In this document: in pieces, positions 1 through 64,000 of the stretch
Numbering within the stretch: the stretch's first letter is position 1
How the letters are laid out: every line of letters begins with the position of its first letter
Source: a virus
Strand: one strand, 5' to 3'
DNA: 64,000 nucleotides
Virus record (IMG/VR): IMGVR_UViG_3300048999_000052
Coordinates: 19,491-83,490 of that record
Position numbers and translations under genes: made by a program
Notes under the pieces: model-generated
What the model was told of the DNA's origin: nothing
What the model saw: the letters and a program-made list of their open reading frames with translations, nothing else
Databases searched by the model: none

Positions 1-192
1 GTACTCGTCCGGCGGGCAGATCCGGCCGACGACCAGGTGCTCACGGGCGATGGACGGGGTCAACAACAACACCTTGGTGCCGTAGTCGATGTAGTTCTGC
101 GCCTTGGCCAGTGACGACGTGGAGTTGCGATCAGCCTTGGCCTGTTCGCTGGCGACCACACCGTCGATGGTGTCGAAAAACTCGTCGGTCAT
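1..192 (-). CDS. Hypothetical protein, partial at window edge
   Basis: The reading frame starts with ATG at 192 and runs left without a stop to base 1, so only the N-terminal 64 residues are visible. It opens with MTDEFFDTIDGVVASEQ and has a mixed, soluble character. The ATG overlaps the TGA of the gene to its right by 4 nt (ATGA), the usual junction in this arm, which supports the start. A Shine-Dalgarno-like AAGGA lies just upstream. I do not recognise the family. The visible part has no Cys cluster and no membrane segment. Confidence 0.7.
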   Translation of the reverse strand, partial: MTDEFFDTIDGVVASEQAKADRNSTSSLAKAQNYIDYGTKVLLLTPSIAREHLVVGRICPPDEY

Positions 193-737
193 GATTCCTT
201 CTTCTCAGTAATCTGGCTCGCCTCGATCGCCGGCGGGTCAGTGATCTTGTACTTCGGCTGGAACTCGTACGGGTAGTCGAACACCAGCTTGTGCTTTTGG
301 CGCAGGCTGCGGATCCGTTCGAAGTCCGGCTTGCCGATCTGACGCTTCGGCTCACCCAAGTCCCAGCGGGGGTGTTCCTCCCACCACTTCTCATCCCGGG
401 CGTAGTACTCGACCCAGGTGTGCGGGATCAGCGGAATCGTGTCCAGCAGCTGCATGGACACGTCGTAGGCGGCGAACACGGCTTTGCTATCCACCGGTTC
501 GCCAGCAGACTCAAGCAGCGCTGCGCAGTGCTCCGCGCTGAACTGCAAGACATCAGCCTTGGCGCCTAGGTCGTAGCCGGGCAGGACCCCAGTGATCATG
601 TCCATTACCTGCCCAACAGCGACCACGATCAGCGTGCCGATTCGTTCCCACAATCTGACCCGAGCTTGCTGGGCCTCGATGGATTCGGCGTTCACCACCT
701 CGCCTTCAGGGGTGACGATCGTGGACTGTGCGTTCAC
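189..737 (-). CDS. Hypothetical protein, 182 aa
   Basis: This is the second-largest protein of the leftward arm. It starts with GTG at 737, preceded by a strong AGGAGAG site and followed by AA, matching the start context of two other leftward genes (855-1355 and 7480-7650). It is soluble with an acidic middle part, one moderately hydrophobic stretch near residues 35-55 (IGTLIVVAVGQVMDMI), and an aromatic, charged C-terminal third (WWEEHPRWDLGEPKRQIG). I recognise no enzyme motif. It is translationally coupled to the truncated gene at 1-192. Confidence 0.75.
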   Translation of the reverse strand: MNAQSTIVTPEGEVVNAESIEAQQARVRLWERIGTLIVVAVGQVMDMITGVLPGYDLGAKADVLQFSAEHCAALLESAGEPVDSKAVFAAYDVSMQLLDTIPLIPHTWVEYYARDEKWWEEHPRWDLGEPKRQIGKPDFERIRSLRQKHKLVFDYPYEFQPKYKITDPPAIEASQITEKKES

Positions 738-851
738 TGGTCTCTCCTAATGATCAGACCCCGTTGTGGGGTGTGGCGCTTTCGGTACAGCACCGTAGTA
801 GGTACCGCGCAGAGCAGGACAAGTACGAAGAACAGGCCGACCCCCCCACAT
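734..851 (-). pseudogene. Small membrane protein with apparent frameshift at a G7 tract
   Basis: An ATG at 851 directly follows the stop of the gene at 855-1355 and leads into a run of seven G (C7 at 841-847 on the plus strand). Read as written, the frame gives a non-hydrophobic peptide. If one G is skipped or absent, it gives a 36-residue protein starting MWGVGLFFVLVLLCAV, a clear single membrane segment with a basic tail. That frame ends in a TGA overlapping the next GTG start (GTGA), exactly as the neighbouring genes do. It may be a broken gene, a variable homopolymer, a +1 recoding site or a base-calling error. Confidence 0.45.
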
Positions 852-854
852 CTT

Positions 855-1355
855 TCAGGCCAGCTCCGCCTGCTTGGCGGCTTCGATGTCAGCTTCATCC
901 GGCACCGGCGGTTCGTAGTGGCCGATGAACTGGCTGAGGTTCTGCTCCGGGATCCAGTCCTGGAGCCCGTCCAACAAGTGGGTCAAGACGATGACCCAGT
1001 CCTTCTGCTTGACGTGTGCCATCTGCAGGACGATCGGATCGGCGGCCAAGGACGGGTCGGCCGAGAAGTTCCGGACCGAGTAGACCCCTTCAGCCTGCTT
1101 GAAGATGATCAGGTCGTTGTCCCACTCGAAGTAGATCTCGGGGATCTTTGCGGCATCGCGCAAGGCCTTGTCCAGGCGCTTGACCAACTCGATCCCGGGG
1201 ACGAAGTCATCCCTGAACGTCAACGTCAGGTTGAACCGGCCGTCGCTGTCGTCCTCCAGCTCGTAGGCCAACCGCGAGGTGTAGTACTGACGCTCCGGAT
1301 TGGTCAGTGCCTTGATCACGATCGCGGCCATCGAGCTGTTCTGGCTGTGCTTCAC
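855..1355 (-). CDS. Hypothetical protein, 166 aa
   Basis: I place the start at GTG 1355, because AGGAGAG sits at ideal spacing and an intrinsic terminator (1378-1406) lies just upstream. A longer frame from 1427 would have to read through that hairpin. The protein begins MKHSQNSSMAAIVIKAL, is soluble and acidic, and has alternating beta-like stretches (FNLTLTFRDDFVPGIELVKR, then DLIIFKQAEGVYSV). I recognise no catalytic motif. It shares its start cassette with the gene at 7480-7650, so the two may be co-regulated. Confidence 0.75.
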   Translation of the reverse strand: MKHSQNSSMAAIVIKALTNPERQYYTSRLAYELEDDSDGRFNLTLTFRDDFVPGIELVKRLDKALRDAAKIPEIYFEWDNDLIIFKQAEGVYSVRNFSADPSLAADPIVLQMAHVKQKDWVIVLTHLLDGLQDWIPEQNLSQFIGHYEPPVPDEADIEAAKQAELA

Positions 1356-1377
1356 TCTGCTCTCCTTTTGGACATGA

Positions 1378-1406
1378 CAAAGGCCCCGGACCATGTGGTC
1401 GGGGCC
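1378..1406 (-). terminator. Intrinsic terminator hairpin just upstream of a leftward gene
   Basis: Read leftward, the arms at 1396-1406 and 1382-1393 pair over 11 bp with one bulged base and a 2-nt loop, followed by TTTG. The hairpin ends 23 nt before the GTG start at 1355, with TCATGTCC and AGGAGAG between them. The whole block resembles the one at 7648-7707. It could end transcription from the right or act as an attenuator for the 855-1355 gene. A TATAGT hexamer (1442-1447) upstream is a weak -10 candidate. Confidence 0.65.
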
Positions 1407-1442
1407 AATCAGGGCAGGCGTGGTCACTGCACCTAGGAAGTA

Positions 1443-1625
1443 CTATACCATACCCTGTTCTGATTCACCACTTGGTGCTGGTTGGTACTTGCGGATGAAC
1501 CGGGACAACTTGGTGACCATCGTCCCATGGTTGGTGAAGGTGTAGCGGACCTTGGAGTTCAGTCGCTTGACGATGGTGACCGGCTCGCCGTCTTCGATCC
1601 GAACCCATCTGTCACCCCTCTCCAA
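1443..1625 (-). CDS. Small beta-rich (KOW/SH3-like) protein, about 60 aa
   Basis: The frame carries a convincing small domain (GDRWVRIEDGEPVTIVKRL, then VRYTFTNHGTMVTKLSRFI) that resembles the short KOW or SH3-like barrels of phage arms. No ATG or GTG lies in frame near the upstream stop at 1649, so I use TTG at 1625. The strong GGAGAGGGG lies just inside the gene and leads to an out-of-frame ATG, so the start is uncertain. The gene ends in a TAG at 1443. Function is unknown. Confidence 0.5.
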   Translation of the reverse strand: MERGDRWVRIEDGEPVTIVKRLNSKVRYTFTNHGTMVTKLSRFIRKYQPAPSGESEQGMV

Positions 1626-1648
1626 TGGGTAGTCGGCGTAGGGGTCGA

Positions 1649-2143
1649 TCAGAACACGCGGACTCCGGTCTCCTGTTCGATCTCCTCCAGTTCGTGCAGG
1701 ATCGTCCCCGGCGGGGTGTCCGGCGCCACCGTGTAGTCCTTGGTCAGCGCCGTGGTGTGGTACGCCTGGATCGTCCCGCCGTCCTCGAAGTGCGTCTCCA
1801 CGCCCAGCACGTACCGGCCCAGCTCCTCGTCGTACCTGCGGCCGACGAACTGGTTGTTTCGCCAGATCGCGAGGAGAAGGTTTGCGCCCTTGACCGGGTA
1901 CACCCGGTTCTCCACCAGTTCGCTCTTCGGGATCCATGGGCTTGCCACCTCCGGCCCTTTGGGTGCCTCGTCCGGCACGTTTTCAACGAAGATCTCGGTC
2001 TCGATCAGACCCTCGAAGCCGGGGTTCACTTCGGCCGCGAAGGCCTCCATGATCGGCTGCAGCTCGTGCACCACCCCGGCTAGCACCTTGGGTGGGGCGT
2101 CTTCGCGCACCGAGACCTTGAAGCCAATCTTGATCGACTTCAC
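1649..2143 (-). CDS. Hypothetical protein, 164 aa
   Basis: It starts with GTG at 2143, overlapping the upstream stop by 4 nt, with GGAGG at good spacing. The sequence opens MKSIKIGFKVSVREDAPP and contains a beta-rich middle (NLLLAIWRNNQFVGRRYD, YVLGVETHFEDGGTIQAYHT) and an acidic end (HELEEIEQETGVRVF). No membrane segment, Cys pair or catalytic motif is seen. It is probably a soluble early protein translated from the long leftward transcript. Confidence 0.75.
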   Translation of the reverse strand: MKSIKIGFKVSVREDAPPKVLAGVVHELQPIMEAFAAEVNPGFEGLIETEIFVENVPDEAPKGPEVASPWIPKSELVENRVYPVKGANLLLAIWRNNQFVGRRYDEELGRYVLGVETHFEDGGTIQAYHTTALTKDYTVAPDTPPGTILHELEEIEQETGVRVF

Positions 2144-3105
2144 TTGTCCTCCCGGTCCAGATCGACTTGGACTTCGACCGGTGTTCCCTCAGCGAGGAGC
2201 TTGTCGTACTCCTCGACGGTGATGTTGTCATCGGCCAGCCCAGGGCTGGCCTGCTCGAACTTCCAGAACTCCTGGATCTCCAGCTGCTGCTGGGCGCTGA
2301 AGTTTGGGAACAACTCCCGCAGCCGGTCGTCGGTGAAGATGTTGAACAGATCCTCGGTATCCAGCTGCTGAATCCCGGCGACGGTGAGGACGACCTCGAC
2401 CTCCTGGAATTCCTCGGCGGGTACCTCGATGCCCAGGTCAGCGGGGCTCAGCTGTCGGACTCCGGGGACGACTCCGACCACGTTGCCTGCGCTCTGGGCC
2501 ATGGCCTTGAGCTTGGCCTGGCCGGCGGCATCATTTCGCGCGGGAAACGCGGCGGCGTCGAGCTCTTCCTTGCTGATGTCGCGGTGGCGGCCTTGGGTGT
2601 CGGGGTCGAGATTGGAGCCCTCCAGCTGGGTATGCAGCTTGCAGGAGGAGTTCCACATCTTGATTGCCCAGCCGTTCGGCCCATCCGTCAGTACGCAGGT
2701 GCAGCCCTGCTCCCTGGGGTTGGAGTGCTCGAACACCGAGCCGTTGACTGGTACCGGCATGGTCGACAGGGTCAAGATGTTGCGCGGGTCGGCCATCGCT
2801 TGCCAGGCCCAGTCCTGGCGGTAGTCGCAGTCGTTGACCGGACAGACCCAGCCGTCGCAGATCGCGACCAGCTTCATCTTGGTCTCGTGCTCGTTCGGGC
2901 AGGTGAACGGGTGGAAGTTGCCCCGCTCCTGGAACAGGTTCAGCTGGCTGACAACCTCGTCGGTCCACGGCGCCCAGATCTTCATGCTGTCCAGATCATT
3001 CTGCAGATCCGGATCGTGACCCTCGGCCAGTACTTCCTCGATCTTGCTGTCGATCTGCTGGCTGGCAGCTTCGAGCAGCTCGTCGAAGTCCTTCTTCTCA
3101 CCCAC
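2140..3105 (-). CDS. Hypothetical Cys-rich protein with zinc-ribbon-like region, 321 aa
   Basis: This is the largest leftward protein. It starts with GTG at 3105 behind GAGGAGG. Residues 1-60 are acidic and helical (DELLEAASQQIDSKIEEVL). Near residues 70-95 several cysteines (FTCPNE, ICDGWVCPVNDCDY) look like a zinc ribbon, and more Cys/His follow (EQGCTCVL, SSCKLHTQ). The C-terminal third is acidic and helical (LFNIFTDDRLRELFPNF, QLEIQEFWKFEQ). The Cys spacing suggests metal binding, but I cannot name a family. Confidence 0.75.
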   Translation of the reverse strand: MGEKKDFDELLEAASQQIDSKIEEVLAEGHDPDLQNDLDSMKIWAPWTDEVVSQLNLFQERGNFHPFTCPNEHETKMKLVAICDGWVCPVNDCDYRQDWAWQAMADPRNILTLSTMPVPVNGSVFEHSNPREQGCTCVLTDGPNGWAIKMWNSSCKLHTQLEGSNLDPDTQGRHRDISKEELDAAAFPARNDAAGQAKLKAMAQSAGNVVGVVPGVRQLSPADLGIEVPAEEFQEVEVVLTVAGIQQLDTEDLFNIFTDDRLRELFPNFSAQQQLEIQEFWKFEQASPGLADDNITVEEYDKLLAEGTPVEVQVDLDREDK

Positions 3106-3325
3106 GGTGTACCTCCTCGCAGTACGGAAGGCCTAGCGCCTTCTCGTGTTGTTTCTCGGTGAAGCCGAGCCAGCCCCTTTCCGGGGCCAAGCGTCCGCAG
3201 TAGATGCAGACGCCGTGCTCGGCTTCGTTGGCCCAGACGTTGTGGGCGTACTTGCCGTAGCGGGAAAACACTCGTGGCGAATTGGTGCCATCCCGGCTGG
3301 TGTCGATCGTGTCGGGCGTAGTCAT
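3098..3325 (-). CDS. Small CxxC (zinc-binding) protein, 75 aa
   Basis: It starts with ATG at 3325 and overlaps both neighbours by a few bases. After a polar N-terminus, the motif VCIYCGRLAPERGWLGF followed by HEKALGLPYCEE gives a Cys-x2-Cys plus His/Cys arrangement, typical of a small treble-clef or zinc-knuckle fold. Such proteins are frequent in actinophage early arms. The zinc is inferred from spacing only. The partner is unknown. Confidence 0.7.
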   Translation of the reverse strand: MTTPDTIDTSRDGTNSPRVFSRYGKYAHNVWANEAEHGVCIYCGRLAPERGWLGFTEKQHEKALGLPYCEEVHRG

Positions 3326-3495
3326 AAGGGCTCCAGATCTTCCGGGTCGCAGAGGTCATAGCCCCTTGGCACCTCTACGACTATCTCCCCCGTGGTCAAG
3401 ACAGCTACTACGTGGCCACGGATGTTCTTACTGATGATGCGTACTTTCTGTCCCACCCGTGCCTCACTGCTACCTAACAAGCTAATCCCCTCCAT
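3322..3495 (-). CDS. Small KOW-like protein, 57 aa
   Basis: The core (GQKVRIISKNIRGHVVAVL, then TGEIVVEVPRGYDL) looks like a KOW/SH3-type small barrel. The start is ambiguous. ATG at 3495 overlaps the upstream gene by 14 nt. TTG at 3480 is preceded by GGAGGGG at better spacing and would shorten the protein by five residues. Function is unknown; KOW-like folds often bind RNA or ribosomal components. It is similar in kind to the gene at 1443-1625. Confidence 0.6.
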   Translation of the reverse strand: MEGISLLGSSEARVGQKVRIISKNIRGHVVAVLTTGEIVVEVPRGYDLCDPEDLEPL

Positions 3496-3670
3496 ACTTG
3501 TCAATCGCGTCTTTGATGACGCGGAATTCCAGCAGGCAAGCAAGCGCTGCCAGAAATGCGCAGAGCCTTGCCTGCCACCAGTGGTGTTCCAAAGCATTGA
3601 TCACCAGCAAGAAGCCGGTCAAGAACACCACCGCCCCCATGAAGAGCGCGGCCAGGAAGTCAATGACCAC
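3482..3670 (-). CDS. Small membrane protein, two predicted helices
   Basis: The C-terminal 62 residues carry two hydrophobic segments (VVIDFLAALFMGAVVFLTGF and ARLCAFLAALACLLEF) separated by a short polar turn, ending in a charged tail. No good start lies at the usual overlap with the upstream stop at 3685. GTG at 3670 is the first normal start in frame, and non-canonical ATT or CTG codons lie slightly upstream. It is likely an inner-membrane protein of unknown role. Confidence 0.55.
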   Translation of the reverse strand: MVIDFLAALFMGAVVFLTGFLLVINALEHHWWQARLCAFLAALACLLEFRVIKDAIDKYGGD

Positions 3671-3684
3671 CCAGCCGAACCACT

Positions 3685-4107
3685 TCAGTCCTTCAATGCT
3701 CGGCCGTCGCGCCGACCTTCCCAGCGCATATAGTCCCAGCACAAGATTGCCACCGCGGCGCTTAGCACGAAGCTGGCGCCGAGTACGACCTTCGCCGCGG
3801 TGTCGAGCTCGTTGATGAAGGTAAGCAGGAACAGGTTGTTGAGTACGGCCCAGAACGCCATTCCCATCAGACCCAGCGCGAACGCTCCCGACGTGAACTG
3901 CAGCCTGGACCTGATCCGCAGCCTCCACAGCAAGGCGACGAACCCTCTGGGCGACTCTTGGCTGGCGTCGGTATACCGGTTGCAGTACTGACATCTCTTT
4001 CCAATCTGGGATTTCTCAGCGCTCGGACCGTCCTGGATGACGATCCACATGTCCCCCACCAACCAGCAGGCTGAGCCATCCCGGTGAATGTACTTTCTTC
4101 TTCTCAT
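3685..4107 (-). CDS. Membrane protein with CxxC motif, 140 aa
   Basis: It starts with ATG at 4107 behind AGGGGGAG and overlaps the upstream gene by 4 nt. The N-terminal 50 residues are soluble with KRCQYCNRYT, a likely metal-binding pair. Two long hydrophobic helices follow (FALGLMGMAFWAVLNNLFLL and VVLGASFVLSAAVAILC), then a basic tail. I infer a membrane protein with a cytoplasmic zinc knuckle. Function is unknown. Confidence 0.7.
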   Translation of the reverse strand: MRRRKYIHRDGSACWLVGDMWIVIQDGPSAEKSQIGKRCQYCNRYTDASQESPRGFVALLWRLRIRSRLQFTSGAFALGLMGMAFWAVLNNLFLLTFINELDTAAKVVLGASFVLSAAVAILCWDYMRWEGRRDGRALKD

Positions 4108-4361
4108 CTCCCCCTACACCTATCTGCTCGTTCGCCGGCTTTGAAGCTGACGACTGATTCGCCGGCGTGATGCCTAGCGCGTTCTTGGCGGTACGCACAA
4201 AGCCCCCAGTCGATGGCCATCTGGATCCGCCAGTTGTGTGGACGGCGAGCGATGGTGGACAACGATCTGGGGGCGTAGCCGAGCTGCTCCGAAGTGCGCT
4301 CGATCGATCCGTAGTGCTGCATCAGGTAGAAGACCTGCAGCGGGTCCAGGGAACTGACCAT
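4104..4361 (-). CDS. Small HTH-like protein, 85 aa
   Basis: It starts with ATG at 4361 behind a GGGGG site. Residues 3-50 read DPLQVFYLMQHYGSIERTSE then LGYAPRSLSTIARRPHNW, the spacing and polarity of a helix-turn-helix in which the second helix carries the DNA-contacting residues. The C-terminus is basic. It is the best candidate for a small regulator within the leftward arm. No further domain is visible, and HTH is inferred by eye only. Confidence 0.6.
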   Translation of the reverse strand: MVSSLDPLQVFYLMQHYGSIERTSEQLGYAPRSLSTIARRPHNWRIQMAIDWGLCAYRQERARHHAGESVVSFKAGERADRCRGR

Positions 4362-4531
4362 CAAGCCCCCAGAAGCATCAACAAGATGCCGCCGAACATC
4401 AGCAACATGCCGACGACCGCAGTACGAAGCAGGGCGAAGCCGATGGCCGTGAGGGCCATCCCGAAGCCCAACCCGATGGCGACGGTGCCGATCCAGAAGA
4501 AGACCGCGTTGTGGACGTCAATGGTGGTCAT
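4361..4531 (-). CDS. Small membrane protein, 56 aa
   Basis: It starts with ATG at 4531, overlapping the upstream stop by 4 nt. The protein begins MTTIDVHNAVFFWIGTVAIG, continues as a first membrane helix, then LLRTAVVGMLLMFGGILLML as a second, and ends almost at once. It is a two-pass hydrophobic peptide with a very short polar N-terminus. Function is unknown; it resembles other tiny membrane proteins in this arm. Confidence 0.65.
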   Translation of the reverse strand: MTTIDVHNAVFFWIGTVAIGLGFGMALTAIGFALLRTAVVGMLLMFGGILLMLLGA

Positions 4532-4935
4532 TTGCTCGGGGGTGCCTGCTCCTTCGGCAGGCACAGCCCTTCACCTCCCGCCGCGTCCGGCCACCAGGTG
4601 TGGTCGCTGTGGCCCCAGGTGTCGGTTTCCTTGCCGCATCCGATGGCCCGTTCCTTCTTGGCGTTGATCTGGGCGACCTCTGGCGAAACCGGCGGGCCAG
4701 ACTTGGCGCCGATGATGATCACTCCCACAGCCGAGCCCAGCATCGAGACCGCCAGGATCGGGGTGACGACCCACCGAGTCCAGGTGGCCATCTGGTTGCG
4801 ACGGCGTTGCGCGATCAGGGCGATTTCCTTGTCGGCCTTGACCTTGGCCATGTTCTGTTCGTGCCGGTACTTCTCAACTTGAAAGTCCAACGAGCGGAAA
4901 TGCTCGATCTCTTTATCAACCGGCTCCTTGGTCAC
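4528..4935 (-). CDS. Single-pass membrane protein with coiled N-terminus, 135 aa
   Basis: It starts with GTG at 4935 behind GGAGGAG and forms a GTGA overlap with the 32-residue gene upstream. Residues 1-45 are charged and helical (KEIEHFRSLDFQVEKYRHEQ, KADKEIALIAQRRRNQ). Residues 55-75 form one membrane helix (WVVTPILAVSMLGSAVGVII). The rest is probably extracytoplasmic and contains two Cys (IGCGKE, GLCLP) that could form a disulfide. Function is unknown. Confidence 0.7.
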   Translation of the reverse strand: MTKEPVDKEIEHFRSLDFQVEKYRHEQNMAKVKADKEIALIAQRRRNQMATWTRWVVTPILAVSMLGSAVGVIIIGAKSGPPVSPEVAQINAKKERAIGCGKETDTWGHSDHTWWPDAAGGEGLCLPKEQAPPSK

Positions 4936-5030
4936 CGGTCATCTCCTCCTGTCCACCAAACGTGGATGTAGTAACAGCCGAAGTAGCCCAAAACGACCAG
5001 AGACAAGAAGTCCCAGCCGGATGTGTCCAC
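4932..5030 (-). CDS. Very small membrane protein, 32 aa
   Basis: GTG at 5030 is preceded by a perfect GGAGGT at 6-7 nt. The frame ends in a TGA overlapping the next GTG, and it directly abuts the stop of the upstream gene, so it fills a gap that would otherwise be empty. The peptide MDTSGWDFLSLVVLGYFGCY followed by a short Trp-rich and acidic tail is a single membrane segment. Function is unknown. Confidence 0.65.
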   Translation of the reverse strand: MDTSGWDFLSLVVLGYFGCYYIHVWWTGGDDR

Positions 5031-5228
5031 CTAAAAGACCTCCATGAATTGCGACTTCCGGAAGAACGACGATGGGATGGGTTTACGGAACCAGTGGGTA
5101 AACACGTGGGCCATGGCCACATCCCAGCTATCAAAGAACATGATCGAGTCTTCGTCGCCATCCTTGACCGCGATCCAGTACTCGTCGCCGTTGAAGTGGT
5201 CGTAGTACTTCCAGATTTTGACTTTCAC
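5031..5228 (-). CDS. Small acidic/aromatic protein, 65 aa
   Basis: It starts with GTG at 5228, with a GTGA overlap with the upstream stop. It is soluble and rich in aromatic and acidic residues (MKVKIWKYYDHFNGDEYWIA, then FFDSWDVAMAHVFTHWF), with a basic C-terminus. No motif is recognised. The compact alternating pattern suggests one small alpha/beta fold. It may be an early host-interaction protein, but this is only inferred from position. Confidence 0.65.
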   Translation of the reverse strand: MKVKIWKYYDHFNGDEYWIAVKDGDEDSIMFFDSWDVAMAHVFTHWFRKPIPSSFFRKSQFMEVF

Positions 5229-5401
5229 GTCATGAACAATGTGATTCCGACCAGGACGAAACCCAGGCCGAGCAGCGACCAGATCGAGATCAGTTCTTTA
5301 TTGTTCACCGGGTGGTAGAAGCCGCGCCGGAAGGTGATGATCACCGCCGTCACTGCGAGGAGCAATCCGAGCCCCAGCAGGATGTACTTCTCGGTGCTCA
5401 A
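5225..5401 (-). CDS. Small two-pass membrane protein, 58 aa
   Basis: TTG at 5401 is preceded by AAGGAG and overlaps the upstream TGA (TTGA), giving MSTEKYILLGLGLLLAVTAV as the first membrane helix. A polar loop with FRRGFYHPVNNKE follows, then a second helix (IWSLLGLGFVLVGITLF). The longer upstream frame is a shadow of the neighbouring gene. Function is unknown. Confidence 0.65.
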   Translation of the reverse strand: MSTEKYILLGLGLLLAVTAVIITFRRGFYHPVNNKELISIWSLLGLGFVLVGITLFMT

Positions 5402-5688
5402 AGGGACTCCTTGACGTAGTAACCTGCCTGGATCCGGTGGACGACGTCCTTGGCTTGGAATGGCAGCCGGGTACCGCAGTACAGGCAGTAGTCGTGTTCG
5501 GGCTTCATGCAGCTGTCCTCGGTGGCCTCGTGGGCCACCAACAGGTGACAGACCAGCCACTGCACCCGCTCGTCGGACGGCCAAGTCAGGGCGGCGTACA
5601 GCCTGCCGCGGATCTTGTGGTCGTAGATGAAGTTGTCCAGCTTGTTGCTGGCCCGGTACAGCTTGAGTCGTAACTCGTATCGGTTCAC
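5398..5688 (-). CDS. Small Cys/His protein, 96 aa
   Basis: It starts with GTG at 5688 behind GGAGGA and has a GTGA overlap with the 45-residue gene upstream. It begins MNRYELRLKLYRASNKLDNF. The C-terminal half contains CHLLVAHEATEDSC, then HDYCLYCGTRLPF, a run of Cys/His typical of a zinc-binding site. No catalytic motif is seen. It is likely a soluble zinc-stabilised protein of unknown function. Confidence 0.7.
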   Translation of the reverse strand: MNRYELRLKLYRASNKLDNFIYDHKIRGRLYAALTWPSDERVQWLVCHLLVAHEATEDSCMKPEHDYCLYCGTRLPFQAKDVVHRIQAGYYVKESL

Positions 5689-5822
5689 CGCAGCTTCCTC
5701 CACCGGTACTCCTCTTCCATGCAGATGCAGCAGCACCTGCAGTCGGAGATCCACGGGTTGAACTTGGGGTTGCGGGTGGATTTATTCCACCAGTAGTGGA
5801 GTTCGTGTCTGAGCCACCTCAC
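5685..5822 (-). CDS. Very small Cys-rich protein, 45 aa
   Basis: GTG at 5822 follows AGGAG at good spacing and overlaps the upstream TGA. The frame ends with a TGA overlapping the next GTG. The peptide is Trp/Arg-rich and contains a striking DCRCCCIC cluster of five cysteines in seven residues, followed by an acidic/basic tail (MEEEYRWRKLR). The cluster suggests metal binding. No family is recognised. Confidence 0.65.
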   Translation of the reverse strand: MRWLRHELHYWWNKSTRNPKFNPWISDCRCCCICMEEEYRWRKLR

Positions 5823-6088
5823 CAGTGCTCCTGGGGGTCACGACCGAGCAGGTCGTTGAGCTGAGCCATGTAGGCCTGATCCAGTCGAACGACGACGCTG
5901 AAGTTGGATTGGTTAGGTCGGAGGTAGTCGAAGTTCTTGTACTTCTTCTCCGGTTCGTTGTCGTTGAGCTGCTCGGCCACAGCCCGTACTCCGGCCAGGT
6001 AGCCAGCGAGGTAGATGTCGCGGCCGGGAACGTCGGTAGCATCCGGCTGGTGCTCCCAAGACTCCTGAGCGTCGTCTAGCAGACTCAT
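5819..6088 (-). CDS. Hypothetical protein, 89 aa
   Basis: I choose ATG at 6088, preceded by GGAG, because it forms the usual ATGA overlap with the small membrane gene upstream. A longer frame would cross that gene. The protein is soluble (MSLLDDAQESWEHQPDATDV, then YLAGYLAGVRAVAEQLNDNE) and ends with an amphipathic stretch (VVVRLDQAYMAQLNDLLG). There are no Cys clusters or membrane helices. Function is unknown. Confidence 0.65.
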   Translation of the reverse strand: MSLLDDAQESWEHQPDATDVPGRDIYLAGYLAGVRAVAEQLNDNEPEKKYKNFDYLRPNQSNFSVVVRLDQAYMAQLNDLLGRDPQEHW

Positions 6089-6192
6089 AGCACTCCAATC
6101 AGGACCAGGGCCTGGTAGGCCGCCGAGGCCAACAGCAGGCCTACCAGCACGAAGCCCAAGGCCAGCAGTAGCAGGCCGAACAGACCACCCAC
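6085..6192 (-). CDS. Very small membrane protein, 35 aa
   Basis: The frame MGGLFGLLLLALGFVLVGLL followed by a second short hydrophobic part is strongly membrane-like, and it fills the gap between its neighbours with overlaps at both ends (TAGTG and ATGA). The start is GTG at 6192. GGAG lies only 2 nt upstream, too close for a normal ribosome site, so initiation may depend on coupling to the upstream stop. Confidence 0.5.
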   Translation of the reverse strand: MGGLFGLLLLALGFVLVGLLLASAAYQALVLIGVL

Positions 6193-6356
6193 TACTCCAC
6201 CGACCTCGGCCTGTGGGACATGTTGCCAAGAACCTGTCCCTTCGGGTAGCACATCGGCATCCCCGAGTTCTTCTCCACGTACAGCCGCATCTGGGCATCC
6301 CAGATCAGCTCGCTGTCACAAGCCGAGCAGACATCACTGTCAGGCTGAGTTTCCAT
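6192..6356 (-). CDS. Small CxxC protein, 54 aa
   Basis: ATG at 6356 is preceded by AAGGTGAG and lies inside the end of the upstream gene (17-nt overlap). The peptide begins METQPDSDVCSACDSELIW and later has MCYPKG, giving a Cys-x2-Cys plus Cys arrangement like half of a zinc ribbon. It ends with a basic segment (MSHRPRSVE). It is probably a small zinc protein of unknown function. Confidence 0.65.
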   Translation of the reverse strand: METQPDSDVCSACDSELIWDAQMRLYVEKNSGMPMCYPKGQVLGNMSHRPRSVE

Positions 6357-6615
6357 CACTCACCTTCTTTCGGAACTTTTTCACTAGCTTCACTAGCCGG
6401 GGTTTGTTCTGGGTGTAGTAGTCCCCGCACTGCGGACAGGCCGCGAACTTGCAGGGCACACACCAGGTCAGAAAGTTGAAGAGCCTGGCCCGCTCGGGTG
6501 GATCGAACCGGTAGGTCAGGATCTTCGTGTACTTGCCGCAACACCAACAGCCCAGCCCGAGCCGGCGGGCAAACCTACGGTCTGGGCGGTACCACTCAGG
6601 GAGTCTCTGGATCAT
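6340..6615 (-). CDS. Small Cys-rich zinc-ribbon-like protein, 91 aa
   Basis: It starts with ATG at 6615 behind GGGAG. It contains GCWCCGKYTK, then WCVPCKFAACPQCGDYY, so seven cysteines form at least two CxxC pairs, a double zinc-knuckle pattern. The remainder is strongly basic (KPRLVKLVKKFRKK), compatible with nucleic-acid binding. Family and partner are unknown. It overlaps both neighbours in the leftward transcript. Confidence 0.7.
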   Translation of the reverse strand: MIQRLPEWYRPDRRFARRLGLGCWCCGKYTKILTYRFDPPERARLFNFLTWCVPCKFAACPQCGDYYTQNKPRLVKLVKKFRKKVSDGNSA

Positions 6616-6946
6616 CGACTGCTCCCAGAAGCTTGCGGAGCATCGCGTCGGTCTGCTCGATTTGCTTGTTACCTTCTTCCTCGCCCATGACGGCGACGAC
6701 GGCTTCTCGGCTGCCGGGCATCACTCGGAGTACCGGAGCCTCTTCCTGCAGGGACGAGTACATCGGACTGCAGTACAGACAGATCTTTTTCGGCGGATCG
6801 TCGGTGGAGGCCAAGAAGGCGACGGCTTCGGCCGAGATCAAGACCATGTGGCCACAGTCACCGGGGACGATCTTGTCTCCGTCTTGTCGGGGTAGGCCAG
6901 GGACTACCGGGGCGACGATCAGGTACGACGGGTCTTCTTCGTTCAC
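6596..6946 (-). CDS. Small Cys/His protein, 116 aa
   Basis: It starts with GTG at 6946 behind GAGG. The centre reads GDCGHMVLISAEAVAFL and then ICLYCSPMY, a Cys/His plus CxxC pair spaced as in small zinc-finger proteins that begin with a CGH motif. The C-terminal third is acidic (VVAVMGEEEGNKQIEQTDAM). The CGH...CxxC layout is common in mycobacteriophage and related early proteins; function is unknown. Confidence 0.7.
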   Translation of the reverse strand: MNEEDPSYLIVAPVVPGLPRQDGDKIVPGDCGHMVLISAEAVAFLASTDDPPKKICLYCSPMYSSLQEEAPVLRVMPGSREAVVAVMGEEEGNKQIEQTDAMLRKLLGAVDDPETP

Positions 6947-6953
6947 TGCTACC

Positions 6954-7256
6954 TCAGACGTAGTACTTGCCCATCATTTCGATGAACAGCAGGATCTGCC
7001 AGGCAGGTCCTTGGACGTGGAAGTGGAAGTCTCTCTTCCCGAAGCTCTTGTCGACCGGGATCTTCAAGAAGACCAGCTTCCAGCCTCGGCCATAGGCCTC
7101 CTTGATCAGATCGTTCTTCAGACCGTAGTTCCACCAGTACGTGCGTAGGGTCACGACCGTGTACACCTGCTGTGCGGGCTGTAGTACCCCAGTTACCACA
7201 AGTTCCTCCAACTCCTCTTCGGCAACTTTGTTGCCGGGGAAAGGTAGGACAGTCAC
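6954..7256 (-). CDS. Hypothetical protein, 100 aa
   Basis: It starts with GTG at 7256, overlapping the upstream TGA. It opens MTVLPFPGNKVAEEELEELV, has an aromatic segment (TLRTYWWNYGLKNDLIKEAY) and an alpha/beta end (GWKLVFLKIPVDKSFGKRDF, then IEMMGKYYV). It is soluble, without Cys clusters or membrane segments. I do not recognise the family. Confidence 0.7.
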   Translation of the reverse strand: MTVLPFPGNKVAEEELEELVVTGVLQPAQQVYTVVTLRTYWWNYGLKNDLIKEAYGRGWKLVFLKIPVDKSFGKRDFHFHVQGPAWQILLFIEMMGKYYV

Positions 7257-7483
7257 TTCTTGGGCTCCCTTCCCAGCATCTGCATGAAACGCAGATCTTC
7301 TGGGCTGAAGTCTTTTTTGCCAGCCCTGACTTCTTCGGCCAGGGTGTGGATCTTGCTGGTCTCGTCCTGGAGGGACTTAACCAGAGCCCGGTGGATCAAG
7401 ACCCTGATGGTGACCAGGATGATGGTCTTGACCAGCAGGTAGATGACCAGGTTCCGGATCGCTTGCTTCTGCTCGGAGTTCAC
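7253..7483 (-). CDS. Single-pass membrane protein, 76 aa
   Basis: It starts with GTG at 7483, overlapping the upstream TGA (GTGA). After a short polar N-terminus, residues 10-30 form one hydrophobic helix (IRNLVIYLLVKTIILVTIRV). The rest is a charged helical tail (ALVKSLQDETSKIHTLAEEV) that could form a coiled coil. It is likely an N-terminally anchored membrane protein with a cytoplasmic or periplasmic stalk. Function is unknown. Confidence 0.7.
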   Translation of the reverse strand: MNSEQKQAIRNLVIYLLVKTIILVTIRVLIHRALVKSLQDETSKIHTLAEEVRAGKKDFSPEDLRFMQMLGREPKK

Positions 7484-7650
7484 AGACTGGCCGCCTTCTT
7501 CTCCAGCTTGATCCGAGCGTCGATGGCGGCAGCCGCGAGGGTACCGAGGACAGCTACGGTCGGGGTCAGGGCTGCCAGGGCAGACTTCACGCCGATCCGG
7601 GTAGCAGTCTTCTTGAGCTGCTGGGTGTTGGGCTTGCTGAGCTTCTTCAC
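7480..7650 (-). CDS. First gene after the leftward leader: small membrane protein, 56 aa
   Basis: GTG at 7650 is preceded by GAGGAGAG and lies 29 nt after an intrinsic terminator hairpin. The peptide has a basic N-terminus (MKKLSKPNTQQLKKTATRIG), one long Ala/Leu/Val membrane helix (ALAALTPTVAVLGTLAAAAI) and a charged C-terminus. A longer frame from 7743 would start inside the leader structure. As the first gene of the main leftward transcript it would be controlled by any attenuation at the leader. Function is unknown. Confidence 0.7.
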   Translation of the reverse strand: MKKLSKPNTQQLKKTATRIGVKSALAALTPTVAVLGTLAAAAIDARIKLEKKAASL

Positions 7651-7681
7651 TGTTCTCTCCTCAGACATCTGGACATGCAAA

Positions 7682-7707
7682 AACCCCGCACCGGTTGGTA
7701 CGGGGTT
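7682..7707 (-). terminator. Intrinsic terminator or attenuator in the leftward leader
   Basis: Read leftward, arms at 7701-7707 and 7682-7688 pair over 7 bp, extended by a 3-bp inner stem (7697-7699 with 7690-7692) and a 4-nt loop. A run of five U (7679-7683, partly in the stem) follows. It lies between the strong leftward promoter and the first gene, so transcripts would meet it about 105 nt after starting. It is a diverged copy of the hairpin at 1378-1406. Confidence 0.75.
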
Positions 7708-7724
7708 GCTCTGCTGCTCGCTTC

Positions 7725-7812
7725 GGCCCTGGGGGGCCTCCACTCGCTATCAGCAGTCCCGGCTCTTCTCTGTGAGGATCTATAGCCTCAGGAAGGCATG
7801 CGGAACTGCTGA
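7725..7812 (-). promoter_or_regulatory. Structured 5' leader of the leftward transcript
   Basis: Bases 7801-7812 and 7750-7761 form a 12-bp stem with one G-U pair. Inside it TGAGG pairs with CCTCA across an 8-nt loop. A third small hairpin (7734-7738 with 7725-7729) follows before the terminator. The predicted transcription start, about 7813, sits directly at the base of the long stem, so the RNA would begin with this hairpin. It may be an RNA control element (attenuation, antitermination or 5'-end protection). Confidence 0.6.
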
Positions 7813-7819
7813 TGAGATA

Positions 7820-7848
7820 AATATACCCTAATCTGCCCTGTTTTGCAA
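7820..7848 (-). promoter_or_regulatory. Strong sigma70-type leftward promoter
   Basis: On the minus strand TTGCAA (7843-7848) and TATATT (7820-7825) are separated by exactly 17 bp, in an A+T-rich stretch that stands out from the surrounding sequence. The expected start is A at about 7813. It would drive the leftward operon beginning at 7650. This is the best promoter match I found in the window. Confidence 0.75.
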
Positions 7849-8144
7849 GCTATCTAGGCTATCTGGACAAGTCGGTCCCTCTAACCGCTATCCAGCGGGA
7901 GGGATTGGCCCTCATTGGTTCGACCTAGGCAGTTTCCGAACACCGTTCTCGGCTTCCGCTGGACCCCTGCCTCGTGTCACGGCCTCCAGACCTCGGTGCT
8001 ATTCCCACTCCAGGGTTCTCAACAGGTCCCTGGTCAGCTGTCACACCGACATCTCTGGCTCCACGAGGTGGTCATCTCCCAGCCCCGGCTGCGCCCTAGG
8101 TACACCAATCAGCTACTCGGAGGAGGATGAGACTCTCCGGTAGC
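7849..8144 (-). other. Non-coding stretch of about 300 bp
   Basis: I see no convincing gene on either strand; a 71-codon plus-strand frame here has no ribosome site and an unlikely composition. Small inverted repeats are present: CCGCT/AGCGG near 7889-7902 and CCAGGG/CCCTGG at 8010-8015 and 8028-8033. It separates the leftward gene at 8145-8390 from the main leftward promoter. It could hold control sites, an origin or untranslated RNA, but nothing in it proves this. Confidence 0.4.
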
Positions 8145-8390
8145 TCAGACCTCCTCGCAGTCGCAGGGAAGTACGAGCCAGCACTTAGGACAAGTCTGGA
8201 TCGACCTTGGAGTGGACTTGTGCCGAGCGTGATGGATCTGACCGTTAGCGCCGAACCGCGCTGTCTGGCCGATCTCGATCAGTTCGTTGCACTTCGAACA
8301 CACACCCTGGTGCAGAGCCTTGAAGCTGGACCGCGGCTTCTTCCGGGGCTCCTGCATGTACAGGACGGGTGATTCCTGAATGATCTTCAT
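8145..8390 (-). CDS. Small zinc-finger-like protein, 81 aa
   Basis: ATG at 8390 follows GGAGG with 5-nt spacing; the longer frame upstream would overlap the palindromic control site. The protein begins MKIIQESPVLYMQEPRKKPR, then contains GVCSKCNELIEIGQTARFG, a histidine pair (IHHARH) and TCPKCWLVLPCDCEEV. Three CxxC-type pairs plus His strongly suggest a zinc-binding fold. Its position next to the divergent control region makes a regulatory role possible but unproven. Confidence 0.7.
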   Translation of the reverse strand: MKIIQESPVLYMQEPRKKPRSSFKALHQGVCSKCNELIEIGQTARFGANGQIHHARHKSTPRSIQTCPKCWLVLPCDCEEV

Positions 8391-8423
8391 CTTGACCTCC
8401 ACTGGACAGATCCGCGTCGCTGG

Positions 8424-8438
8424 GTGGTACGGTACCAC
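8424..8438. promoter_or_regulatory. Perfect 15-bp palindrome in the divergent control region (operator candidate)
   Basis: GTGGTACGGTACCAC is a perfect inverted repeat of 7-bp arms around one central base. It lies between the divergent genes at 8390 (left) and 8558 (right). On the minus strand it overlaps a weak promoter candidate, TTGCAG (8457-8462) and TAGTGG (8435-8440) with a 16-bp spacer. A dimeric DNA-binding protein could use it as an operator. Confidence 0.5.
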
Positions 8439-8507
8439 TACCTCCTGGACGCGTCGCTGCAACTGGGAATCAGCCCCCCGGGAACTTGGGCGTTGTGGTC
8501 ACACTCG

Positions 8508-8531
8508 ACGAACCCCCCGGGGGGCTTCTTT
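8508..8531 (+). terminator. GC-rich terminator upstream of the rightward arm
   Basis: GAA, six C, six G and CTTC form a near-perfect hairpin with one bulged C, followed by a T-rich tail (TTTCTG). It lies about 30 bp before the first rightward gene. The stem is symmetric, so it may work in both directions and insulate the two arms. A rightward promoter upstream of it is not obvious. Confidence 0.55.
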
Positions 8532-8557
8532 CTGTCCTGGGCCAGGGTTACGCTCAG

Positions 8558-8923
8558 GTGGTGCAGGTCTACGTCACCACTCACGGCCAACATTTCCACC
8601 AGGACCCGTCCTGTCGGTGGCTCTCCTCCACTTTCACCACTGCACCCGCACACGCCGTTCCTGTCTCTTCAGTTGACGGTCTGGCTCCGTGCCGGACCTG
8701 CTACCCCGACGCGCCCCGGGCCAAGTTCACCAAGCTCCGCTGTAAGCAGTGCAGATCCGTCCGTCCCTGCGCTCACAACGGTGGAGTACTGGTCCTGGTC
8801 CCGGTGCGCTGGCGGAAAGGTACTCACCTCCTTCCAGCCGGCTCGGTAACTTTGCGCCGGGCGTACGTCTGGCCGGACGTGGCCTATCTCTACGATCGGG
8901 TTGAAAAAACAGAACAGGTATGA
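8558..8923 (+). CDS. Zinc-binding-like protein, about 121 aa
   Basis: The frame is open from 8486, but the terminator at 8508-8531 lies inside that part, so I place the start at GTG 8558 (GTG 8561 is an alternative), with AGGG about 10 nt upstream. The protein has HFHQDPSCRWLSS, then PCRTCYPDAP, a His/Cys layout seen in small metal-binding domains related to DNA-repair methyl-acceptors. It then has LRCKQCRSVRPCAHNG. I infer two zinc sites. The C-terminal 50 residues are beta-rich. Function is unknown. Confidence 0.6.
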   Translation: MVQVYVTTHGQHFHQDPSCRWLSSTFTTAPAHAVPVSSVDGLAPCRTCYPDAPRAKFTKLRCKQCRSVRPCAHNGGVLVLVPVRWRKGTHLLPAGSVTLRRAYVWPDVAYLYDRVEKTEQV

Positions 8924-8930
8924 GTAGGGT
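8901..8930 (+). promoter_or_regulatory. Candidate promoter for the helicase/primase genes
   Basis: TTGAAA (8901-8906) and TAGGGT (8925-8930) are separated by 18 bp and overlap the end of the preceding gene. The -10 resembles the TAGAGT boxes at 11137 and 17742. The expected start is near 8937, leaving a short leader with a good ribosome site (GGAG) before the ATG at 8964. Confidence 0.45.
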
Positions 8931-8963
8931 GCTCCCACCCCCGCAGAACCGGACGGAGCAGCC

Positions 8964-10229
8964 ATGCCGAACCCCTCTTCAGAAGCACTGATGATCAGTG
9001 CGCTGCTGAAGAACGCAGATGTCCACGGAGCCCAGAAGTACGGAGTGAGCGATCGTCACTTCCGGGGGTTCAGCAACGAGTACCAATGGCTGCAGAGCTA
9101 CCACAAGACCTACGGATCAGCTCCCAGCCTGGATGCCTTCTTCCACCAGTTCCCCGACTTCCCGTTCCGGGACCACTCTGACCTTCGCTACGCCGCCGAC
9201 GAGGTCCTTCGTGACTTCGCCCAGTTCAACTTCCACGAGATGGTGGTCCAGGCCAGCCAGCTGAACGCCAACGGCGACGTCCGCGGCGCCTACGAGGCCC
9301 TGCAGAACTTCCACTACACGCCTACCTCGGCCGTACCCACTTCGATCATCAAGGGTGCGGCCTTTCTTGACGCCCCAGACATCGAGCCAGCGGGTATCGG
9401 CCTGCCCTGGGAGACGCCGCAGTACGACACCGCTGGCATCGGCCCGGGACAGTTCTGGACCCTGGCTGCTCGGCTGAACCAGGGCAAGTCCGCCCTACTG
9501 TGTGCGATCGCGGCCCACGCCGTACTGCAGGGCAAGAAGGTCATCTACTACAGCCTGGAGATGACCGAAGCCGAACTACGGACCCGGATCCACGTCTTGT
9601 TGGCCGCAGCCAGGGGTGAGGACTGGCTGAAGGCCAACGACATCAAGCACCGCCGAGTCGATTTGCCGCGCTACCGCGAATTCGTCAAGAGCCTGGAGAC
9701 CCTGGAGGGCGAAGTCCACGTCCACACCCCCAAAGACGGCCCCGTCAGCCCAGCAGTGATTGCCTCCCGGGCCGAGGACTACGACTTGGCGGTGGTGGAC
9801 TACCTGACCTTGATGCAGACCGACAAGGGCGAGCCAGTCAGCTCCGACTGGCGCACGCTCACCCAGGTGACCAACCGGATCAAGCAGGTCACCTTGGCCA
9901 CCGGTACGCCGGTCCTGGCCGCAGCTCAGATCAACAGAGAAGGAGACCACGGTGACGGCCCGCCGAGCGTGGGCAAGCTGGCCCAGGGGGACAGCATCGG
10001 CCAGGACAGCGACGTAGTGATCACCACCCGGCTGAAGCCGCACGGCATGGCTGCGGTGGCCAGCCTGGAGAAGAATCGACACGGTCCGGCTGGGAAGAAG
10101 TGGTGGATGCAGTTCAGTGTCAACGATGGCACCTTCGACGAGGTGAACGAGGAACGAGCTGACTACCTGCAGATGATCGCCGAGGAGCGGGCTGAGTCCC
10201 GTCCGGGTTTGAGGGTGGTGCGTGACTGA
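8964..10229 (+). CDS. Replicative DNA helicase, DnaB/RecA-fold family
   Basis: This 421-residue protein unwinds DNA ahead of the replication fork using ATP. A phosphate-binding loop (LNQGKSALL, residues about 170-178) replaces the usual DnaB pattern with Q before GKS. A Walker B strand (LAVVDYLTLM) lies near residue 275, followed by AAAQINREGD and the QDSDVVITTR region, in DnaB order. The N-terminal 130 residues probably form the primase-interacting part. The ATG has GGAG upstream, and the gene sits directly before the primase. DnaB family membership is firm; the partner is inferred from position. Confidence 0.9.
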   Translation: MPNPSSEALMISALLKNADVHGAQKYGVSDRHFRGFSNEYQWLQSYHKTYGSAPSLDAFFHQFPDFPFRDHSDLRYAADEVLRDFAQFNFHEMVVQASQLNANGDVRGAYEALQNFHYTPTSAVPTSIIKGAAFLDAPDIEPAGIGLPWETPQYDTAGIGPGQFWTLAARLNQGKSALLCAIAAHAVLQGKKVIYYSLEMTEAELRTRIHVLLAAARGEDWLKANDIKHRRVDLPRYREFVKSLETLEGEVHVHTPKDGPVSPAVIASRAEDYDLAVVDYLTLMQTDKGEPVSSDWRTLTQVTNRIKQVTLATGTPVLAAAQINREGDHGDGPPSVGKLAQGDSIGQDSDVVITTRLKPHGMAAVASLEKNRHGPAGKKWWMQFSVNDGTFDEVNEERADYLQMIAEERAESRPGLRVVRD

Positions 10230-10345
10230 TGACAATCGAGTTCAGCGAGGACGAGGTAAAAGACATCCAGGACGCAGCAGAGGAGCGCGGGATCGACGTG
10301 GAAAAGCTGATCATCGCCGCGGTACTCAATGACCTCGCTCGCTGA
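10229..10345 (+). CDS. Very small ribbon-helix-helix-like protein, 38 aa
   Basis: ATG at 10229 overlaps the helicase stop (TGATG), and the frame runs 17 nt into the primase start. The peptide MTIEFSEDEVKDIQDAAEER followed by GIDVEKLIIAAVLNDLA has the strand-helix-turn-helix rhythm of Arc/MetJ-type proteins, although it is too short to be sure. It could be a small regulator or a helicase-primase linker peptide. No other clue is visible. Confidence 0.5.
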   Translation: MTIEFSEDEVKDIQDAAEERGIDVEKLIIAAVLNDLAR

Positions 10346-11252
10346 GGCCCTGCAGGGACCAGGTGGGGTAGAACGCTCGTTTCACTGCCCAGTCCACGAC
10401 GACTCCCACCCGTCTGCTTCGGTGAACATCGTCAGCGGCCTGTGGATCTGCTACTCGTGTGGCGCCAAGGGCAAGGCCGGCGACGGCTACAGCGTCGATC
10501 CGGACGCGCTGGTCAGCTATCTCAAGGACAAGGCCCGGTTGAAAGAGACCAAGTACTTCCCGGAGTCCTGGTTGAACCTGTATGGAGGTGATTGTGAGTA
10601 CTGGCGGCAGCGATTCAGCCAGCAGGCCTGCGAGCACTTCCAGCTCGGCTACGACGCCGAGACCGACTCAGCCACCTACCCAGTACGGGACGCTGGCGGA
10701 TATCTACTGGGGGTTGTACGCCGACCACTATCGCCGGACTGGGACGGCGGAAAGTACATCTACCCCCGCCACGTCGACGTCACCAGATATCTGTTCAACT
10801 ACAGCCACCAAGAAGCCCGGCGGCGTGTTCTCCTGGTGGAGGGAGCTGCTGATGCCATAGCCGCCTGGGAGGCTGGCTACGAGGCCTACGCCATCTACGG
10901 TTCCCGGTTGTCCGAGGAGCAGGTCCGGCTGTTACACCGGGTAGGTGCGGTGGAGATCTGGACCGCGTTCGACAACGACGAGGCTGGCCAGCGGGCTCAC
11001 AACCGGGTGTTGGAGCTGTGCGCGGGCTGGGACGTCCACCAGGTGGAGTACGGCAGCTGGAAGGACCTGGCTGAGATCAGCATCACAACTCGATCAGAAG
11101 TGCTCAGCCAGCTTGGGAAACCAGATCATGGAAGGGTAGAGTCCACTACATGCGAATCAAGGCAGCAAACACTTCTGGTGGAGAACGCCGTGCCCTCGTC
11201 CAGCGGTACGTCGAAGCCCGGCAGGCTGCGGATCTCGCGAACGAGGAAGTGA
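10329..11252 (+). CDS. DNA primase, zinc-finger plus TOPRIM type
   Basis: This 307-residue protein would make RNA primers for replication. Cys20, His23, Cys41 and Cys44 (FHCPVHDD and ICYSCGAK) form the N-terminal zinc finger of DnaG-like primases. LLVEGAADAI near residue 168 and FDNDEAGQ near 213 are the TOPRIM acidic motifs. It is much shorter than bacterial DnaG and lacks a clear helicase-binding domain. The last 34 residues are read through the start of the next gene and are of low complexity, so that tail may not be functional. Confidence 0.88.
   Translation: MTSLAEALQGPGGVERSFHCPVHDDSHPSASVNIVSGLWICYSCGAKGKAGDGYSVDPDALVSYLKDKARLKETKYFPESWLNLYGGDCEYWRQRFSQQACEHFQLGYDAETDSATYPVRDAGGYLLGVVRRPLSPDWDGGKYIYPRHVDVTRYLFNYSHQEARRRVLLVEGAADAIAAWEAGYEAYAIYGSRLSEEQVRLLHRVGAVEIWTAFDNDEAGQRAHNRVLELCAGWDVHQVEYGSWKDLAEISITTRSEVLSQLGKPDHGRVESTTCESRQQTLLVENAVPSSSGTSKPGRLRISRTRK
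11113..11142 (+). promoter_or_regulatory. Candidate promoter giving a leaderless transcript
   Basis: TTGGGA (11113-11118) and TAGAGT (11137-11142) are separated by 18 bp inside the end of the primase gene. The ATG at 11150 follows the -10 by only 7 nt, so the mRNA would begin at or next to the start codon. No strong ribosome site precedes this ATG, which fits leaderless initiation, common in actinobacteria. Confidence 0.45.
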
Positions 11253-11578
11253 AGAAGGCCGAGGCCACCCTGATCGCCGTGCTGGAGGCCCAGGAGTTGA
11301 AGTCCACCAGCGCGGAAATCGGGGATGTAAGGTACACCTCGACGGTAACTTCGAGAACTCAGACGACTTTCGATGAACTTGGACTGAAGAAGGCCCTGGG
11401 CGCCAGGAGCTTCAACAAGCTGACGATCAGCAAACTGGATAAGACCAAGCTAGAGACCGCGATCAACGAAGGCACCCTAGATCCAGCAGTAGTCGCGCAG
11501 TACACCACGATCACTCCGGGGGCGGCGAGCCTTCGACTGACCAAGAAGGCAGCAGATGCCGAAGCTGACGAAGCGTAA
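11150..11578 (+). CDS. Hypothetical helical protein, 142 aa
   Basis: It starts with ATG at 11150, 103 nt inside the primase frame. The N-terminal half is a charged helix (ERRALVQRYVEARQAADLAN, then EEVKKAEATLIAVLEAQELK) that could form a coiled coil. The middle is Thr-rich and beta-like, and the C-terminus is Ala/Glu-rich. Such small helical proteins often sit among phage recombination genes, but I recognise no specific family. It is followed, with overlap, by an HTH protein. Confidence 0.7.
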   Translation: MRIKAANTSGGERRALVQRYVEARQAADLANEEVKKAEATLIAVLEAQELKSTSAEIGDVRYTSTVTSRTQTTFDELGLKKALGARSFNKLTISKLDKTKLETAINEGTLDPAVVAQYTTITPGAASLRLTKKAADAEADEA

Positions 11579-11894
11579 GCCCGGGGAATCACTCCCGAGC
11601 AACAACACCAAGGCCTCCCCGGCCGAGACCTACGTACGCGGCCTCAAGGGCGAGTACTACCTACTCGGTGAAGTGGCGGAGATCGTTGGCGTTGCGAAGA
11701 ACACGCTCCGGCGGCTGATCAAGACCGACAACGTGAAGGCTCCGTCTCACACGGCGAACCTGGGGAAGATGAGCTTCTACGTCTTCACCGCCAAGGACGT
11801 CGAGGAGATTCGGGACTACTACCAGGGCAAGTACTCAGACTTCAAGAAGACCCACAAGCTCCCGCCAGGCAGACCACGAGGCCAGAAGAAGTGA
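11556..11894 (+). CDS. MerR/excisionase-like HTH DNA-binding protein, 112 aa
   Basis: Residues 33-60 (YYLLGEVAEIVGVAKNTLRR) match the winged HTH of MerR-like and excisionase-like proteins, with VAEIVGV as first helix and KNTLRRLIK as recognition helix. A wing (SHTANLGKMSFYVFT) and a further helix (KDVEEIRDYYQG) follow. Both termini are Lys/Arg-rich. It may regulate early genes or bind a replication site. The ATG at 11556 overlaps the previous gene. Confidence 0.75.
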   Translation: MPKLTKRKPGESLPSNNTKASPAETYVRGLKGEYYLLGEVAEIVGVAKNTLRRLIKTDNVKAPSHTANLGKMSFYVFTAKDVEEIRDYYQGKYSDFKKTHKLPPGRPRGQKK

Positions 11895-12163
11895 AGCTCC
11901 AGCGCGTAAATCAGGTAGAACCAGAGCTGTTCCGAGAAGGCGACAAGGTCACGGCCACAGTTACCCACAACATCAAGATCAACGGCGATGACTCCTGGGT
12001 GAAGTACGAGATCACCTCAACTCAGGGACCTGAAGAGACCATAGATGACGTAGATACCAGAGTGATTCAGCACGCCACGAGAACCGTAGTGAATTTGGCC
12101 TACTCGGCCGCACAGAGAGTTCTAGAAGCCGCTAAGGGAGAACAAGATGCAGTTCGGGACTAG
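11891..12163 (+). CDS. Hypothetical protein, 90 aa
   Basis: It starts with GTG at 11891, overlapping the upstream stop. The sequence alternates strands and polar turns (MKLQRVNQVEPELFREGDKV, then DSWVKYEITSTQGPEETIDD) and ends with a helix (VVNLAYSAAQRVLEAAKGEQ). It lies directly before the ssDNA-binding-like gene, with which it overlaps by 17 nt, so a role in replication is plausible. No motif is recognised. Confidence 0.65.
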   Translation: MKLQRVNQVEPELFREGDKVTATVTHNIKINGDDSWVKYEITSTQGPEETIDDVDTRVIQHATRTVVNLAYSAAQRVLEAAKGEQDAVRD

Positions 12164-12911
12164 GGCAGCAGACGCCCCGAAGCTCGGCAACACCCCAGGT
12201 GAGGGCGACGCGGGATTCATGCGCACGCTCAAGCCGGGGGAGTACCGGATGCGGTTCCTGCAGGAAACCGACGATTGGCAGCAGTACTGGGAGCACTACA
12301 ACCCGACGCCGGGTGGCTTCCCGTTCCCCTGTACTGGTGACCGGCAGACCTGCCCAGGCTGCACCTCGGGGATCGAGAAGATGGAGAAGGCCTCACCCAA
12401 GTACGCCGTGAACGCCAAGGTCGGCAACTACGTGAACGTCTATAAGTTCCCGGTGAAGTTCTACAACAAGATGGTGATCCGCTCCGAGCGCAACGGCGGT
12501 ACGGTCACCGACCGCGACTACCTGGTCACCCGGATCGGCAACGACACGTCCACGGATTACGACATCGAGATGATGATGCCTGCCCCGCTGGACAAGACCT
12601 ACGAGATCAATGACATCGAGAAGCTGCTGGCGAAGGCCTTCGGAGAAGCTTGGCCAGAGTTCGATCCGAGTATCAATCAGGACCAGCCTGCTCCGAGCGT
12701 TGACCGCCGCGAGGGTCTGAACGAGTTCGCTGAACCAGAAGCCAAGCAGGCGCCGAAGGAAGAGAAGGAAGTCACCGAAGCCGAACTCCGGGCGATGAGT
12801 GGCGACCAGCTCCGCGCGCTGTGTGACGAAGAGGGCATCAAGTACCCAGAAGACCTGCGCTACGTAGAAGACAGCGAGAAGTTCGTCGATTGGATGCTGA
12901 AGAACCTCTGA
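12147..12911 (+). CDS. Single-stranded-DNA-binding-like protein with zinc motif, 254 aa
   Basis: The ATG follows AAGGGAG. Residues 30-150 form a beta-rich core with PCTGDRQTCPGCTSG near residues 61-75 (three Cys) and a KVGNYVNVYKFPVKFYNKMV stretch, the layout of phage gp32-like ssDNA-binding proteins with a bound zinc. The C-terminal 80 residues are acidic with a terminal helix (EKFVDWMLKNL), as in the partner-binding tails of SSBs. Its place between primase and polymerase supports this. The call is by pattern, not by close similarity. Confidence 0.65.
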   Translation: MQFGTRAADAPKLGNTPGEGDAGFMRTLKPGEYRMRFLQETDDWQQYWEHYNPTPGGFPFPCTGDRQTCPGCTSGIEKMEKASPKYAVNAKVGNYVNVYKFPVKFYNKMVIRSERNGGTVTDRDYLVTRIGNDTSTDYDIEMMMPAPLDKTYEINDIEKLLAKAFGEAWPEFDPSINQDQPAPSVDRREGLNEFAEPEAKQAPKEEKEVTEAELRAMSGDQLRALCDEEGIKYPEDLRYVEDSEKFVDWMLKNL

Positions 12912-12934
12912 TGACCCACAAGGTCTAACGGACC

Positions 12935-12956
12935 GCGGGGGACCGCCCTCCCCCGC
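12935..12956 (+). terminator. GC-rich hairpin before the polymerase gene
   Basis: Perfect 8-bp arms at 12935-12942 and 12949-12956 enclose a 6-nt loop. No U-run follows, so it is a weak terminator or an mRNA-stabilising hairpin between the SSB-like gene and the polymerase gene. Confidence 0.4.
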
Positions 12957-12968
12957 ACTTGGAGCGAC

Positions 12969-15671
12969 ATGAGAATCGTTCGGCAGCGCAAGCTGGTGAT
13001 CAAACGGGCACCGCGCTTTTGGAGCGCACACACTCACTCCACCTTCTCTGCTCAGGATGCTCTGCCCTCGGTACGCGAGATCGTCAACCGGGTCGCTGAG
13101 CTAGGCCAGCCGGCTCTTGGTCTGACCGACCACGGCAACATGGGCGGTTCGGTCCAGCTCTACCAAGCCTGCAAGAAAGCAGGCATCCTGCCCTTCCCCG
13201 GCAGTGAGCTCTATCTGGTCAAGAACATCAACAAGACCAAGTACGCCAAGGGCCGTAAGGCTGACGGTGCCGGTCGCTACCACATGGGCGTGCTGGCCTA
13301 CACGACCAAGGGCTACGAGAACTTGGTCAACCTGTCCACCCTGAGCCACAGCCAGTTCTACTTCAAGCCGCTGGTGGACCTGGAAAGCTTCGCCCGGCTG
13401 CACCAAGACGGCCGGACCGAAGGCTTGGCCATCACCACCGGCTGTTACTTCGGCCTGATCGTGCAGTCGCTGATCACCCGCGGCGAGAAGACCGTCAAGC
13501 AGTACCTGAAAGCGCTGGACACCTGGTTCCCCAACTCGGTGTTCGTGGAGATCCAGAACCACAACATCGACCACGGGGATGGTTGGAATGACGACAAGGT
13601 CGCTGATGCGCTTGTCCAGATCGCTGATGAGCTCGGCCTACCCGTGGTCTGTACTCAAGATTCTCACTACACCTTGGAAGGTGATCGAGCAGACCATGAG
13701 GCCCTCAAGCGACTCGTCTCGTTCGGACCAGATCCCGACGATGCCGTCTTTCCCGGAGACGGATTCCACCTCGCTGATGATGCGTGGCTTGATCAACACC
13801 ATGCTCCAGCGCGTCTGGAACGGGGACTCGAAGGCTTGGCTGAACTACTTGGACGTCACGATCTGTCCATCCCGGTACTCGACTCTTACCAGTACGCAGT
13901 CCCTCTCGCCCTCACCGATCCACAGGCCCTTCTTGTTTCCAAGTGTGAAGCTGAGCTGCGTCGACGGGGTCTGGATAAGCCAGCCTACCGACAGCGCCTC
14001 GCCGCAGAGCTTGAAGTTGTTGGGGCAGCCGGGATGGCGGGCTATCTAATCCTTTGTCAAGAAGTAACGGAGTACATGCGGAATGAGAAAATTCTGTTCA
14101 ACGCTCGCGGTAGTGCTGCTGGCTCTTTGTGCTGCCACCTCCTGCGGATCACCGGACCAGACCCCGTCAAGTGGAACCTGCGGTTCGAGCGCTTCCTGAG
14201 CAAGGACCGGACCAAGCCACCCGACATCGATCTGGACATCGAGCACGAGCGTCGTGGTGACGTGATGGCCTGGATGCGGTCCAAGTGGAGCGTCCAGCAG
14301 ATTGCCACCTGGGCGAAGCTGTCGCTGACTGGAGAAGAGGGCGAGAACAAGGGCAGCCTGCTGGTCAAGTACTTCGCGGCCACCAACAAGAAGGTCGAGA
14401 CTGATGACGACAAGGTCCACGCGTGGAGTGAGGTGCCACGCGAAGATCAGCTGCTGCTCAGACGCTTGAGTGAGCGGGAGACGTACTCCGGCAACGGCAA
14501 GAATGCCGCGGGTGTGGTGGTGACTGCCACCAAGGCCCAGATCGACAAGATGGTGCCGATGCTGTGGATCGCGTCCTCGGAGAGCTTCCTGACCCAGTAC
14601 CCCAAGGACGACATCGAGGCGTTGGGCTACGTGAAGCTGGACGTGATGGGCGTGAAGATGCTCAGCGTGATCCGCCGAACGCTGGAGCTGCTGGGCAAGG
14701 AGGATCTGGAGTGGATTCCACTGACGGACGGGCCAACGTACTCTGCCATCCGCTCGGGGAAGACGGAGGGTGTATTTCAACTGTCTGGATGGAGTGCCCA
14801 ACAGGGGTGCCGCGAACTCAAGCCCTCCAAGATCAGCGATGTCATCGCTGCGATGGCGTTGTTCAGGCCGGCGACGCAGTCATCGGGGGCGACGAGCTCA
14901 TACGTTGCTCGAAAGAACGGGACCGAAGCTGTCCCTTCCCGGCACGACGTCATCATGAAGGCGACCACATCTACGTACGGCATCATGCTGTACCAGGAGC
15001 AGGTGATCGCGATCCTGCGCGAGCTGGGAATGGGCGCCGACGACCTGACCAAGTTCCTGAAGGCGGTGAAAGCCTCCAACAAAGACATCGGGGACGCCGG
15101 GAAGGTGATCGAGGGCTACCAGTCGATGATCGCTACCTTGGCGCGCAACCAGGGTATGACCGACCAAGACTTGTCCTGGCTCAGTACGGCGATCGACGGT
15201 TTCTCACAGTACGGATTCAACTCAGCCCACGCGACTACCTACGGCTTGATGGCCTACCAGACGGCCTACTTGATGGTGAAGCATCCGATCGAGTTCCACA
15301 CTGCGCTACTTGCAGTTGCGGCGGGCGACGAAAAGAAGGAGTCCAAGTATCTGACCGCAGCCCGATCCCGGGGAGTGAAGATCCTCCCACCGGACGTGAC
15401 GATCTCGGGTCTGACCTACACGATGGACCGGCGCCGGATGGCAGTCCGTAAGGGCTTGCTGGCGATCAAGGGCGTTGGGGCCTCGACCGCAGTAGAGATT
15501 GCTAACTGCCAACCATTCGCTAACTTCCAGGACTTCCTGGATCGAGTTGACCACCGCAAGGTGACGGGGGTCAAAGATGTACGGCTGGGCAAGAAGCCAG
15601 TCGATCAGGCAATCGGAGCACTGAAGGCGTTGTATGAGATCGGTGCTCTCAACTCCCTTTTGGAGATGTGA
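12969..15671 (+). CDS. dnaE: DNA polymerase III alpha subunit-like (DnaE/PolC family C), 900 aa
   Basis: This is the phage replicative DNA polymerase. An N-terminal PHP domain is shown by HTHST (residues 21-25), LTDHGNM, GSELYL and TQDSHYT. The palm holds PDIDLD (418-423) and KLDVMG (near 558), the three catalytic aspartates of family C. The HhH-like AIKGVGASTAVEI lies near residue 835. It is about 260 residues shorter than bacterial DnaE and seems to lack the C-terminal OB and tau-binding parts. The ATG has GGAG upstream. A segment of about 500 bp (13580-14100) has different codon use from its flanks. Confidence 0.92.
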   Translation: MRIVRQRKLVIKRAPRFWSAHTHSTFSAQDALPSVREIVNRVAELGQPALGLTDHGNMGGSVQLYQACKKAGILPFPGSELYLVKNINKTKYAKGRKADGAGRYHMGVLAYTTKGYENLVNLSTLSHSQFYFKPLVDLESFARLHQDGRTEGLAITTGCYFGLIVQSLITRGEKTVKQYLKALDTWFPNSVFVEIQNHNIDHGDGWNDDKVADALVQIADELGLPVVCTQDSHYTLEGDRADHEALKRLVSFGPDPDDAVFPGDGFHLADDAWLDQHHAPARLERGLEGLAELLGRHDLSIPVLDSYQYAVPLALTDPQALLVSKCEAELRRRGLDKPAYRQRLAAELEVVGAAGMAGYLILCQEVTEYMRNEKILFNARGSAAGSLCCHLLRITGPDPVKWNLRFERFLSKDRTKPPDIDLDIEHERRGDVMAWMRSKWSVQQIATWAKLSLTGEEGENKGSLLVKYFAATNKKVETDDDKVHAWSEVPREDQLLLRRLSERETYSGNGKNAAGVVVTATKAQIDKMVPMLWIASSESFLTQYPKDDIEALGYVKLDVMGVKMLSVIRRTLELLGKEDLEWIPLTDGPTYSAIRSGKTEGVFQLSGWSAQQGCRELKPSKISDVIAAMALFRPATQSSGATSSYVARKNGTEAVPSRHDVIMKATTSTYGIMLYQEQVIAILRELGMGADDLTKFLKAVKASNKDIGDAGKVIEGYQSMIATLARNQGMTDQDLSWLSTAIDGFSQYGFNSAHATTYGLMAYQTAYLMVKHPIEFHTALLAVAAGDEKKESKYLTAARSRGVKILPPDVTISGLTYTMDRRRMAVRKGLLAIKGVGASTAVEIANCQPFANFQDFLDRVDHRKVTGVKDVRLGKKPVDQAIGALKALYEIGALNSLLEM

Positions 15672-16495
15672 TGGTAGACGTAAAACTGGAGTCCATCACT
15701 CCGGAGCTGGCAGCCGAATGGCTGGAGAAGAACCTCAGGAACCGCAACCTGCGCGACTCAGCGGTAGCGCAGTACGCCCGGGACATGGTCAACGGTCAGT
15801 GGCTACTGACTGGCGAAGCGATCAAGTTCGCCGAGGACGGCACGCTGCTGGACGGCCAGCACCGACTGGCCGCGATTGAGAAGTCCGGCCTGACCGTAGA
15901 CATGTTCGTGGTCCGCGGGCTGGAGAACGAGTCGCAGAAGGTGATGGACACCAACATCCGCCGCGGCGTGGGCGACATGCTCAAGCTGGCTGGTTACGCC
16001 AACCACATGGCATTGGCCTCGGCAGCTCGGTTGGCGATGACGTACCAGACCAACGTGCCCAACACCCGGCGTAAGTCGATCGCCAAGATGGGTCCGACCC
16101 ACCTGGAGGTCAGCGACTTCATCGAGAAGAATCCCGACCTGGTGGACGCCGTCCAGGACTCGATGAAGTACCGGCTCAAGATCGACATCAACCCCTCGGT
16201 GCTGGCGGTGACGTACTGGGAGCTGATGAAGCTGGACGCGGAAATGGCTGAGAACTTCTTCGAGTCGATCGCCAACAACACCACCAACGGCATCGGTGAC
16301 CCGCGCAACGCCCTGATCCAGCGGCTGTCGAGTGCTCGCCGGGCCAGTGAGCAGATCCCCCAGAACGCCTACTTGTCGATGATGTTCCGGGTCTGGAACG
16401 CCTGGGTGAAGGGCGACGAGATGTACCGGGTGCAGGTATCCAACAACCGCGACGGTGGTCTGATCGCGATCCCGGATCCGATCCAGCCGTCATGA
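15671..16495 (+). CDS. ParB/sulfiredoxin-fold phage protein, 274 aa
   Basis: It begins MVDVKLESITPELAAEWLEK and contains DGTLLDGQHRLAAI near residues 55-70, the signature of ParB-N-like (sulfiredoxin-fold) domains widespread in phages. In true ParB this region binds nucleotide and DNA. The C-terminal two thirds are helical. No partner ParA is visible, so plasmid-like partition is not indicated; such proteins may act as nucleases or regulators. The ATG at 15671 overlaps the polymerase stop. Confidence 0.75.
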   Translation: MVDVKLESITPELAAEWLEKNLRNRNLRDSAVAQYARDMVNGQWLLTGEAIKFAEDGTLLDGQHRLAAIEKSGLTVDMFVVRGLENESQKVMDTNIRRGVGDMLKLAGYANHMALASAARLAMTYQTNVPNTRRKSIAKMGPTHLEVSDFIEKNPDLVDAVQDSMKYRLKIDINPSVLAVTYWELMKLDAEMAENFFESIANNTTNGIGDPRNALIQRLSSARRASEQIPQNAYLSMMFRVWNAWVKGDEMYRVQVSNNRDGGLIAIPDPIQPS

Positions 16496-16851
16496 AGCGC
16501 ATCGTGCCCACCCCTCGTGACCTGGTGGTGGACAGGTCCGGGGGGCGGTGCGAGGCAATGACCACGGTCAGTGGCCTGGACGTGTGGACCAGGTGCTTTC
16601 GCAGCCCGATCGAGGTGCACCACCGGCTCACCAGAGCCCGGGGTGGGGATCTGCTGGACGAGCTGGGTGAGACCTACCACCTGATCGCATTGTGTCCCCA
16701 GCACCACCGAGAGGATGCTGATGGTGGGTTGGCCTACGAGTCCGGATTGCTGCTGGACGGTCGGATGTACAAGTCCGGTGGGCTGTACTGGTACGAGGGC
16801 TCGGATGACTACCTCAAGGACAACTACGAGCAGGGTGTGAGGTTGGGCTGA
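16492..16851 (+). CDS. HNH endonuclease, 119 aa
   Basis: It carries GGRCEAM, then IEVHHRLTRARGGDLLDEL and IALCPQHHRE, the Cys plus HNH-like pattern of small free-standing HNH nucleases: the HH dyad near residue 43 and the second metal His near residue 70. It would cut DNA using one metal ion. It overlaps the ParB-like gene by 4 nt. It could serve in recombination, packaging or as a homing enzyme; no intron is evident. Confidence 0.85.
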   Translation: MKRIVPTPRDLVVDRSGGRCEAMTTVSGLDVWTRCFRSPIEVHHRLTRARGGDLLDELGETYHLIALCPQHHREDADGGLAYESGLLLDGRMYKSGGLYWYEGSDDYLKDNYEQGVRLG

Positions 16852-17090
16852 TGGCAGAGGAGATGCAGTACTACGAGGACAGCGATCAGCAACAGCTAGC
16901 CGATGCCCTAGCCAAACTGCGAACTGACGAGGCCTACGTGTTGGTAGCGCCGGCTGAGTACAAGCGGCTGTTGGAGTCCGAAGCCAAGTTCGAGCGGCTG
17001 GCTGCATTTGTGGTGGATCACCCCTGGCCCGAAGTACGCGACGCCTGGGAAGAGTGGGTAGAAGTGGAGAACCTTCGTGAAGATGGATGA
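16851..17090 (+). CDS. Hypothetical acidic protein, 79 aa
   Basis: ATG at 16851 overlaps the HNH stop (TGATG). The protein is acidic and helical (MAEEMQYYEDSDQQQLADAL, then YVLVAPAEYKRLLESEAKFE) with an acidic, Trp-containing end. No motif is recognised. It lies in a run of tightly overlapped rightward early genes. Confidence 0.65.
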   Translation: MAEEMQYYEDSDQQQLADALAKLRTDEAYVLVAPAEYKRLLESEAKFERLAAFVVDHPWPEVRDAWEEWVEVENLREDG

Positions 17091-17553
17091 CAACCCCGAG
17101 TGGAACGTGGATGAGTACCGCAAGCAACGGGACAACGACCCACAGATCAAGCAGGTGATGAATCGCCTGGTGGAGGCGATCGAGAACGTCACCAAGGCCA
17201 TGGGCAGGTTCCAGTACGTGAACGAGAGCTGGGATCCCCAACCAGTTGCACCCAAGCGGCTGGGCGAGGCCCATCAGATCGGCAACAAGTCAGTGCTGAC
17301 CCACACCTACGACCAGTGCGTTGGGAGGAACTGTGTCATCCACAACCCCTCGGAGCACCGGATGCGGGGATGGGAAAAGAACTACCGACCAGACACCGGC
17401 CGAACTGAGCGGCTCTGTGAGCACGGCGTTGGACATCCTGACCCAGACGACGTGGCGTACTGGCTCACGCTCGGGAAGACACAAAGCTCGGTCACGACGC
17501 ACGGGTGTGACGGATGCTGTGCAGCGTACGAAGTGTCCGATCTGCCGCAGTAG
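17077..17553 (+). CDS. Conserved-type actinophage protein with Cys/His motifs, about 158 aa
   Basis: It starts with GTG at 17077 (an alternative ATG lies two codons later). After a polar N-terminus it has CVGRNCVIHNPSEHRMRGW, then LCEHGVGHPDPDDVAYWL and HGCDGCCAAY, a set of Cys/His clusters I know as a recurrent pattern in actinophage hypothetical proteins, probably zinc-binding. Function is unknown. It belongs to the early rightward transcript. Confidence 0.7.
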   Translation: MKMDDNPEWNVDEYRKQRDNDPQIKQVMNRLVEAIENVTKAMGRFQYVNESWDPQPVAPKRLGEAHQIGNKSVLTHTYDQCVGRNCVIHNPSEHRMRGWEKNYRPDTGRTERLCEHGVGHPDPDDVAYWLTLGKTQSSVTTHGCDGCCAAYEVSDLPQ

Positions 17554-17803
17554 TACTGGCGGCAAGAAGTGGAGCTACGCATCTGAGTACGACGCCTGGA
17601 AGATGATCGGGCAGATGATCCGCAGCGGTAAGTACGACAGCGTGCCCAACCGGGTCTACCCGTGTCCGTTTGGTCACGGATATCACAAATCTTCCCAGCC
17701 CCAGCGGCACAGCTACACGTTGCCTCAAGAAAAGACCAGGGTAGAGTACAGTCATGAAGATCAAGCAGGATCCGGCGAAGCAGGCCAAGGCCCAGATAGC
17801 TGA
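17507..17803 (+). CDS. Small zinc-knuckle protein, about 98 aa
   Basis: The meaningful part is TKCPICRSSTGGKKWSYASE with YPCPFGHGYHKSS later, two Cys pairs plus His as in a small zinc ribbon. The start is uncertain: GTG 17507 or GTG 17519. The last 17 codons overlap the next gene, and the promoter at 17720-17747 lies within this frame. It is similar in kind to the Cys-rich proteins of the left arm. Confidence 0.6.
   Translation: MTDAVQRTKCPICRSSTGGKKWSYASEYDAWKMIGQMIRSGKYDSVPNRVYPCPFGHGYHKSSQPQRHSYTLPQEKTRVEYSHEDQAGSGEAGQGPDS
17720..17747 (+). promoter_or_regulatory. Candidate promoter giving a leaderless transcript
   Basis: TTGCCT (17720-17725) and TAGAGT (17742-17747) are separated by 16 bp. 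The ATG at 17754 follows the -10 by 6 nt, so transcription should start at or beside the start codon. The block GGGTAGAGT is identical to that at 11134-11142 and has the same distance to its ATG. Confidence 0.45.
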
Positions 17804-17942
17804 CATCCTGCGCAACCACGAGTGGCTGATCTTGCGCGAAAGTGGTGATCACACCCCGGACTGGATCGACTACGAGATGTTGGCGGACCTGGTCTACGAC
17901 ATCGTCCGAGGCAAGACCTTCGGTAGAGAGGCAATCAATTGA
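17754..17942 (+). CDS. Small hypothetical protein, 62 aa
   Basis: It begins MKIKQDPAKQAKAQIADILR and continues HEWLILRESGDHTPDWIDYE, a helical, charged small protein without Cys pairs or membrane segments. The leaderless promoter immediately upstream suggests it is the first gene of a transcript covering the Cas4-like and following genes. Function is unknown. Confidence 0.65.
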   Translation: MKIKQDPAKQAKAQIADILRNHEWLILRESGDHTPDWIDYEMLADLVYDIVRGKTFGREAIN

Positions 17943-18232
17943 AGACCACCACGTTCTACGTACAGCTAGAGCCGCGTTGGCGTACGTGGAAAGACCACAC
18001 CACGGGTAAGTACCCACTGGACTCAGTGGTTGCCACCCGGGTGACCCAGACCAAGCCCACCAGGCCTCGGGTGGGGTCGATCACCGTCAAGCTGTCGATC
18101 GATATCCCCGAAAGTGTGTTCGAGCCGTTTGAGCCCGCAGTAGAGATCAGCATCCCCGAACCAGCCGAAGACATGATCCAGGTGAACGTCGAACCAGTAG
18201 AGGAGCCGCAGAATGCAGAAGCAGCACAGTGA
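17939..18232 (+). CDS. Hypothetical acidic protein, 97 aa
   Basis: TTG at 17939 overlaps the upstream stop, with GAGAGG nearby. The sequence is beta-like (MKTTTFYVQLEPRWRTWKDH, then VGSITVKLSIDIPESVFEPF) and ends in an acidic, Glu/Pro-rich tail. No motif is recognised. It overlaps the next small gene by 20 nt. Confidence 0.6.
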   Translation: MKTTTFYVQLEPRWRTWKDHTTGKYPLDSVVATRVTQTKPTRPRVGSITVKLSIDIPESVFEPFEPAVEISIPEPAEDMIQVNVEPVEEPQNAEAAQ

Positions 18233-18383
18233 GCAAACCAAAGTCACTGTCAGTAGCGATGAGTACCAGGAGCTCAAGCGGGATCAGAACTGGCTGCACT
18301 GCCTGGAAGCGGCCGGAGTAGACAACTGGGACGGCTACACCTTCGCCCGGGAGATCTACCGCCAGCGGGGCCACGATGACTGA
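18213..18383 (+). CDS. Small hypothetical protein, 56 aa
   Basis: ATG at 18213 is preceded by AGGAG. The peptide begins MQKQHSEQTKVTVSSDEYQE and ends with VDNWDGYTFAREIYRQR, a compact helical pattern. The Trp-Asp-Gly-Tyr part is of a type seen in small actinophage proteins, but no function is known. It overlaps both neighbours. Confidence 0.6.
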   Translation: MQKQHSEQTKVTVSSDEYQELKRDQNWLHCLEAAGVDNWDGYTFAREIYRQRGHDD

Positions 18384-18549
18384 GCTGCCCTACGTCGCGG
18401 TCACCATCACGCTCACCCGCAAGGAGTATGAGCAGATGAAACGGGACGCGATCTTCGACCGCGACATCGAAGAGCACATCCGGCTGAAGCTGGGTTTGCC
18501 GTACGCCCCCTACGGGTTCAAGAAGTATATGAAGGAGTTGTACGAGTGA
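18376..18549 (+). CDS. Small hypothetical protein, 57 aa
   Basis: ATG at 18376 lies inside the previous frame and the stop overlaps the next GTG. The peptide MTELPYVAVTITLTRKEYEQ followed by a basic helical part (FKKYMKELYE) resembles the previous small gene in having a strand followed by KEYEQMKRD or DEYQELKRD. The two may be related by duplication. Function is unknown. Confidence 0.6.
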   Translation: MTELPYVAVTITLTRKEYEQMKRDAIFDRDIEEHIRLKLGLPYAPYGFKKYMKELYE

Positions 18550-19397
18550 AGCTCACCCAGCTGCTCCAGGCTCACCAGCAAGAGCTGGTGGTCACCCCTG
18601 CCCACGAGCGCTGGTTGATCGCCAATCCGAACGCGGAGTACTCCGACGATGCCAAAGCGTTCCTGGCTGAACAGATCGGTAAGCCGGATCGGGTCCGCAG
18701 TGGCAGCTTCAGTCCTAGCTCTGCTGGCACCTGTCTACGACGGCGTCAGTTCGAGTATCTGGGGTTGCCGCGGCGCCCTTTTAAGACCTCTACCATCCAG
18801 ATCTTCCATAACGGCACCTGGACGCATTTGCGTTGGCAAGCCGCAGGCCTGTCCGCTGGCTGGCTCGACCAGGCAGAGGTGCCAGTGGCTCACCCCAAGT
18901 TGATGATGAAGGGCACGATGGACGGCCGGCTGGTCAACGGCCAAGGGCTGGAGATCAAGTCGATCAACTCCAACGGCTTTCGCAACGTGATGAAGTACGG
19001 CCCCAAGCGTGAACACCTGTACCAGGTGACCAGCTACTCGATTGCCTCGGGGATCGAAGATTGGGTGGTGCTGTACGAGGACAAGGACACCAACGAGTAC
19101 CGCGAGTTCAGGTTCAGCCCAGACAACCAAGGCCTGACTAAGGTGCTGCACGAGTACGAACGGCTGGTGATCGAGACCACCGGCAATCGCCTGATCGAGA
19201 TGAAGGACGAGTGCTGGGCCAAGCAAGGGAGTGAGTACTTACAGTGTCCATTTCGGGACGTGTGTCCACTGATGAAGTCGTGGGATCAGGCATGCGAATC
19301 CTCCGCGCCGGGGACGACCCCAGCACTGCCCTCGGGGTCAACCACAAAGGTCAGATCGTTGCGGCTGCGTCTCACGTCCAGTTCTCCCAGCGAGTAA
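18546..19397 (+). CDS. Cas4/RecB-like PD-(D/E)xK exonuclease, 283 aa
   Basis: This protein is expected to degrade DNA ends in recombination or DNA processing. Catalytic residues are Asp in GTMDGRLV (near 125), EIK (near 135) and the QxxxY-type element HLYQVTSYS (near 160). Cys in AGTCLRRR (near 61) and LQCPFRDVC (near 233-239) fit the 4Fe-4S cluster of Cas4-like nucleases. The last 40 residues overlap the next gene and are low-complexity. There is no CRISPR array nearby, so this is a recombination nuclease, not an adaptation factor. Confidence 0.8.
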   Translation: MKLTQLLQAHQQELVVTPAHERWLIANPNAEYSDDAKAFLAEQIGKPDRVRSGSFSPSSAGTCLRRRQFEYLGLPRRPFKTSTIQIFHNGTWTHLRWQAAGLSAGWLDQAEVPVAHPKLMMKGTMDGRLVNGQGLEIKSINSNGFRNVMKYGPKREHLYQVTSYSIASGIEDWVVLYEDKDTNEYREFRFSPDNQGLTKVLHEYERLVIETTGNRLIEMKDECWAKQGSEYLQCPFRDVCPLMKSWDQACESSAPGTTPALPSGSTTKVRSLRLRLTSSSPSE

Positions 19398-19747
19398 CCG
19401 ATGTACCTCTGCCTGCGGGTCTGCCCTCTCCTGATGACATCTACGACGAACTCCAGGGATACACGGACGTGCTGTTGGGCCGAAAGCCCAGCCCAATCAA
19501 CAGCCCCTACCTCGCACTTGCCGAAGTCGCCACGGCCTACTACGCCCGCGCCCAAGAGCTAGACATGTTGATCCACGAGGCTGAACGCGCCGGGGACGTA
19601 ACCAAAAGCGCTCCGCACTACAAGATCCGTACTGGCGCGCTGCGAAGCTTCCTGGAGATGAGCAAGAAGATGGCCGACCTGGGGAGTAGGCGGCTCACCC
19701 AGGAACAACTGCTGTATGAGGCCCGGCATGACGCCGGGGAGTACTGA
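19292..19747 (+). CDS. Hypothetical protein, about 151 aa
   Basis: I place the start at ATG 19292, 106 nt inside the Cas4-like frame, because the sequence becomes protein-like from MRILRAGDDPSTALGVNHKG on. A GTG at 19253 is possible. The C-terminal half is helical (YLALAEVATAYYARAQELDM, then RTGALRSFLEMSKKMADLGS). The last part, GSRRLTQEQL, recalls small terminase-like or packaging-associated proteins, but I am not confident. Function is unassigned. Confidence 0.6.
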   Translation: MRILRAGDDPSTALGVNHKGQIVAAASHVQFSQRVTDVPLPAGLPSPDDIYDELQGYTDVLLGRKPSPINSPYLALAEVATAYYARAQELDMLIHEAERAGDVTKSAPHYKIRTGALRSFLEMSKKMADLGSRRLTQEQLLYEARHDAGEY

Positions 19748-19749
19748 CT

Positions 19750-19800
19750 GGAATTGAGTAATATCTAGTCTGAAAATAACCATCCAGCTGCCTACAGAGA
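19750..19800 (+). promoter_or_regulatory. A+T-rich gap, possible weak promoter
   Basis: The bases after the stop at 19747 are unusually A+T-rich for this genome. TTGAGT (19754-19759) is followed after about 17 bp by TAACCA. It may hold a weak promoter for the genes from 19808 on. The -10 match is poor. Confidence 0.3.
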
Positions 19801-19807
19801 GTGACCA

Positions 19808-20005
19808 ATGATACTTACAGTGACTATCCAGCGGGATGGGTACGAAGAGCGCAAGAGCTACAGCAACGCCACCTATCAGGTGGACAACGGGGACCTGAGT
19901 ATCCACCGCGGAGAAGAAATGATCGCGTACTTCCCGAAGGGGATCTGGGCTTACGTAGAGGGTGAGCTGGATGACGTACAGGGTGACCAGAACCCACAAT
20001 CCTGA
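19808..20005 (+). CDS. Small hypothetical protein, 65 aa
   Basis: ATG at 19808 begins MILTVTIQRDGYEERKSYSN, followed by YQVDNGDLSIHRGEEMIAYF, a small beta-sheet-like protein with an acidic end. No motif is recognised. It is followed by an overlapping small gene. Confidence 0.6.
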   Translation: MILTVTIQRDGYEERKSYSNATYQVDNGDLSIHRGEEMIAYFPKGIWAYVEGELDDVQGDQNPQS

Positions 20006-20192
20006 GCTGATTCCCCGGCGGGCCAAGTACGACGGACAGCTGTTCCACCAGTACAACTGGGGAGTACGCAAAGCCATCAGGGCCTACGACGAGGATCAGG
20101 CGATTGCTAATGGCAAAGCACAGCGCATCGACGGGCGGGTTCGCTATCCAAACGTGCCCAGTGTGCAAGAACTGGACCCTGCAGGGCAGTGA
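19971..20192 (+). CDS. Small hypothetical basic protein, 73 aa
   Basis: ATG at 19971 overlaps the previous gene; GTG at 19962 is an alternative start. The sequence (MTYRVTRTHNPELIPRRAKY, then WGVRKAIRAYDEDQAIANGK) is basic with one helix. No motif is recognised. Confidence 0.55.
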   Translation: MTYRVTRTHNPELIPRRAKYDGQLFHQYNWGVRKAIRAYDEDQAIANGKAQRIDGRVRYPNVPSVQELDPAGQ

Positions 20193-20277
20193 ACTGGCAA
20201 CCAACGAGGAACTGAATCAGATCGTCCGTGAGCACCTGATGGAGTGCTTCGGCGTACCAGAGGAGCTGGCCTCATGA
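20110..20277 (+). CDS. Very small zinc-knuckle protein, 55 aa
   Basis: ATG at 20110 lies in a different frame inside the end of the previous gene. The peptide contains TCPVCKNWTL and, 24 residues after the second Cys, HLMEC, a Cys-Cys-His-Cys layout typical of zinc knuckles. The stop overlaps the next ATG (CATGA). This motif and the packing support a real gene. Confidence 0.6.
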   Translation: MAKHSASTGGFAIQTCPVCKNWTLQGSELATNEELNQIVREHLMECFGVPEELAS

Positions 20278-20645
20278 CCGCAGGCCGACAGTACGACCAG
20301 ACCGAAACTGGGATCAGGATCCACGAACGCTGCTCCTGTGGGGCGAATACCGAGATCGAGACCCAGAACGTACAACTAGCCGAACGACTGATTCGTAGGT
20401 GGCGTAGGAGCCACTATCACCTGGCTGACTACTACATCCCCAAGCCGATCAGGTTCAAAGACGACACGTATACCCCGACCGTTACCTCAACCGGGGTGAC
20501 CTACACCAGTACGACCGGGACCAGCGCCAGCGGTACGTTCTCTGGTGGTACGGCTAGCCGAGCCACTCAGACTGGAATCACCCAGCAACACCGGGGACAG
20601 TCCCCAGCAGTACGACGCAAGACGGGTGAAGAAAATGGCAATTGA
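20274..20645 (+). CDS. Hypothetical protein with CxC motif and Ser/Thr-rich tail, 123 aa
   Basis: ATG at 20274 follows GAGGAG. The N-terminal half contains HERCSCGANTEIE, a possible metal site, and a basic segment (AERLIRRWRRSHYHLADYY). Residues 65-105 are a Thr/Ser/Gly-rich linker. The end is polar. Function is unknown. Confidence 0.6.
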   Translation: MTAGRQYDQTETGIRIHERCSCGANTEIETQNVQLAERLIRRWRRSHYHLADYYIPKPIRFKDDTYTPTVTSTGVTYTSTTGTSASGTFSGGTASRATQTGITQQHRGQSPAVRRKTGEENGN

Positions 20646-20892
20646 TCGGCGCAAGTACCAGATCCTCAAGCACGGGATCGGCCACGAGGCTGCTTCCTAC
20701 CTGAGCAACCCGACGTTCTCCCCGCAGAAGGCAGCTACGGTGGCTGCTCCGACTGCAATCGGCTCGGTTGTAGCCGCGGGTGCAAACCCGACCAAGGCCG
20801 AGTACGACGCGCTACGTACTGACGTCACCAACCTTCGGACCACGGTGGCCAACCTGCTCACCAGCCTGAAGAACGCTGGCATCGTCGCGTGA
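20635..20892 (+). CDS. Small protein with fibre-like C-terminal helix, 85 aa
   Basis: ATG at 20635 begins MAIDRRKYQILKHGIGHEAA. The C-terminus, NPTKAEYDALRTDVTNLRTT followed by VANLLTSLKNAGIVA, is a heptad-patterned helix of the type that trimerises small phage head-fibre or tail-fibre proteins. Such a protein would be virion-associated even though it lies among early genes. Inferred from the pattern only. Confidence 0.55.
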   Translation: MAIDRRKYQILKHGIGHEAASYLSNPTFSPQKAATVAAPTAIGSVVAAGANPTKAEYDALRTDVTNLRTTVANLLTSLKNAGIVA

Positions 20893-21428
20893 GGGTAGCT
20901 GGGGTGGACCTGGGGGTGCGGAAAGCAGCCGTCACCGTACTGGATGACAACCAGATGTTGTTCACCGGTGCGTTCGACGTCTCGGCCCAAAAACCTAGGT
21001 CCACCCAGCTGCATCAAGTAGCGGCTTGGGTAGTACGCCAATTGATCCAGTACAAGGCAGAGGCGGTCTACGTTGAGGAACCGCTGGTGGGACGCTCCAC
21101 TCGTGTATCTCTGCAGATCGCCCAGACTGCTGGTGCTGTGCTTTGCACCACTGATCATCTACTGGACGCTGATGGGGCTGGGGCTAATAGTTACCTGGTA
21201 TCGAACACACACTGGAAGAAAATCCTCCTGGGATCAGGCAACGCGAACAAAGTCAAGATCCAGGAGTGGCTTGACCTGAAGTATTCCAGTTACGCTCTCA
21301 ACTGTGACGGCGACCAAGACTGCTACGACGCGACCTGTATCGCGCTCTATGGACAGCTCCAACAAGGGCTTGCAGCCAGGCTCCGTGAAGACTCCCAAAC
21401 TATTCAACATGGACAAGCTCTGGCCTGA
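20889..21428 (+). CDS. RuvC-like Holliday junction resolvase, 179 aa
   Basis: This RNase-H-fold nuclease would cut branched DNA formed during replication and recombination. GTG at 20889 gives MRVAGVDLG with Asp7 in the first strand. VEEP near residue 62 supplies the central acidic residue, and DQDCYDATCIALYG near 142 supplies the C-terminal acidic pair. The order and spacing match RuvC-like phage resolvases. It overlaps the previous gene by 4 nt. Confidence 0.8.
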   Translation: MRVAGVDLGVRKAAVTVLDDNQMLFTGAFDVSAQKPRSTQLHQVAAWVVRQLIQYKAEAVYVEEPLVGRSTRVSLQIAQTAGAVLCTTDHLLDADGAGANSYLVSNTHWKKILLGSGNANKVKIQEWLDLKYSSYALNCDGDQDCYDATCIALYGQLQQGLAARLREDSQTIQHGQALA

Positions 21429-21906
21429 CTGGCACGAGCAAGCAGCCTGCCTAGACGCTGGCTACACCCGGTTCTTCGGGACCGATTCAGAGGCCCGGCC
21501 TGCACTGACTGTCAAACAGATCAGTGAGGTCCGGGCCATTTGTACGTCCTGCCCCGTATTCGCCACCTGTTTGACCCACGCCTTGACCCAGCGTGAGGAG
21601 TACGGGATCTGGGCAGGCACCACCGGTCGAGCTCGCAGGAAGATCCAGCGTTGGCTCGAATCGGGTGCAGTGAGCGTGGCTGAAGTAGTGGAGGACTACG
21701 TCAATGGGAAACGACGCAAGTACGAAGGACGAGGCGCCCCTGGAAGGCCAGCTCGTACGGAGCAAGGCGTGGCACGCGTACCAGCTGAAACTGGCGGGGT
21801 TGAGCCTGAGCGAAATAGCCGGCCATCTGAACTACACGTCTGGCGCCGTGGTGGCCAAGGCCATCAAGGACGAGATGATTTCGGCCGCGAGAGATATCGA
21901 GCCTGA
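21349..21906 (+). CDS. WhiB-family iron-sulfur transcription factor
   Basis: WhiB proteins are actinobacterial regulators that bind a 4Fe-4S cluster and the housekeeping sigma factor. The four Cys are in AACLDAG (near 33) and ICTSCPVFATC (near 66-75), followed by YGIWAGTTG, the G-I/V-W family signature, and a basic region (RARRKIQRW). The start is ATG 21349 or ATG 21409. The frame runs 203 nt past the start of the next gene; that C-terminal part is low-complexity Arg/Gly and may be functionless. This points firmly to an actinobacterial host. Confidence 0.85.
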   Translation: MDSSNKGLQPGSVKTPKLFNMDKLWPDWHEQAACLDAGYTRFFGTDSEARPALTVKQISEVRAICTSCPVFATCLTHALTQREEYGIWAGTTGRARRKIQRWLESGAVSVAEVVEDYVNGKRRKYEGRGAPGRPARTEQGVARVPAETGGVEPERNSRPSELHVWRRGGQGHQGRDDFGRERYRA

Positions 21907-22162
21907 GACCCGGGAGAGTTTGCTCGACCTGGAGATCGAACGGCTGAACTTTGCCCAGTCCAAGATCTGGATGGCAGTCGAGGCCGGTGATGTGAAGGCC
22001 ATCGAGCTGCTGCTGAAGATTGTCACCCTGCGGGCCAAGCTCCAGGGCGTGGATGTGCTGGACGCATCCAAGGGTCAGCAGACGGTACTGGTGGTGGGTG
22101 GTTCAGAGGGCGAGTACGTCGCCAAGCTCAAACTGGTGGCTGGTGGCGAACAGCAAGATTGA
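21704..22162 (+). CDS. Terminase small subunit-like HTH protein, 152 aa
   Basis: Residues 22-60 (AWHAYQLKLAGLSLSEIAGH, then TSGAVVAKAIKDEM) form an HTH. They are followed by a helical segment (LLDLEIERLNFAQSKIWMAV, VKAIELLLKIVTLRAKLQG) of the type found in phage small terminases, which recognise the packaging site and bring the genome to the large subunit. It lies 13 kb before the large terminase gene, an unusual separation. It could instead be a regulator. Confidence 0.6.
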   Translation: MGNDASTKDEAPLEGQLVRSKAWHAYQLKLAGLSLSEIAGHLNYTSGAVVAKAIKDEMISAARDIEPETRESLLDLEIERLNFAQSKIWMAVEAGDVKAIELLLKIVTLRAKLQGVDVLDASKGQQTVLVVGGSEGEYVAKLKLVAGGEQQD

Positions 22163-22173
22163 GGTGAGCAGAA

Positions 22174-22185
22174 GGAGGACAGATG
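22174..22185 (+). promoter_or_regulatory. Repeated strong ribosome-binding/start block (copy 1)
   Basis: GGAGGACAGATG is one of three identical 12-base blocks (also 27414-27425 and 49010-49021) that place a perfect Shine-Dalgarno before an ATG. A related GGAGACAGATG precedes the gene at 34161. All sit at starts of virion genes, after gaps or terminators. Confidence 0.6.
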
Positions 22186-22566
22186 GCTGGTCGAGTCGAC
22201 CTGTACGTCGATCAGGGCGCGGATTACACCGCTCAGTTGGTGTGGAATGACTTCACTGACAACCCGATCCCCGTCACCTTGCCGATGCGGATGGACGTCA
22301 AGTCTCCCTACGGCCAGGTGATGTTCTCGCTGTTCCCGCCGGACCCGCTACCCACGGATGAGATCCCGGCGATGACCTATAACACTGACAACGGGATGAT
22401 CCAGATCCACATCACCAAGGAACAGACTGATCTGCTGGCGGGCGGGATGTACAAGTACGACCTGTTCGCCACCGTGGATGATGGTGATGTCGGCACTGGG
22501 GATCAACTGGTTCGACTGGTGTTCGGTGACCTGATCTGCTCGTCTCGCGTCACTCAGGGGATCTGA
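22183..22566 (+). CDS. LtfC-like tail-fibre-associated beta-sandwich protein, 127 aa
   Basis: It begins MAGRVDLYVDQGADYTAQLV and has the strand pattern of LtfC/gp6-type beta-sandwich proteins, found before tail-fibre genes of actinophages: an N-terminal QGADYT segment, a central domain and a C-terminal YKYDLFATV plus LVRLVFGDLIC. It is probably a small virion component that helps fibre attachment. The start block is perfect. Confidence 0.65.
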   Translation: MAGRVDLYVDQGADYTAQLVWNDFTDNPIPVTLPMRMDVKSPYGQVMFSLFPPDPLPTDEIPAMTYNTDNGMIQIHITKEQTDLLAGGMYKYDLFATVDDGDVGTGDQLVRLVFGDLICSSRVTQGI

Positions 22567-22567
22567 T

Positions 22568-23275
22568 ATGGGTAACTACCAAGTCGTCAAGGTCGCCTCC
22601 GGTGAGACGATCCAGATTCGTACTGGCGTACTGCAGGGCATCGGTGCCCAAGGTCCAGTAGGACCGATTGGCCCGCCTGGACCACAGGGTGACCAGGGCA
22701 CCCAAGGTGAGCGGGGTGAAACCGGAGCAATCCAGTCCTTCAGCTCCGAGGTCACGATTGGTGGAGCTACTTCCCTGGGCTCTGGTACGGCTGCTCCGAT
22801 CAGCTTCGACACCAATGTCCGAGATGACCTCGGGGTGGTTACCTCAGCTACCACTTTCACTGCACCGACCGCGATGGACCTGTTCTTCTCGGTCTGGGTG
22901 CAGTTCGGCCTACCTGCGGATGCTGCTGATGGCTATCGCCAGCTGGAGCTGCGTACGGGTAGCTCGTTTGCCACTGCGGTGTGGAAAGTGAACACCATTG
23001 CCACTGTTGGGGTACCAACCCAGTTGGTGATGACCACGACGGTGAAGGCTGCTGCTGGTCAGGCCTTCCAGATCTGGGGTGTGCACAATGACTCGCTGTC
23101 GGTGGCTACGACCGCTGGCCGGTTGGATATCTACCGGGTTGGCTCTGGTCCCGCCGGTGAACAAGGCCCCGAAGGTCCTGTTGGCGATGTTGGTCCTGCT
23201 GGTCCTCCTGGACCTGCTGGTCCGGATGGCAGCGCTACGTCGGGCTTCGCGCACTACTCGGACCTGCTCCCGTGA
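22568..23275 (+). CDS. Collagen-like tail fibre protein, 235 aa
   Basis: Gly-X-Y triplets occur twice, near residues 27-53 (GAQGPVGPIGPPGPQGDQGT) and near 195-225 (GPAGEQGPEGPVGDVGPAGP), and would form triple helices. Between them a domain of about 140 residues (TSLGSGTAAPISFDTNVRDD onward) looks like a trimeric beta-jelly roll. Such proteins are fibre stalks. The Pro-rich triplets use varied codons. It follows the previous gene after one base. Confidence 0.75.
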   Translation: MGNYQVVKVASGETIQIRTGVLQGIGAQGPVGPIGPPGPQGDQGTQGERGETGAIQSFSSEVTIGGATSLGSGTAAPISFDTNVRDDLGVVTSATTFTAPTAMDLFFSVWVQFGLPADAADGYRQLELRTGSSFATAVWKVNTIATVGVPTQLVMTTTVKAAAGQAFQIWGVHNDSLSVATTAGRLDIYRVGSGPAGEQGPEGPVGDVGPAGPPGPAGPDGSATSGFAHYSDLLP

Positions 23276-23306
23276 TGAAGCGGGTCTAAAGACTAAGGAT
23301 CAGTAA

Positions 23307-26300
23307 TTGGCCACCGACCACGCTCAGAGTTTGCGCCTGGGGCAGCGGGGAGTTGCCCCCACCCCAGGCGTACAGCTGGTTGCTGTCGCCTCGCTACCCT
23401 CAGTTGCTTATCGGGGCCAGCTGGTCTATGCCCTGGACATCGATGAGTTCCGGGTCTTCGACGGCGACGCCTGGCAGATCCCCACCGCAGCTACCACTGG
23501 TGGCCTGCAGATGTTCGTCCAGGCAACTGCGCCTGTGGCTGACAACGTGGGTGATCTGTGGCTGAAGGACACCACCTACCAGATCTATGTCTGGGACGGT
23601 ACGACCTGGCAAGAAGTCCAAGACCCGACTGCGGATGCGGCTGCTGCTGCCGCTGCGGCGGCTCAAGTGGATGCCACCAGTGCGTTGGGTTTGGCTACCA
23701 ACGCTCAGGCCACTGCTGATGGCAAGATCACCGCGTTCTACCAGAGCCTGGAGCCGGCGCTTCCAACTGAGGATCCCCAAGAAGGCGACATCTGGTATCG
23801 CACGTCGGATAACCGGGCCTTCATCTACCACTCGGGCGCGTTTGTGGAGATCCAAGACGCTGCCATTGTCGATGCGCTGACTCAGGCTGGTACGGCCCAG
23901 GCCACTGCGGACCAGAAGATCAGCTCGTACTTCCAGACTGGACCACCGTGGGCTAATGGCTCAGCTGGCCATGGCAACGACATCGGTGACCTGTGGTACG
24001 ACACCGACGACAACAACAAGCCGTACCGCTGGGATGGGAACTGGACCCCAGTCCAGGACGGCACGATCGCTATCGCCCAGACTGCAGCTAACACTGCACA
24101 GGCGGCTGCTGATGCAGCTCAGGCCACGGCTGACAGCGCACTGACTGCTGCCACCACGGATGGCAATCCACCGAGTAGCTCTCCTACGCCGGAGACCTTG
24201 AGTGGGATCGGGTTGTTCATCACCAAGTGGGCGCCGATCACCAACGCTGACCCAGTTACTTACGAGATCCACGTCAGCGCTGTCTCTGGCTTCACCGCGA
24301 ACAGCTCTACCTTGGTGGGCCAGACCACCGCTTCCCAGTTCGTAGTCAAGGCGCTGCCGGGCTCTCCACCCGCTCCGGGTGACCCAGATCCCCGAGTACT
24401 GGACTACGACACCACCTATTACGTGCGGATTATCGCCAAGGACGCTGACGGGGCTGCTGCCCAGAGCGCCCAGACGTCCGCCATGGTCTTTCGGGTCACT
24501 GGCGTGGATCTACAGGCGGACTCCGTCACAGCAGCTAACATCGTCTCCGGCACGATCACTGGCGACCTGCTGGATGCCAACATGATCGTCGCGGGTCAGA
24601 TCCAGACGGCTGAGACTGGCCAGCGAGTAGCCCTTGGTAACACCGGCCTGCAGGGCTACAAGCCGGACAACTCGCTGATGATCAACCTGCCCACTGATGG
24701 CAGCGAGGGGCTAATTGACCTTGAGGTTGTTGCTCGTGGTCTGACCGCTCAAGACGGTGCCTCGCTGTACGGGGACAGCGAACTGAATGCTGACTCCACC
24801 ATCGTCTTGCAGGCTGGTATCACCTCGCCCAGCTCTACGCCCCAGGTGGGCGTGACCTACGACGCGATTCAGATTTCGACCGCGGCTGTGGCAATGGTCG
24901 ATAAGACCGGCGATCTCGGCACGTTCGACCTGGTCCCGTCCGAGGTGTATGCCATCGAGTGGAAAGACGCAGCAACCGATTACTGGGTGCTGCACCAGAT
25001 TCGGTCCAATGGCACTCGGTCGTGGTTCTTCAAAGTCAGCGATGGTACGCCGACTGATGCCGTCACCGGCCGGTACTTCACCGACACCACCGATTGGGCC
25101 TTCTACTCGGTGTGGCAGATCACTGGTGTGGGATCAACCGCTGGTGTGTATCGGATGGCTCGCTGGATCCCGGACGGAGCGGCGAACACGTACTACATGC
25201 ACTCGCCAGCTGGTCTGAACAGGTACTCGCGGCAGAACGGTGTGGCCTCGCCAACGATTGGGTCTGACGGCACTAACATCTTCACCGCGGAGATCATTTC
25301 AGGCAACCTGCGGATTAGGTACTGGATCCCGGATGGGTCTGGCAACAACCTGGCCTCCCCGATCGATACCTATGAATCTGGTACGGCGGCTGCCTACACA
25401 AACTCTGACTCGATGTGCACAATCCTGGTCGGCAACTTCGATGTTGGCGCTGGTCGCTACGCAGTTGCCCAGCGGGGTGTCTCCTATAACGCCCGATTGC
25501 TGAATGCCGTCGCCGGCTCGCCTGGCGGACTGTATCCAGCTGGTAGCAGTAACAACTGGGCGTCGGCCAACAAGGAGGCGTTCTCCTGGGAGTCGCCCAC
25601 CACCAACCGCCGAGGGATGGCCTGGGATTCGGCCAACGGCGTCTTCTGGACCTTCGGTTCGGATGGCTTCATGTACAAGCACACCGGTGAGCAGTGGGAT
25701 CCGGCGGTCAGCTCCAGTACGTTCTGGGCCAAGCAGACCTTCTATGACTCTGTCGGCACCACGCACGAGACTCAACCGCAGAGTCCTAACAAGAGCTACG
25801 CGGGCAAGCGTCGGGCCAAGAACTTCTACACCGTGCCAACCATCCCTTCGGGCGGGGTTGATGACCCCAATCAGGTTCGGTTGTACATGGCTCGGGGCGC
25901 AACTGCCCCAGCTAACACCAGCTATCACTTGCAGTACACCGGGTCCACGAACACCACCTGGACCACGATGGCCACTGCCACTGCTAACCCGCCCACCACC
26001 AATAACTTCCCCGGTGCTACTCCTGGGAAGATCTCCACGGCTGATGGCACCTCGCTGGTGATCTCTGGGGATGGCACGATCAAGCTCGGTGGCACAGATG
26101 TATCGGTTGGCTATCCAACTCGCTTCGTGCTGACCTCTGGTACGTCCTGGAGTAAGCCCGCGGGACTGAAGGCAGCCTACTTCGAGGCTGTTGGTGCTGG
26201 TGGCGCAGGCGGTGGTGCAGCCTCTGCGTCTGCTGGGAACCACAGCTGTGGAGCGGGCGGTGGAGCTGGTGGTACGGCCAAGGCACTAGTCCTAGCAGCA

Positions 26301-26759
26301 AACATTCCCTCCACGGTCACCTACGCGATTGGCGCCGCTGGGACGGGCGTATCAGCTGCTGCGGGTAACAACGGCGGGAACACCACAATCACGCTTACTT
26401 CCACCACACTCACCGGTAACGGAGGTGGTGGCGGACAGAGCACCATCTTGGCGGCATCTGGATTTGGTCCTGCTCCTGGTGCCGGTGGTACAGCTACTGG
26501 TGGTGATGCGAACTTCACGGGTGGCGGTGGTGGTGCTGGCTGGGGTAACGCAGGATTCGCTATCGGCGGAGCGGGTGGCTCTAGTGTCTATGGAGCAGGA
26601 GCTGGTGGGCGCGGTACGGCGACTACCGCGGCGTTCGGTGGTCTGGCTGGTGGGAACTACGGCGGCGGTGGTGGCGGCGCCATCTGTTGTAATGGCACTG
26701 GCGCGCAGGTCGGCGGCAATGGCGGACCCGGAGTCGTTTTCATCACCTGCTACTTCTAG
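23307..26759 (+). CDS. Large tail fibre protein with Gly-rich C-terminal domain, 1150 aa
   Basis: TTG at 23307 follows AAGGA. Three repeats of the form GD(I/L)W...Y.WDG..W..VQD (residues about 80-110, 155-180, 225-250) alternate with Ala-rich coiled segments. An Fn3-like domain lies near 290-395 (LFITKWAPITNADPVTYEIH). Residues 400-950 are beta-rich. Residues 960-1150 are strongly Gly-rich with GGGGGAICCNGTGAQVGGNG, a fold common as a receptor-binding tip in actinophage fibres. It is probably the main host-contact fibre; the receptor is unknown. Confidence 0.8.
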   Translation: MATDHAQSLRLGQRGVAPTPGVQLVAVASLPSVAYRGQLVYALDIDEFRVFDGDAWQIPTAATTGGLQMFVQATAPVADNVGDLWLKDTTYQIYVWDGTTWQEVQDPTADAAAAAAAAAQVDATSALGLATNAQATADGKITAFYQSLEPALPTEDPQEGDIWYRTSDNRAFIYHSGAFVEIQDAAIVDALTQAGTAQATADQKISSYFQTGPPWANGSAGHGNDIGDLWYDTDDNNKPYRWDGNWTPVQDGTIAIAQTAANTAQAAADAAQATADSALTAATTDGNPPSSSPTPETLSGIGLFITKWAPITNADPVTYEIHVSAVSGFTANSSTLVGQTTASQFVVKALPGSPPAPGDPDPRVLDYDTTYYVRIIAKDADGAAAQSAQTSAMVFRVTGVDLQADSVTAANIVSGTITGDLLDANMIVAGQIQTAETGQRVALGNTGLQGYKPDNSLMINLPTDGSEGLIDLEVVARGLTAQDGASLYGDSELNADSTIVLQAGITSPSSTPQVGVTYDAIQISTAAVAMVDKTGDLGTFDLVPSEVYAIEWKDAATDYWVLHQIRSNGTRSWFFKVSDGTPTDAVTGRYFTDTTDWAFYSVWQITGVGSTAGVYRMARWIPDGAANTYYMHSPAGLNRYSRQNGVASPTIGSDGTNIFTAEIISGNLRIRYWIPDGSGNNLASPIDTYESGTAAAYTNSDSMCTILVGNFDVGAGRYAVAQRGVSYNARLLNAVAGSPGGLYPAGSSNNWASANKEAFSWESPTTNRRGMAWDSANGVFWTFGSDGFMYKHTGEQWDPAVSSSTFWAKQTFYDSVGTTHETQPQSPNKSYAGKRRAKNFYTVPTIPSGGVDDPNQVRLYMARGATAPANTSYHLQYTGSTNTTWTTMATATANPPTTNNFPGATPGKISTADGTSLVISGDGTIKLGGTDVSVGYPTRFVLTSGTSWSKPAGLKAAYFEAVGAGGAGGGAASASAGNHSCGAGGGAGGTAKALVLAANIPSTVTYAIGAAGTGVSAAAGNNGGNTTITLTSTTLTGNGGGGGQSTILAASGFGPAPGAGGTATGGDANFTGGGGGAGWGNAGFAIGGAGGSSVYGAGAGGRGTATTAAFGGLAGGNYGGGGGGAICCNGTGAQVGGNGGPGVVFITCYF

Positions 26760-26766
26760 GAGTGCC

Positions 26767-27378
26767 ATGAGCTACGTCTACGGGTCGGGGACGCTTGCCG
26801 ACTACACGCTGTATGCCCACGGGGTAATTGGCAACTTCGCCACTGCCAACGTTGGGCTGGTGGGTGATTCGATCACCACCCTGGGCCATGCTGACTTCTC
26901 CGCGGCGCTATCGCTTGCGGGCGGTACGGCAGCGATCGACTACTGGTCGTCTCGGCCGACGACTCCTGCGGTCACCTCTACGCTCGCTCGACCAGTGCTG
27001 CCCAAGATCATGGTGATGGCCTGTGGTACCAACGACATCTTCGCGCCGACTGGGATGGCTGCTCAGATCGCTCGGATGTCACCTACGGTGCTCGCGGCCA
27101 AGGGTTGTGAGCATCTGTTCTGGGTGGACGTGCACTGCTGCCGGACCAAGGTAGCTCTGCAGACTCAGGTCTACGACGAGCGCAACACCTGTCTGGTGAA
27201 TGCCCAGATCCACGACGGGATCGAAAAGGACCACATCATCCCGTGGAACTGGACGCTGAACTACCGGGGCATCACCTGGCCGGGTTACTACCTGTCCGAT
27301 GGGGTACATCCCAAGCCCAGTTTGGGGACTAAGTTCTGGGCCGCCTGCATCGTGAACTTCATCAAGGGCTATCTCTAA
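26767..27378 (+). CDS. SGNH/GDSL hydrolase associated with the tail fibres, 203 aa
   Basis: It contains VGDSIT (Ser near residue 35), GTND (near 87) and SDGVHP (near 178-182), the block I, III and V residues of SGNH esterases. These remove acyl groups from sugars or lipids. Its position directly after the fibre gene suggests a virion esterase that acts on cell-surface polysaccharide. The ATG at 26767 has GGAG upstream; a longer upstream frame is a shadow of the fibre gene. Confidence 0.8.
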   Translation: MSYVYGSGTLADYTLYAHGVIGNFATANVGLVGDSITTLGHADFSAALSLAGGTAAIDYWSSRPTTPAVTSTLARPVLPKIMVMACGTNDIFAPTGMAAQIARMSPTVLAAKGCEHLFWVDVHCCRTKVALQTQVYDERNTCLVNAQIHDGIEKDHIIPWNWTLNYRGITWPGYYLSDGVHPKPSLGTKFWAACIVNFIKGYL

Positions 27379-27413
27379 GCGACTGTCCTCCGGCGTCAAA
27401 CTGGTACTGACAA

Positions 27414-27425
27414 GGAGGACAGATG
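27414..27425 (+). promoter_or_regulatory. Repeated strong ribosome-binding/start block (copy 2)
   Basis: GGAGGACAGATG is identical to the blocks at 22174 and 49010. It follows a short gap after the SGNH gene. Confidence 0.6.
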
Positions 27426-27746
27426 TCTACTACGACTGCCAATCAGGGCCTGCCCGTACCCGTCGCTGGGGATGACCCAGATGTCGTCGGGGACATGACC
27501 GCATTGGCTCAGGCCATCGAGAAGAAGCTGGTGATGGTGTTCACCAGCGCCGCTGATCGAACCACCAGGGTGCCTTCGCCTACCTCTGGGATGTTCTCGG
27601 TCCGCACCGATACCCATGTGGTGGAGGTCTACGACGGCTCGGCCTGGAAGCAGGTCTATCCGCCGGCTGTGCCTGCGGTGACCAATGGCTCGGCGGTACC
27701 CAGCAACTCCTCGGGTGCCAACGGCGACGTCTTCTTCAAGTTCTGA
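27423..27746 (+). CDS. Minor tail/fibre protein, 107 aa
   Basis: The N-terminal helix (MSTTTANQGLPVPVAGDDPD, then GDMTALAQAIEKKLVMVF) is a typical entry segment of actinophage fibre proteins. It is followed by TSGMFSVRTDTHVVEVYDGS and WKQVYPP, a short copy of the WDG-type motif of the large fibre. It is probably a small fibre base or tip protein. Confidence 0.65.
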   Translation: MSTTTANQGLPVPVAGDDPDVVGDMTALAQAIEKKLVMVFTSAADRTTRVPSPTSGMFSVRTDTHVVEVYDGSAWKQVYPPAVPAVTNGSAVPSNSSGANGDVFFKF

Positions 27747-27752
27747 GGCCAG

Positions 27753-28814
27753 ATGACCATCCACACCAAGGACGGCGGCGTCTGGAAGGCTGCCACCCCG
27801 TACCTGAAGAAGACTGGTACTTGGCAGGAGCCGACTCAGGTCTGGACCAAGGATTCGGGAATCTGGAAGCAGGTCTACCAAAAAGACGTCACTCCCCCGC
27901 CAGTACCAGCGCTGAGCCTGGATTTCATCGCCAACCGGTACCTGAACGTCAACGTCACACCGAACACGGTGGCTGATCCGAGTCTGGCCAAGGTCCGGGT
28001 GTTGGTGTCAGCTACGGCCTTCCCGGCCAACCCGTTCAGCTCGGGCTTCGTCTCTGAGCCCGATGTCACTTTCCCCGATGAGACCTGGTCGGACTTCTTG
28101 TACAACGTCACCGGTGGCCACAGCGTCACTGGTACGACGACCAAGGAGTGGCCGACCAATCCTGGCTCGACCAGAGCGCTGACTGGTGGCACGACGTACT
28201 ACTTCAGTGCCTTCGCCCAGGACATGAACGGCAACTGGTCGGCAGGTAACTACAAGAGCTTCAAGGCGCCGGATCGTACTGGTGTTGACCCAGTCCCGCC
28301 GGTGCAGTCGATCAAGACCGTGGAGATCCCCGCCTTGTGGTCGGCCTGCTACAACGGCGACGACAGCCTGCGCTGGGCTGGGGTGAACCTGTACCAGGGG
28401 TTGTGGAACGCAGTCAACGGTGCCCAGGAGTCGGTCGTTGGTTTCGACCGGTTCAAGATCGTCAACGCCCTGCGAGGGGCATCGGTGATCAACAAGGTTG
28501 AGATCTACATGTACTCGCGCGCGGCTTACAACCCTGCTCCGGGGTTCTTGGCCAGGTACGGGTTCCACGACGCTACGGCGATGCCTGCCTCGATTGCCAC
28601 GTTGAACCGGTTCGGGGTGTTGCAGAACAACATCTTCCACTCCGCTGACGGACACTGGATTGACATCACCTCGATGTCCACCTCGGTCTGGAAGAACGGC
28701 ACCGCGACTGGGATGTTCTTCCAGCCCAACACGTTCGATCGGCACTACTCGGGGTTGTTCGACGGTCACACCCAGACACACCCGCCCAAGCTTCGCTTTA
28801 CCTTCACAGCGTGA
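27753..28814 (+). CDS. Minor tail/fibre protein, 353 aa
   Basis: It opens with three short W-containing repeats (GGVWKAATPYL, TGTWQEPTQVW, SGIWKQVYQ), similar to the motif in the two fibre proteins upstream. An Fn3-like or jelly-roll part follows near residues 50-170 and another beta domain near 190-353 (WSACYNGDDSLRWAGVNLYQ). It is likely a side fibre or adhesin. It starts 7 nt after the previous gene. Confidence 0.7.
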   Translation: MTIHTKDGGVWKAATPYLKKTGTWQEPTQVWTKDSGIWKQVYQKDVTPPPVPALSLDFIANRYLNVNVTPNTVADPSLAKVRVLVSATAFPANPFSSGFVSEPDVTFPDETWSDFLYNVTGGHSVTGTTTKEWPTNPGSTRALTGGTTYYFSAFAQDMNGNWSAGNYKSFKAPDRTGVDPVPPVQSIKTVEIPALWSACYNGDDSLRWAGVNLYQGLWNAVNGAQESVVGFDRFKIVNALRGASVINKVEIYMYSRAAYNPAPGFLARYGFHDATAMPASIATLNRFGVLQNNIFHSADGHWIDITSMSTSVWKNGTATGMFFQPNTFDRHYSGLFDGHTQTHPPKLRFTFTA

Positions 28815-28847
28815 GGGTGAACCCTCTCCACGGAAGGTAGGTGTCTG

Positions 28848-29093
28848 GTGATCGACCCAAAGTTGCGGAACTGGATCATCAGCACGGTCACCGTCGTGTG
28901 GGCGCTGAACTTCCTGGTTGGGATCATCCCGGCCTTCCACTACAAGCCGGACCAGGCAATCAACGCCATCTTCATGGCTATCGTCGGTGGTCTGTTCGCT
29001 ATCTCAGCTCGCAAATCGGATACAGACAAGAAAGAGCTCCCCAAGAAGAAGCGGGACGAGGAGAAGGACGACGAGGACGGTGACGAGCCGTGA
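28848..29093 (+). CDS. Small two-pass membrane protein, holin-like, 81 aa
   Basis: GTG at 28848 follows GGAAGGTAGG. Two hydrophobic helices (WIISTVTVVWALNFLVGIIP and NAIFMAIVGGLFAISA) are followed by a strongly charged Lys/Asp/Glu tail. Its position at the head of the lysis cassette and the charged C-terminus make a holin or anti-holin likely. There are three small membrane proteins in the cassette, so the exact role is open. Confidence 0.65.
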   Translation: MIDPKLRNWIISTVTVVWALNFLVGIIPAFHYKPDQAINAIFMAIVGGLFAISARKSDTDKKELPKKKRDEEKDDEDGDEP

Positions 29094-29560
29094 TGGATGT
29101 ACTCAACGATCTCCTCCCGTCCTTCTCCTGGTCACTGATTGGCTTCATCACCGGTTGGCTGGTTGGCCGGGAGATGCTGTTCTTTAACCGGAGGGTGGAG
29201 GCAGCTGTGTCTGACAAGGAGCAGACCAAGCCCGTCCGTGGCAATCGGTTGCTGGGCTGGGTAGTGATCGTCTTGTCGGTCTTCACGGTGCTGCAGGGCT
29301 CGTACTACGCCTACGAGACCAACCGGAAGGCCAGTTGCCAGGCCCAGTTCAACAACGACTTCGCGCATGTGATCAGCCTGCGCGCGCAGTGGGCCGATGA
29401 GGACAAGGCTGCGGAGCTGAAGCTGTTCCATGATCTGCTGGCCACCACCAAGCCTGGTCAGGGCGGCAAGATCTTGCAGGACTACCTGGTTTCGACCGAG
29501 CGCACGGATAAGCTGCGGCGGGAGAACCCGCTCCCTAAGCTAGAAGATCGTGGCTGCTGA
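29093..29560 (+). CDS. Membrane protein of lysis cassette, 155 aa
   Basis: ATG at 29093 overlaps the previous stop by 1 nt. It has two membrane helices ([20 protein letters not shown] and [20 protein letters not shown]) and a soluble C-terminal part with [20 protein letters not shown], a segment I recognise from actinophage proteins encoded near lysins. It may cooperate with the holin or with envelope disruption. Function is inferred from position. Confidence 0.65.
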
Positions 29561-30296
29561 GATGCGACGTGACCGTACTATCCCCACACCGATCTTGGTG
29601 TTGGTGCTGCTGCTGTCAGCGGTCACGTTGTTCCAGATCTGGCAGACCTCTCAGAAGGTGCAAGACCAGGCCGTCGAGATCTCCAACGGTCAAGCCGAGC
29701 GCACCAACCTGGCCGCCTCGGTGAACAACAGCATCGATCAGTCCCAAGCCCTGGCCAAGCAGGTCGAAGCCCTGGGTGCGACTCCAGTGGTGAAGTCAGT
29801 CGATATCCCCCAGAAGGTTGCGGTTGGCCCGACTGGACCTAAGGGTGATGTCGGCTCTCAAGGCCCGACTGGTCCCCAGGGACCGCAAGGTCCGATCGGA
29901 CCACAAGGGCCTATCGGCCCCCAGGGCAAGGCAGGACCTTACCCGGAATGCCTGCTGGCTGCTACCAAGTGCGTCGGCGCCCCAGGAGCCACTGGACCGA
30001 AGGGAGACCAAGGTGCCAAAGGCGAGCAAGGAGCTGCGGGCCAGACTGGAGCAACAGGTGCGCAAGGTGATCAAGGACCAAAGGGAGCAACCGGAGACGC
30101 CGGTCCAGCAGGTCCTCAAGGACCTCAGGGAGATCAGGGACCGCAGGGACCAGTGGGTCCAGTCGGCCCGCCAGGAGCAGATGGCCAAGCAGGCCCGGTC
30201 TGCCCAGAAGGATATGAAGTCACCACCCAGACCGTGATGACCACCGAGAACCCCGCTGGGATCGAAACCAAGATCTGCACCGCCAAAGCGCCGTGA
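29550..30296 (+). CDS. Membrane-anchored collagen-like protein in the lysis cassette, 248 aa
   Basis: GTG at 29550 gives a basic N-terminus, one membrane helix ([20 protein letters not shown]), a coiled coil ([20 protein letters not shown]) and then two blocks of Gly-X-Y triplets (residues about 95-130 and 140-220). The blocks are interrupted by CLLAATKC and followed by a small Cys-containing tail. It would be a trimeric stalk projecting from the membrane. It could be a spanin-like or wall-crossing protein, or a fibre. Collagen stalks are normally virion proteins, so this placement is unusual. Confidence 0.65.
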
Positions 30297-30317
30297 CAGA
30301 GGTTGCATCCTGGAGTC

Positions 30318-30980
30318 ATGGCAGCAAGTCAGAATGGCTACGCGGCGAACGACATTAGTCGCACCCAGTCGTGGAAGATCCCCGGTACGTCCCGGGCGAT
30401 CCGTCTACGTAAGGGCTCGCCTGGTGCTCTGCTTGTGGCCTGGGCCGCCTGGTTCGACAAGAACGTCGAGGACATCGACGCTGGCGAACTGGACGACTGG
30501 GGCTACGCCGAGCGCCCGATCCGGGGCAGCACCACCACGCTGTCCAATCACGCCTCTGGTACGGCGATGGACCTGAACTCCACTAAGCACCCGCTCGGAG
30601 TTCGTAACACCTTCACGCCTGCCCAGACCGCCAAGATCAGAGCCGAGCTCAAAAACTACGAGGGCTGCATCCGCTGGGGTGGCGACTACACCGGCCGCCC
30701 GGATGAGATGCACTTCGAGATCGTCAAGGACGTGGCTACCTGTGATCGCGTCCTGGCCAAGCTCAATAAGGCCCCTGCAGACGTAACCCCGCCCGAGGAG
30801 GACGACATGCCTTTCACTGATGCACAGATCCGAGCCCTGGTACAAGCCGAGCTCGAAGAGTACGGCCAGCGACTGTTTGGCCCTGGTGGCTCGATGGGCG
30901 GTCTGATCACCAAGATCGACGCCCTTGACGACAAGGTCGACAAGCTGATCGCTGCCCTGCCCAAGGTCCAGGACAAGTAA
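30318..30980 (+). CDS. Endolysin, M15-type (L-alanyl-D-glutamate/DD) peptidase, 220 aa
   Basis: The zinc-binding motifs SNHASGTAMDLN (residues about 75-86) and DEMHFEI (near 128-134) are those of M15 peptidases, which cut peptide cross-links in peptidoglycan. The C-terminal 60 residues are helical (FTDAQIRALVQAELEEYGQR, then a short coiled stretch) and may bind the wall or self-associate. ATG at 30318 follows GGAG; an upstream TTG is less likely. No signal peptide is seen, so export should need a holin. Confidence 0.8.
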   Translation: MAASQNGYAANDISRTQSWKIPGTSRAIRLRKGSPGALLVAWAAWFDKNVEDIDAGELDDWGYAERPIRGSTTTLSNHASGTAMDLNSTKHPLGVRNTFTPAQTAKIRAELKNYEGCIRWGGDYTGRPDEMHFEIVKDVATCDRVLAKLNKAPADVTPPEEDDMPFTDAQIRALVQAELEEYGQRLFGPGGSMGGLITKIDALDDKVDKLIAALPKVQDK

Positions 30981-31363
30981 TGAGCGACCAGAACATTGCT
31001 CCCTCGCAGGTGAGCACCTCCAAGCCGGTTCGGTACCTGGGCGCGATGGGTGCGGCAGCTACTGCTGCGGTCACAGCGCTGGCTGTCATTCCGGGCATCC
31101 CCGCCTGGGTACCGGCCGTTGTTGGTGCCCTGGGGTTGGTGTTCACGGTGTTCGTCTCCAAGCTCACCGAGAACAACACCACGCCCTGGACCGACGTCGC
31201 GGCCAAGGTCACCCCCACCGGTGAGACCATCGCCGGCCCAGCCAGCAACATCCGTACCGGCGCCACCGTAGAGGTTTCGCTGCCGAACACGACCTTGGGC
31301 GAAGTACTGGATGACCCCAAGGACGGCCGGGCTGTTTGGCCCGCTGATCCCCAGATTCCCTAA
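30980..31363 (+). CDS. Holin-like protein, 127 aa
   Basis: ATG at 30980 overlaps the endolysin stop (TAATG). Two hydrophobic helices (GAAATAAVTALAVIPGIPAW and VVGALGLVFTVFVSKLT) near residues 24-62 are followed by a polar tail. The place directly after the endolysin and the two-helix form fit a class II holin. Confidence 0.7.
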   Translation: MSDQNIAPSQVSTSKPVRYLGAMGAAATAAVTALAVIPGIPAWVPAVVGALGLVFTVFVSKLTENNTTPWTDVAAKVTPTGETIAGPASNIRTGATVEVSLPNTTLGEVLDDPKDGRAVWPADPQIP

Positions 31364-31372
31364 GGAGCAAGC

Positions 31373-31840
31373 ATGGCTACCGGTCCGTTCGTCTTCAACA
31401 TCATGAAGGGCAAGGCGGGGTACTACTCGACCCTGCCCGCAGCCGCTGATGCCCTGATTCTTGTCTGGCTGAAGAGTGCGGGCCTGGAGTCGGATGCCAC
31501 CCTGAAGGACTACGCGAACTTGTCGGTGCTGCTGGCGGCAGCCAACGACGAGTGCGACTTCACCGGTTACACCCGTCGAACGCTGGCCAACGTGACCTCG
31601 GCAGTGGACAACACGAACGACCTGTGGAAGGTCGACGCTGATGACCCGGCCACCTACACCAACACTGGTACGGCTCAGGTGGCTGGGGCAGCGATCGTTT
31701 GCTACGACGATGACACCGGCGCTGGTACGGATACCTCGCTGATTCCGATCGCTCAATTGCTGACCGGCACGCTGAGCTTCGACAACAACGTGGTCACCAC
31801 CATCAGCTTCAACGCCTCGGGCATCTACACCGCGAGCTAA
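31373..31840 (+). CDS. Small virion-type protein, 155 aa
   Basis: It begins MATGPFVFNIMKGKAGYYST and is rich in Ala/Asp/Thr with a beta-rich end (IAQLLTGTLSFDNNVVTTIS). It has the appearance of a small decoration or tail-associated protein and is followed by similar proteins. No motif is recognised; SD AAGGAG at 31362 supports the start. Confidence 0.6.
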   Translation: MATGPFVFNIMKGKAGYYSTLPAAADALILVWLKSAGLESDATLKDYANLSVLLAAANDECDFTGYTRRTLANVTSAVDNTNDLWKVDADDPATYTNTGTAQVAGAAIVCYDDDTGAGTDTSLIPIAQLLTGTLSFDNNVVTTISFNASGIYTAS

Positions 31841-31842
31841 CC

Positions 31843-32571
31843 ATGGCCGTGGCTTTCGATGCAGTCGGACCAGCCGCTGCCCTGGGGCAGACTGCTACTA
31901 CTCCGACCACGGTTACGTGGGCGCATATCGTCACAGGGTCCAACACCGCACTCGTGGTGTTCGTTGGCGTGGGTCAGAACTCTGGTTCTGATGCCACCAA
32001 GACGATCAGTAGTGTGACCTATAACGCTGTTGGAATGACCCAGATCGGTACGCCTAAGCACACCAACGACTCAACAGCCGGCTACCTAGCTTGTTATGGG
32101 TTGATCAACCCGACCACTGGAACGAATAACGTAGTGGTCACCTTTGCGTCGGCTCCATCCACAGCTGAGTGTGGATCGGTTTCTTTCACTGGGGTCAACC
32201 AAACCACGGCCTTTGGTACGCCAGTCGTGGGAGCTGGGAACACGACAACGGCTACTGCTGCGGTGGCTTCGAACACGAGTGGCAACATCATCGCCTTCGG
32301 GGTGTGCGGTGGCGTCGACTTCGCCGCAACTCCGACCAGCCCAGCGACCAAGCGCTACTTGGCGAATTTCGGCAACAGCTCGGCGGGTGGTAATGCCGCC
32401 GGGGCCACGATCCCGTCCACTGGTAGCTCAGTCACCACCGCATGGGCAATGAGCGCTGTGGACTTCTGGGCGGTGATCGCGGTCGAGGTTCTGGCTGCTG
32501 GTGGAGCTGCTGCAGTGTCGAGTGTGCCAGCACAGCGGATCCGCCGCATGCAGCCACTGATTGTCCGATAG
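31843..32571 (+). CDS. Virion-associated protein, 242 aa
   Basis: It begins MAVAFDAVGPAAALGQTATT and is a Thr/Gly-rich beta protein (VTGSNTALVVFVGVGQNSGS, SVTYNAVGMTQIG, VVTFASAPSTAECGSVSFTG) with a basic C-terminus (RIRRMQPLIVR). This type of long beta-sandwich occurs as decoration or tail component in several actinophages. Function is inferred from position between fibre and head genes. Confidence 0.6.
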   Translation: MAVAFDAVGPAAALGQTATTPTTVTWAHIVTGSNTALVVFVGVGQNSGSDATKTISSVTYNAVGMTQIGTPKHTNDSTAGYLACYGLINPTTGTNNVVVTFASAPSTAECGSVSFTGVNQTTAFGTPVVGAGNTTTATAAVASNTSGNIIAFGVCGGVDFAATPTSPATKRYLANFGNSSAGGNAAGATIPSTGSSVTTAWAMSAVDFWAVIAVEVLAAGGAAAVSSVPAQRIRRMQPLIVR

Positions 32572-32579
32572 GAGACACG

Positions 32580-33068
32580 ATGTACCACGCGAGGGCTTAC
32601 TCGTTCCCGATCAACATCACCACCGCCTTCACGGCTCAGATCGACGTGATGGAGCTACTGGCTGGTACTGGTCGTCCACTACTCATCCTTGGCTTCGAAT
32701 TGGGGCAGATCTCAGAGATCGGTGACGCTCAGGAGGAGGGCTTGACGCTGGTGATGAAGCGGGTCACCGGCGCGCCTACTTCTGGCTCCGGTGGTACGGC
32801 TGCGGCTGCTCCGGTAACGATGCAGCCCAACGATGCCGCGGCTACTGCCACGCTGGAGGTCGGCAACACCACCAAGCTCACCGGTGGAACTTCAGTCGAT
32901 CTGAAGCGCTTCGACTGGAACGTTCGATCCTCTCTGCTGTACCTGCCGGTGCCTGACGCCCGGTTCGTGATCGACGCTGGCACCCGAATGGTGTTGGAGC
33001 TGGTAACCACGCCGGCTGACTCGATCAGTGGCATCCACGGCAGCCTGGACATCCTCGAACTGGTCTGA
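32580..33068 (+). CDS. Virion-associated beta protein, 162 aa
   Basis: ATG at 32580 follows GGAG. The protein begins MYHARAYSFPINITTAFTAQ and has a beta-rich core ending FVIDAGTRMVLELVTT and ISGIHGSLDILELV. It resembles small head-decoration or tail proteins of actinophages. No catalytic motif is seen. The next gene starts 1 nt after its stop. Confidence 0.6.
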   Translation: MYHARAYSFPINITTAFTAQIDVMELLAGTGRPLLILGFELGQISEIGDAQEEGLTLVMKRVTGAPTSGSGGTAAAAPVTMQPNDAAATATLEVGNTTKLTGGTSVDLKRFDWNVRSSLLYLPVPDARFVIDAGTRMVLELVTTPADSISGIHGSLDILELV

Positions 33069-33069
33069 C

Positions 33070-34152
33070 ATGCACGTCCATCGGCCACCCTTCCAGTACT
33101 CCGTCTATCGCAAGCGACGGAGGACTTTGGCGTGGACGGTGCCCGGTCCGGTCAGCATCACGCTGGGGGTAGCTACCGAAACGGATGCTGCCCTTGCGTC
33201 GGGCGCCACGAAGGCCACTACCGTCACCATGTCAGTGGCGACAGAGTCGGACTCCGCGCTCGCACTTACATACGCAAGGGCAGCGACCCTGAGCCTAGCT
33301 CAGGAGACTGAGGCCGCTTACTCAGTAGTCGAGACAAAGACCGCAGGCGTTAGCGCTGCCACTGAAACCGATGCTGCGCTGGCCTTGAGTGCCACCAAGG
33401 CCCGGACGGTCACCCTGGGACTCGCCACCGAGACCGACACCGCGTACACGACTTCGGTCAGTACGGCGGCTGGGACTGTCCTTGGCCTGGCGCATGAAAC
33501 TGAGGCCGCCTACACGCTCGGGCTAGCGCGTACGTTCGGGGTCGGTACGTCGGTCGAATCTGACGCTGCGTATTCAATTTCAGTGACGAAGCTCGTGAAT
33601 TCCGGGGCTGAGACCGACACTGCTCACGCTCTGTCGTCAACCAAGGCGATCAGCTACACCCTCGGTACGGCGGTCGAAACCGACCAAGCCAGAGGCAACA
33701 GCGCGGCTAAGACTGAGACCTTGGGCCGAGCTCAAGAAACTGATGCGGTCTTCCCGATCACCAGCAACGGTGAGACCTCAGCTTTGCTGGGTCGAGCCCA
33801 GGAAACTGACGCTGGCCTGAACTTGGTCGCGGTGAAGGCAGTTACCCTCGGCGTGGCTGCTGAGACCGAAGCCGCGTGGTCGCTGGGCTACCTCCGGACA
33901 ATCACCCTGGACCTAGCCCAAGAGACTGACGAGGTCTTCGGGCTGACCCACCACGCTGGAGTACGGCGCAACATCACCATCGTCGCGCTGACCGAGCCGA
34001 CGAATGGCTGGTCAACCAGCGCTCCAGCCACCACCATTGTGATGACCGGCACATCACCTACTACCGCCTGGATCAGCTCTGGTCCAGAGACCGATTGGGC
34101 AACCACTGATCCGGTCAATAACCCGTGGGTCGCTAGCGAGCCCCAGCTGTAA
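33070..34152 (+). CDS. ETD-repeat protein, 360 aa
   Basis: After a basic N-terminus (YSVYRKRRRTLAWTVPG), residues about 35-305 consist of a dozen degenerate repeats of about 20 residues of the form LGxAxETDxAxxLxxxK (for example LGVATETDAALASGATK and LGRAQETDAVFPI). They probably stack as a regular beta or beta-helix solenoid. The C-terminal 50 residues differ (APATTIVMTGTSPTTAWISS). It is probably a structural stalk or a decoration protein. Similar ETD-type repeats are known in phage and bacterial proteins. Confidence 0.7.
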   Translation: MHVHRPPFQYSVYRKRRRTLAWTVPGPVSITLGVATETDAALASGATKATTVTMSVATESDSALALTYARAATLSLAQETEAAYSVVETKTAGVSAATETDAALALSATKARTVTLGLATETDTAYTTSVSTAAGTVLGLAHETEAAYTLGLARTFGVGTSVESDAAYSISVTKLVNSGAETDTAHALSSTKAISYTLGTAVETDQARGNSAAKTETLGRAQETDAVFPITSNGETSALLGRAQETDAGLNLVAVKAVTLGVAAETEAAWSLGYLRTITLDLAQETDEVFGLTHHAGVRRNITIVALTEPTNGWSTSAPATTIVMTGTSPTTAWISSGPETDWATTDPVNNPWVASEPQL

Positions 34153-34160
34153 GGAGACAG

Positions 34161-34469
34161 ATGAACATCAGGGCTGATTCCACGGAGCTGGCTACCGCCA
34201 CCATCTCGGTGGACCACGACATCACCGGCAAGGTGATCCAGGTCGCACTCCCGTTGACCGGGCAGGCCACCTCGTCCTGGATCGTTGCAGATGTACTGAA
34301 CACGACTCATGTCGGCAGTAACTGGGTATCTACCTACCAGATCTTGATCGGTCCGGCCTCTGGCGATATCACGCTGGCTGCGGGAACCTACGACTGGACA
34401 GTCAAGGTGGTAGACGATCCTGAGGTCCCGGTCCGGAAGGCCGGGGTCGTAATCGTCACCGCCAACTAG
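34161..34469 (+). CDS. Small beta-sandwich virion-type protein, 102 aa
   Basis: ATG at 34161 follows AAGGAGACAG. The strands VIQVALPLTGQATSSWIVAD, then WVSTYQILIGPASGDITLAA and YDWTVKVVDD, resemble the LtfC-like protein at 22183. It may be a paralogue with a similar attachment role. Function is inferred. Confidence 0.55.
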   Translation: MNIRADSTELATATISVDHDITGKVIQVALPLTGQATSSWIVADVLNTTHVGSNWVSTYQILIGPASGDITLAAGTYDWTVKVVDDPEVPVRKAGVVIVTAN

Positions 34470-34505
34470 ACCGAGACGGTCCGGAGCCAAGCTCTAGGAG
34501 GAGCA

Positions 34506-34598
34506 ATGACTCGGTACTACCCCGGGATCTTGATTCTGATCCTGGTCCTCGTGATCCTCGACTTCCTAGTCGACATCGGCGTCATTAAGGTGGGCTGA
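34506..34598 (+). CDS. Very small membrane peptide, 30 aa
   Basis: ATG at 34506 follows AGGAGGAG. The peptide MTRYYPGILILILVLVILDF, with a short polar end, is a single membrane segment. It is followed 2 nt later by another membrane protein. It is too short for most gene finders, but the ribosome site is perfect. Confidence 0.6.
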   Translation: MTRYYPGILILILVLVILDFLVDIGVIKVG

Positions 34599-34600
34599 CC

Positions 34601-34741
34601 ATGTTGATCCTCGGCATCATCCTCGTAGTCCTCGGCGCGCTGTTGAACATCTCGCTGCTGTACATCATCGGCGCGATTCTGGCCATCGTCGGCGCAGTCC
34701 TGCTCTTCACTGGCGGTATCGGCGGTCGTAGGCTGTACTAG
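34601..34741 (+). CDS. DUF6131-like small membrane protein, 46 aa
   Basis: The peptide MLILGIILVVLGALLNISLL continues with a second hydrophobic helix and a Gly/Arg end (GGIGGRRLY). I recognise this pattern, with two short helices and a final GGRR(x)Y, as the small hydrophobic family DUF6131 found in actinobacteria and their phages. Function is unknown. The start has no strong ribosome site, so it is probably coupled to the previous gene. Confidence 0.6.
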   Translation: MLILGIILVVLGALLNISLLYIIGAILAIVGAVLLFTGGIGGRRLY

Positions 34742-34775
34742 CTTTGATAGGGCGCCTGTTTGCCAAGAAGACCGG

Positions 34776-34811
34776 ACAGCCACCTGGACTCCCCCAGACC
34801 CAGGTGGCTGT
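34776..34811 (+). terminator. Intrinsic terminator after the membrane genes
   Basis: Perfect 12-bp arms (34776-34787 and 34800-34811) enclose a 12-nt loop and are followed by TCTGCGTCTGG. It separates the small membrane genes from the head-module genes starting at 34850. Part of it lies in an upstream frame that is not coding. Confidence 0.65.
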
Positions 34812-34849
34812 TCTGCGTCTGGACCATGAGAGCAAGAGAAAGGACTCCC

Positions 34850-35182
34850 ATGGCTCTCCTCGCAGCGCAGTCCCCGACTGCCACCGGACTGACCCCGACG
34901 TACTCGCTCGTCTCTGCTTCGGACACGGTCCGCTACGTCAACAACCGGATGTTCCTGTTGTGCAAGAACACCTCTGGCTCGGCGAACACCGTTACTGTGG
35001 TGGTCCCTGGCTCGACCTACGGTCAGGCCAACCCGGACATCGCCGTTACCGTTCCGGCCACGACTGGTGAGAAGTGGATCGGCCCGCTGGATCGGGGCAT
35101 GGTCGACACCTCTACCGGCCTGATCACGATCACCAACTCGGCGCCGGCTACTGGTGTTTCGGTTGCGGTAGTGGCGCTCTAA
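34850..35182 (+). CDS. Head-decoration-like protein, 110 aa
   Basis: ATG at 34850 follows AAAGGA. The sequence MALLAAQSPTATGLTPTYSL, then FLLCKNTSGSANTVTVVVPG and ISITNS-type strands is a small beta-sandwich. A similar small protein often sits just before the large terminase in actinophages. It is probably a capsid decoration or head-fibre protein. Confidence 0.6.
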   Translation: MALLAAQSPTATGLTPTYSLVSASDTVRYVNNRMFLLCKNTSGSANTVTVVVPGSTYGQANPDIAVTVPATTGEKWIGPLDRGMVDTSTGLITITNSAPATGVSVAVVAL

Positions 35183-35183
35183 C

Positions 35184-36674
35184 ATGCCCATCGTCTTGGA
35201 CCGCCCGCCAAGAACCGACGACGAACTGTGGCATCTGGTTCGGGCGTTGTGGGGTCACACCATTCCGCGCGTGAAAGTGTGCCCGGAGCACAACGCCCCG
35301 TTCGAGGCCTTCTCGACGGCGTACTTCTCCAAGGAGCCGATGTCGCTGATCCACGGCTCGCGTGGTCTGTCGGGCAAATCCCGACTGCTCTCGATCCTGG
35401 GTCTGACCAAAGCTGCCGTTTTGGGCTCGGACGTCAACATCGTCGGTGGCTCGCTGAACCAGTCGAACAACATCCACGAGACCATGCGGGACGCCTGGGA
35501 GCACGAACACGCGCCCAAGTACCTGATCAAGGACGAGTCGATGACGATCGTCCGGCTGCGCAACGGGGCCAAGATCCGCCCGCTGACGGCATCGCAGAAA
35601 ACCGTCCGTGGTCCGCACCCGCCCACGCTGCTGCTGGATGAGATCGACGAAATGGACCAGGCCATCTTGGACGCGGCCCTGGGCCAGCCGATGCCGCAGA
35701 AGAACTATCTGGGTGAGACGATCCCAGCGGTGACGCTGATGTCGTCCACCTGGCAGTACCCGGACAAGACCTTCGCGACCATGTACCAGCGGTTCCAAGA
35801 CGAGGACCTACCGATCTTCTCCTGGTGCATGAAGGACACCTCGAACCCGGTGGATGGCTGGTTGGACCCAGCTTTCATCGAGCAGAAGAAGCGCGAGATC
35901 CCGGCCGAGATGTGGCGGGTGGAGTACGAGCTGGGTGAGCCTTCGATCGGCACCCGTGCCTTCGACTCGGAGATGGTGGAGAAGACGTTCTCCGAGCCAT
36001 TGCCCGAGCCGAAGAAGATCGCCAAGGACTTCGAGCAGTACATGATCCACGACTACCGGATGGACACCGACTACGTCATCGCCGCTGACTGGGCCAAGGA
36101 GCAGGACTTCACCGTGATCACGGTCTGGTCTTGCACCAACCTGCCGATGCGGTTGTGCTACTACCTACGGCTGCGTAGGCGCCCGTACCCGGTGATGATC
36201 GAGTACTACAACAAGCTGATGCGCAAGTACAACGCCGAGGGCATCCACGACGCCACCGGTCTAGGCAACGTGGTGGGTGACTACCTGGACACCCGGGTTC
36301 GCGGCTTCTTGATGACCGGTGCGCAGCGCGACAACATGCTGAGCGAGTACGTGGCTGCGGTGGAGAACGACAAGGTCCGCGCAGCCCGCATCCCGTCGAT
36401 CTACAAGAATCACCTCTACTGTTCGGTAGAGGCGATGTACTCCAGAGCCAAGGAGTTCCATCTCCCCGACGAAGTGTGTTCATCTGCGCTGGCCTGGAAG
36501 CTGGTCAGTCAGCGTCCACAAGCGGTGCTACCGCTGATGATCTCGGGTCAGGACGACTCGAACTGGATGCGTCGGCACGTGGATGCCAACACCAAGTCCG
36601 GGCGGAAGACCGCCTGGGACGTCGGTGAAGTGCACAAGTTGGACAACAGGGACGAGTACTCCCTGATGGTCTGA
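35184..36674 (+). CDS. terL: Terminase large subunit, 496 aa
   Basis: The DNA-packaging motor. The ATPase has Walker A GSRGLSGKS (residues about 59-67) and Walker B TLLLDEIDEM (near 147-156), followed by a coupling-type STWQYPD region. The nuclease domain carries VIAADWAKEQDFTVITVW (Asp near 300) and DATGLGNVVGDYL (near 355), the metal-binding acidic residues of the RNase-H-like fold. The length is normal. It starts after one base gap from the previous gene and is followed by the portal gene. Confidence 0.93.
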   Translation: MPIVLDRPPRTDDELWHLVRALWGHTIPRVKVCPEHNAPFEAFSTAYFSKEPMSLIHGSRGLSGKSRLLSILGLTKAAVLGSDVNIVGGSLNQSNNIHETMRDAWEHEHAPKYLIKDESMTIVRLRNGAKIRPLTASQKTVRGPHPPTLLLDEIDEMDQAILDAALGQPMPQKNYLGETIPAVTLMSSTWQYPDKTFATMYQRFQDEDLPIFSWCMKDTSNPVDGWLDPAFIEQKKREIPAEMWRVEYELGEPSIGTRAFDSEMVEKTFSEPLPEPKKIAKDFEQYMIHDYRMDTDYVIAADWAKEQDFTVITVWSCTNLPMRLCYYLRLRRRPYPVMIEYYNKLMRKYNAEGIHDATGLGNVVGDYLDTRVRGFLMTGAQRDNMLSEYVAAVENDKVRAARIPSIYKNHLYCSVEAMYSRAKEFHLPDEVCSSALAWKLVSQRPQAVLPLMISGQDDSNWMRRHVDANTKSGRKTAWDVGEVHKLDNRDEYSLMV

Positions 36675-36700
36675 TGTGACAGCGTAGGGAGACTGGGTAC

Positions 36701-38707
36701 ATGGCGAGCTTCGGCGTGGATGATGTGCGGATCTGGGAGGACGTGTCTGAGCCCGTCTCCCAGAACTGGAATCCGCTCGTCGAGCGAGGCGTCACTGGCG
36801 TCAAGCGGTCAGCTGGTCTGATCGATGAGGAGTTCCTTCCGGCACTGCGCGGGCGCAAGGCCATCGAGGTCTTCCGGGAGATGTCCACCAACGACTCGAT
36901 CGTTGGCGCGCTGTTGTTCGCGATCGACAAGCTGATCCGTGAGGTGGAATGGCATGTCGAGGCTCCGGACAACACCCCGGAAGGCACTGAGTGCGCGGAC
37001 TTCCTGGAAAGTTGCATGGACGACATGGAGCACAGCTGGGACGACTTTGTCTCAGAGGTGATGACCATGTTGGTCTTCGGCTGGTCCTGGCACGAGATCG
37101 TCTACAAGAAGCGGATCGGTCCGTGGGAGAAGGACGGGCGGAAGAAGTCGAACTACGACGACGGGATGATCGGCTGGCGCAAGATGCCGATCCGGTCGCA
37201 GGAGACGATGCTGCGCTGGCTGTTCGACAAGAACGGTGACGTCGAGGGTCTGGTTCAGCTGGCCCCGCCGTTCTACCAGGTCACCACCATCCCGATGTCC
37301 AAGAGCCTGTTGTTCCGTACTGCACCCTCCAAGGGCAACCCGGAGGGTCGCTCGCTGCTGCGGACGGCGTACCGGTCCTGGTACTTCAAGAAGCGCCTGG
37401 AGGAGTTCGAGGGCATCGGTGTTGAGCGTGACCTGGCTGGTATGCCGGTGGCTCGGGTGCCTGCGGACTACCTGAACGCGCCCACTGGCTCGCAGAAGGC
37501 CAAGGTCGTCGACGGCTTCCGCAAGATGGTCCGGGGCGTACGCCGGGACGAGAATGAGGGCCTAGTGCTCCCGGTGATGTATGACCCGGACACCAAGCAG
37601 CCGCTGTTCGACTTCGAATTGATGAGCTCTTCGGGAGCGCGCCAGTTCGATACCAACGCGATCATCCAGCGCTACGAGCAGCGGATCTTGATGTCGTGCC
37701 TGGCGGACTTCATTCTGGTCGGGCACGAGCAGTCCGGTTCGTACTCGATGCACACTGACAAGACCGGCATCTTCCGGGCTTCGCTGAACTCGATCACCAA
37801 GAACATCGCCGACACTCTCAACCGCAAGGCCATCCCCAAGCTGTTCGAGCTGAACGGCTGGAAGGTCCGCGAGCTGCCCAAGATCGTCGCCTCCGAGATT
37901 GACCCGCCGGACCTGACCCAGCTCGGCCAACTGATCAGCTCCACGGCGGGGGCTGGCATGCAGTGGTTCCCGGACCCGGAGCTGGAGAAGTTCATTCGGG
38001 ATATCGCTCGGCTGCCGGAGATGCCGGACGAGGTCTTGGAGATCAAGCGCCAGCAGGCCATGCAGGAGCAGGCGATGAGCCTGGCCGACAGCCAGATGCA
38101 GATGCTGGGTCTGCAGCAGAAGGCTGAGCTGACCTCGCAGGGTTACAGCCCGGAGCAGGCACAGATGATCGGTGAGACCCCGACGCCAGAGATGGCCGGC
38201 TATCAGACCGATCAAATGATGCAGCAGCAGCAGGCTGATCTGGAGATGCAGTCGCAGTACGCGATGAAGGACGACCCGGCGGCAGCTGCTCAGCACAGCC
38301 GAGACAACGAAGCCTTCGCTCGGGACCAGAAGGGCAAGGACGCTGATCTCAAGCGTCAGCAGCAGCAGCTGGCTTTGCAGGACCAATACAAGAACAAGGA
38401 CCTGGGCCGGGAGAAGGAGAAGGCCAAGCTCAACGAGCGCGGCCACAAGACCAAGGTCCAGCTGGAAGGCATGAAGGGCAAGGTCGGGGTCCAAAACGAG
38501 AAGGGCAAGTTGAGCCTGGAGGCTCAGCGGGCCAAGATCGCTGACCAGGCCGACAAGTCCAAGTTCGACCGGCAGATGGCCATGCTGAAAGAGAAGGGCA
38601 AGCAGACCCGTACTGCTGCCAGCAAGAAGCCTCTACCGGGCAAGACCGTAGCGGCAGCTAAGAAGACCGCGGCCAAGAAGACGCCGCCGAAGAAGAAGGG
38701 GCGCTGA
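36701..38707 (+). CDS. Portal protein, Mu gp29-like (DUF935), with long C-terminal tail, 668 aa
   Basis: Residues 1-440 match Mu-like portals: AIEVFREMSTNDSIVGALLF, FGWSWHEIVYK, EGRSLLRTAYRSWYFKKRLE and GHEQSGSYSMHTDKT. It is the ring through which DNA enters and leaves the head. Residues about 445-640 form a Gln/Lys/Glu-rich helical extension. The last 30 residues are Lys/Ala/Pro-rich (TVAAAKKTAAKKTPPKKKGR), like the tail of a linker histone. That tail is unusual and may contact DNA. It is followed with 1-nt overlap by the giant head protein. Confidence 0.9.
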   Translation: MASFGVDDVRIWEDVSEPVSQNWNPLVERGVTGVKRSAGLIDEEFLPALRGRKAIEVFREMSTNDSIVGALLFAIDKLIREVEWHVEAPDNTPEGTECADFLESCMDDMEHSWDDFVSEVMTMLVFGWSWHEIVYKKRIGPWEKDGRKKSNYDDGMIGWRKMPIRSQETMLRWLFDKNGDVEGLVQLAPPFYQVTTIPMSKSLLFRTAPSKGNPEGRSLLRTAYRSWYFKKRLEEFEGIGVERDLAGMPVARVPADYLNAPTGSQKAKVVDGFRKMVRGVRRDENEGLVLPVMYDPDTKQPLFDFELMSSSGARQFDTNAIIQRYEQRILMSCLADFILVGHEQSGSYSMHTDKTGIFRASLNSITKNIADTLNRKAIPKLFELNGWKVRELPKIVASEIDPPDLTQLGQLISSTAGAGMQWFPDPELEKFIRDIARLPEMPDEVLEIKRQQAMQEQAMSLADSQMQMLGLQQKAELTSQGYSPEQAQMIGETPTPEMAGYQTDQMMQQQQADLEMQSQYAMKDDPAAAAQHSRDNEAFARDQKGKDADLKRQQQQLALQDQYKNKDLGREKEKAKLNERGHKTKVQLEGMKGKVGVQNEKGKLSLEAQRAKIADQADKSKFDRQMAMLKEKGKQTRTAASKKPLPGKTVAAAKKTAAKKTPPKKKGR

Positions 38708-41700
38708 TGTTCATACCGGTCTTCAAGAGTGCCGACCCGGACTTCAACTACCACGCTGCCGACCTGGCGGCGAAGCTCGTCATGGCCATGGACGAGGACG
38801 AGGCGCGGATGTTCACCACCTGCGTCGTGGCCGACATCCTCTGGGACGACATCGAGAAGAACCAGCGCTCGCTCCAGCGCCACCTCAACTCGGTGGTGTC
38901 CAAGCGGATCCAGATGGTGGCCAAGGCAGCCGATCGGCTGGTGTCCAAGCGGGACAACAACGACTTCGGTACGGCGCTGGTGGAGATCTCCAAGGCCACC
39001 CGCAACCCCTACGACTTCGGCTACGTTTTCAACGAGTCCGACTTCAACCGTGACCCCAGCTCCGGTCAGTTCCGGTCCAAGGTTAGGTACACGGCCTCTA
39101 GGCCGGTGCCGAACAAGGTCGCCCGGGCTACGCCGAACCTGCCCAACCCGGACAAGACCAAGCACCTGAACGCGGCTGAGAAGGCGCGCTACCAGCAGGG
39201 CTACCAGCAGATCGCTAACTTCTTGGACACCATGCGCCAGTCCGGGCTGGCTGGCGACACGAAGACCTATGTCACCGTCCACGACACCGCTGAGAACCGG
39301 ACTTACGTCAAGGAAGTCAGCGGCACCGACGTGCCCACGATTGACCCCAAAACCGAGGCATTTGTCGGGATCGAAGCACGTCCCACGTCGTTGAACGTGG
39401 GCGGCGCTAGCTTCGGCCTGGTAAGTGCTCTGGGTGGTGGAGCCCATCGAGCTGACCGGGCCGGAGCTACTGCGCAGGCAGTCGATGACAATGTTCGCTC
39501 GTTCGCCACTGACTGGACCTCGGCTGGGATGGACAACCCGTTGTCCAGCAATGCTCGGCTGTATGGCCGGGTGGAGGCTGGCTCGCGGTTCCTGGGTCAG
39601 GTCGCTCCGGCTGGTTCCAAGCTGCACATGGCTGCCACCTTCGGTGAGTTCGTCGGCCGCCAAGGACCGCAGGCTGAGCGCGTGCTGGGACCGCGCGCGC
39701 GTACCACCATGTACCGCTACCGGGGTACGGAGAAGACCCCGGACAGCGAACTGACTGGCCCCTACAACCGGCAGCGCACCGGTGGTTACGCGATCGAGAA
39801 CCTGAACCCGGAGAACCAGGCCAAGATCCGCCAACTCCAGCGCGCGGCAATCACCCGGTACAAGAATGCCCACGGCGGCAAGATCAGCACCAAGGAGGCT
39901 GAGGAGGTTCGCCAGAACGTGCTACGGCGCTCCTTCGGGGTCTCCGACAAGGACGCCCGGATGGGTGCGGAGGGTGGCAAGATCCGCGCCTTCCAGACCG
40001 CTCAGGCCTTCATGATGTCCAAGGTGCCAACCGGCAAGCTCTACGACTTGCAGCTGAAGTCTGGGCACACGCCGCCGTCCGAGGGCGTCATCATCGACAA
40101 GGACGGCAAGATCGTCACCCAGGCGATTGGCTACGGTGACGACCACTACCTGCCCTTCAACCTGAAGAACCTGAAGGGGCTGCGCGGTGGTGAATACATC
40201 CGCACCCGGTCTGTGGGTGGTCCGACTACCGAAGACATCTACACCGGTTTGGTGTCTGGTGCGCATCGGCTCACCGTGGTCTCTCGTTCTGGCACCTTCA
40301 CCATCACCTTCGACGACACTTTCCGTAGTACGCGTCGGTACAACGACAAGGCTGGTCGGATGGTGGACCGGTACGGGAAGATTCTTGATGCGATCAAGTC
40401 TGAGCAGGTAGAACGCCAGCCGCTGGATCCCACTGTCCGGGCGAAGATCGCCAACGACGTGGAGACCGAGATGGGCTGGGCGCCGGCTCGGGAACAGCGC
40501 AACGAGATCCGTCGTCGCGAAGCCGAGTACAAGGAGAACCCGTACCTCACCGATGAGGACGAGGCCCAGATCGAGCGGGTCGTTCAGCGCCACGGTGGCT
40601 CGGATGCCGACAAGCAGCGGACCCGAGCTGAGCTACGTAACCAAGCGCTGGAGGACAAGGCTTACAACTTCCGGCTTAACGGTGACGGTTACGCAGCTGG
40701 CATCAAGGCGCTGGAGGAGCAGTTCCCGTACTACATCGCTGACGCTACCCACCGACCCACCCGTGAGGGTCGCTACGAGGGTGCTGGCGACCGGGGCTAC
40801 GTGAAGCCGCGCTTCAACCGGCCCAGCGAAGCCCTGGAGGGCTACTTCGACCCCTCGATCAGCGGTGAGGGCACCTTCTCCAACCCTCGGGGCGAGAAGA
40901 CCGGCAAGAACCGCGCTGACCGGATGGACTACCAGAACTCCCGGGGACGACTGACTCGGGTGGATGCTACCGAGCGGGCTCCGGGTGAGAAGGAAGCTGA
41001 GCCGGCGGTGGCTCGTCCGCCAGCTGACACGGTGGCTGCTCCCACTCCGGCCGAAGTAATGGCGGATCGGATTGAGACTGCTGCGGCCCGGCAGAGCCTG
41101 ACTGATCGTGCCGTTGAGCTGCAGCAGGCAGTAGCAGCCCGGACGGTTGCTGCCGGTGGAGACCCTGGTCCGCTGAAGGACTTCATCAGCCTGAGCCCGG
41201 AGGAGTTCCGGAACTGGTACGCCTCACCGGCCAACCAGGACACCTTCCACCGCCAGGTCGAGGCCACCATCCGACCGAACATGGACCGGCTGGGAGTCAA
41301 GGACCAGCTGACCAACTACGGAGCAGCGCGCGGGTTGGCAGGCGGGGAGAAGTTCAACCGGGCCAATCACATGGCTACCGTGCCGGATCAGCCCTACACC
41401 TTCGAGGGTGCGCCCTACATGCGTGGCGGCAATCTGGACAAGAAGGAGCGCGAGCTGCAGCGGATCGCGGCTCGGACCAAGGTGCCGGACTTCGGCTCGC
41501 TGGCGGACATGGAACACGACGATGACTTCAAGGAAGCGCTGCGTTCGGCTCAGAAGCTTCGGGTGATCTCTGACCAGCTGGCGCAATACCCGCCGGATGA
41601 GAACGGCAGCCGTAACTCCTACCTGATGGCACTGGCTCAGAATGATGAGACGGTGGCGGCGATGTCGCCAGAGGAGAAGCGACTGCTGACCGAGCCCGGT

Positions 41701-42138
41701 CGAGTCGACCAGATGGTCGAGGACGTCAACCGGGCCTGGGCACTGCGCAAGCTGATCGGTCCGAAGACCACCCTGACCACCAGTACCGGACGGCTGGAAC
41801 CTACCGGGCAGACCATCGCTACACCGCCGCAGACTCCGGTGCAGCGAGCCGAAGCCTCGGTAGTGACGCCAGCCTCGAACCGAAGGGCTGCTCGAAGCTA
41901 CCGCGAGGCATTGTCGACCTACGCTCAGCGGATTGCCGATATCAACCCGCAGGCAGCCGACGCACTCAACGACGTCGCCAGCCAGTTCGACATTGCCCAG
42001 CACACGCCCGAGGCCAGCGTGCAGAGCGAGTTCAACGCTGCTCAGGCAGCATTGATGGACCTGACCACTGACTTCCCGCAGTTCAAGAAGGGGATCGAGG
42101 AGGACATCATGCGCCGCCTGCATGAGGACAACCGGTGA
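38707..42138 (+). CDS. Giant head-associated protein, 1143 aa
   Basis: ATG at 38707 overlaps the portal stop. The N-terminal 105 residues are helical (KLVMAMDEDEARMFTTCVVA, then LQRHLNSVVSKRIQMVAKAA). DFNRDPSSGQFRSK (near 113) resembles the GRF-type motif also present in the next protein. Residues 125-700 contain several mixed alpha/beta parts and 700-1143 are polar with Pro/Ala linkers. I find no catalytic motif. By place it is an internal head or ejected protein; ADP-ribosyltransferase-like or protease activity cannot be excluded by eye. Confidence 0.75.
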   Translation: MFIPVFKSADPDFNYHAADLAAKLVMAMDEDEARMFTTCVVADILWDDIEKNQRSLQRHLNSVVSKRIQMVAKAADRLVSKRDNNDFGTALVEISKATRNPYDFGYVFNESDFNRDPSSGQFRSKVRYTASRPVPNKVARATPNLPNPDKTKHLNAAEKARYQQGYQQIANFLDTMRQSGLAGDTKTYVTVHDTAENRTYVKEVSGTDVPTIDPKTEAFVGIEARPTSLNVGGASFGLVSALGGGAHRADRAGATAQAVDDNVRSFATDWTSAGMDNPLSSNARLYGRVEAGSRFLGQVAPAGSKLHMAATFGEFVGRQGPQAERVLGPRARTTMYRYRGTEKTPDSELTGPYNRQRTGGYAIENLNPENQAKIRQLQRAAITRYKNAHGGKISTKEAEEVRQNVLRRSFGVSDKDARMGAEGGKIRAFQTAQAFMMSKVPTGKLYDLQLKSGHTPPSEGVIIDKDGKIVTQAIGYGDDHYLPFNLKNLKGLRGGEYIRTRSVGGPTTEDIYTGLVSGAHRLTVVSRSGTFTITFDDTFRSTRRYNDKAGRMVDRYGKILDAIKSEQVERQPLDPTVRAKIANDVETEMGWAPAREQRNEIRRREAEYKENPYLTDEDEAQIERVVQRHGGSDADKQRTRAELRNQALEDKAYNFRLNGDGYAAGIKALEEQFPYYIADATHRPTREGRYEGAGDRGYVKPRFNRPSEALEGYFDPSISGEGTFSNPRGEKTGKNRADRMDYQNSRGRLTRVDATERAPGEKEAEPAVARPPADTVAAPTPAEVMADRIETAAARQSLTDRAVELQQAVAARTVAAGGDPGPLKDFISLSPEEFRNWYASPANQDTFHRQVEATIRPNMDRLGVKDQLTNYGAARGLAGGEKFNRANHMATVPDQPYTFEGAPYMRGGNLDKKERELQRIAARTKVPDFGSLADMEHDDDFKEALRSAQKLRVISDQLAQYPPDENGSRNSYLMALAQNDETVAAMSPEEKRLLTEPGRVDQMVEDVNRAWALRKLIGPKTTLTTSTGRLEPTGQTIATPPQTPVQRAEASVVTPASNRRAARSYREALSTYAQRIADINPQAADALNDVASQFDIAQHTPEASVQSEFNAAQAALMDLTTDFPQFKKGIEEDIMRRLHEDNR

Positions 42139-44123
42139 CGGCTGATCTGTTCGAGGACCCGGGCCAGGAACTCCTGGCTCGGGGCACCGCTGACCCGATT
42201 GAGGCGCTCCAGCTCAGTCAGGCCGAGCAGGACCAGCTCGACGTGGTTCGGGGCGAGGCTAACTCGGCTCGGACGCTAGCCCAGGTCGGGCTGGTCCTCG
42301 GTGCCGCCTTCTTGCTGTACCGCCACTATGTCCACCGCCGGACTTTGGCTCAAGTAAGTTCCCAGCCTGAATCGCGCTTCCTTCAGGCTCTGACCTTGCG
42401 CAACGCTCGGAACTTCATCCCGGCCTGGGTGTACATGGTCACGCCCGCACTGGAGACCGCCTACACGGTCGGCATGGTCCGGGGCGGGAATGCCGCTATC
42501 CCGGACGAGATGGTTACCCAGTACGCCCAGCGGTACGCAACCGACATCGCTGACTACATCAACGAGACCTCGGCGCAGGCACTGGCTGAGGGCTTCAATG
42601 CCTACGTCAACAAGAAGGTGGCTCGGCGGGTAGCAGCCGAGAAGGCACTGCAGGGCTTCGGACTGAACAGCAGGATGATGCGTGCCCTGGTCGGGCGGGT
42701 AGCCCGGGCCAAGGTCGACTCGGTGGTTGAACTCAATCACGATGCCTCCACCCGGGACTGGATCGAAATGATGCTGGTCCAGCGGGCGCACGACATCGGG
42801 GACAACGAGGGCTTCAATGTCTCCCAACATGGACAACAGATCACCTGGTTGTACCTACAGCGGACGGGGCGACTGTCGCCAGCCGCACTCAAGGTCTGGC
42901 ACACCGCCCGGGACGAACGTGTGTGTCCGTCATGCGGTCCGCTGGATAAGCAGGCCGTACCGGTCAACCAGCCCTTCACGACCGTCTTTGGGAAGCTGTG
43001 GGTGCCTTCGATGCATCCAAACTGTCGTTGCGAGGTGCGACTCCGGTCTCTGGTGCGAGATGAGTTCGTAGCTGAGCAGGTGGCTAAGGCCGATGCCTTC
43101 CTGGAGCGCGAGCACCCGCGTGGGCGCGATGGTCGGTTCCGGGCGAAGCCAGCGGCTGAGCGCGAGCGCGAAAGCGATCTGGAAAGGTTGCTCCGTGAAG
43201 TCGAAGAGCGCGAAGCACCGCCGGAGCCGGCTGTCGATCTGGGTGAAGCGGTTGATCTGGGTACGGGTGTGGATCTGGGCGCAGCTTCACTCGGAGGCAC
43301 CTCCCTGGCCGGAGTCGACCTCGGACCCGTCAATCTTGGCCAAGCCGAACAAGTCGAACTGGCTCAACCAGCCGTAAGCATCCCGGCCGTCTCGCTGCCG
43401 CAGGAGCAGGTTGAGTTGGCTGGTCAGCAGATGGTGTCGCTGGCTACCGACCAGACGGCAGTGATGCTGACCGAAGCTCCTCGGGCGCCAATTCAGGCCA
43501 AGGGGCCGGGGATCATCAATCTGCCCGACACCTTGTACAGGCTGGATACGGCTGGCTTCCACTTCCACCCGGAGTACTCCGATCACCTGACCTGGTCCGA
43601 TGACGGCGAGGTGGAGTACGCCTTCTTTGGTCCAGAGCATGAGTTCACTACGCATCAGAACACGGTGGACGCAATAAAGGCGCTGTACGAGCAGGAGATC
43701 GAGCGGGAGACCACTCGGATCATGACCGAGGGCAGGAACTACGTCGGTGCCCAGGGACGCGACCCGCTGCAGCTGGATCGGCACTTTGTCCGGGCTGCGA
43801 TCGAGGCTGAGGTCACTGGCTCTCCTGATCACCCTGGTTTCCGTACCTATGCCAACGCGATGGGGATCCACCGTAGCGAATGGATCCTGCGGGTTTATCG
43901 GATGGACCGGGCCTACTCCGAAGGCTTCGTCGGTGAGATGAGCGCGCACGGCGAGACCGAGTTCTTCCAGGCGCCCGGACGGTACTACGCCGAGGACGAG
44001 CTGCTAGCCACCGAAGAGTGGGACGGCTGGCCGGTGGCTGTGGTGGATGTCGAGCCGGAAGAGGAGGAGGGGCAATTCGATGACTTCCGCACCCGCAACC
44101 GTGATGACTGGCCACCGAGCTGA
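42135..44123 (+). CDS. MuF-like head morphogenesis protein with C-terminal extension, 662 aa
   Basis: GTG at 42135 overlaps the previous stop. Residues 1-310 match Mu gpF: a helical domain, then RVCPSCGPLDKQAVP (near 264) and MHPNCRCEVRL (near 293), the Cys/His signature of the C-terminal MuF core. It sits inside the portal vertex. EREHPRGRDGRFRAKPA (near 325) is a GRF-type motif. Next come repeated VDLG/VELA-type short repeats (near 370-430) and an unrecognised domain of about 200 residues (450-660). That extension may be a toxin-like or effector domain. Confidence 0.82.
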   Translation: MTADLFEDPGQELLARGTADPIEALQLSQAEQDQLDVVRGEANSARTLAQVGLVLGAAFLLYRHYVHRRTLAQVSSQPESRFLQALTLRNARNFIPAWVYMVTPALETAYTVGMVRGGNAAIPDEMVTQYAQRYATDIADYINETSAQALAEGFNAYVNKKVARRVAAEKALQGFGLNSRMMRALVGRVARAKVDSVVELNHDASTRDWIEMMLVQRAHDIGDNEGFNVSQHGQQITWLYLQRTGRLSPAALKVWHTARDERVCPSCGPLDKQAVPVNQPFTTVFGKLWVPSMHPNCRCEVRLRSLVRDEFVAEQVAKADAFLEREHPRGRDGRFRAKPAAERERESDLERLLREVEEREAPPEPAVDLGEAVDLGTGVDLGAASLGGTSLAGVDLGPVNLGQAEQVELAQPAVSIPAVSLPQEQVELAGQQMVSLATDQTAVMLTEAPRAPIQAKGPGIINLPDTLYRLDTAGFHFHPEYSDHLTWSDDGEVEYAFFGPEHEFTTHQNTVDAIKALYEQEIERETTRIMTEGRNYVGAQGRDPLQLDRHFVRAAIEAEVTGSPDHPGFRTYANAMGIHRSEWILRVYRMDRAYSEGFVGEMSAHGETEFFQAPGRYYAEDELLATEEWDGWPVAVVDVEPEEEEGQFDDFRTRNRDDWPPS

Positions 44124-45099
44124 CCATGAAGTCATGACCAGCGCAATCCAGGATGTAGCCGAGCTGCTATTTGGCGACGGCGCGGACGAGCTGGTGCGTA
44201 AGATGAACCCTACCCAGTCCGACCTGGCTGCCAAGAAAAAGCGTGAGCGGACCCAGGCCCAGGTCGGTCTGGCCTCCAACCTTGTCGGGATCACCGCTGG
44301 TACGGCTGCGACAGCTGAAGCCGCGGGCAAGTTCAAGGAAGCTCGCCGGCTCAAGCGCGGCCTGTTGACTGAGGCCAAGGTGCCGGGCAAGATCGCCACT
44401 TCACTGGGACACATCAAGACCAAGCACGTAGTCGGGCTGGCTGCGGCTGGTCTTGGCCTGCAGGCGGCCAACGTGGCTGGCGATGCGATCGCCAACCGGG
44501 TGCTGGCCCGTAGCGCCAAGATGCCCCAGGATCACAAGAAGAAGATTCAGAAGAACAAGAACGAGTACGCCACCGACATCACCTTGTCTCGGGGCAAGCT
44601 GGCGATGGCTGGGGTGAAGACCGGCAAGAAGGCTGCTCCGGTGATGGTGGACACTGCCCGCAAGATCGAGAGCAAGGTCCAGAAGGATTTGGACATCACC
44701 TGGGAGGGTGAGTTCTCCAAGTTCGACACCGACAAGAAGCAGGTCTTCGGCTGGGCTTCGGTGGTGGAGATCGGTGGTGAGCCGGTGATCGATCGTCAGG
44801 GTGACTACATCTCCCCCGACGAGATCGAGAAGGCGGCGTACTCCTACGTGGTCAAGTCCCGCAAGGGCGGGGACATGCATCAGCGCACCGGCGAAGTACC
44901 GCTGCACGTCTCGGACATGATCGAGTCGTTCATGGTCACGCCGGAGAAGCTGGAGAAGATGGGACTGCCTTCGGACGCACTGCCCACCGGTTGGTGGGTC
45001 GGGTACCAGATCAACGACGACAAGACCTGGGACCTGGTGAAGAAGGGCGAACGGACGGGGTTCTCTATCCACGGTCGTGGCAAGCGGAAGGACCTCTGA
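44080..45099 (+). CDS. XkdF-like head maturation protease with N-terminal membrane-like region, 339 aa
   Basis: ATG at 44080 follows a perfect GGAGGAGGGG; it overlaps the MuF-like gene by 44 nt. Residues 215-339 match the XkdF serine-protease family: VFGWASVVEIGGEPVIDRQG, then DMHQRTGEVPLH, VESF-type MIESFMVTPEKLEKMG, GWWVGYQI and FSIHGRGKR. The N-terminal 150 residues are basic with Ala/Gly-rich helices (VGLASNLVGITAGTAATAEA). It probably cuts scaffold or head proteins during maturation. Confidence 0.8.
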   Translation: MTSAPATVMTGHRADHEVMTSAIQDVAELLFGDGADELVRKMNPTQSDLAAKKKRERTQAQVGLASNLVGITAGTAATAEAAGKFKEARRLKRGLLTEAKVPGKIATSLGHIKTKHVVGLAAAGLGLQAANVAGDAIANRVLARSAKMPQDHKKKIQKNKNEYATDITLSRGKLAMAGVKTGKKAAPVMVDTARKIESKVQKDLDITWEGEFSKFDTDKKQVFGWASVVEIGGEPVIDRQGDYISPDEIEKAAYSYVVKSRKGGDMHQRTGEVPLHVSDMIESFMVTPEKLEKMGLPSDALPTGWWVGYQINDDKTWDLVKKGERTGFSIHGRGKRKDL

Positions 45100-46088
45100 T
45101 GCCCTACCAGTCCGACGCGCAGCGTGGCTTCATGCACGCCAAGCATCCTGAGATCGCGGCCAAGTGGGACGCGGAGATCCGGTCCAAGAAGCACAAGCAC
45201 TCCAAGGACTGCGAGCACGCGGTGGACAAGAACGACCCGTTCGAGGTTGCCAAGGCCAAGATCCCGAAGGTGTCTGCTGGTCTGTCCGGTGCGCAGAAGG
45301 CTGGCCGCAAGGCCAAGAGCACTGCTAAGAACACCTACCTGAATGCCACCTCCAAGCCGACCTTCCGTAGTCCGTACACCGGTGACAAGTTCGGTAGCCG
45401 GAACAGTCGGATGTCGTCGTCTGACAAGAAGTTCTCCTTTCGGACTGGGCTAGCTGTGGGTGCTACCGGTGGCGGACTGGCTTCTGGCGTCGTTCATAGT
45501 CCGGAGATTAAGCGCAACAACAAGAAGGCCGAGGAGCTGAGCAAGGCTCGCTCGACTTTGATCACTGACTTCGGTACGACTGCGGGTAAGGCCCGTAAGT
45601 ACCCCGGGTTCCGAGCTGGGCGGTTCGCTGCCGGTACGGCAGTTGGGGCTGGGGCGATTTATGGCATGGGCTCAGCAGAGCGTGATGTCTCCAGGAATGC
45701 GTTGAGCCGGGCTCAGTCGAACAAGAAGCGGCGGGACACCATCGCCGCCAAGAAGAACGGGAGTACGACCGTGGCGAAGCAGGAGAAGGCAACGGGTGGA
45801 CGGCTGGCGGCGGGATATCTCGCTCCCGGTATCCATGGCGCGATTGCGGGCAAGAAGGGCAGCAAGCTCCGGGCGGCAGGCAACGAATTGGGCGGCACTG
45901 TCCTGGGATCGACTGCCGGTGGATTGGCTGCTGGTGTGCTGACCAGAGGTAAGGGCGCGGCGGCGGGCTCGGCCATTGGCTCTGGTGTCGGCGCTGTGGC
46001 TGGTACGGCTCGGGCGCAGCGGAAGGGTCACTTCAAGTTGCAGAAGAACGATGCCGTCTCGGCGTTCGGTGTGGACCACGGCTACTGA
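45099..46088 (+). CDS. Gly/Ala-rich head-module protein, 329 aa
   Basis: ATG at 45099 overlaps the protease stop (TGATG). It begins MPYQSDAQRGFMHAKHPEIA, like small actinophage proteins that begin MPYKSDAQR. It contains several Gly/Ala-rich helices (LAVGATGGGLASGVV, GRFAAGTAVGAGAIYGMG, TVLGSTAGGLAAGVL) between Lys/Arg-rich segments. It ends DAVSAFGVDHGY, almost the same tail as the next protein. It may be an internal head or DNA-ejection protein; function is inferred from position. Confidence 0.7.
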   Translation: MPYQSDAQRGFMHAKHPEIAAKWDAEIRSKKHKHSKDCEHAVDKNDPFEVAKAKIPKVSAGLSGAQKAGRKAKSTAKNTYLNATSKPTFRSPYTGDKFGSRNSRMSSSDKKFSFRTGLAVGATGGGLASGVVHSPEIKRNNKKAEELSKARSTLITDFGTTAGKARKYPGFRAGRFAAGTAVGAGAIYGMGSAERDVSRNALSRAQSNKKRRDTIAAKKNGSTTVAKQEKATGGRLAAGYLAPGIHGAIAGKKGSKLRAAGNELGGTVLGSTAGGLAAGVLTRGKGAAAGSAIGSGVGAVAGTARAQRKGHFKLQKNDAVSAFGVDHGY

Positions 46089-46089
46089 G

Positions 46090-46440
46090 ATGGCCCAGAA
46101 CTCGAAGTTGCCAAGCAACTCGCGAATCGCTCGCCAGAAGAAGGCCCAGGCGGGCTTCTCTCTGGTGGGCGGCACGCTGGGCCTTGCTGCGTTGGCTTCT
46201 CGGGGTAAGGCTTCGCAGCTCACCAATGCGGCCAAGAAGACCACTGCCAATGGTCCACGGCTGCTCAGCCAGGCAGCCAGGTGGAAGGACCGCAGTACGG
46301 CGCTGACCACCGCAGGTGCTGGAGTTGGCGGAGTTGGAGCGTACAACTTCGCCTCCTACACCAACGCGGACGCGAAGAAGCAGCAGCGGTTGAAGAAGTC
46401 CGACACGGTTTCACCGTTCGGAATTGACCACGGGTATTAA
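46090..46440 (+). CDS. Gly/Ala-rich small head-module protein, 116 aa
   Basis: ATG at 46090 follows the previous stop after 1 nt. A basic start (NSRIARQKKAQAGFSLVGGT) leads into Gly/Ala/Leu helices and a second one (ALTTAGAGVGGVGAYNFA). The end is SDTVSPFGIDHGY, nearly identical to the end of the previous protein. The N-terminal RQKKAQAGFSLVGG also resembles RTQAQVGLASNLVG in the protease gene, suggesting an internal duplication. Function is unknown. Confidence 0.7.
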   Translation: MAQNSKLPSNSRIARQKKAQAGFSLVGGTLGLAALASRGKASQLTNAAKKTTANGPRLLSQAARWKDRSTALTTAGAGVGGVGAYNFASYTNADAKKQQRLKKSDTVSPFGIDHGY

Positions 46441-46483
46441 ACCCGACTTGCGCGGACTCAGAAACTAAGAGCGAGGTGACGAA

Positions 46484-47509
46484 GTGAAGCCGAAGGTTGT
46501 CAAGGGACTGTCCGACATCGAGATCGACGAGGTCTCGCTGGTGGACCGGAGTGCCAACCAGCACGCTGCAGTCGCCATCGCGAAGAGGGCTCCCGAGGAG
46601 GAGAATATGCCCGATCTGTACACCGAGGACGGAACCCTCCTCGATGAAGACACCCTGGTGAACGGCCAGATCGTCTATGCCCAGGACGGCACCGCCTACG
46701 AGTTCACCGCCGACCCTGAGGTCGAGCCGGGGGACGAAGAGGTTGACGAGCCGGACGAGGACATTGAAGACGACGACGTTGAGGTAGAAGAGCGGGAGCT
46801 TGCTGGTGTTGGCAAGGCCTTTGGCTTCGCCGGCTCTGCTGGTACGCAGGCCCCGAGTCGCCCGACGATGCAGCCCTCCACCCCGGCTAGCCCGTTCCGA
46901 GTCGGCGCGGGTATGAACCAGCAGAAGAAGAAGCCCCTCGCGGGCCAAATGGGAGGTGGCGCGATGCCCCAGCGTCCGAAGCTCGGGGCGGCTGCTGCAC
47001 GCCCCACGGTCGCGAAGTCTTTCCAGGAGCAGGTACTCGAAGAGCTGTCCAAGGCCTACACCGACGAGGACCGCGATGCGGTGCTGTCGAAGGCGTTCGC
47101 TGAGGTAGACGGCTATAAGACCCAGGCGGCTGAGGCAGTCAAGATTGCCAAGTCCGAGCGGGACCTGCGACTGACCAACGAGTACATCGCCAAGGCAGAG
47201 GAATACAACCTGCCGGTGGATGCTGCTCAGCTCGGCCCGGTGCTGTACCGGATGGCCGAGACCATGAGCTACGAGGACTGCTCGGTGATCGCGAAGTGCC
47301 TGGAGGCTTCGGGCTCGATGATCTTCGAGGAGGTCGGCTACATCGGTGGCGGTGACAATGTCGACGTACTGGACGCTGTTGACGCTCAGGCTCAGGAGCT
47401 GGTCGGCAAGTCCGACAGCTTGGGCACCGAGGAAGCCTGGTCTCAGGTATTCGAGTCCAACCCGCAGGCCTACGACGAGTACCTCGCCCAGTCGCGGCGC
47501 GGTTACTGA
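46484..47509 (+). CDS. Scaffold-like protein, 341 aa
   Basis: GTG at 46484 follows GAGGTG. The N-terminus has GLSDIEIDEVSLVDRSANQH, a segment that follows XkdF-type proteases in other phages. A strongly acidic stretch (near 85-105) and a Pro/Gln-rich linker precede a helical C-terminal half (FQEQVLEELSKAYTDEDRDA onward), the composition of capsid scaffolding proteins. It lies between the protease and capsid genes, as scaffolds usually do. Confidence 0.7.
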   Translation: MKPKVVKGLSDIEIDEVSLVDRSANQHAAVAIAKRAPEEENMPDLYTEDGTLLDEDTLVNGQIVYAQDGTAYEFTADPEVEPGDEEVDEPDEDIEDDDVEVEERELAGVGKAFGFAGSAGTQAPSRPTMQPSTPASPFRVGAGMNQQKKKPLAGQMGGGAMPQRPKLGAAAARPTVAKSFQEQVLEELSKAYTDEDRDAVLSKAFAEVDGYKTQAAEAVKIAKSERDLRLTNEYIAKAEEYNLPVDAAQLGPVLYRMAETMSYEDCSVIAKCLEASGSMIFEEVGYIGGGDNVDVLDAVDAQAQELVGKSDSLGTEEAWSQVFESNPQAYDEYLAQSRRGY

Positions 47510-47530
47510 AGGGAAGGAAGGTAACCCACC

Positions 47531-47932
47531 GTGGCGTACGACGAGTCGCTCCGTAGCATCACGCTGAAGGCTGACAGCTCTGTCGGCATCTACACGGGTG
47601 TACCCGGCATGCCGGGATCTGCGAACCCCAACGCGGGCAAGCAGTACCACTTCGTGAAGGTGACCGGTGCAGGGATTATCGGTCTCGGAGACGCAACCGC
47701 AAATCCGGTTGGCGTCCTCCAGAACAAGCCCCAGGGCGTTGGCCATGCGGCCACCGTGGGGTTCAACGGTGTCACCCGAGTTGTCTCGGACGTGGCCATC
47801 ACCGCTGGCGACCTGATCAAGGTCTCCGCAGATGGCCAGGCCGCAAAGACCGGCGCGGGTCCGACCGTTGGAATCGCTCTGACCACGACTGCGGCGGCAG
47901 GGGACCTTGTGTCCGTCCTGCTGACCCTCTGA
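47531..47932 (+). CDS. Capsid decoration protein (DUF2190-like), 133 aa
   Basis: GTG at 47531 is preceded by AAGG. The sequence MAYDESLRSITLKADSSVGI, then VTGAGIIGLGDATANPVGVL, VGFNGVTRVVSDVAITAGDL and TVGIALTTTAAAGDLVSVLL is the repeated beta-turn pattern of DUF2190-like trimeric decoration proteins that bind the capsid surface. It lies directly before the major capsid gene, the usual place. Confidence 0.8.
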   Translation: MAYDESLRSITLKADSSVGIYTGVPGMPGSANPNAGKQYHFVKVTGAGIIGLGDATANPVGVLQNKPQGVGHAATVGFNGVTRVVSDVAITAGDLIKVSADGQAAKTGAGPTVGIALTTTAAAGDLVSVLLTL

Positions 47933-47951
47933 TAGAGAGAAGGAGTAGAAG

Positions 47952-48959
47952 ATGCCGTCTCCCTCGCAGAGCGATCTCCACGTCAACGTACCGCTGACGA
48001 ACATCTCGATCGCGTACATGCAGAAGGCTGACGCGTATATCGCGAACAAGGTCTTCCCGCGTGTACCGGTGCAGAAGCAGTCGGACATGTACTGGAAGTA
48101 CACCAAGTCGGACTGGCGCCGGACGGACGTGCAGAAGCGTGCGCCGGGCACCGAGTCGGCTGGCGTCGGCTGGAAGGTCGACACCGATACGTACTTCGCG
48201 CACCCGTACGCGGTGCACAAGGACATCGACGACCAGCTTCGGGCCAACGCAGACTCCAACTGGAGCCTGGATCGGGACTCGACCACGTTCATCACCAACC
48301 AGATGCTGATCAAGCGGGACCTGGACTGGGCGAACGCGTTCTTCAAGACCGGTGTGTGGGGATCGGACCAGACTGGTGTGGCGGCTAGCCCGACCACCAA
48401 CCAGTTCCTGCAGTTCGACGACCCGGCCTCTGACCCCATCTCGCTGTTCGCGATGGCTCAGATCAAGTTCGTCGAGCAGACCGGCTACAAGGCCAACACC
48501 CTGGTCATGGGTGCACAGGTGCTCCGGGTTCTCAAGGAACACCCGGACATCATCGACCGAATCAAGTACACCCAGAAGGGCATCGTCAGCACTGACCTGC
48601 TGGCCACGCTCTTCGACGTGGACAAGATCCTGGTCAGCTACGCTTCCTCGACCAACGTCGCCGAGCAGGCTGACGGTCGGCTCCAGGACGCGGCAGCCAC
48701 CTACGCTTTCATCAACGACCCGTACTCGATGCTGCTGTGCTACAGCGCTTCGTCCCCGTCGCTGATGACCCCGACCGCGGGGTACACGTTCACCTGGAAC
48801 GGGTACAGCAACGGCAACGGCCAGGGCATTCGGGTCAAGAACTTCCGGATGGAACACCTGGAGGTTGATCGCATCGAGGCCACGATGACCTACGACATGA
48901 AGGTTGTGTCGCCGGACATGGGCATCTTCTACTCGGCTGCAGTCGCCACGGTTTCCTGA
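47952..48959 (+). CDS. Major capsid protein, 335 aa
   Basis: It begins MPSPSQSDLHVNVPLTNISI and contains KVFPRVPVQKQSDMYWKYT, DLDWANAFFKTGVWGSDQTG, ANTLVMGAQVLRVLKEHPDI and FRMEHLEVDRIEATMTYDMK, the order seen in HK97-fold capsid proteins of the lambda gpE type found in many actinophages. The head shell is built from it. A strong terminator follows, which fits a highly expressed gene. GGAGTAGAAG precedes the ATG. Confidence 0.9.
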   Translation: MPSPSQSDLHVNVPLTNISIAYMQKADAYIANKVFPRVPVQKQSDMYWKYTKSDWRRTDVQKRAPGTESAGVGWKVDTDTYFAHPYAVHKDIDDQLRANADSNWSLDRDSTTFITNQMLIKRDLDWANAFFKTGVWGSDQTGVAASPTTNQFLQFDDPASDPISLFAMAQIKFVEQTGYKANTLVMGAQVLRVLKEHPDIIDRIKYTQKGIVSTDLLATLFDVDKILVSYASSTNVAEQADGRLQDAAATYAFINDPYSMLLCYSASSPSLMTPTAGYTFTWNGYSNGNGQGIRVKNFRMEHLEVDRIEATMTYDMKVVSPDMGIFYSAAVATVS

Positions 48960-48974
48960 TAGACGCGCAGGGGA

Positions 48975-48997
48975 GGGGCCGCTCACAAAGCGGCCCC
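48975..48997 (+). terminator. Intrinsic terminator after the major capsid gene
   Basis: GGGGCCGC pairs perfectly with GCGGCCCC across a 7-nt loop and is followed by TTGCTTG. It would reduce expression of the downstream connector and tail genes relative to the capsid. Confidence 0.8.
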
Positions 48998-49009
48998 TTG
49001 CTTGCCTTA

Positions 49010-49021
49010 GGAGGACAGATG
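49010..49021 (+). promoter_or_regulatory. Repeated strong ribosome-binding/start block (copy 3)
   Basis: GGAGGACAGATG is identical to the blocks at 22174 and 27414 and sits just after the capsid terminator. Confidence 0.6.
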
Positions 49022-49486
49022 CGGCAGAAGTTCCTCGATCACGAGGCCGTCCACTTCATCGCCGGTCGGATCTTCTCCCACGGTGGGAAGACGTACTACC
49101 CCGGCGAGCCCGTCGACGACGCTCGGGACTGGAAGAACCTGGAGACCTCGGTCCGATCCAGGTACCTGGTGGCAGTCACGGAAGACGTTGACGTCTTGCC
49201 TCCGCAGATCAAGAAGGACGTCAAGTCCATCGACTTCGCGATGTACAAGCTGCGGGCCGATCACTACCTGCCTTCGATCCAGGCTCGGGACACCCGCCAG
49301 GCTGAACTGGCCAAGAGCTTCGATCCTGGCGAGCACACCATTGCTGAGATTCGCAATCACCTGGAAACCTACCCGGACGAGGCCGAACAGGTCCTTGAGC
49401 GGGAAAAGCAGGGCAAGAACCGCGTCCGGCTCGTTACGGAGCTGGAAGAGCAACTGACGGCACCAGAGGAGCCAATCGATGTCTGA
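49019..49486 (+). CDS. Connector-region hypothetical protein, 155 aa
   Basis: ATG at 49019 has a perfect ribosome site; a longer frame upstream is unlikely. It begins MRQKFLDHEAVHFIAGRIFS and has a beta-like first part followed by a helical region with an LEM/Rho-N-like element (HTIAEIRNHLETYPDEAEQV, LEREKQGKNRVRLVTELEEQ). It lies between capsid and adaptor genes, where small head-completion proteins are usual. Confidence 0.65.
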   Translation: MRQKFLDHEAVHFIAGRIFSHGGKTYYPGEPVDDARDWKNLETSVRSRYLVAVTEDVDVLPPQIKKDVKSIDFAMYKLRADHYLPSIQARDTRQAELAKSFDPGEHTIAEIRNHLETYPDEAEQVLEREKQGKNRVRLVTELEEQLTAPEEPIDV

Positions 49487-49856
49487 GAACCCGAACCGGG
49501 TGTACGAGGACGATGTCCCGACCCCGGAGGACGTACAGGCCAAGGCAGCTGACGGCGAAGCCCTGACGCTGCAGGAGCTTGAGCAGATCAACATGCCGCC
49601 GGCTCGGCCGCACAACGACGACGCTGAGATCGGCAAGCGCTTCGAGCCCAGCAACTACGCTCCGGCCGCACAGCCGGATCTGAACGCCCCGGCCTACGTG
49701 CTGGCTGCCCAGGCCAAGGCAGTCGCAGACGGCGACGAGGACGTCCGGGTGGGCCAGAGCGACCCGTCGCTGCAGAAGCGCCCTACCAAGGCCGACAGGG
49801 CTGCACAGGCTGACAAGGCCGCCCAGGCCGAGGCTGACAAGGCTGACAAGAAGTAA
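49479..49856 (+). CDS. Hypothetical Ala/Asp/Lys-rich protein, 125 aa
   Basis: ATG at 49479 overlaps the previous gene by 8 nt. The protein is acidic at its start (MSENPNRVYEDDVPTPEDVQ) and ends in an Ala/Asp/Lys helix (ADRAAQADKAAQAEADKADK). No motif is recognised. It may be a small head-tail linker or assembly protein. Confidence 0.6.
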   Translation: MSENPNRVYEDDVPTPEDVQAKAADGEALTLQELEQINMPPARPHNDDAEIGKRFEPSNYAPAAQPDLNAPAYVLAAQAKAVADGDEDVRVGQSDPSLQKRPTKADRAAQADKAAQAEADKADKK

Positions 49857-49880
49857 TCGAGGTAGCGGATTGGAGGAGTC

Positions 49881-50357
49881 ATGACCTGGACCTATTCGGG
49901 TAATCCGACCACGTCCACGACCGACGAGATCCGGTTCCTGATCGGGGACACTGACTCCTCCGATCCGTTGCTCCAAGACGAAGAGATCGCGTACCTGTAC
50001 AACACCTGGTACACGATCTACGGGACGGTCTTCTACGTGGCCTCGATTGCCTGCGAGACCATCGCTGCGTCGTACGCCCGGGAAGCCTCCCACTCAGCTG
50101 ACGGGGTGAGTCTTCAGCTTGGCGAGATCCAGGCGAAGTTCACCAAGCAGGCTGAGACGCTGCGCGAGCAGCACGCGAGTCTGCTCATCGGCGGAATCCC
50201 TGACGTGGGCGGCGTCACCGCCGGTGAGCAGCCAGACCCGATGATTGCCCCTCTGATCTTCGGTACTGGCATGAGTGACAACATCTCGGCTGGTCGGCAG
50301 GACTACGGCAGCCGGGACTTCCCGGAGTACTTCCCCGAGCAGTATCCGGGGTACTGA
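49881..50357 (+). CDS. Head-tail adaptor (gp6-like connector), 158 aa
   Basis: ATG at 49881 follows GGAGG. The helical pattern (TDEIRFLIGDTDSSDPLLQD, then LYNTWYTIYGTVFYVASIAC and SHSADGVSLQLGEIQAKFTK) is that of HK97 gp6/SPP1 gp15-type adaptors that bind under the portal. Position after the capsid genes supports it. Confidence 0.75.
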   Translation: MTWTYSGNPTTSTTDEIRFLIGDTDSSDPLLQDEEIAYLYNTWYTIYGTVFYVASIACETIAASYAREASHSADGVSLQLGEIQAKFTKQAETLREQHASLLIGGIPDVGGVTAGEQPDPMIAPLIFGTGMSDNISAGRQDYGSRDFPEYFPEQYPGY

Positions 50358-50770
50358 TGCACGCCGGGATCAGCAACCGGGCACGCGCCTACGTACGGCG
50401 CAAGGCCACGGCCGAGATGTTGTCCACTTGCCGAATCGAGCGGGTGGCTAAACCGGTGTGGGATCCCAACACTAACCTGGTCACATCTGGTACCAGAGTC
50501 ACCATCTACCAAGGCGTTTGCCGGGTCTGGGAGGTCTCTGGAGCCAGGCCGTTCCAGGTAGGTGACGACGTGATCTTGCTGCAGAACACCAACTTGTCTG
50601 TCCCCTGGGATGTCGACCCGGTCCCAGACGAGAACGACGAGGCGTTGATCTTGAGCTCCAAGGTCGATGACGCGCTGGTGGGTAAGCGCTACCGGATCAT
50701 CAGTTCGGCCAAGGCAGGCGACCTACGGGCCACCCGCCGGTTCGCGGTCGAGGGAGTGAACGAGCCGTGA
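50357..50770 (+). CDS. Head-tail stopper (DUF6093-like), 137 aa
   Basis: ATG at 50357 overlaps the previous stop by 1 nt. It begins MHAGISNRARAYVRRKATAE and continues with CRIERVAKPVWDPNTNLVTS, YQGVCRVWEVSGARPFQVGD and ALVGKRYRIISSAKAGDLRA, the beta-barrel pattern of DUF6093-like stoppers that close the head after packaging. Confidence 0.75.
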   Translation: MHAGISNRARAYVRRKATAEMLSTCRIERVAKPVWDPNTNLVTSGTRVTIYQGVCRVWEVSGARPFQVGDDVILLQNTNLSVPWDVDPVPDENDEALILSSKVDDALVGKRYRIISSAKAGDLRATRRFAVEGVNEP

Positions 50771-51219
50771 GCGTGACCCAGCTCGATATCACTCAGCTGG
50801 CGATTGATCTGAACAACGCTGGTGAGATGGCGGGCAAGTCGTTGGACGACCTGTTGATGTTCGTCGGCAACTCGATGGCTGCCGACATGCAGGCGATCGT
50901 GCCAGTGGACACCGGCAACCTGAAGATGTCGATCAAGGTCGTGGTGATGTCTCGTGGACGGCTAGAGATTGGTCCGGACACCCTGATGGCGCCGTACGCC
51001 TGGGATGTCGAGTACGGCACCAAGCCGCACGTGATCGAAGCCAAGCCTGGCAAGGTGCTGCGCTTCCAGGCGGGTGGCAAGGTCATCTACACCCGCAAGG
51101 TCAACCACCCTGGTACGAGGGCGCAACCCTATGTTCGACCAGTAGTGCAGAACTGGGTGGATCGACTCGGTGCGGAAGCTGTAACCGTGGGAGTTAACGA
51201 AGTCGTGAGCCCGAAATGA
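50767..51219 (+). CDS. Tail completion protein, HK97 gp10-like, 150 aa
   Basis: GTG at 50767 overlaps the previous stop. IVPVDTGNLKMSIKVVVMSR, PYAWDVEYGTKPHVIEAKPG and HPGTRAQPYVRPVVQNWVDR are the conserved blocks of gp10/HK97-type completion proteins. It helps join the tail tube to the head. Confidence 0.8.
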   Translation: MSVTQLDITQLAIDLNNAGEMAGKSLDDLLMFVGNSMAADMQAIVPVDTGNLKMSIKVVVMSRGRLEIGPDTLMAPYAWDVEYGTKPHVIEAKPGKVLRFQAGGKVIYTRKVNHPGTRAQPYVRPVVQNWVDRLGAEAVTVGVNEVVSPK

Positions 51220-51689
51220 ACGCGGTGACGCTGCCGCGCGGGCAGATCACGACCTACGTCGTCGAGACCGTTCTGGACTCATTTCCGTTTCCAGTCGGCG
51301 ACAACGACGAGCCAGCTGAGCCCCATGGTTGGCAGGGTGAACCGAACGAGGCCGGGACGAACTTCATCCCGTGGATCTCAATCGGTACCGGCAGCTCGAA
51401 CAACTCCTCTGGGCCGCAGGCCATGTCTGCTGCGGACTGGCGGGTGAACTACTTCATCACCACCGCCGGGATGGCGCGCAAGCAGACCGATCAGCTTGCC
51501 GACACCGCGCGGGACACCGTAGTTAAGTTGGCGCGACAGACGATCATGACCACGAATGGGAACTGGCGAATCCAGCAAGCCCGGGTGGTCAGCATCGGCG
51601 GGATCAACAGGATGTCGCAGACCCGCCCCTTCTATTTTGTACAAGTCGATGTAGTTGAACTCTGGTTGAGCAGGGAGATTGGCTCATGA
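51216..51689 (+). CDS. Tail terminator protein, 157 aa
   Basis: ATG at 51216 overlaps the previous gene. The protein shows an alpha/beta arrangement (VVETVLDSFPFPVGDNDEPA, DWRVNYFITTAGMARKQTDQ, RDTVVKLARQTIMTTN, RPFYFVQVDVVELWLSREIG) fitting lambda gpU-like terminators that end tail growth. Assigned mainly from gene order. Confidence 0.65.
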   Translation: MNAVTLPRGQITTYVVETVLDSFPFPVGDNDEPAEPHGWQGEPNEAGTNFIPWISIGTGSSNNSSGPQAMSAADWRVNYFITTAGMARKQTDQLADTARDTVVKLARQTIMTTNGNWRIQQARVVSIGGINRMSQTRPFYFVQVDVVELWLSREIGS

Positions 51690-51907
51690 GCGTGGAAAAG
51701 GTACGTATCCGTCACGAGGAGACCGGTCAGGAATCCACGGTCGTAGCCAGCGCAGTCCCTGGCTGGGAAACGGTTGGCTGGACTCGTGTGGATGATGAAG
51801 GTAGCCAGGAGGAGGTTGCGCCCCCGGAAGCTTCGGCTCCGGACGTCGCCGTCACCAAGGTGAAGAACGGTGGTCCGGCCGTGCCGGACACTTCTAAGAA
51901 GGAGTGA
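51686..51907 (+). CDS. Small hypothetical protein, 73 aa
   Basis: ATG at 51686 overlaps the previous stop. It begins MSVEKVRIRHEETGQESTVV and is acidic, with a Lys/Gly/Pro-rich end. Small proteins at this position (before the tail tube) are common in actinophages; function is unknown. Confidence 0.6.
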   Translation: MSVEKVRIRHEETGQESTVVASAVPGWETVGWTRVDDEGSQEEVAPPEASAPDVAVTKVKNGGPAVPDTSKKE

Positions 51908-51909
51908 CG

Positions 51910-52386
51910 ATGGCTCGGATCATCCCGAACGAGAACAGCTGGATCGGATTCGCGACTGCGGTCGCTTCGGTGTCTGCTCCGACTGTTGCGAACATTACGG
52001 CTGCGGTCAACCTGACCCCGTACGTGATTTCGATCAACGCCTCCTCGCGAGGCAACACGGTGCCGACCCCGGCTTTCGACTCGCTCTTTGAGACGTCGAT
52101 CGCCGGTACGGTACAGGCCACCTTCGACGCGGACTTCTACCGCGACGACGAGACCGACCTGGCGTGGACCACTCTGCCGCGAGCGACTGATGGTTTCTTC
52201 ATCATCAGCCGATTCGGTGGTGGCGGTGCCAACCATGCCCCGGTTGCCACCGATCTCGTTGAGGTCTGGCCGATCTTGATCGTGTCCCGGACGATGGCGA
52301 ACATGAGCAACAACACGGTGTTGACCTTCACGGCTTCGGGTTCGGTCCCGGTCGAGCCGGTCGAAGACGCCGTGATCGCAGCCTAA
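51910..52386 (+). CDS. Major tail (tube) protein, 158 aa
   Basis: ATG at 51910 follows AAGGAG; a GTG two codons upstream is less likely. The beta-rich sequence (MARIIPNENSWIGFATAVAS, VISINASSRGNTVPTPAFDS, ADFYRDDETDLAWTTLPRAT, VLTFTASGSVPVEPVEDAV) fits lambda gpV-like tube proteins. It is followed by the frameshifting chaperone genes, as in other siphoviruses. Confidence 0.8.
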   Translation: MARIIPNENSWIGFATAVASVSAPTVANITAAVNLTPYVISINASSRGNTVPTPAFDSLFETSIAGTVQATFDADFYRDDETDLAWTTLPRATDGFFIISRFGGGGANHAPVATDLVEVWPILIVSRTMANMSNNTVLTFTASGSVPVEPVEDAVIAA

Positions 52387-52414
52387 TATCCGCTCCTACC
52401 GCCCAGGAGGAACT

Positions 52415-52846
52415 GTGGTTACCAAGCCTATTCAAGAAGAAGCCAAGCCCTCGTCGGTGGCTCGTACCAAGCGGGCCACCTTCGATCGGCTGGCCAAGAA
52501 GGCCAAGGCCGAACGCGAAGTCACCCTGGAGCTGGAAGGTGACGACGGTGAGCTGGAAGAGGTCACGCTGCTGTTCCGAGCGATCGGCGCCAAGCAGTAC
52601 GACGACCTGATTGCCAAGAACCCACCGGATGCCAAGCAGAAAATCAACGGCGACATCTACAACATCCACACCTTCGCGCCAGCCCTGATCGCAGTCTGCT
52701 CGGTTGAGCCGCAGTTGTCCTACAACGAAGCCAAGGCCATCTGGGACGACGAGAACTGGTCCCGGGGTGAAGTGATGACCTTGTTCTCCTCCTGTGTGGA
52801 GCTGTGCAACAAGGGCCTGAACATCCCTTTCATCGGCAGCGCCTGA
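52415..52846 (+). CDS. Tail assembly chaperone 1 (gpG-like), 143 aa
   Basis: GTG at 52415 follows GGAGGAA. The acidic/basic helical protein (KKAKAEREVTLELEGDDGEL, LLFRAIGAKQYDDLIAKNPP) is typical of the first tail chaperone, which coats the tape measure during assembly. Its last codons include the slippery heptamer CCCTTTC (52825-52831), from which ribosomes can shift to the next frame. Confidence 0.82.
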   Translation: MVTKPIQEEAKPSSVARTKRATFDRLAKKAKAEREVTLELEGDDGELEEVTLLFRAIGAKQYDDLIAKNPPDAKQKINGDIYNIHTFAPALIAVCSVEPQLSYNEAKAIWDDENWSRGEVMTLFSSCVELCNKGLNIPFIGSA

Positions 52847-53214
52847 GGAATGACCCCAGCTTCCACATGGAGCTGGGGTACTGCGTGGACCACGGCATCC
52901 CGCACTCGAAGTGGCTGGAGCAGTGGTCCCCGGAGGATCGTTCCAAGGTTCTCGCATATCTGGTCGAACAGGCGGACCGGTGCGATATGTGCGGGACCGC
53001 ACCGTATGAGTGGGATGAGAATCCCTACGCCTACGAGGCCGTGGACCACTTCTGTAAGGGCTGCTATCTGAAGTCGGTCTACTCCGATGCCGAGTCCAAT
53101 GCCCTGCCTGGCACCAACGTCACGCTGATCCCAGTCACCCAGGGGCGACTGTTGGAACGCCTGATCATGGAAGAGAAGCGCAAGCGTAAGAAGAAGAGCT
53201 TCCAGGAGGGCTAG
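52825..53214 (+). CDS. Frameshift part of tail assembly chaperone 2 (gpGT-like)
   Basis: After a -1 shift at CCCTTTC (codons CCT TTC in frame) reading continues as HRQRLRNDPSFHMELGYCVD and on to a TAG at 53214, giving a fusion of about 266 residues. The new part has CDMCGTAPYEW and HFCKGCYLK, a zinc-binding pattern seen in actinophage chaperone 2 proteins, and a Lys/Arg-rich end. The fusion and the first chaperone are made from one mRNA in a fixed ratio. The site and frame are directly visible. Confidence 0.82.
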   Translation, partial: PFHRQRLRNDPSFHMELGYCVDHGIPHSKWLEQWSPEDRSKVLAYLVEQADRCDMCGTAPYEWDENPYAYEAVDHFCKGCYLKSVYSDAESNALPGTNVTLIPVTQGRLLERLIMEEKRKRKKKSFQEG

Positions 53215-56200
53215 TGAGCGAGTCGCCGCAGGAACGGAACGCGAATGTCGTTCTGACTGCGGATGTCGACGCCTACAACCAGTCGATGAAGCAGGCCTCC
53301 CAGTCCACCACTGGGTTGTCCGCGCAGGTCGATGCACTAGCCAAATCGCTGGACAGTCTGGCAAAGTCGGCTGGGCAGAAGTTGCAGATCTTCGGTGCTG
53401 GCACGGCGGCGGGCATCGTTGGGGTGACTGCCGCCTATGCTTCCTTCGAGAAGCAGATGAGCTCTCTGCAAGCTCAGGCGGCAGTCACCAACCGCTCCTT
53501 CTCGCAGATGGAAACCTCGGTCAACCAGCTTCGTCGCGAGTTCCCAGTTACGACTGGGGCGGCGGCGGACCTGGTCCGTACTTTGGGTGGTCTGAAGGAC
53601 GGTACGGCCCGGGTCTCTGATCTGGCCGAGACCTTCACCCGACTAGGTGCTGCTACTGGTGAATCCACCGGCGCGCTGACTCAAGGACTCCTTGGGTTGC
53701 AGCGCCAGATGGGCACCACCCAGAAGGACACCGCCAAGTACGCCAACGTACTGACTGACCTGTCCCAGAAGAACGGCGTGGCGGCGTCTTCGATCCTGGA
53801 CTTCTCCTCAGCGATCGCGCCGATTGGCCGCATCGCCGGGATGACCCAGACCGAGATCATGGGCGTCTCGACCGCGTTCACCAAGGCTGGCCAGGATGGC
53901 TATGCCGCCGGTAACGCGTTCAACAAGATGCTCACCGACATCATGCAGGCCACCCAGTCGGGCTCGCCGGACCTGGCCAAGTACGCCAACCTGATCGGTG
54001 TCACTGTCGATCAGTTCGCCAAGATGGACAAGACCTCGGCAATCACCGACGTCTTCAACGAACTGAACCGGCTTGGCCCGAACGCGATCCAGATCCTGAA
54101 CCGGATGGGTCTGGACGGGATGCGGACGATGCGGGCGATCGCTGGCGTCACCCAGCAGACCGGTGGCATCGGCAAGCAGATCGTTGAAGCCCGAGCTGCC
54201 TATGGCGACACCGGCGCTGGCAACGCGCTGGGCCGAGGCTCCGAAGCAGCTGTTGGTGGCCTCAGCGATGCCCTGGTCCGGCTGCAGAACTCCTCCAAGC
54301 AGATCGGTGAGGGGCTGGGGAAGAACTTCGCTCCAGTAGCCACCCAGTTCGTTGATGGCGTCAATGCGATGGCTGGGGCAGCTGCCAAGCTGGTTGACGG
54401 CCCACTGGGCACGATGGCCTCGATGCTGGCCTCGGTGGCCTCAGCTGCTGGCCTGGTGGGTGGCACCTTGCTGAAGTTCGCCGGTCCGCTGGCGACGCTG
54501 GCCACAGGGTATGCGCTGACCCGGAACGCCTTCACCGGCGGCATCATGGATCAGCTGCGGGGCAGAACCGACTCCAAGTACCAGCAGGCCCAGGCCGCGG
54601 GCACGATGGGACCAGTCCGCAGTGGGATGTATGCGGCTGGTGAGTTCCTCGGTAACGCGGGTAACAACCTTCGCCAGCGCATTGGTCTGGGCCAGCCGGG
54701 TCAGGGGCCGGGGATCATGTCCCGGATCGCTGGCCTACCGCTGCACGCGGCAGCGGCTGGCCTGAACTTCCTGCAGACTGGTTACGACCCACTACACCAC
54801 CCGTTCGATCCCACCCGGCGTCAGGAGCTCATTGGCGCTGGCTCAGTGTCGGGTGCGTTCAACCAGTTCATCCAGGGCCGCGGTGGCGCATTGGCCGGTG
54901 GCGCCAATCAGATGGGTGCTGCCCGGCAGGGAATGTCCGCCGCCTGGCAGCAGATCATGGGCACCGGCAGTACTGCCCAGGCGGGCCAGAACGTCTCCAG
55001 GGCCTTCGGTGGGCTGGGTTCGGGGGCGACTGCGCTAACCCGGTCGTTCGTCAGCTTCAACGCTGGCCTGGCCCGGGCTACGGCTGGTCTGGCGGTACTG
55101 GCTACTAGAGCTACTGGCTCGGTGGCGATGAGCGGACTGCGGGCAGCTGGGCGCGGCATCATGAACTTCGCCGGCGGTCCGATCGGGCTGGGGCTGATGG
55201 CGGGCACCGGCATCCTGGCTGGTCGCTCGCAGATCAAGGACGCCACTTCACTGCAGGGTCTGGTCGGCCAGGGTGCGGATCAGTCCTCGATGATGGACAC
55301 CTACCGCTCGGCAGTGGGTGCAGCCACCACCGCTACCTATGACTTCGCCAAGGCGATGAAGGACGCCACCGCAGCCACTACTCCGACCACGGTGGCTGGG
55401 GCCAAGACGGTGTCGCAGTCCGACGTAGGTACCGCTATGACCCGGGACTACACCAACCCGGCGATGGGCAAGATGGACGAGGGCGGGATCAAGAACCTGC
55501 TCCGCTCGGCAATGACCGGCAAGGAGACTCCGGCTGCGATCCAGGAGATCAAGCTGGACCTCCTCAAGCGCTTCGGTGGTGACACTCAGAAGGTCCAGGG
55601 GATCCTGGATGACATCACTTCCGGGCAGGGTAACTTCGACTTCTCTACCTATCTGACCGAGGCGGCTAAGTCCAACCCGGGTGGGCTGATCGGCGGTACG
55701 TTCAAGACCTCCGACACCTCCAAGACCTATTACTCCCAACTGGGCGCTGAAGTACAGAACCGGGCCGCTCGGGCTGGTACGGCAGGTGGGCCGCAGGCCT
55801 TCCAGCAGCAGACCCTGGCTGACTTCAACGCGCTGCTGAAGGGTGCGGGTCAGTCCTACGGCTCGTTGACCTCTGCTGGTATCGGTCAGCAGAACCAGTT
55901 CTTCGGACAGATGTACCTGGGCGGCAAGGGCACGGTGGAGAACCTGGCCCGTAACGCCCAGGGTGGTTCGGTCGACGACATGACCAAGGTCTGGAAGGAC
56001 TTCCTGTCCAAGGACGGGGACGCAGGTAAGGCCTTCGACGAGTTCTTGGGCCGGGCCGGACTGAACCGCGAAGACGTCCAGCGGATCCTGAACGGCGAGA
56101 CCGTCAACGGGATGGACCGGACCAAGCTGTTCAACACCCAGACCAACAGCAACCTGGCTCAGTTGGATGCCTCGGTTCTGACTGGACCGGAGCAGACAGC

Positions 56201-59200
56201 TCAGCGGATTGCGGCTACCCGAGCCGGCGGGGCCACACAAAACCTGGCCGAGGTACAGGCAGCGATCAGTTCACCGGGTGACGTGAACAAGCAGCTGCAG
56301 GCCGTCGACGCGATGGTGACCAAGCTACAGGGCATGGGTGAGTCGGCAGCGGGTATCCAGGGCGACCTGATCAACCTGAAGGCGGCCATCGGTGACACCA
56401 CCGACCCGCTGTATCAGCTGGCGGCAGCAGCTCAGAGCGCGGCTAAGGACTTCGCCAGCTTCCAGCTGAGCGTGTCTGGGGCAGGGGTTGGCCAGCAGTA
56501 CGCGCTAGCCGGGCAGTCGTTCCAGGCCACCATGGGTGCTAGCACCGGTCCCGAAGGTGAGCAGGAGCGTAAGCAGGCGCTGGCCGACATCCGGTCGCAG
56601 ACGCTGAGCGCTGCCCAGTTCTTCAAGCAGCAGATCATCAACCAGCGCGAGTTCACCATCTCCCGGCAGAACGCTGAGGATGACTTCGCCACCCAGCGGT
56701 CGCGCAACGACCGCAACTTCAACCTGCAGCAGAACCGGCAGCAGTTTGACTACAACCTGCAGCAGCAGCGCGGTGAGGCCGACTACACCCAGTCGCGGAT
56801 GCGCAACCAGGAAGACTACAACGTCTCTCGGCAGCGCTCCGAGGAGCAGTACCAGATCAGTGTGAAGCGGACGCTGGACGACTACAACACCTCGCGGCAG
56901 CGTGGTGAGGCTGACTACCAGCTGTCGATCAAGCGCAACGCGCAGGCGTTCAACATCTCCCAGACCCAGTCCTACGAGGACTTCAAGACCTCGAAGATCC
57001 GCTCGGAGCAGGACTTCAACCACCAGGTCACCTTAATGGTGGAACAGTCCGCGAAGCAGATGATGAACATCTACGAGCGGGTTACGGTCCAGCGGACTTG
57101 GTCTGCTGCCTCGTTGCTGCAGAATGCCCAGGACCAGAACCGCCGGATGGCTGAGCAGGCGCAGAACCTGGACAAGGCTCGCTCGATGGGGTTCAGTTCC
57201 GACACCATCAAGCAGCTGGGGCTGACTGACGCCGACAACGCCCAGCAGCTGGCCCGGCTGGTGGCGGACGCGGCTTCGGACCCGAACCTGGTGGGTCAGT
57301 TCAATAAGGCGGTCGCGGACCGGCTGAAGGACTCCTCGTCGCTGGTCAAGGACCAGGACAACGCGGCCTGGGAAGAGATGAACCGGCAGTACCAGCTGAG
57401 CTTGCAGCGCGGTGAGCAGGACTTCAACAAGTCCCGGGACCGGGCGATGAAGGCCTACAAGCTGCAGCTGTCCCAGCAGGCCGATGACTACCGGACTGCG
57501 CTGACTCGTGGTCAGCAGGACCTGACCAAGATGCTCACCCGGGGTCGCCAGGACTACACCAAGGCGATGAAGCAGGGCTCGGACGACTACGACAAGGCGA
57601 TGACCCGGGCGGCCGAGGACTACAAGAAGACCACCGATCGGTCTGCGGCTGACTACCAGCGCACGATCGCCCGGCAGGTGCACGACTACAACGTCTCGAT
57701 CAACGACATGGTCACTGACTTCGAGAAGCAGATGAACCGAAGCCAGCAGCAGTTCGACCGGATGACGGCCGACCTGTCGATGAGCCTTGAGGAGATCCTG
57801 ACCACTGCCACCAAGAAGCTGACTGGCAACCTCAAGACCGAGGCTGACCTGATGCTGGCCACCTGGAACAAGATCAAGAAGGACGTGCTCACGGTCTCGG
57901 GTCAGCTGAAGGCTGCCATCGACACCCAGTGGGGCTTCCTACCTGATGGTCGTAAGGGCAGCCGGTCCAGCGGCTCGGGCGCGGGCGGTGGCCACGAAGC
58001 GACTGGCACCGGTGGTGGTAGCGGCGCTCCGACCGCACCAGTCAAGGACAACCAGCCCACCATCCCGATCACCGGTGGGCACATCACCACGCCGTTCGGT
58101 AAGAAGGGCTCAATGTGGGCCTCTGGCTACCACACCGGTGATGACTACGCGACGCCGATCGGTACCCCGATCCACGCGGCTCTGCCGGGCAAGGTGATGA
58201 GTACGGCTTGGGGCGGCGCCTACGGCAACCTGACCAAGATCGCAGTCGGTCCTGGCATCGAGACCTGGTATGCCCACCAGAGTTCGTTTGGGGTCAAGCC
58301 CGGTGAGCGGGTCAAAGAAGGCGAGGTCATCGGTAAGACCGGTGCCACCGGTAACGTCACCGGACCCCACTTGCACTTCGAAGTGCGCGACCACGGCAAG
58401 CCGGTCAACCCTTCGACCCTGGGTCAGATGATGAGCTCGGGGGCTACCTCGGGTGTCACTTTGGAGGAGCAGTATGCCTTCGAGCAGCTGATCAAGAACG
58501 ATCCCACCTTGGCGATCTTCTTCCACGACCACATGCTCAGTGATTACCTGAACTCCTGGGCTGATGGTCGCCAGGCTCAGTTGGGTGTTAGTTCGCCGGT
58601 CCAGCCCGGTGGGCCGGGGCATGCGCCGACGAACGTGACCGGGAACAAGGCCATCGTCAAGCAGATGTCGGCAGCTCGGGGCTGGGGTCAGTACTGGGAC
58701 AGCCTGTACAACCTGTTGATGGGTGAGTCCGGATTCAACAACAACGCGCAGAACCCGACATCGTCGGCTTACGGCATGTTCCAGTTCCTGAATTCGACCT
58801 GGGCTGGGGTTGGCGGTCACAAGACCTCTGACCCGACCCTGCAGACCAAGTACGGCCTGGAGTACATCGCCCGGTCTTACGGCAACCCGGGTAACGCCTA
58901 CGCGAAGTGGAAGGCTCGCTCCCCGCACTGGTACGGCGAGGGCGCGATCTTCTCTGGTGCTCAGCAGATCGGCATTGGTGAGCGCGGACCAGAAGCCGTG
59001 CTGCCGCTGAACGAGCGGGGTGCAGACTTCATCGCCGAACTGATGGCGAAGATGTCACCGGGTCAGGATGCTCGGCGCAACAACACCCGGGGCACTAGTG
59101 TGCCGATCGTGCACAACAACACCTACACGAAGGTGGACAGCTCGACGAACTTCACCGGACCGGTTTCAGTCACCGCCAACGACCCGAACGAGCTGGCCGA

Positions 59201-59267
59201 GAAGCTGCGGCAGAAGCGCCGGGCCAAGGCGCTGTCGAACCCAGCCCTGGGAGGTAATCGTGCCTAG
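53214..59267 (+). CDS. Tape measure protein with M23 peptidase and transglycosylase-like domains, 2017 aa
   Basis: GTG at 53214 follows AGGAGGG. The N-terminal part (FGAGTAAGIVGVTAAYASFE, then QMETSVNQLRREFPVTTGAA) matches tape measure proteins that set tail length; hydrophobic helices lie near residues 400-680. Residues 1140-1530 are an Arg/Gln/Asp/Tyr-rich coiled region with repeats such as EDYNVSRQRSEEQYQIS. An M23 peptidase follows (YHTGDDYATPIGTPIHAALP near 1638, HLHFEVRD near 1719), then a lysozyme-like domain (MGESGFNNNAQNP near 1836, SAYGMFQF). Both would locally open peptidoglycan during DNA entry. Confidence 0.92.
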   Translation: MSESPQERNANVVLTADVDAYNQSMKQASQSTTGLSAQVDALAKSLDSLAKSAGQKLQIFGAGTAAGIVGVTAAYASFEKQMSSLQAQAAVTNRSFSQMETSVNQLRREFPVTTGAAADLVRTLGGLKDGTARVSDLAETFTRLGAATGESTGALTQGLLGLQRQMGTTQKDTAKYANVLTDLSQKNGVAASSILDFSSAIAPIGRIAGMTQTEIMGVSTAFTKAGQDGYAAGNAFNKMLTDIMQATQSGSPDLAKYANLIGVTVDQFAKMDKTSAITDVFNELNRLGPNAIQILNRMGLDGMRTMRAIAGVTQQTGGIGKQIVEARAAYGDTGAGNALGRGSEAAVGGLSDALVRLQNSSKQIGEGLGKNFAPVATQFVDGVNAMAGAAAKLVDGPLGTMASMLASVASAAGLVGGTLLKFAGPLATLATGYALTRNAFTGGIMDQLRGRTDSKYQQAQAAGTMGPVRSGMYAAGEFLGNAGNNLRQRIGLGQPGQGPGIMSRIAGLPLHAAAAGLNFLQTGYDPLHHPFDPTRRQELIGAGSVSGAFNQFIQGRGGALAGGANQMGAARQGMSAAWQQIMGTGSTAQAGQNVSRAFGGLGSGATALTRSFVSFNAGLARATAGLAVLATRATGSVAMSGLRAAGRGIMNFAGGPIGLGLMAGTGILAGRSQIKDATSLQGLVGQGADQSSMMDTYRSAVGAATTATYDFAKAMKDATAATTPTTVAGAKTVSQSDVGTAMTRDYTNPAMGKMDEGGIKNLLRSAMTGKETPAAIQEIKLDLLKRFGGDTQKVQGILDDITSGQGNFDFSTYLTEAAKSNPGGLIGGTFKTSDTSKTYYSQLGAEVQNRAARAGTAGGPQAFQQQTLADFNALLKGAGQSYGSLTSAGIGQQNQFFGQMYLGGKGTVENLARNAQGGSVDDMTKVWKDFLSKDGDAGKAFDEFLGRAGLNREDVQRILNGETVNGMDRTKLFNTQTNSNLAQLDASVLTGPEQTAQRIAATRAGGATQNLAEVQAAISSPGDVNKQLQAVDAMVTKLQGMGESAAGIQGDLINLKAAIGDTTDPLYQLAAAAQSAAKDFASFQLSVSGAGVGQQYALAGQSFQATMGASTGPEGEQERKQALADIRSQTLSAAQFFKQQIINQREFTISRQNAEDDFATQRSRNDRNFNLQQNRQQFDYNLQQQRGEADYTQSRMRNQEDYNVSRQRSEEQYQISVKRTLDDYNTSRQRGEADYQLSIKRNAQAFNISQTQSYEDFKTSKIRSEQDFNHQVTLMVEQSAKQMMNIYERVTVQRTWSAASLLQNAQDQNRRMAEQAQNLDKARSMGFSSDTIKQLGLTDADNAQQLARLVADAASDPNLVGQFNKAVADRLKDSSSLVKDQDNAAWEEMNRQYQLSLQRGEQDFNKSRDRAMKAYKLQLSQQADDYRTALTRGQQDLTKMLTRGRQDYTKAMKQGSDDYDKAMTRAAEDYKKTTDRSAADYQRTIARQVHDYNVSINDMVTDFEKQMNRSQQQFDRMTADLSMSLEEILTTATKKLTGNLKTEADLMLATWNKIKKDVLTVSGQLKAAIDTQWGFLPDGRKGSRSSGSGAGGGHEATGTGGGSGAPTAPVKDNQPTIPITGGHITTPFGKKGSMWASGYHTGDDYATPIGTPIHAALPGKVMSTAWGGAYGNLTKIAVGPGIETWYAHQSSFGVKPGERVKEGEVIGKTGATGNVTGPHLHFEVRDHGKPVNPSTLGQMMSSGATSGVTLEEQYAFEQLIKNDPTLAIFFHDHMLSDYLNSWADGRQAQLGVSSPVQPGGPGHAPTNVTGNKAIVKQMSAARGWGQYWDSLYNLLMGESGFNNNAQNPTSSAYGMFQFLNSTWAGVGGHKTSDPTLQTKYGLEYIARSYGNPGNAYAKWKARSPHWYGEGAIFSGAQQIGIGERGPEAVLPLNERGADFIAELMAKMSPGQDARRNNTRGTSVPIVHNNTYTKVDSSTNFTGPVSVTANDPNELAEKLRQKRRAKALSNPALGGNRA

Positions 59268-59772
59268 CGACAATGGACTGGTCCCGGCCAAGCCGCTGCG
59301 GCAAGGGCTCCAGGTTGTGCAGAAGTCCGAGCCCGGATTGGGCTCGTACGCGATGTCGATCGATTACGGCGGTCAGTGGTTGGACCTGAACGACAAGCTC
59401 AACTACGAGGTCGGTGGTGAGACCCAGAACTCGACTGCGGTTACCTGGCGCAAGGTGGTGGTGACCTCCCCAGTGGCGGAGGGCGCCTACACCGTGCACG
59501 CGGTCAAGGAGATGGTCAACGAACAGATCCAGATCTATGTCCGGGGTGCGAACCAGTGGGAGTCCCAGATCAACCTGAAGCGGCTGGAGGGGCTGTTCAG
59601 CCGGCTCGACTTCAGGCTGCGCCTCGACTTCGATGACTACCGGGAGATCTGGCAGTGCCAGACCGCTGACTACCAGTACGAACGCTCCCGGGTGTACGCG
59701 CACAACGGGATGTCAGTGTTTACTGCCACTGTGCCCAGATTCCCCACAGTGACGATTGAGCGGCTGGTATGA
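59260..59772 (+). CDS. Minor tail protein, 170 aa
   Basis: GTG at 59260 follows GGGAGG and overlaps the tape measure stop by 8 nt; a longer frame upstream is a shadow. It has a beta-rich sequence (SYAMSIDYGGQWLDLNDKLN, VVVTSPVAEGAYTVHAVKEM, RLDFRLRLDFDDYREIWQCQ). Its place directly after the tape measure is that of the distal-tail (Dit-like) or first minor tail protein. Confidence 0.7.
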   Translation: MPSDNGLVPAKPLRQGLQVVQKSEPGLGSYAMSIDYGGQWLDLNDKLNYEVGGETQNSTAVTWRKVVVTSPVAEGAYTVHAVKEMVNEQIQIYVRGANQWESQINLKRLEGLFSRLDFRLRLDFDDYREIWQCQTADYQYERSRVYAHNGMSVFTATVPRFPTVTIERLV

Positions 59773-60212
59773 GCGGCCTTGCTCTGTGGGGCGCCAACGA
59801 GATCTCTCAGATGATCTTCGGCCAGCGCTCCCCCGTACCGCAGAGCTATTACCTGGCGTTGATCCGGACCAACCAGCCGAATGCGTTCTCAGACGGTACT
59901 GGCCTGGATGAGCCGCCTACTGATACCACTGGCTACGCCCGGATTGAATTGGTCAACGACCCGACCATCTGGGACACCGATGGCTACTACCTGGTCCGGA
60001 ACATAATCGACCTGACTTTCTTGGCCGCTACCGCTGATTGGGGTCGAATCAACTACTGGGCGCTGTGTAACGCGGTCACCGGTGGGTTCGTCTACTTCAC
60101 CGGTCGGCTACCGCAGTCCGAGGTGGTCAGCTCCGGCGACATCGTGCACATCCCAGCTGGTTCATTGCAGATCAGCCTGGGACCGATCTTCGGGGTGGAC
60201 GATGGCGGTTAA
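59769..60212 (+). CDS. Minor tail protein, 147 aa
   Basis: ATG at 59769 overlaps the previous stop. It begins MSGLALWGANEISQMIFGQR and shows YYLALIRTNQPNAFSDGTGL, RIELVNDPTIWDTDGYYL and SGDIVHIPAGSLQISLGPIF, a known pattern of tail-tip proteins of actinophages. It may bind the tail fibres. Confidence 0.7.
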   Translation: MSGLALWGANEISQMIFGQRSPVPQSYYLALIRTNQPNAFSDGTGLDEPPTDTTGYARIELVNDPTIWDTDGYYLVRNIIDLTFLAATADWGRINYWALCNAVTGGFVYFTGRLPQSEVVSSGDIVHIPAGSLQISLGPIFGVDDGG

Positions 60213-61218
60213 GAACTTGATCCCGGAGCCGATCAGCTTCGCCATGGACCCAAGTCTGAAGATCCTGGTGGAGTCCGGTACTCCAGTGGATCCGTCCGAA
60301 GTGCTGGTGCCCTACAACGCCGCCAGCTACATCTTGGATGACTACCGGATCCTAAACGGCTGGCCGGTGGAAGTACCGCCGTATGACTTTCGTCAGCACG
60401 CGCTGATCTCCATCGACGGCACCATCATCAGCAACCGCCAGTCCCCGGCCTCAGTGAAGTCCAACGCTGATGTGCGCTGGGTGGCCAGTGAATTGAGCTA
60501 CGACGACGTCACCTTCGTCTGGCGGCCAGAAGACAGTCCGTACCCGGGTTACACCTGGCGCTCGTCGGTGGACTACGCCCCCACCTTCATCGACGACTAC
60601 ACCTACCGGGTCGGCAAAGAGCTGATCACTGCTAACGCACTGAACTTCGCGGGCGAGAACAAGCAGCACCTCTGGTCCGAATTCACCGGTGGCTTCGGTG
60701 CGACTGCTGGCTTCACGCTGATCTTCGTGATGAGTCTGCAGAGCCGGTTTGGACTCGATGGCGCGGTCTTGGACTACGCCGGACTATTCGGCGCTGGTCA
60801 TGCCACTCCTGGTGGTGCCGATGACTTGTTCGATGAAGAAGTTGACGGCGCCCAGACCAACCTGCAGATGCGGGGACGGTATCTGTGGGCGAACTCCAAC
60901 CAGATGGCCTTCCAGCGGTTGTTCCCGATCAACCTGGCCCTGACCAGAGCTCAGCCGTCCTACCTGGCCCTCACCGTCAACCAGCCCTACACCAAGGTGA
61001 TGATGGGGTTTGGTACATCTTCGATGCAGGTGGCCCAGGTCCAGACTGCTCCAGATGCTGAAGCCAACCACCTAGATTGGGTCATCGGTCGGGCGACTGG
61101 TGACCTGCTGCACTGTGCAGATATGACCCTGTTCGACCTCAGCCTGTACGCCAGCCCGCTTAGCGATGCTGACACGCTCGCGGAGATCGCGACCCTGAGC
61201 CAGGCCTACGGAGGTTGA
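60202..61218 (+). CDS. Minor tail protein with lectin-like C-terminal domain, 338 aa
   Basis: ATG at 60202 overlaps the previous gene by 11 nt. The first 150 residues are a beta-rich domain; residues 160-338 (QHLWSEFTGGFGATAGFTLI, then ADMTLFDLSLYASPLSDADT) fit a concanavalin/LamG-like sandwich that may bind surface sugars. It is probably a receptor-contact or tail-tip protein. Confidence 0.68.
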   Translation: MAVKNLIPEPISFAMDPSLKILVESGTPVDPSEVLVPYNAASYILDDYRILNGWPVEVPPYDFRQHALISIDGTIISNRQSPASVKSNADVRWVASELSYDDVTFVWRPEDSPYPGYTWRSSVDYAPTFIDDYTYRVGKELITANALNFAGENKQHLWSEFTGGFGATAGFTLIFVMSLQSRFGLDGAVLDYAGLFGAGHATPGGADDLFDEEVDGAQTNLQMRGRYLWANSNQMAFQRLFPINLALTRAQPSYLALTVNQPYTKVMMGFGTSSMQVAQVQTAPDAEANHLDWVIGRATGDLLHCADMTLFDLSLYASPLSDADTLAEIATLSQAYGG

Positions 61219-61219
61219 G

Positions 61220-63415
61220 ATGGGGCTTTCCGCCCAGACCGTCGATCTCCAGCCGGTGGGCTACTTCCGGATCTATGCTCGACCCCCTGGTGGGGACCGG
61301 GTGGAGATCACCATGTTCCGGGGTGCTCCAGTCCAGGTCAGCTCGCTGGGAACGTCAGACCCGTTCGGTGACTCCACCGCCACCTTGACCTTCCCGCAGA
61401 TCACCATCTGGGATAAGCCCGGTTCTGGGGATCTCAGCTGGCTGGTGCCTTACACCGACATCGACATCGTCTGGCAAAACGTCGCGCCCTACAACCACGT
61501 CTGGCAGTGGGAGGGCTTCAGCATCGATGAGTCCCTGGCAGTGACCGGGAACGACTCCTCGCTGACGCTGGAGTGCAAGGGCGCGCTCTACCAGGCCGAC
61601 AACTACCTGGCTGCGCCGTACTACCCACAACGCCCAGTGCCGTACGAGATCCTGATCCGCGAAGCCTTGAGCCCGGCCAAGCGGCCTGGGCTTCGAACCT
61701 CTGCTGTCACGATGGAGTTCCCTTCAGACTGGAACACCGTCGTACCGCCCTTCAATGAGCCGGCCGCGTTCTGGTTCCTCCAGCCCTGGGGTGTTGTTGC
61801 CGGGCAGAAGTGGACTGGGCTGACCAGCCGCTCGACTGGGTCTTGGGATCCGGTACTGACTGGCTACGTCCAGGGCCTGCTCTCGGTGATGTACGACGAG
61901 GGAGGGGCGCAATGGAGCCTGCGCAAGGATGTCGGGAGGAAACCTGCGCTGTACTTGCGCAGACCTCCGCTCAAGACCGATCCGAACTTGCTGATGATCG
62001 ACTTGGGGACGCCGGGAGTGGAAGTCCAGCTGAGCCGGGACTTCACCCAATCTGCCAACGTGATCTATGGACAGGGAACGGATTCAGCCGGGGTTGCTTT
62101 CTCCGGTATGGAGATCAACAACCTGGGTGACCAGACCTACTTCGTTCCGTTCAGCGCAGCCCGGACTGTCTACCCGACCACCAACAACCCGAACTACAAC
62201 ACCAACATCGCCCGCAAGGAGACCTTGCTGCGGTTCCCGGACGGGATGGACGAGCTGGCCGCTCGGCAGCTGAGCAACGCCCAGCTGATGCGCTTCGCTG
62301 ACCCCGGCTACACCGGCCAGCTGACGCTGCGGGTGGACCCGTACCTGCAGGAGTCTGGGATTACCTTCCCCCGGTTGCTGATCCAGGCGGGTCGCTCGGT
62401 GCTGATTCGGGGCATCCGTGGAGATAACTCCGGGGTTCTATTCCACATCTCTGATGCGCAGGTGAACGTCCAGGACGGCTCGGTACAGCTGACCATCGAC
62501 TCCAAGTACCGCGACGCGCTGACCGTGGATGAGGTCCGGGCGCGGACCAGGGACGCGCTGACGCCGCTGCGCAGCCTGCAGACTGGCAAGTACTCCAACA
62601 CGGTCCAGGACCTGCTGAAGCCGTGGAGCTACGCCGATGGCTCCGGGATGGTGCCGGAGGGCTCCCAGGAGCTGTTTACCAAGCTGATGCCCGACACTGC
62701 GGCCTTCCCGTGGACGGACTGGACCAAGAAGTACCCGCCGAAGAACCCGGCCTACACGAAGTTCTACATCAAGATCCCGAAGGCCAACCTGACCAACTCC
62801 TCGAACAACTGGGCCGGGGACACCTCCAACGGCATCTTTAAGGCTGCGTTGCCGGTGAAGATGGCCCAGTCCGGCACTATCCGGTTGAGCCAGATCGCTG
62901 CCTACGATCTGAACGGCAACCTGCTGCCGGTGTACTTCCACGTGAGTGTGTACAACAACTCCGGGGTGAGTCCAGCTGACATGCCCCGGATCCCCACCAC
63001 GAGCACCAAGATCGTCAAACCAGTGGGAGCTACCTACGCTGCGGGACAGACCAACCCGTTCTTCGAAGGTGCGTTCGAGAAGATCAAGCCAGATGGTGGC
63101 GAGCAAGACAACGCGGGCGTACTGTTCCCAGACTCGGCAGGGTTCGTGATGGGCTGGGGTAACTACTACGAGCTGGCGGGCTACTCCCCCGGCTTGAGTA
63201 GCCGTGGGGCGCCAGTCAGCGGCAAGCTAGAAGACGAGCAGCCCTGGTCGTTCGACACCTCATCGATGCCCGGCTTCGACAAGTACAACCCAGCCAACAA
63301 CGCCAACAACGCGGGCGCCGGGGTCATGTACATCATGATCTACGCCGACGCCCAACTGACCCAGGACGTCTACTTCTTGGGGCGGTTCTTCCGCCAGGAA
63401 CCAGGTACCTCATGA
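61220..63415 (+). CDS. Minor tail (central hub-like) protein, 731 aa
   Basis: ATG at 61220 follows GGAGG. The first 500 residues (DRVEITMFRGAPVQVSSLGT, PFGDSTATLTFPQITIWDKP, VWQWEGFSIDESLAVTGNDS) resemble the baseplate-hub (Tal/gp27-like) proteins of actinophages. Residues 500-731 are a further beta domain (KFYIKIPKANLTNSSNNWAG, IYADAQLTQDVYFLGRFFRQ). It is probably the tail hub, through which DNA and tape measure leave. Confidence 0.75.
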   Translation: MGLSAQTVDLQPVGYFRIYARPPGGDRVEITMFRGAPVQVSSLGTSDPFGDSTATLTFPQITIWDKPGSGDLSWLVPYTDIDIVWQNVAPYNHVWQWEGFSIDESLAVTGNDSSLTLECKGALYQADNYLAAPYYPQRPVPYEILIREALSPAKRPGLRTSAVTMEFPSDWNTVVPPFNEPAAFWFLQPWGVVAGQKWTGLTSRSTGSWDPVLTGYVQGLLSVMYDEGGAQWSLRKDVGRKPALYLRRPPLKTDPNLLMIDLGTPGVEVQLSRDFTQSANVIYGQGTDSAGVAFSGMEINNLGDQTYFVPFSAARTVYPTTNNPNYNTNIARKETLLRFPDGMDELAARQLSNAQLMRFADPGYTGQLTLRVDPYLQESGITFPRLLIQAGRSVLIRGIRGDNSGVLFHISDAQVNVQDGSVQLTIDSKYRDALTVDEVRARTRDALTPLRSLQTGKYSNTVQDLLKPWSYADGSGMVPEGSQELFTKLMPDTAAFPWTDWTKKYPPKNPAYTKFYIKIPKANLTNSSNNWAGDTSNGIFKAALPVKMAQSGTIRLSQIAAYDLNGNLLPVYFHVSVYNNSGVSPADMPRIPTTSTKIVKPVGATYAAGQTNPFFEGAFEKIKPDGGEQDNAGVLFPDSAGFVMGWGNYYELAGYSPGLSSRGAPVSGKLEDEQPWSFDTSSMPGFDKYNPANNANNAGAGVMYIMIYADAQLTQDVYFLGRFFRQEPGTS

Positions 63416-63612
63416 AGCCAACAACCACAGTCAAGATGCACAAGTACCTCACCTTCGCCTGGGGACTGCTAGCCGTACCGACGATCCTGTGGTGGCGGGA
63501 GAGCATCTTCTGGGTGGCGTTCATGAGCCTGTATGCCAATCTAGTCGGACACTGGAGCGCCTATACCGCTGCCAAGGCTGAGCGCCAAGCCGAGAAGAAT
63601 GGGGAGAACTGA
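63412..63612 (+). CDS. Small membrane protein, 66 aa
   Basis: ATG at 63412 overlaps the previous stop. Two hydrophobic helices (YLTFAWGLLAVPTILWWRES and FWVAFMSLYANLVGHWSAYT) are followed by a charged tail. It is unusual among tail genes and may act in host-membrane contact or superinfection exclusion. Function is unknown. Confidence 0.6.
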   Translation: MKPTTTVKMHKYLTFAWGLLAVPTILWWRESIFWVAFMSLYANLVGHWSAYTAAKAERQAEKNGEN

Positions 63613-63965
63613 TGGCATTCTCGGACTACCAAGTCCATCTGTGGCTGGGCGCGCTGAACGGCTACTACGTCGGCTGCCACTTCGATGACCCGAACCACGC
63701 CGGTGCCTATGCCAGTGAGATCTCCGGGGATGGCTACGTCCGGACTCAGGCGTTCTTCACCGAGCCGTCCAACCGGACGATGTGGAACACCAACGTGTTC
63801 GGCTTCGCTGGCCTGCCTGCCTGCGTGATCACCCACTTCTCGATCTGGGACGCCAAGACCAAGGGCAACCTGCGCGGCAGCATCGAGCTGCCCGATCCGA
63901 AGCGGATCCTGCAGGGTGGCGGCTTCACGATCATCGCTGGTGAGCTAGCGCTGAGCTTCGCCTGA
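63612..63965 (+). CDS. Tail-fibre-associated protein, 117 aa
   Basis: It begins MAFSDYQVHLWLGALNGYYV and shows a beta-sandwich pattern ending KRILQGGGFTIIAGELALSF. Small proteins of this form lie at the ends of tail modules in actinophages and are thought to be tail-tip or fibre components. ATG at 63612 overlaps the previous stop by 1 nt. Confidence 0.6.
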   Translation: MAFSDYQVHLWLGALNGYYVGCHFDDPNHAGAYASEISGDGYVRTQAFFTEPSNRTMWNTNVFGFAGLPACVITHFSIWDAKTKGNLRGSIELPDPKRILQGGGFTIIAGELALSFA

Positions 63966-63967
63966 AC

Positions 63968-64000
63968 GCAAAAAAAGACAAAAAGGCCCCCTCCGAAGAG
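63968..64000 (+). terminator. Left part of a terminator, cut by the window edge
   Basis: A-rich bases followed by GGCCCCCTCCGAAGAG begin what looks like an intrinsic terminator after the tail module; the second arm lies beyond base 64000. Confidence 0.5.

What the first reader, a model, noticed from the sequence alone, without database searches (positions are those of the whole stretch)
7650..7848. Promoter, 5'-terminal hairpin and terminator stacked before the leftward operon
A near-ideal promoter (TTGCAA, 17 bp, TATATT) predicts an RNA starting at about 7813. Bases 7801-7812 pair with 7750-7761 over 12 bp, so the transcript would begin with a long hairpin (inner TGAGG/CCTCA), then a small hairpin, then an intrinsic terminator 29 nt before the first gene. 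A terminator between promoter and first gene makes sense only if it is conditionally bypassed. The closest known idea is the lambdoid HK022 put RNAs, structured RNAs at the transcript start that make RNA polymerase ignore terminators, or a classic attenuator. This may be an RNA-based control switch for the whole left arm.
Basis: partly seen in the sequence, partly recalled or inferred. Interest (0 to 1): 0.85.

Follow-up and report, generated by a model that had tools for sequence, protein, structure and literature searches.

The report
Phage leader RNA with early terminator
A phage gene block begins with a promoter whose RNA folds at once into a long hairpin and then meets a stop signal just before the first gene; the same layout recurs many times in related uncultured phages, so it looks like a shared but undescribed on/off gate for early genes.

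Summary
On the minus strand: promoter TTGCAA-17-TATATT (7848-7820), a 13-bp hairpin starting at the predicted first base (7813), a small hairpin, an 11-bp terminator with U5 (7707-7679), then a GTG gene at 7650. The leader folds far better than shuffles (z -5.7).

It is not a one-off. A second unit lies 9.5 kb further left in the same contig. I found 18 candidate units in ten phage records (this one and nine uncultured relatives, 49-55% identical in DNA polymerase III) and one more in an eleventh record by a terminator-blind scan: extended -10, hairpin starting at +1/+2 (15 of 18), terminator, then usually a gene. A promoter model from two phages found units in others. The exact stem has no copy elsewhere; stems match in position, not sequence. 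Covariation is thin.

The terminator beats any alternative fold by 12-25 kcal/mol, so a classical attenuator is unlikely. Best reading: a promoter-proximal leader-terminator gate, opened by a trans factor (like lambda pR'-tR') or by the leader (like HK022 put). Small-RNA genes are the main rival. "Whole left arm" is too strong. No expression data exist. No Rfam match.

The parts
7820..7848 (-). sigma70-type promoter: -35 TTGCAA (7848-7843), 17-bp spacer, -10 TATATT (7825-7820)
   Evidence: only TATATT on this strand in the contig; scores 8.6 bits with the extended -10 model of related units
7749..7813 (-). 5'-terminal hairpin of the predicted RNA: 13-bp closing stem 7813-7801/7749-7761 with inner stem-loop (UGAGG/CCUCA); predicted start A7813
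   Evidence: z -4.6 to -5.7; hairpin at +1/+2 in 15 of 18 units
7725..7738 (-). small hairpin GGCCC-CCCA-GGGCC
7679..7707 (-). intrinsic terminator: 11-bp stem, 4-nt loop, U5 (7683-7679)
   Evidence: same kind of terminator in relatives
7671..7678 (-). post-terminator tail GCATGTCC; TTTTGCATGTCC exact only at four leader terminators in 20 records
   Evidence: a similar tail follows an ordinary gene-end terminator in the contig
7655..7661 (-). Shine-Dalgarno AGGAGAG of the first leftward gene
   Evidence: sequence
7480..7650 (-). first gene behind the terminator: 56-aa hypothetical protein (GTG start)
   Evidence: no PHROG family, no Pfam match above cut-off

Best explanation
A promoter-proximal leader-terminator gate. 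A sigma70-type promoter makes an RNA that folds at its very 5' end into a stable hairpin and, by default, most transcripts stop at the intrinsic terminator about 130 nt later (promoter, hairpin and terminator are shown in sequence only; start site and termination are inferred). The gene block behind it (about 9.3 kb to the next such unit) is expressed only when RNA polymerase reads through. Because the 5' hairpin and the terminator are separate, compatible folds, the switch is probably not a riboswitch-like rearrangement but something acting on RNA polymerase near the promoter: a phage factor loading at the promoter or on the 5' hairpin (as lambda Q does at pR'-tR'), or the leader RNA itself (as HK022 put). 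The same gate is repeated before several left-arm gene blocks in this clade, so one factor could control them together. The opening factor is not identified.
For: Observation confirmed. Second unit in the same contig with the same tail. 18 candidate units in ten phage records; the first paired base falls at +1/+2 of the predicted start in 15 of 18, and in 0-6 of 18 if the start is moved 2 to 12 nt upstream (random windows 45%). Hold-out: with a -10 model trained on two phages, 9 of the 15 best promoter hits in the others have a terminator 15-170 nt downstream, against 2.45% of random positions; three of the misses are units on reading. A scan with promoter plus 5' arm and no terminator in the pattern found one new phage record, and its hit is again hairpin + terminators + gene. 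In 14 of 18 an open reading frame of 35 codons or more starts within 16 to about 100 nt behind the terminator with no new promoter seen by eye; two lie at contig ends. Two tRNA-type units are instead followed by a new promoter. No competing antiterminator fold: the terminator wins by 12-25 kcal/mol.
Against: No transcript, start-site or termination data. No antiterminator protein identified (only part of the proteins scanned). U-tracts are short (3-5 U in most units), so leakage alone might suffice. The 5' hairpins of different units in one phage mostly differ in sequence, against one shared recognition site; the shared AGCU(A/G)UG motif has no alignable common helix. In two relatives the 5' hairpin itself is directly followed by a T-rich tail (L060 2988, L055 4665). 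Covariation weak.
Confidence: 0.5

Rival explanations
1. Small-RNA genes. Each unit is a free-standing gene for a 60-135-nt structured phage RNA that acts in trans and ends at its own terminator; the neighbouring protein genes are expressed by leakage or from elsewhere.
For: Promoter + structured RNA + terminator is the textbook form; tRNA and tRNA-like genes in the same phages have that form. Orthologous units keep much of their own sequence between phages.
Against: Units sit directly before gene starts with no promoter seen between (sequence); units keep the same downstream gene in G003 and G005; in L008 and L033 a start codon follows the U-tract at once and the Shine-Dalgarno lies in the terminator's 3' arm, which suggests action in cis.
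Confidence: 0.25
2. Put-like RNA antitermination: the 5' leader binds the emerging RNA polymerase and makes it ignore the terminator and later ones, without any phage protein (a sub-case of the gate, scored apart).
For: 5'-terminal structured RNA right behind left-arm promoters, as putL in HK022 (PMC9378689).
Against: Number and size of hairpins vary from one short hairpin to three; no shared fold. Behind the reported unit no further strong leftward terminator occurs for about 9.4 kb, so processive action is not needed.
Confidence: 0.12
3. Static throttle: a strong promoter with a leaky terminator sets low expression, and the 5' hairpin only protects the RNA 5' end from decay.
For: Short U-tracts after strong stems; hairpin exactly at the predicted 5' end, where known stabilising hairpins sit (general knowledge).
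Against: A weaker promoter would do the same more cheaply; it does not explain the repeated upkeep of strong terminator stems that change sequence but stay paired between orthologous units.
Confidence: 0.12

Closest known systems
Lambda and phage 21 late operon: pR' - short leader RNA - tR' - late genes, opened by Q
   Same: Promoter, short RNA, intrinsic terminator before the first gene; the genes need read-through (PMC6606751).
   Different: Here there are several units per genome, on the left arm, each starting with a 5'-terminal hairpin; no Q, Q-binding element or pause element was identified or tested.
HK022 putL/putR
   Same: Structured RNA at or near the start of early transcripts (PMC9378689).
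   Different: put RNAs share sequence, are about 70 nt with two stem-loops, and act on distant terminators; here hairpins differ between units and the terminator is immediately adjacent.
Classical attenuators and riboswitch expression platforms
   Same: Terminator in the leader before the first gene.
   Different: No mutually exclusive antiterminator fold; no Rfam family match at gathering score.
Start-associated repeats of cluster K mycobacteriophages (recalled, not tested)
   Same: Repeated small elements before many genes; some Shine-Dalgarno sequences here sit in hairpin loops.
   Different: As far as I recall those are not promoter-hairpin-terminator units; no sequence comparison was made.

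Membership tests
Lambda pR'-tR' type leader-terminator gate (Q-dependent) | Promoter, short untranslated leader, intrinsic terminator, then genes with no other promoter between | tested here: met
   sequence 7848-7650 (by sequence only)
Lambda pR'-tR' type leader-terminator gate (Q-dependent) | Q protein, Q-binding element between -35 and -10, and promoter-proximal -10-like pause element | not tested
   No Q family appeared among the window proteins scanned, but not all proteins were scanned and the DNA elements were not modelled
HK022 put antitermination RNA | About 70-nt RNA of two stem-loops at the start of the transcript, with shared sequence between copies | tested here: not met
   First hairpin domain 8-121 nt, one to three hairpins, different sequences within one phage
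HK022 put antitermination RNA | Binds the beta' zinc-binding domain of RNA polymerase and suppresses terminators without protein factors | not testable with these tools
   needs in vitro transcription
Classical attenuator | Mutually exclusive antiterminator and terminator folds | tested here: not met
   5' arm of the terminator paired upstream with probability 0.06; best fold without the terminator 20.1 kcal/mol worse
Small-RNA gene | Own promoter and own terminator | tested here: met
   (by sequence only)
Small-RNA gene | Stable RNA acting in trans | not testable with these tools
   no expression data
Any described RNA family (Rfam 15) | Covariance-model match at gathering score | tested here: not met
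   window: 0 matches; relatives: only an ordinary tRNA; at E<=2 no match falls on the leader or the second unit

The most novel reading that the evidence does not exclude
A put-like, RNA-only antitermination regulon outside the lambdoid phages: many different 5'-terminal hairpin leaders in one phage genome each license RNA polymerase to pass the terminator directly behind them.
Probability: 0.12. Interest if true: 0.85.

Novelty: new variant of a known kind. Interest (0 to 1): 0.6.

Why it matters
Promoter-proximal terminators that gate a phage operon are classic in lambda, usually once or twice per genome. Here the layout is repeated before several left-arm gene blocks across a clade of uncultured phages with no close cultured relative, together with a hairpin exactly at the predicted RNA 5' end. 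If the gates are regulated, one factor or the leaders themselves would control early expression genome-wide, and the units are short enough to test directly with reporters.

Tried and rejected
DNA search of 901 bases of the region against 50,697 phage records: no match; the L054 unit likewise. Exact stem pattern in IMG/VR: none. Tail pattern TTTTGCATGTCCNGATG in IMG/VR: 14 hits, none with a terminator hairpin, mostly coding-like sequence. Stem pattern GCGCCAGAGG..CCTCTGGCGC: found the two source phages and one chance match. Helicase scan found no relative; the genome-contig scan found none, so the host is unknown. Tail as a leader-only signal: weakened, because an ordinary gene-end terminator in the contig has a similar tail. 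Leader peptide starting at the AUG of AGCUAUG: rejected, the AUG is not kept in other units. Common helix of the AGCUAUG class: none by RNAalifold on a MAFFT alignment. Formal covariation of the reported stem: not possible, it does not align with relatives. The promoter model and the terminator association are partly circular; the hold-out test and the terminator-blind scan are the non-circular checks. Competing antiterminator: rejected.

Full report
What is there. The window is bases 19,491-83,490 of an 83,490-base IMG/VR virus contig, 61% G+C. On the minus strand, 7848-7650 reads: -35 TTGCAA, 17 bp, -10 TATATT, predicted start A7813, a 13-bp hairpin 7813-7801/7749-7761 with an inner stem-loop, a small hairpin 7738-7725, an 11-bp terminator 7707-7682 with T5 7683-7679, a tail GCATGTCC, AGGAGAG and GTG at 7650. 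The fold is far better than shuffles (z -5.7 for the leader, -4.6 for the 5' hairpin), although in plain energy the hairpin is in the top 2% of windows, not unique. A strict scan finds six strong intrinsic terminators in the contig.

A second unit in the same phage. At contig 17,826-17,699 (locus L002, left of the window) a TGTGGTATAAT promoter is followed by three small hairpins, a terminator of 11-12 bp and the same tail TTTTGCATGTCC, then a gene about 100 nt further on. The reported unit can therefore serve about 9.3 kb, not the whole left arm.

Relatives. Cultured phages are distant (about 36% in DNA polymerase III) and the region has no DNA match among them. IMG/VR scans with the polymerase gave relatives, the useful ones at 49-55% identity. 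Their left arms hold the same layout: extended -10 (consensus TGTGNTANACT), hairpin at once, strong G+C-rich terminator, then a Shine-Dalgarno and a gene. After thresholding the promoter model I kept 18 candidates in ten records, the window's contig included. One is tRNA-like (G017 30839), G003 53039 has no strong first hairpin, and G018 23572 and G019 15429 are near-identical copies, so the independent number is nearer 15. The first paired base is at +1/+2 of the predicted start in 15 of 18; moving the assumed start 2-12 nt upstream drops this to 0-6, while moving it up to 4 nt downstream does not. Random windows give 45%, so the register with the promoter, rather than pairing as such, is the point.

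Is the association real? The promoter model was built from sites first seen near terminators, so counts made with it are circular (13 of 24 promoters with a terminator downstream, 2 with one upstream). Two checks are not. With a model trained on G003 and G005 only, 9 of the 15 best hits in other phages have a terminator 15-170 nt downstream against 2.45% of random positions, and three further hits, L055 4665, L103 18403 and L060 2988, prove to be units on reading. A scan of IMG/VR with promoter plus 5' arm, no terminator in the pattern, returned only G011, the source, and one new record, L117, whose hit has a hairpin, two terminators and then a gene. As a contrast, in the cultured Brevibacterium phage Cantare several terminators are followed by a TTGACA promoter, the ordinary order, and Gordonia phage GMA6 shows no clear unit (by reading); the same promoter model finds no promoter in the part of Cantare fetched and two in GMA6, one of them with a terminator downstream.

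Conservation. The reported stem has no sequence relative and aligns with the G010/G011 stems only in the first bases (TTATCTCA behind the -10 is shared with G011 25976). Orthologous units of G003 and G005 keep their terminators paired through changes in sequence. A hairpin shared by G003, G005 and G017 keeps 97.6% of pairs with two compensatory changes, but with three sequences this does not exceed shuffles. TTTTGCATGTCC occurs exactly at the four leader terminators of G000 and G011 and nowhere else in 20 records, yet a similar tail follows an ordinary gene-end terminator. Several units also share AGCU(A/G)UG near the top of the first hairpin; five of 20 such sites in 541 kb lie just behind an extended -10 (background 0.55%), but the motif was chosen after the fact and the model overlaps the test set.

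How it may work. In the leader, the terminator's 5' arm is hardly paired upstream (0.06) and the best fold without the terminator is 20 kcal/mol worse; other units range 12-25 (a few, such as G000 17,826 at 0.52, do pair part of the arm before the 3' arm is made). A classical attenuator is therefore unlikely. As there is no room for a promoter in the 28 nt between terminator and gene, the gene needs read-through. That leaves a factor acting on polymerase near the promoter, as lambda Q (PMC6606751), the leader acting on polymerase, as put (PMC9378689), plain leakage, or a small-RNA gene with an incidental neighbour. I favour the gate because units sit directly before genes (14 of 18), keep the same downstream gene between G003 and G005, and in two relatives place the Shine-Dalgarno inside the terminator; two tRNA-type units, by contrast, are followed by a new promoter. 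One tRNA-like element in G003 is followed directly by a gene, so this contrast is not absolute. No step after the sequence is shown.

Limits. No expression data, no known host, contigs partly incomplete, and no put sequence or Q elements were compared. Not every protein was scanned for antiterminators.

Noticed in passing
L024:2358-2411 (+), L025:394-447 and L027:2175-2228 (+; the last two probably the same site): Sub-threshold Hammerhead_II matches (29.6-32.4 bits, cut-off 37) on the left arms of relatives G005 and G003: candidate phage hammerhead ribozymes.
   Followed up: no
L033:11530-11600 (+) and L005:3520-3600 (-): tRNA-like remnants (acceptor and T arm, little else) in front of terminators and genes in relative G003; ARAGORN reports no tRNA in L005.
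   Followed up: no
L002:133-209 (-): tRNA-Met gene near the end of the contig with a strong terminator right behind it (131-106).
   Followed up: no
L053 near 3328-3290 (-), L054 near 4117-4080 (-) and other units: Shine-Dalgarno sequences sit in the loops of small hairpins directly before the start codon, for example CATGTGG-AAGGAGA-CCACATG.
   Followed up: no
L053:3365-3328 (-) and L054:594-562 (-): Terminator loops are complementary to the bases just behind the U-tract (CCCCGTAC/GTACGGGG; GTCCCCC/GGGGGAC): possible pseudoknot.
   Followed up: no
window 8148-8390 (-): A leftward 81-aa cysteine-rich, zinc-finger-like protein lies upstream of the reported promoter, so another leftward transcript may approach the leader.
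   Followed up: partly
L055:4665-4590 (-), L060:2988-2930 (-): Units in which the 5' hairpin itself is followed by a T-rich, ATG-containing tail, so hairpin and terminator may be one element.
   Followed up: partly
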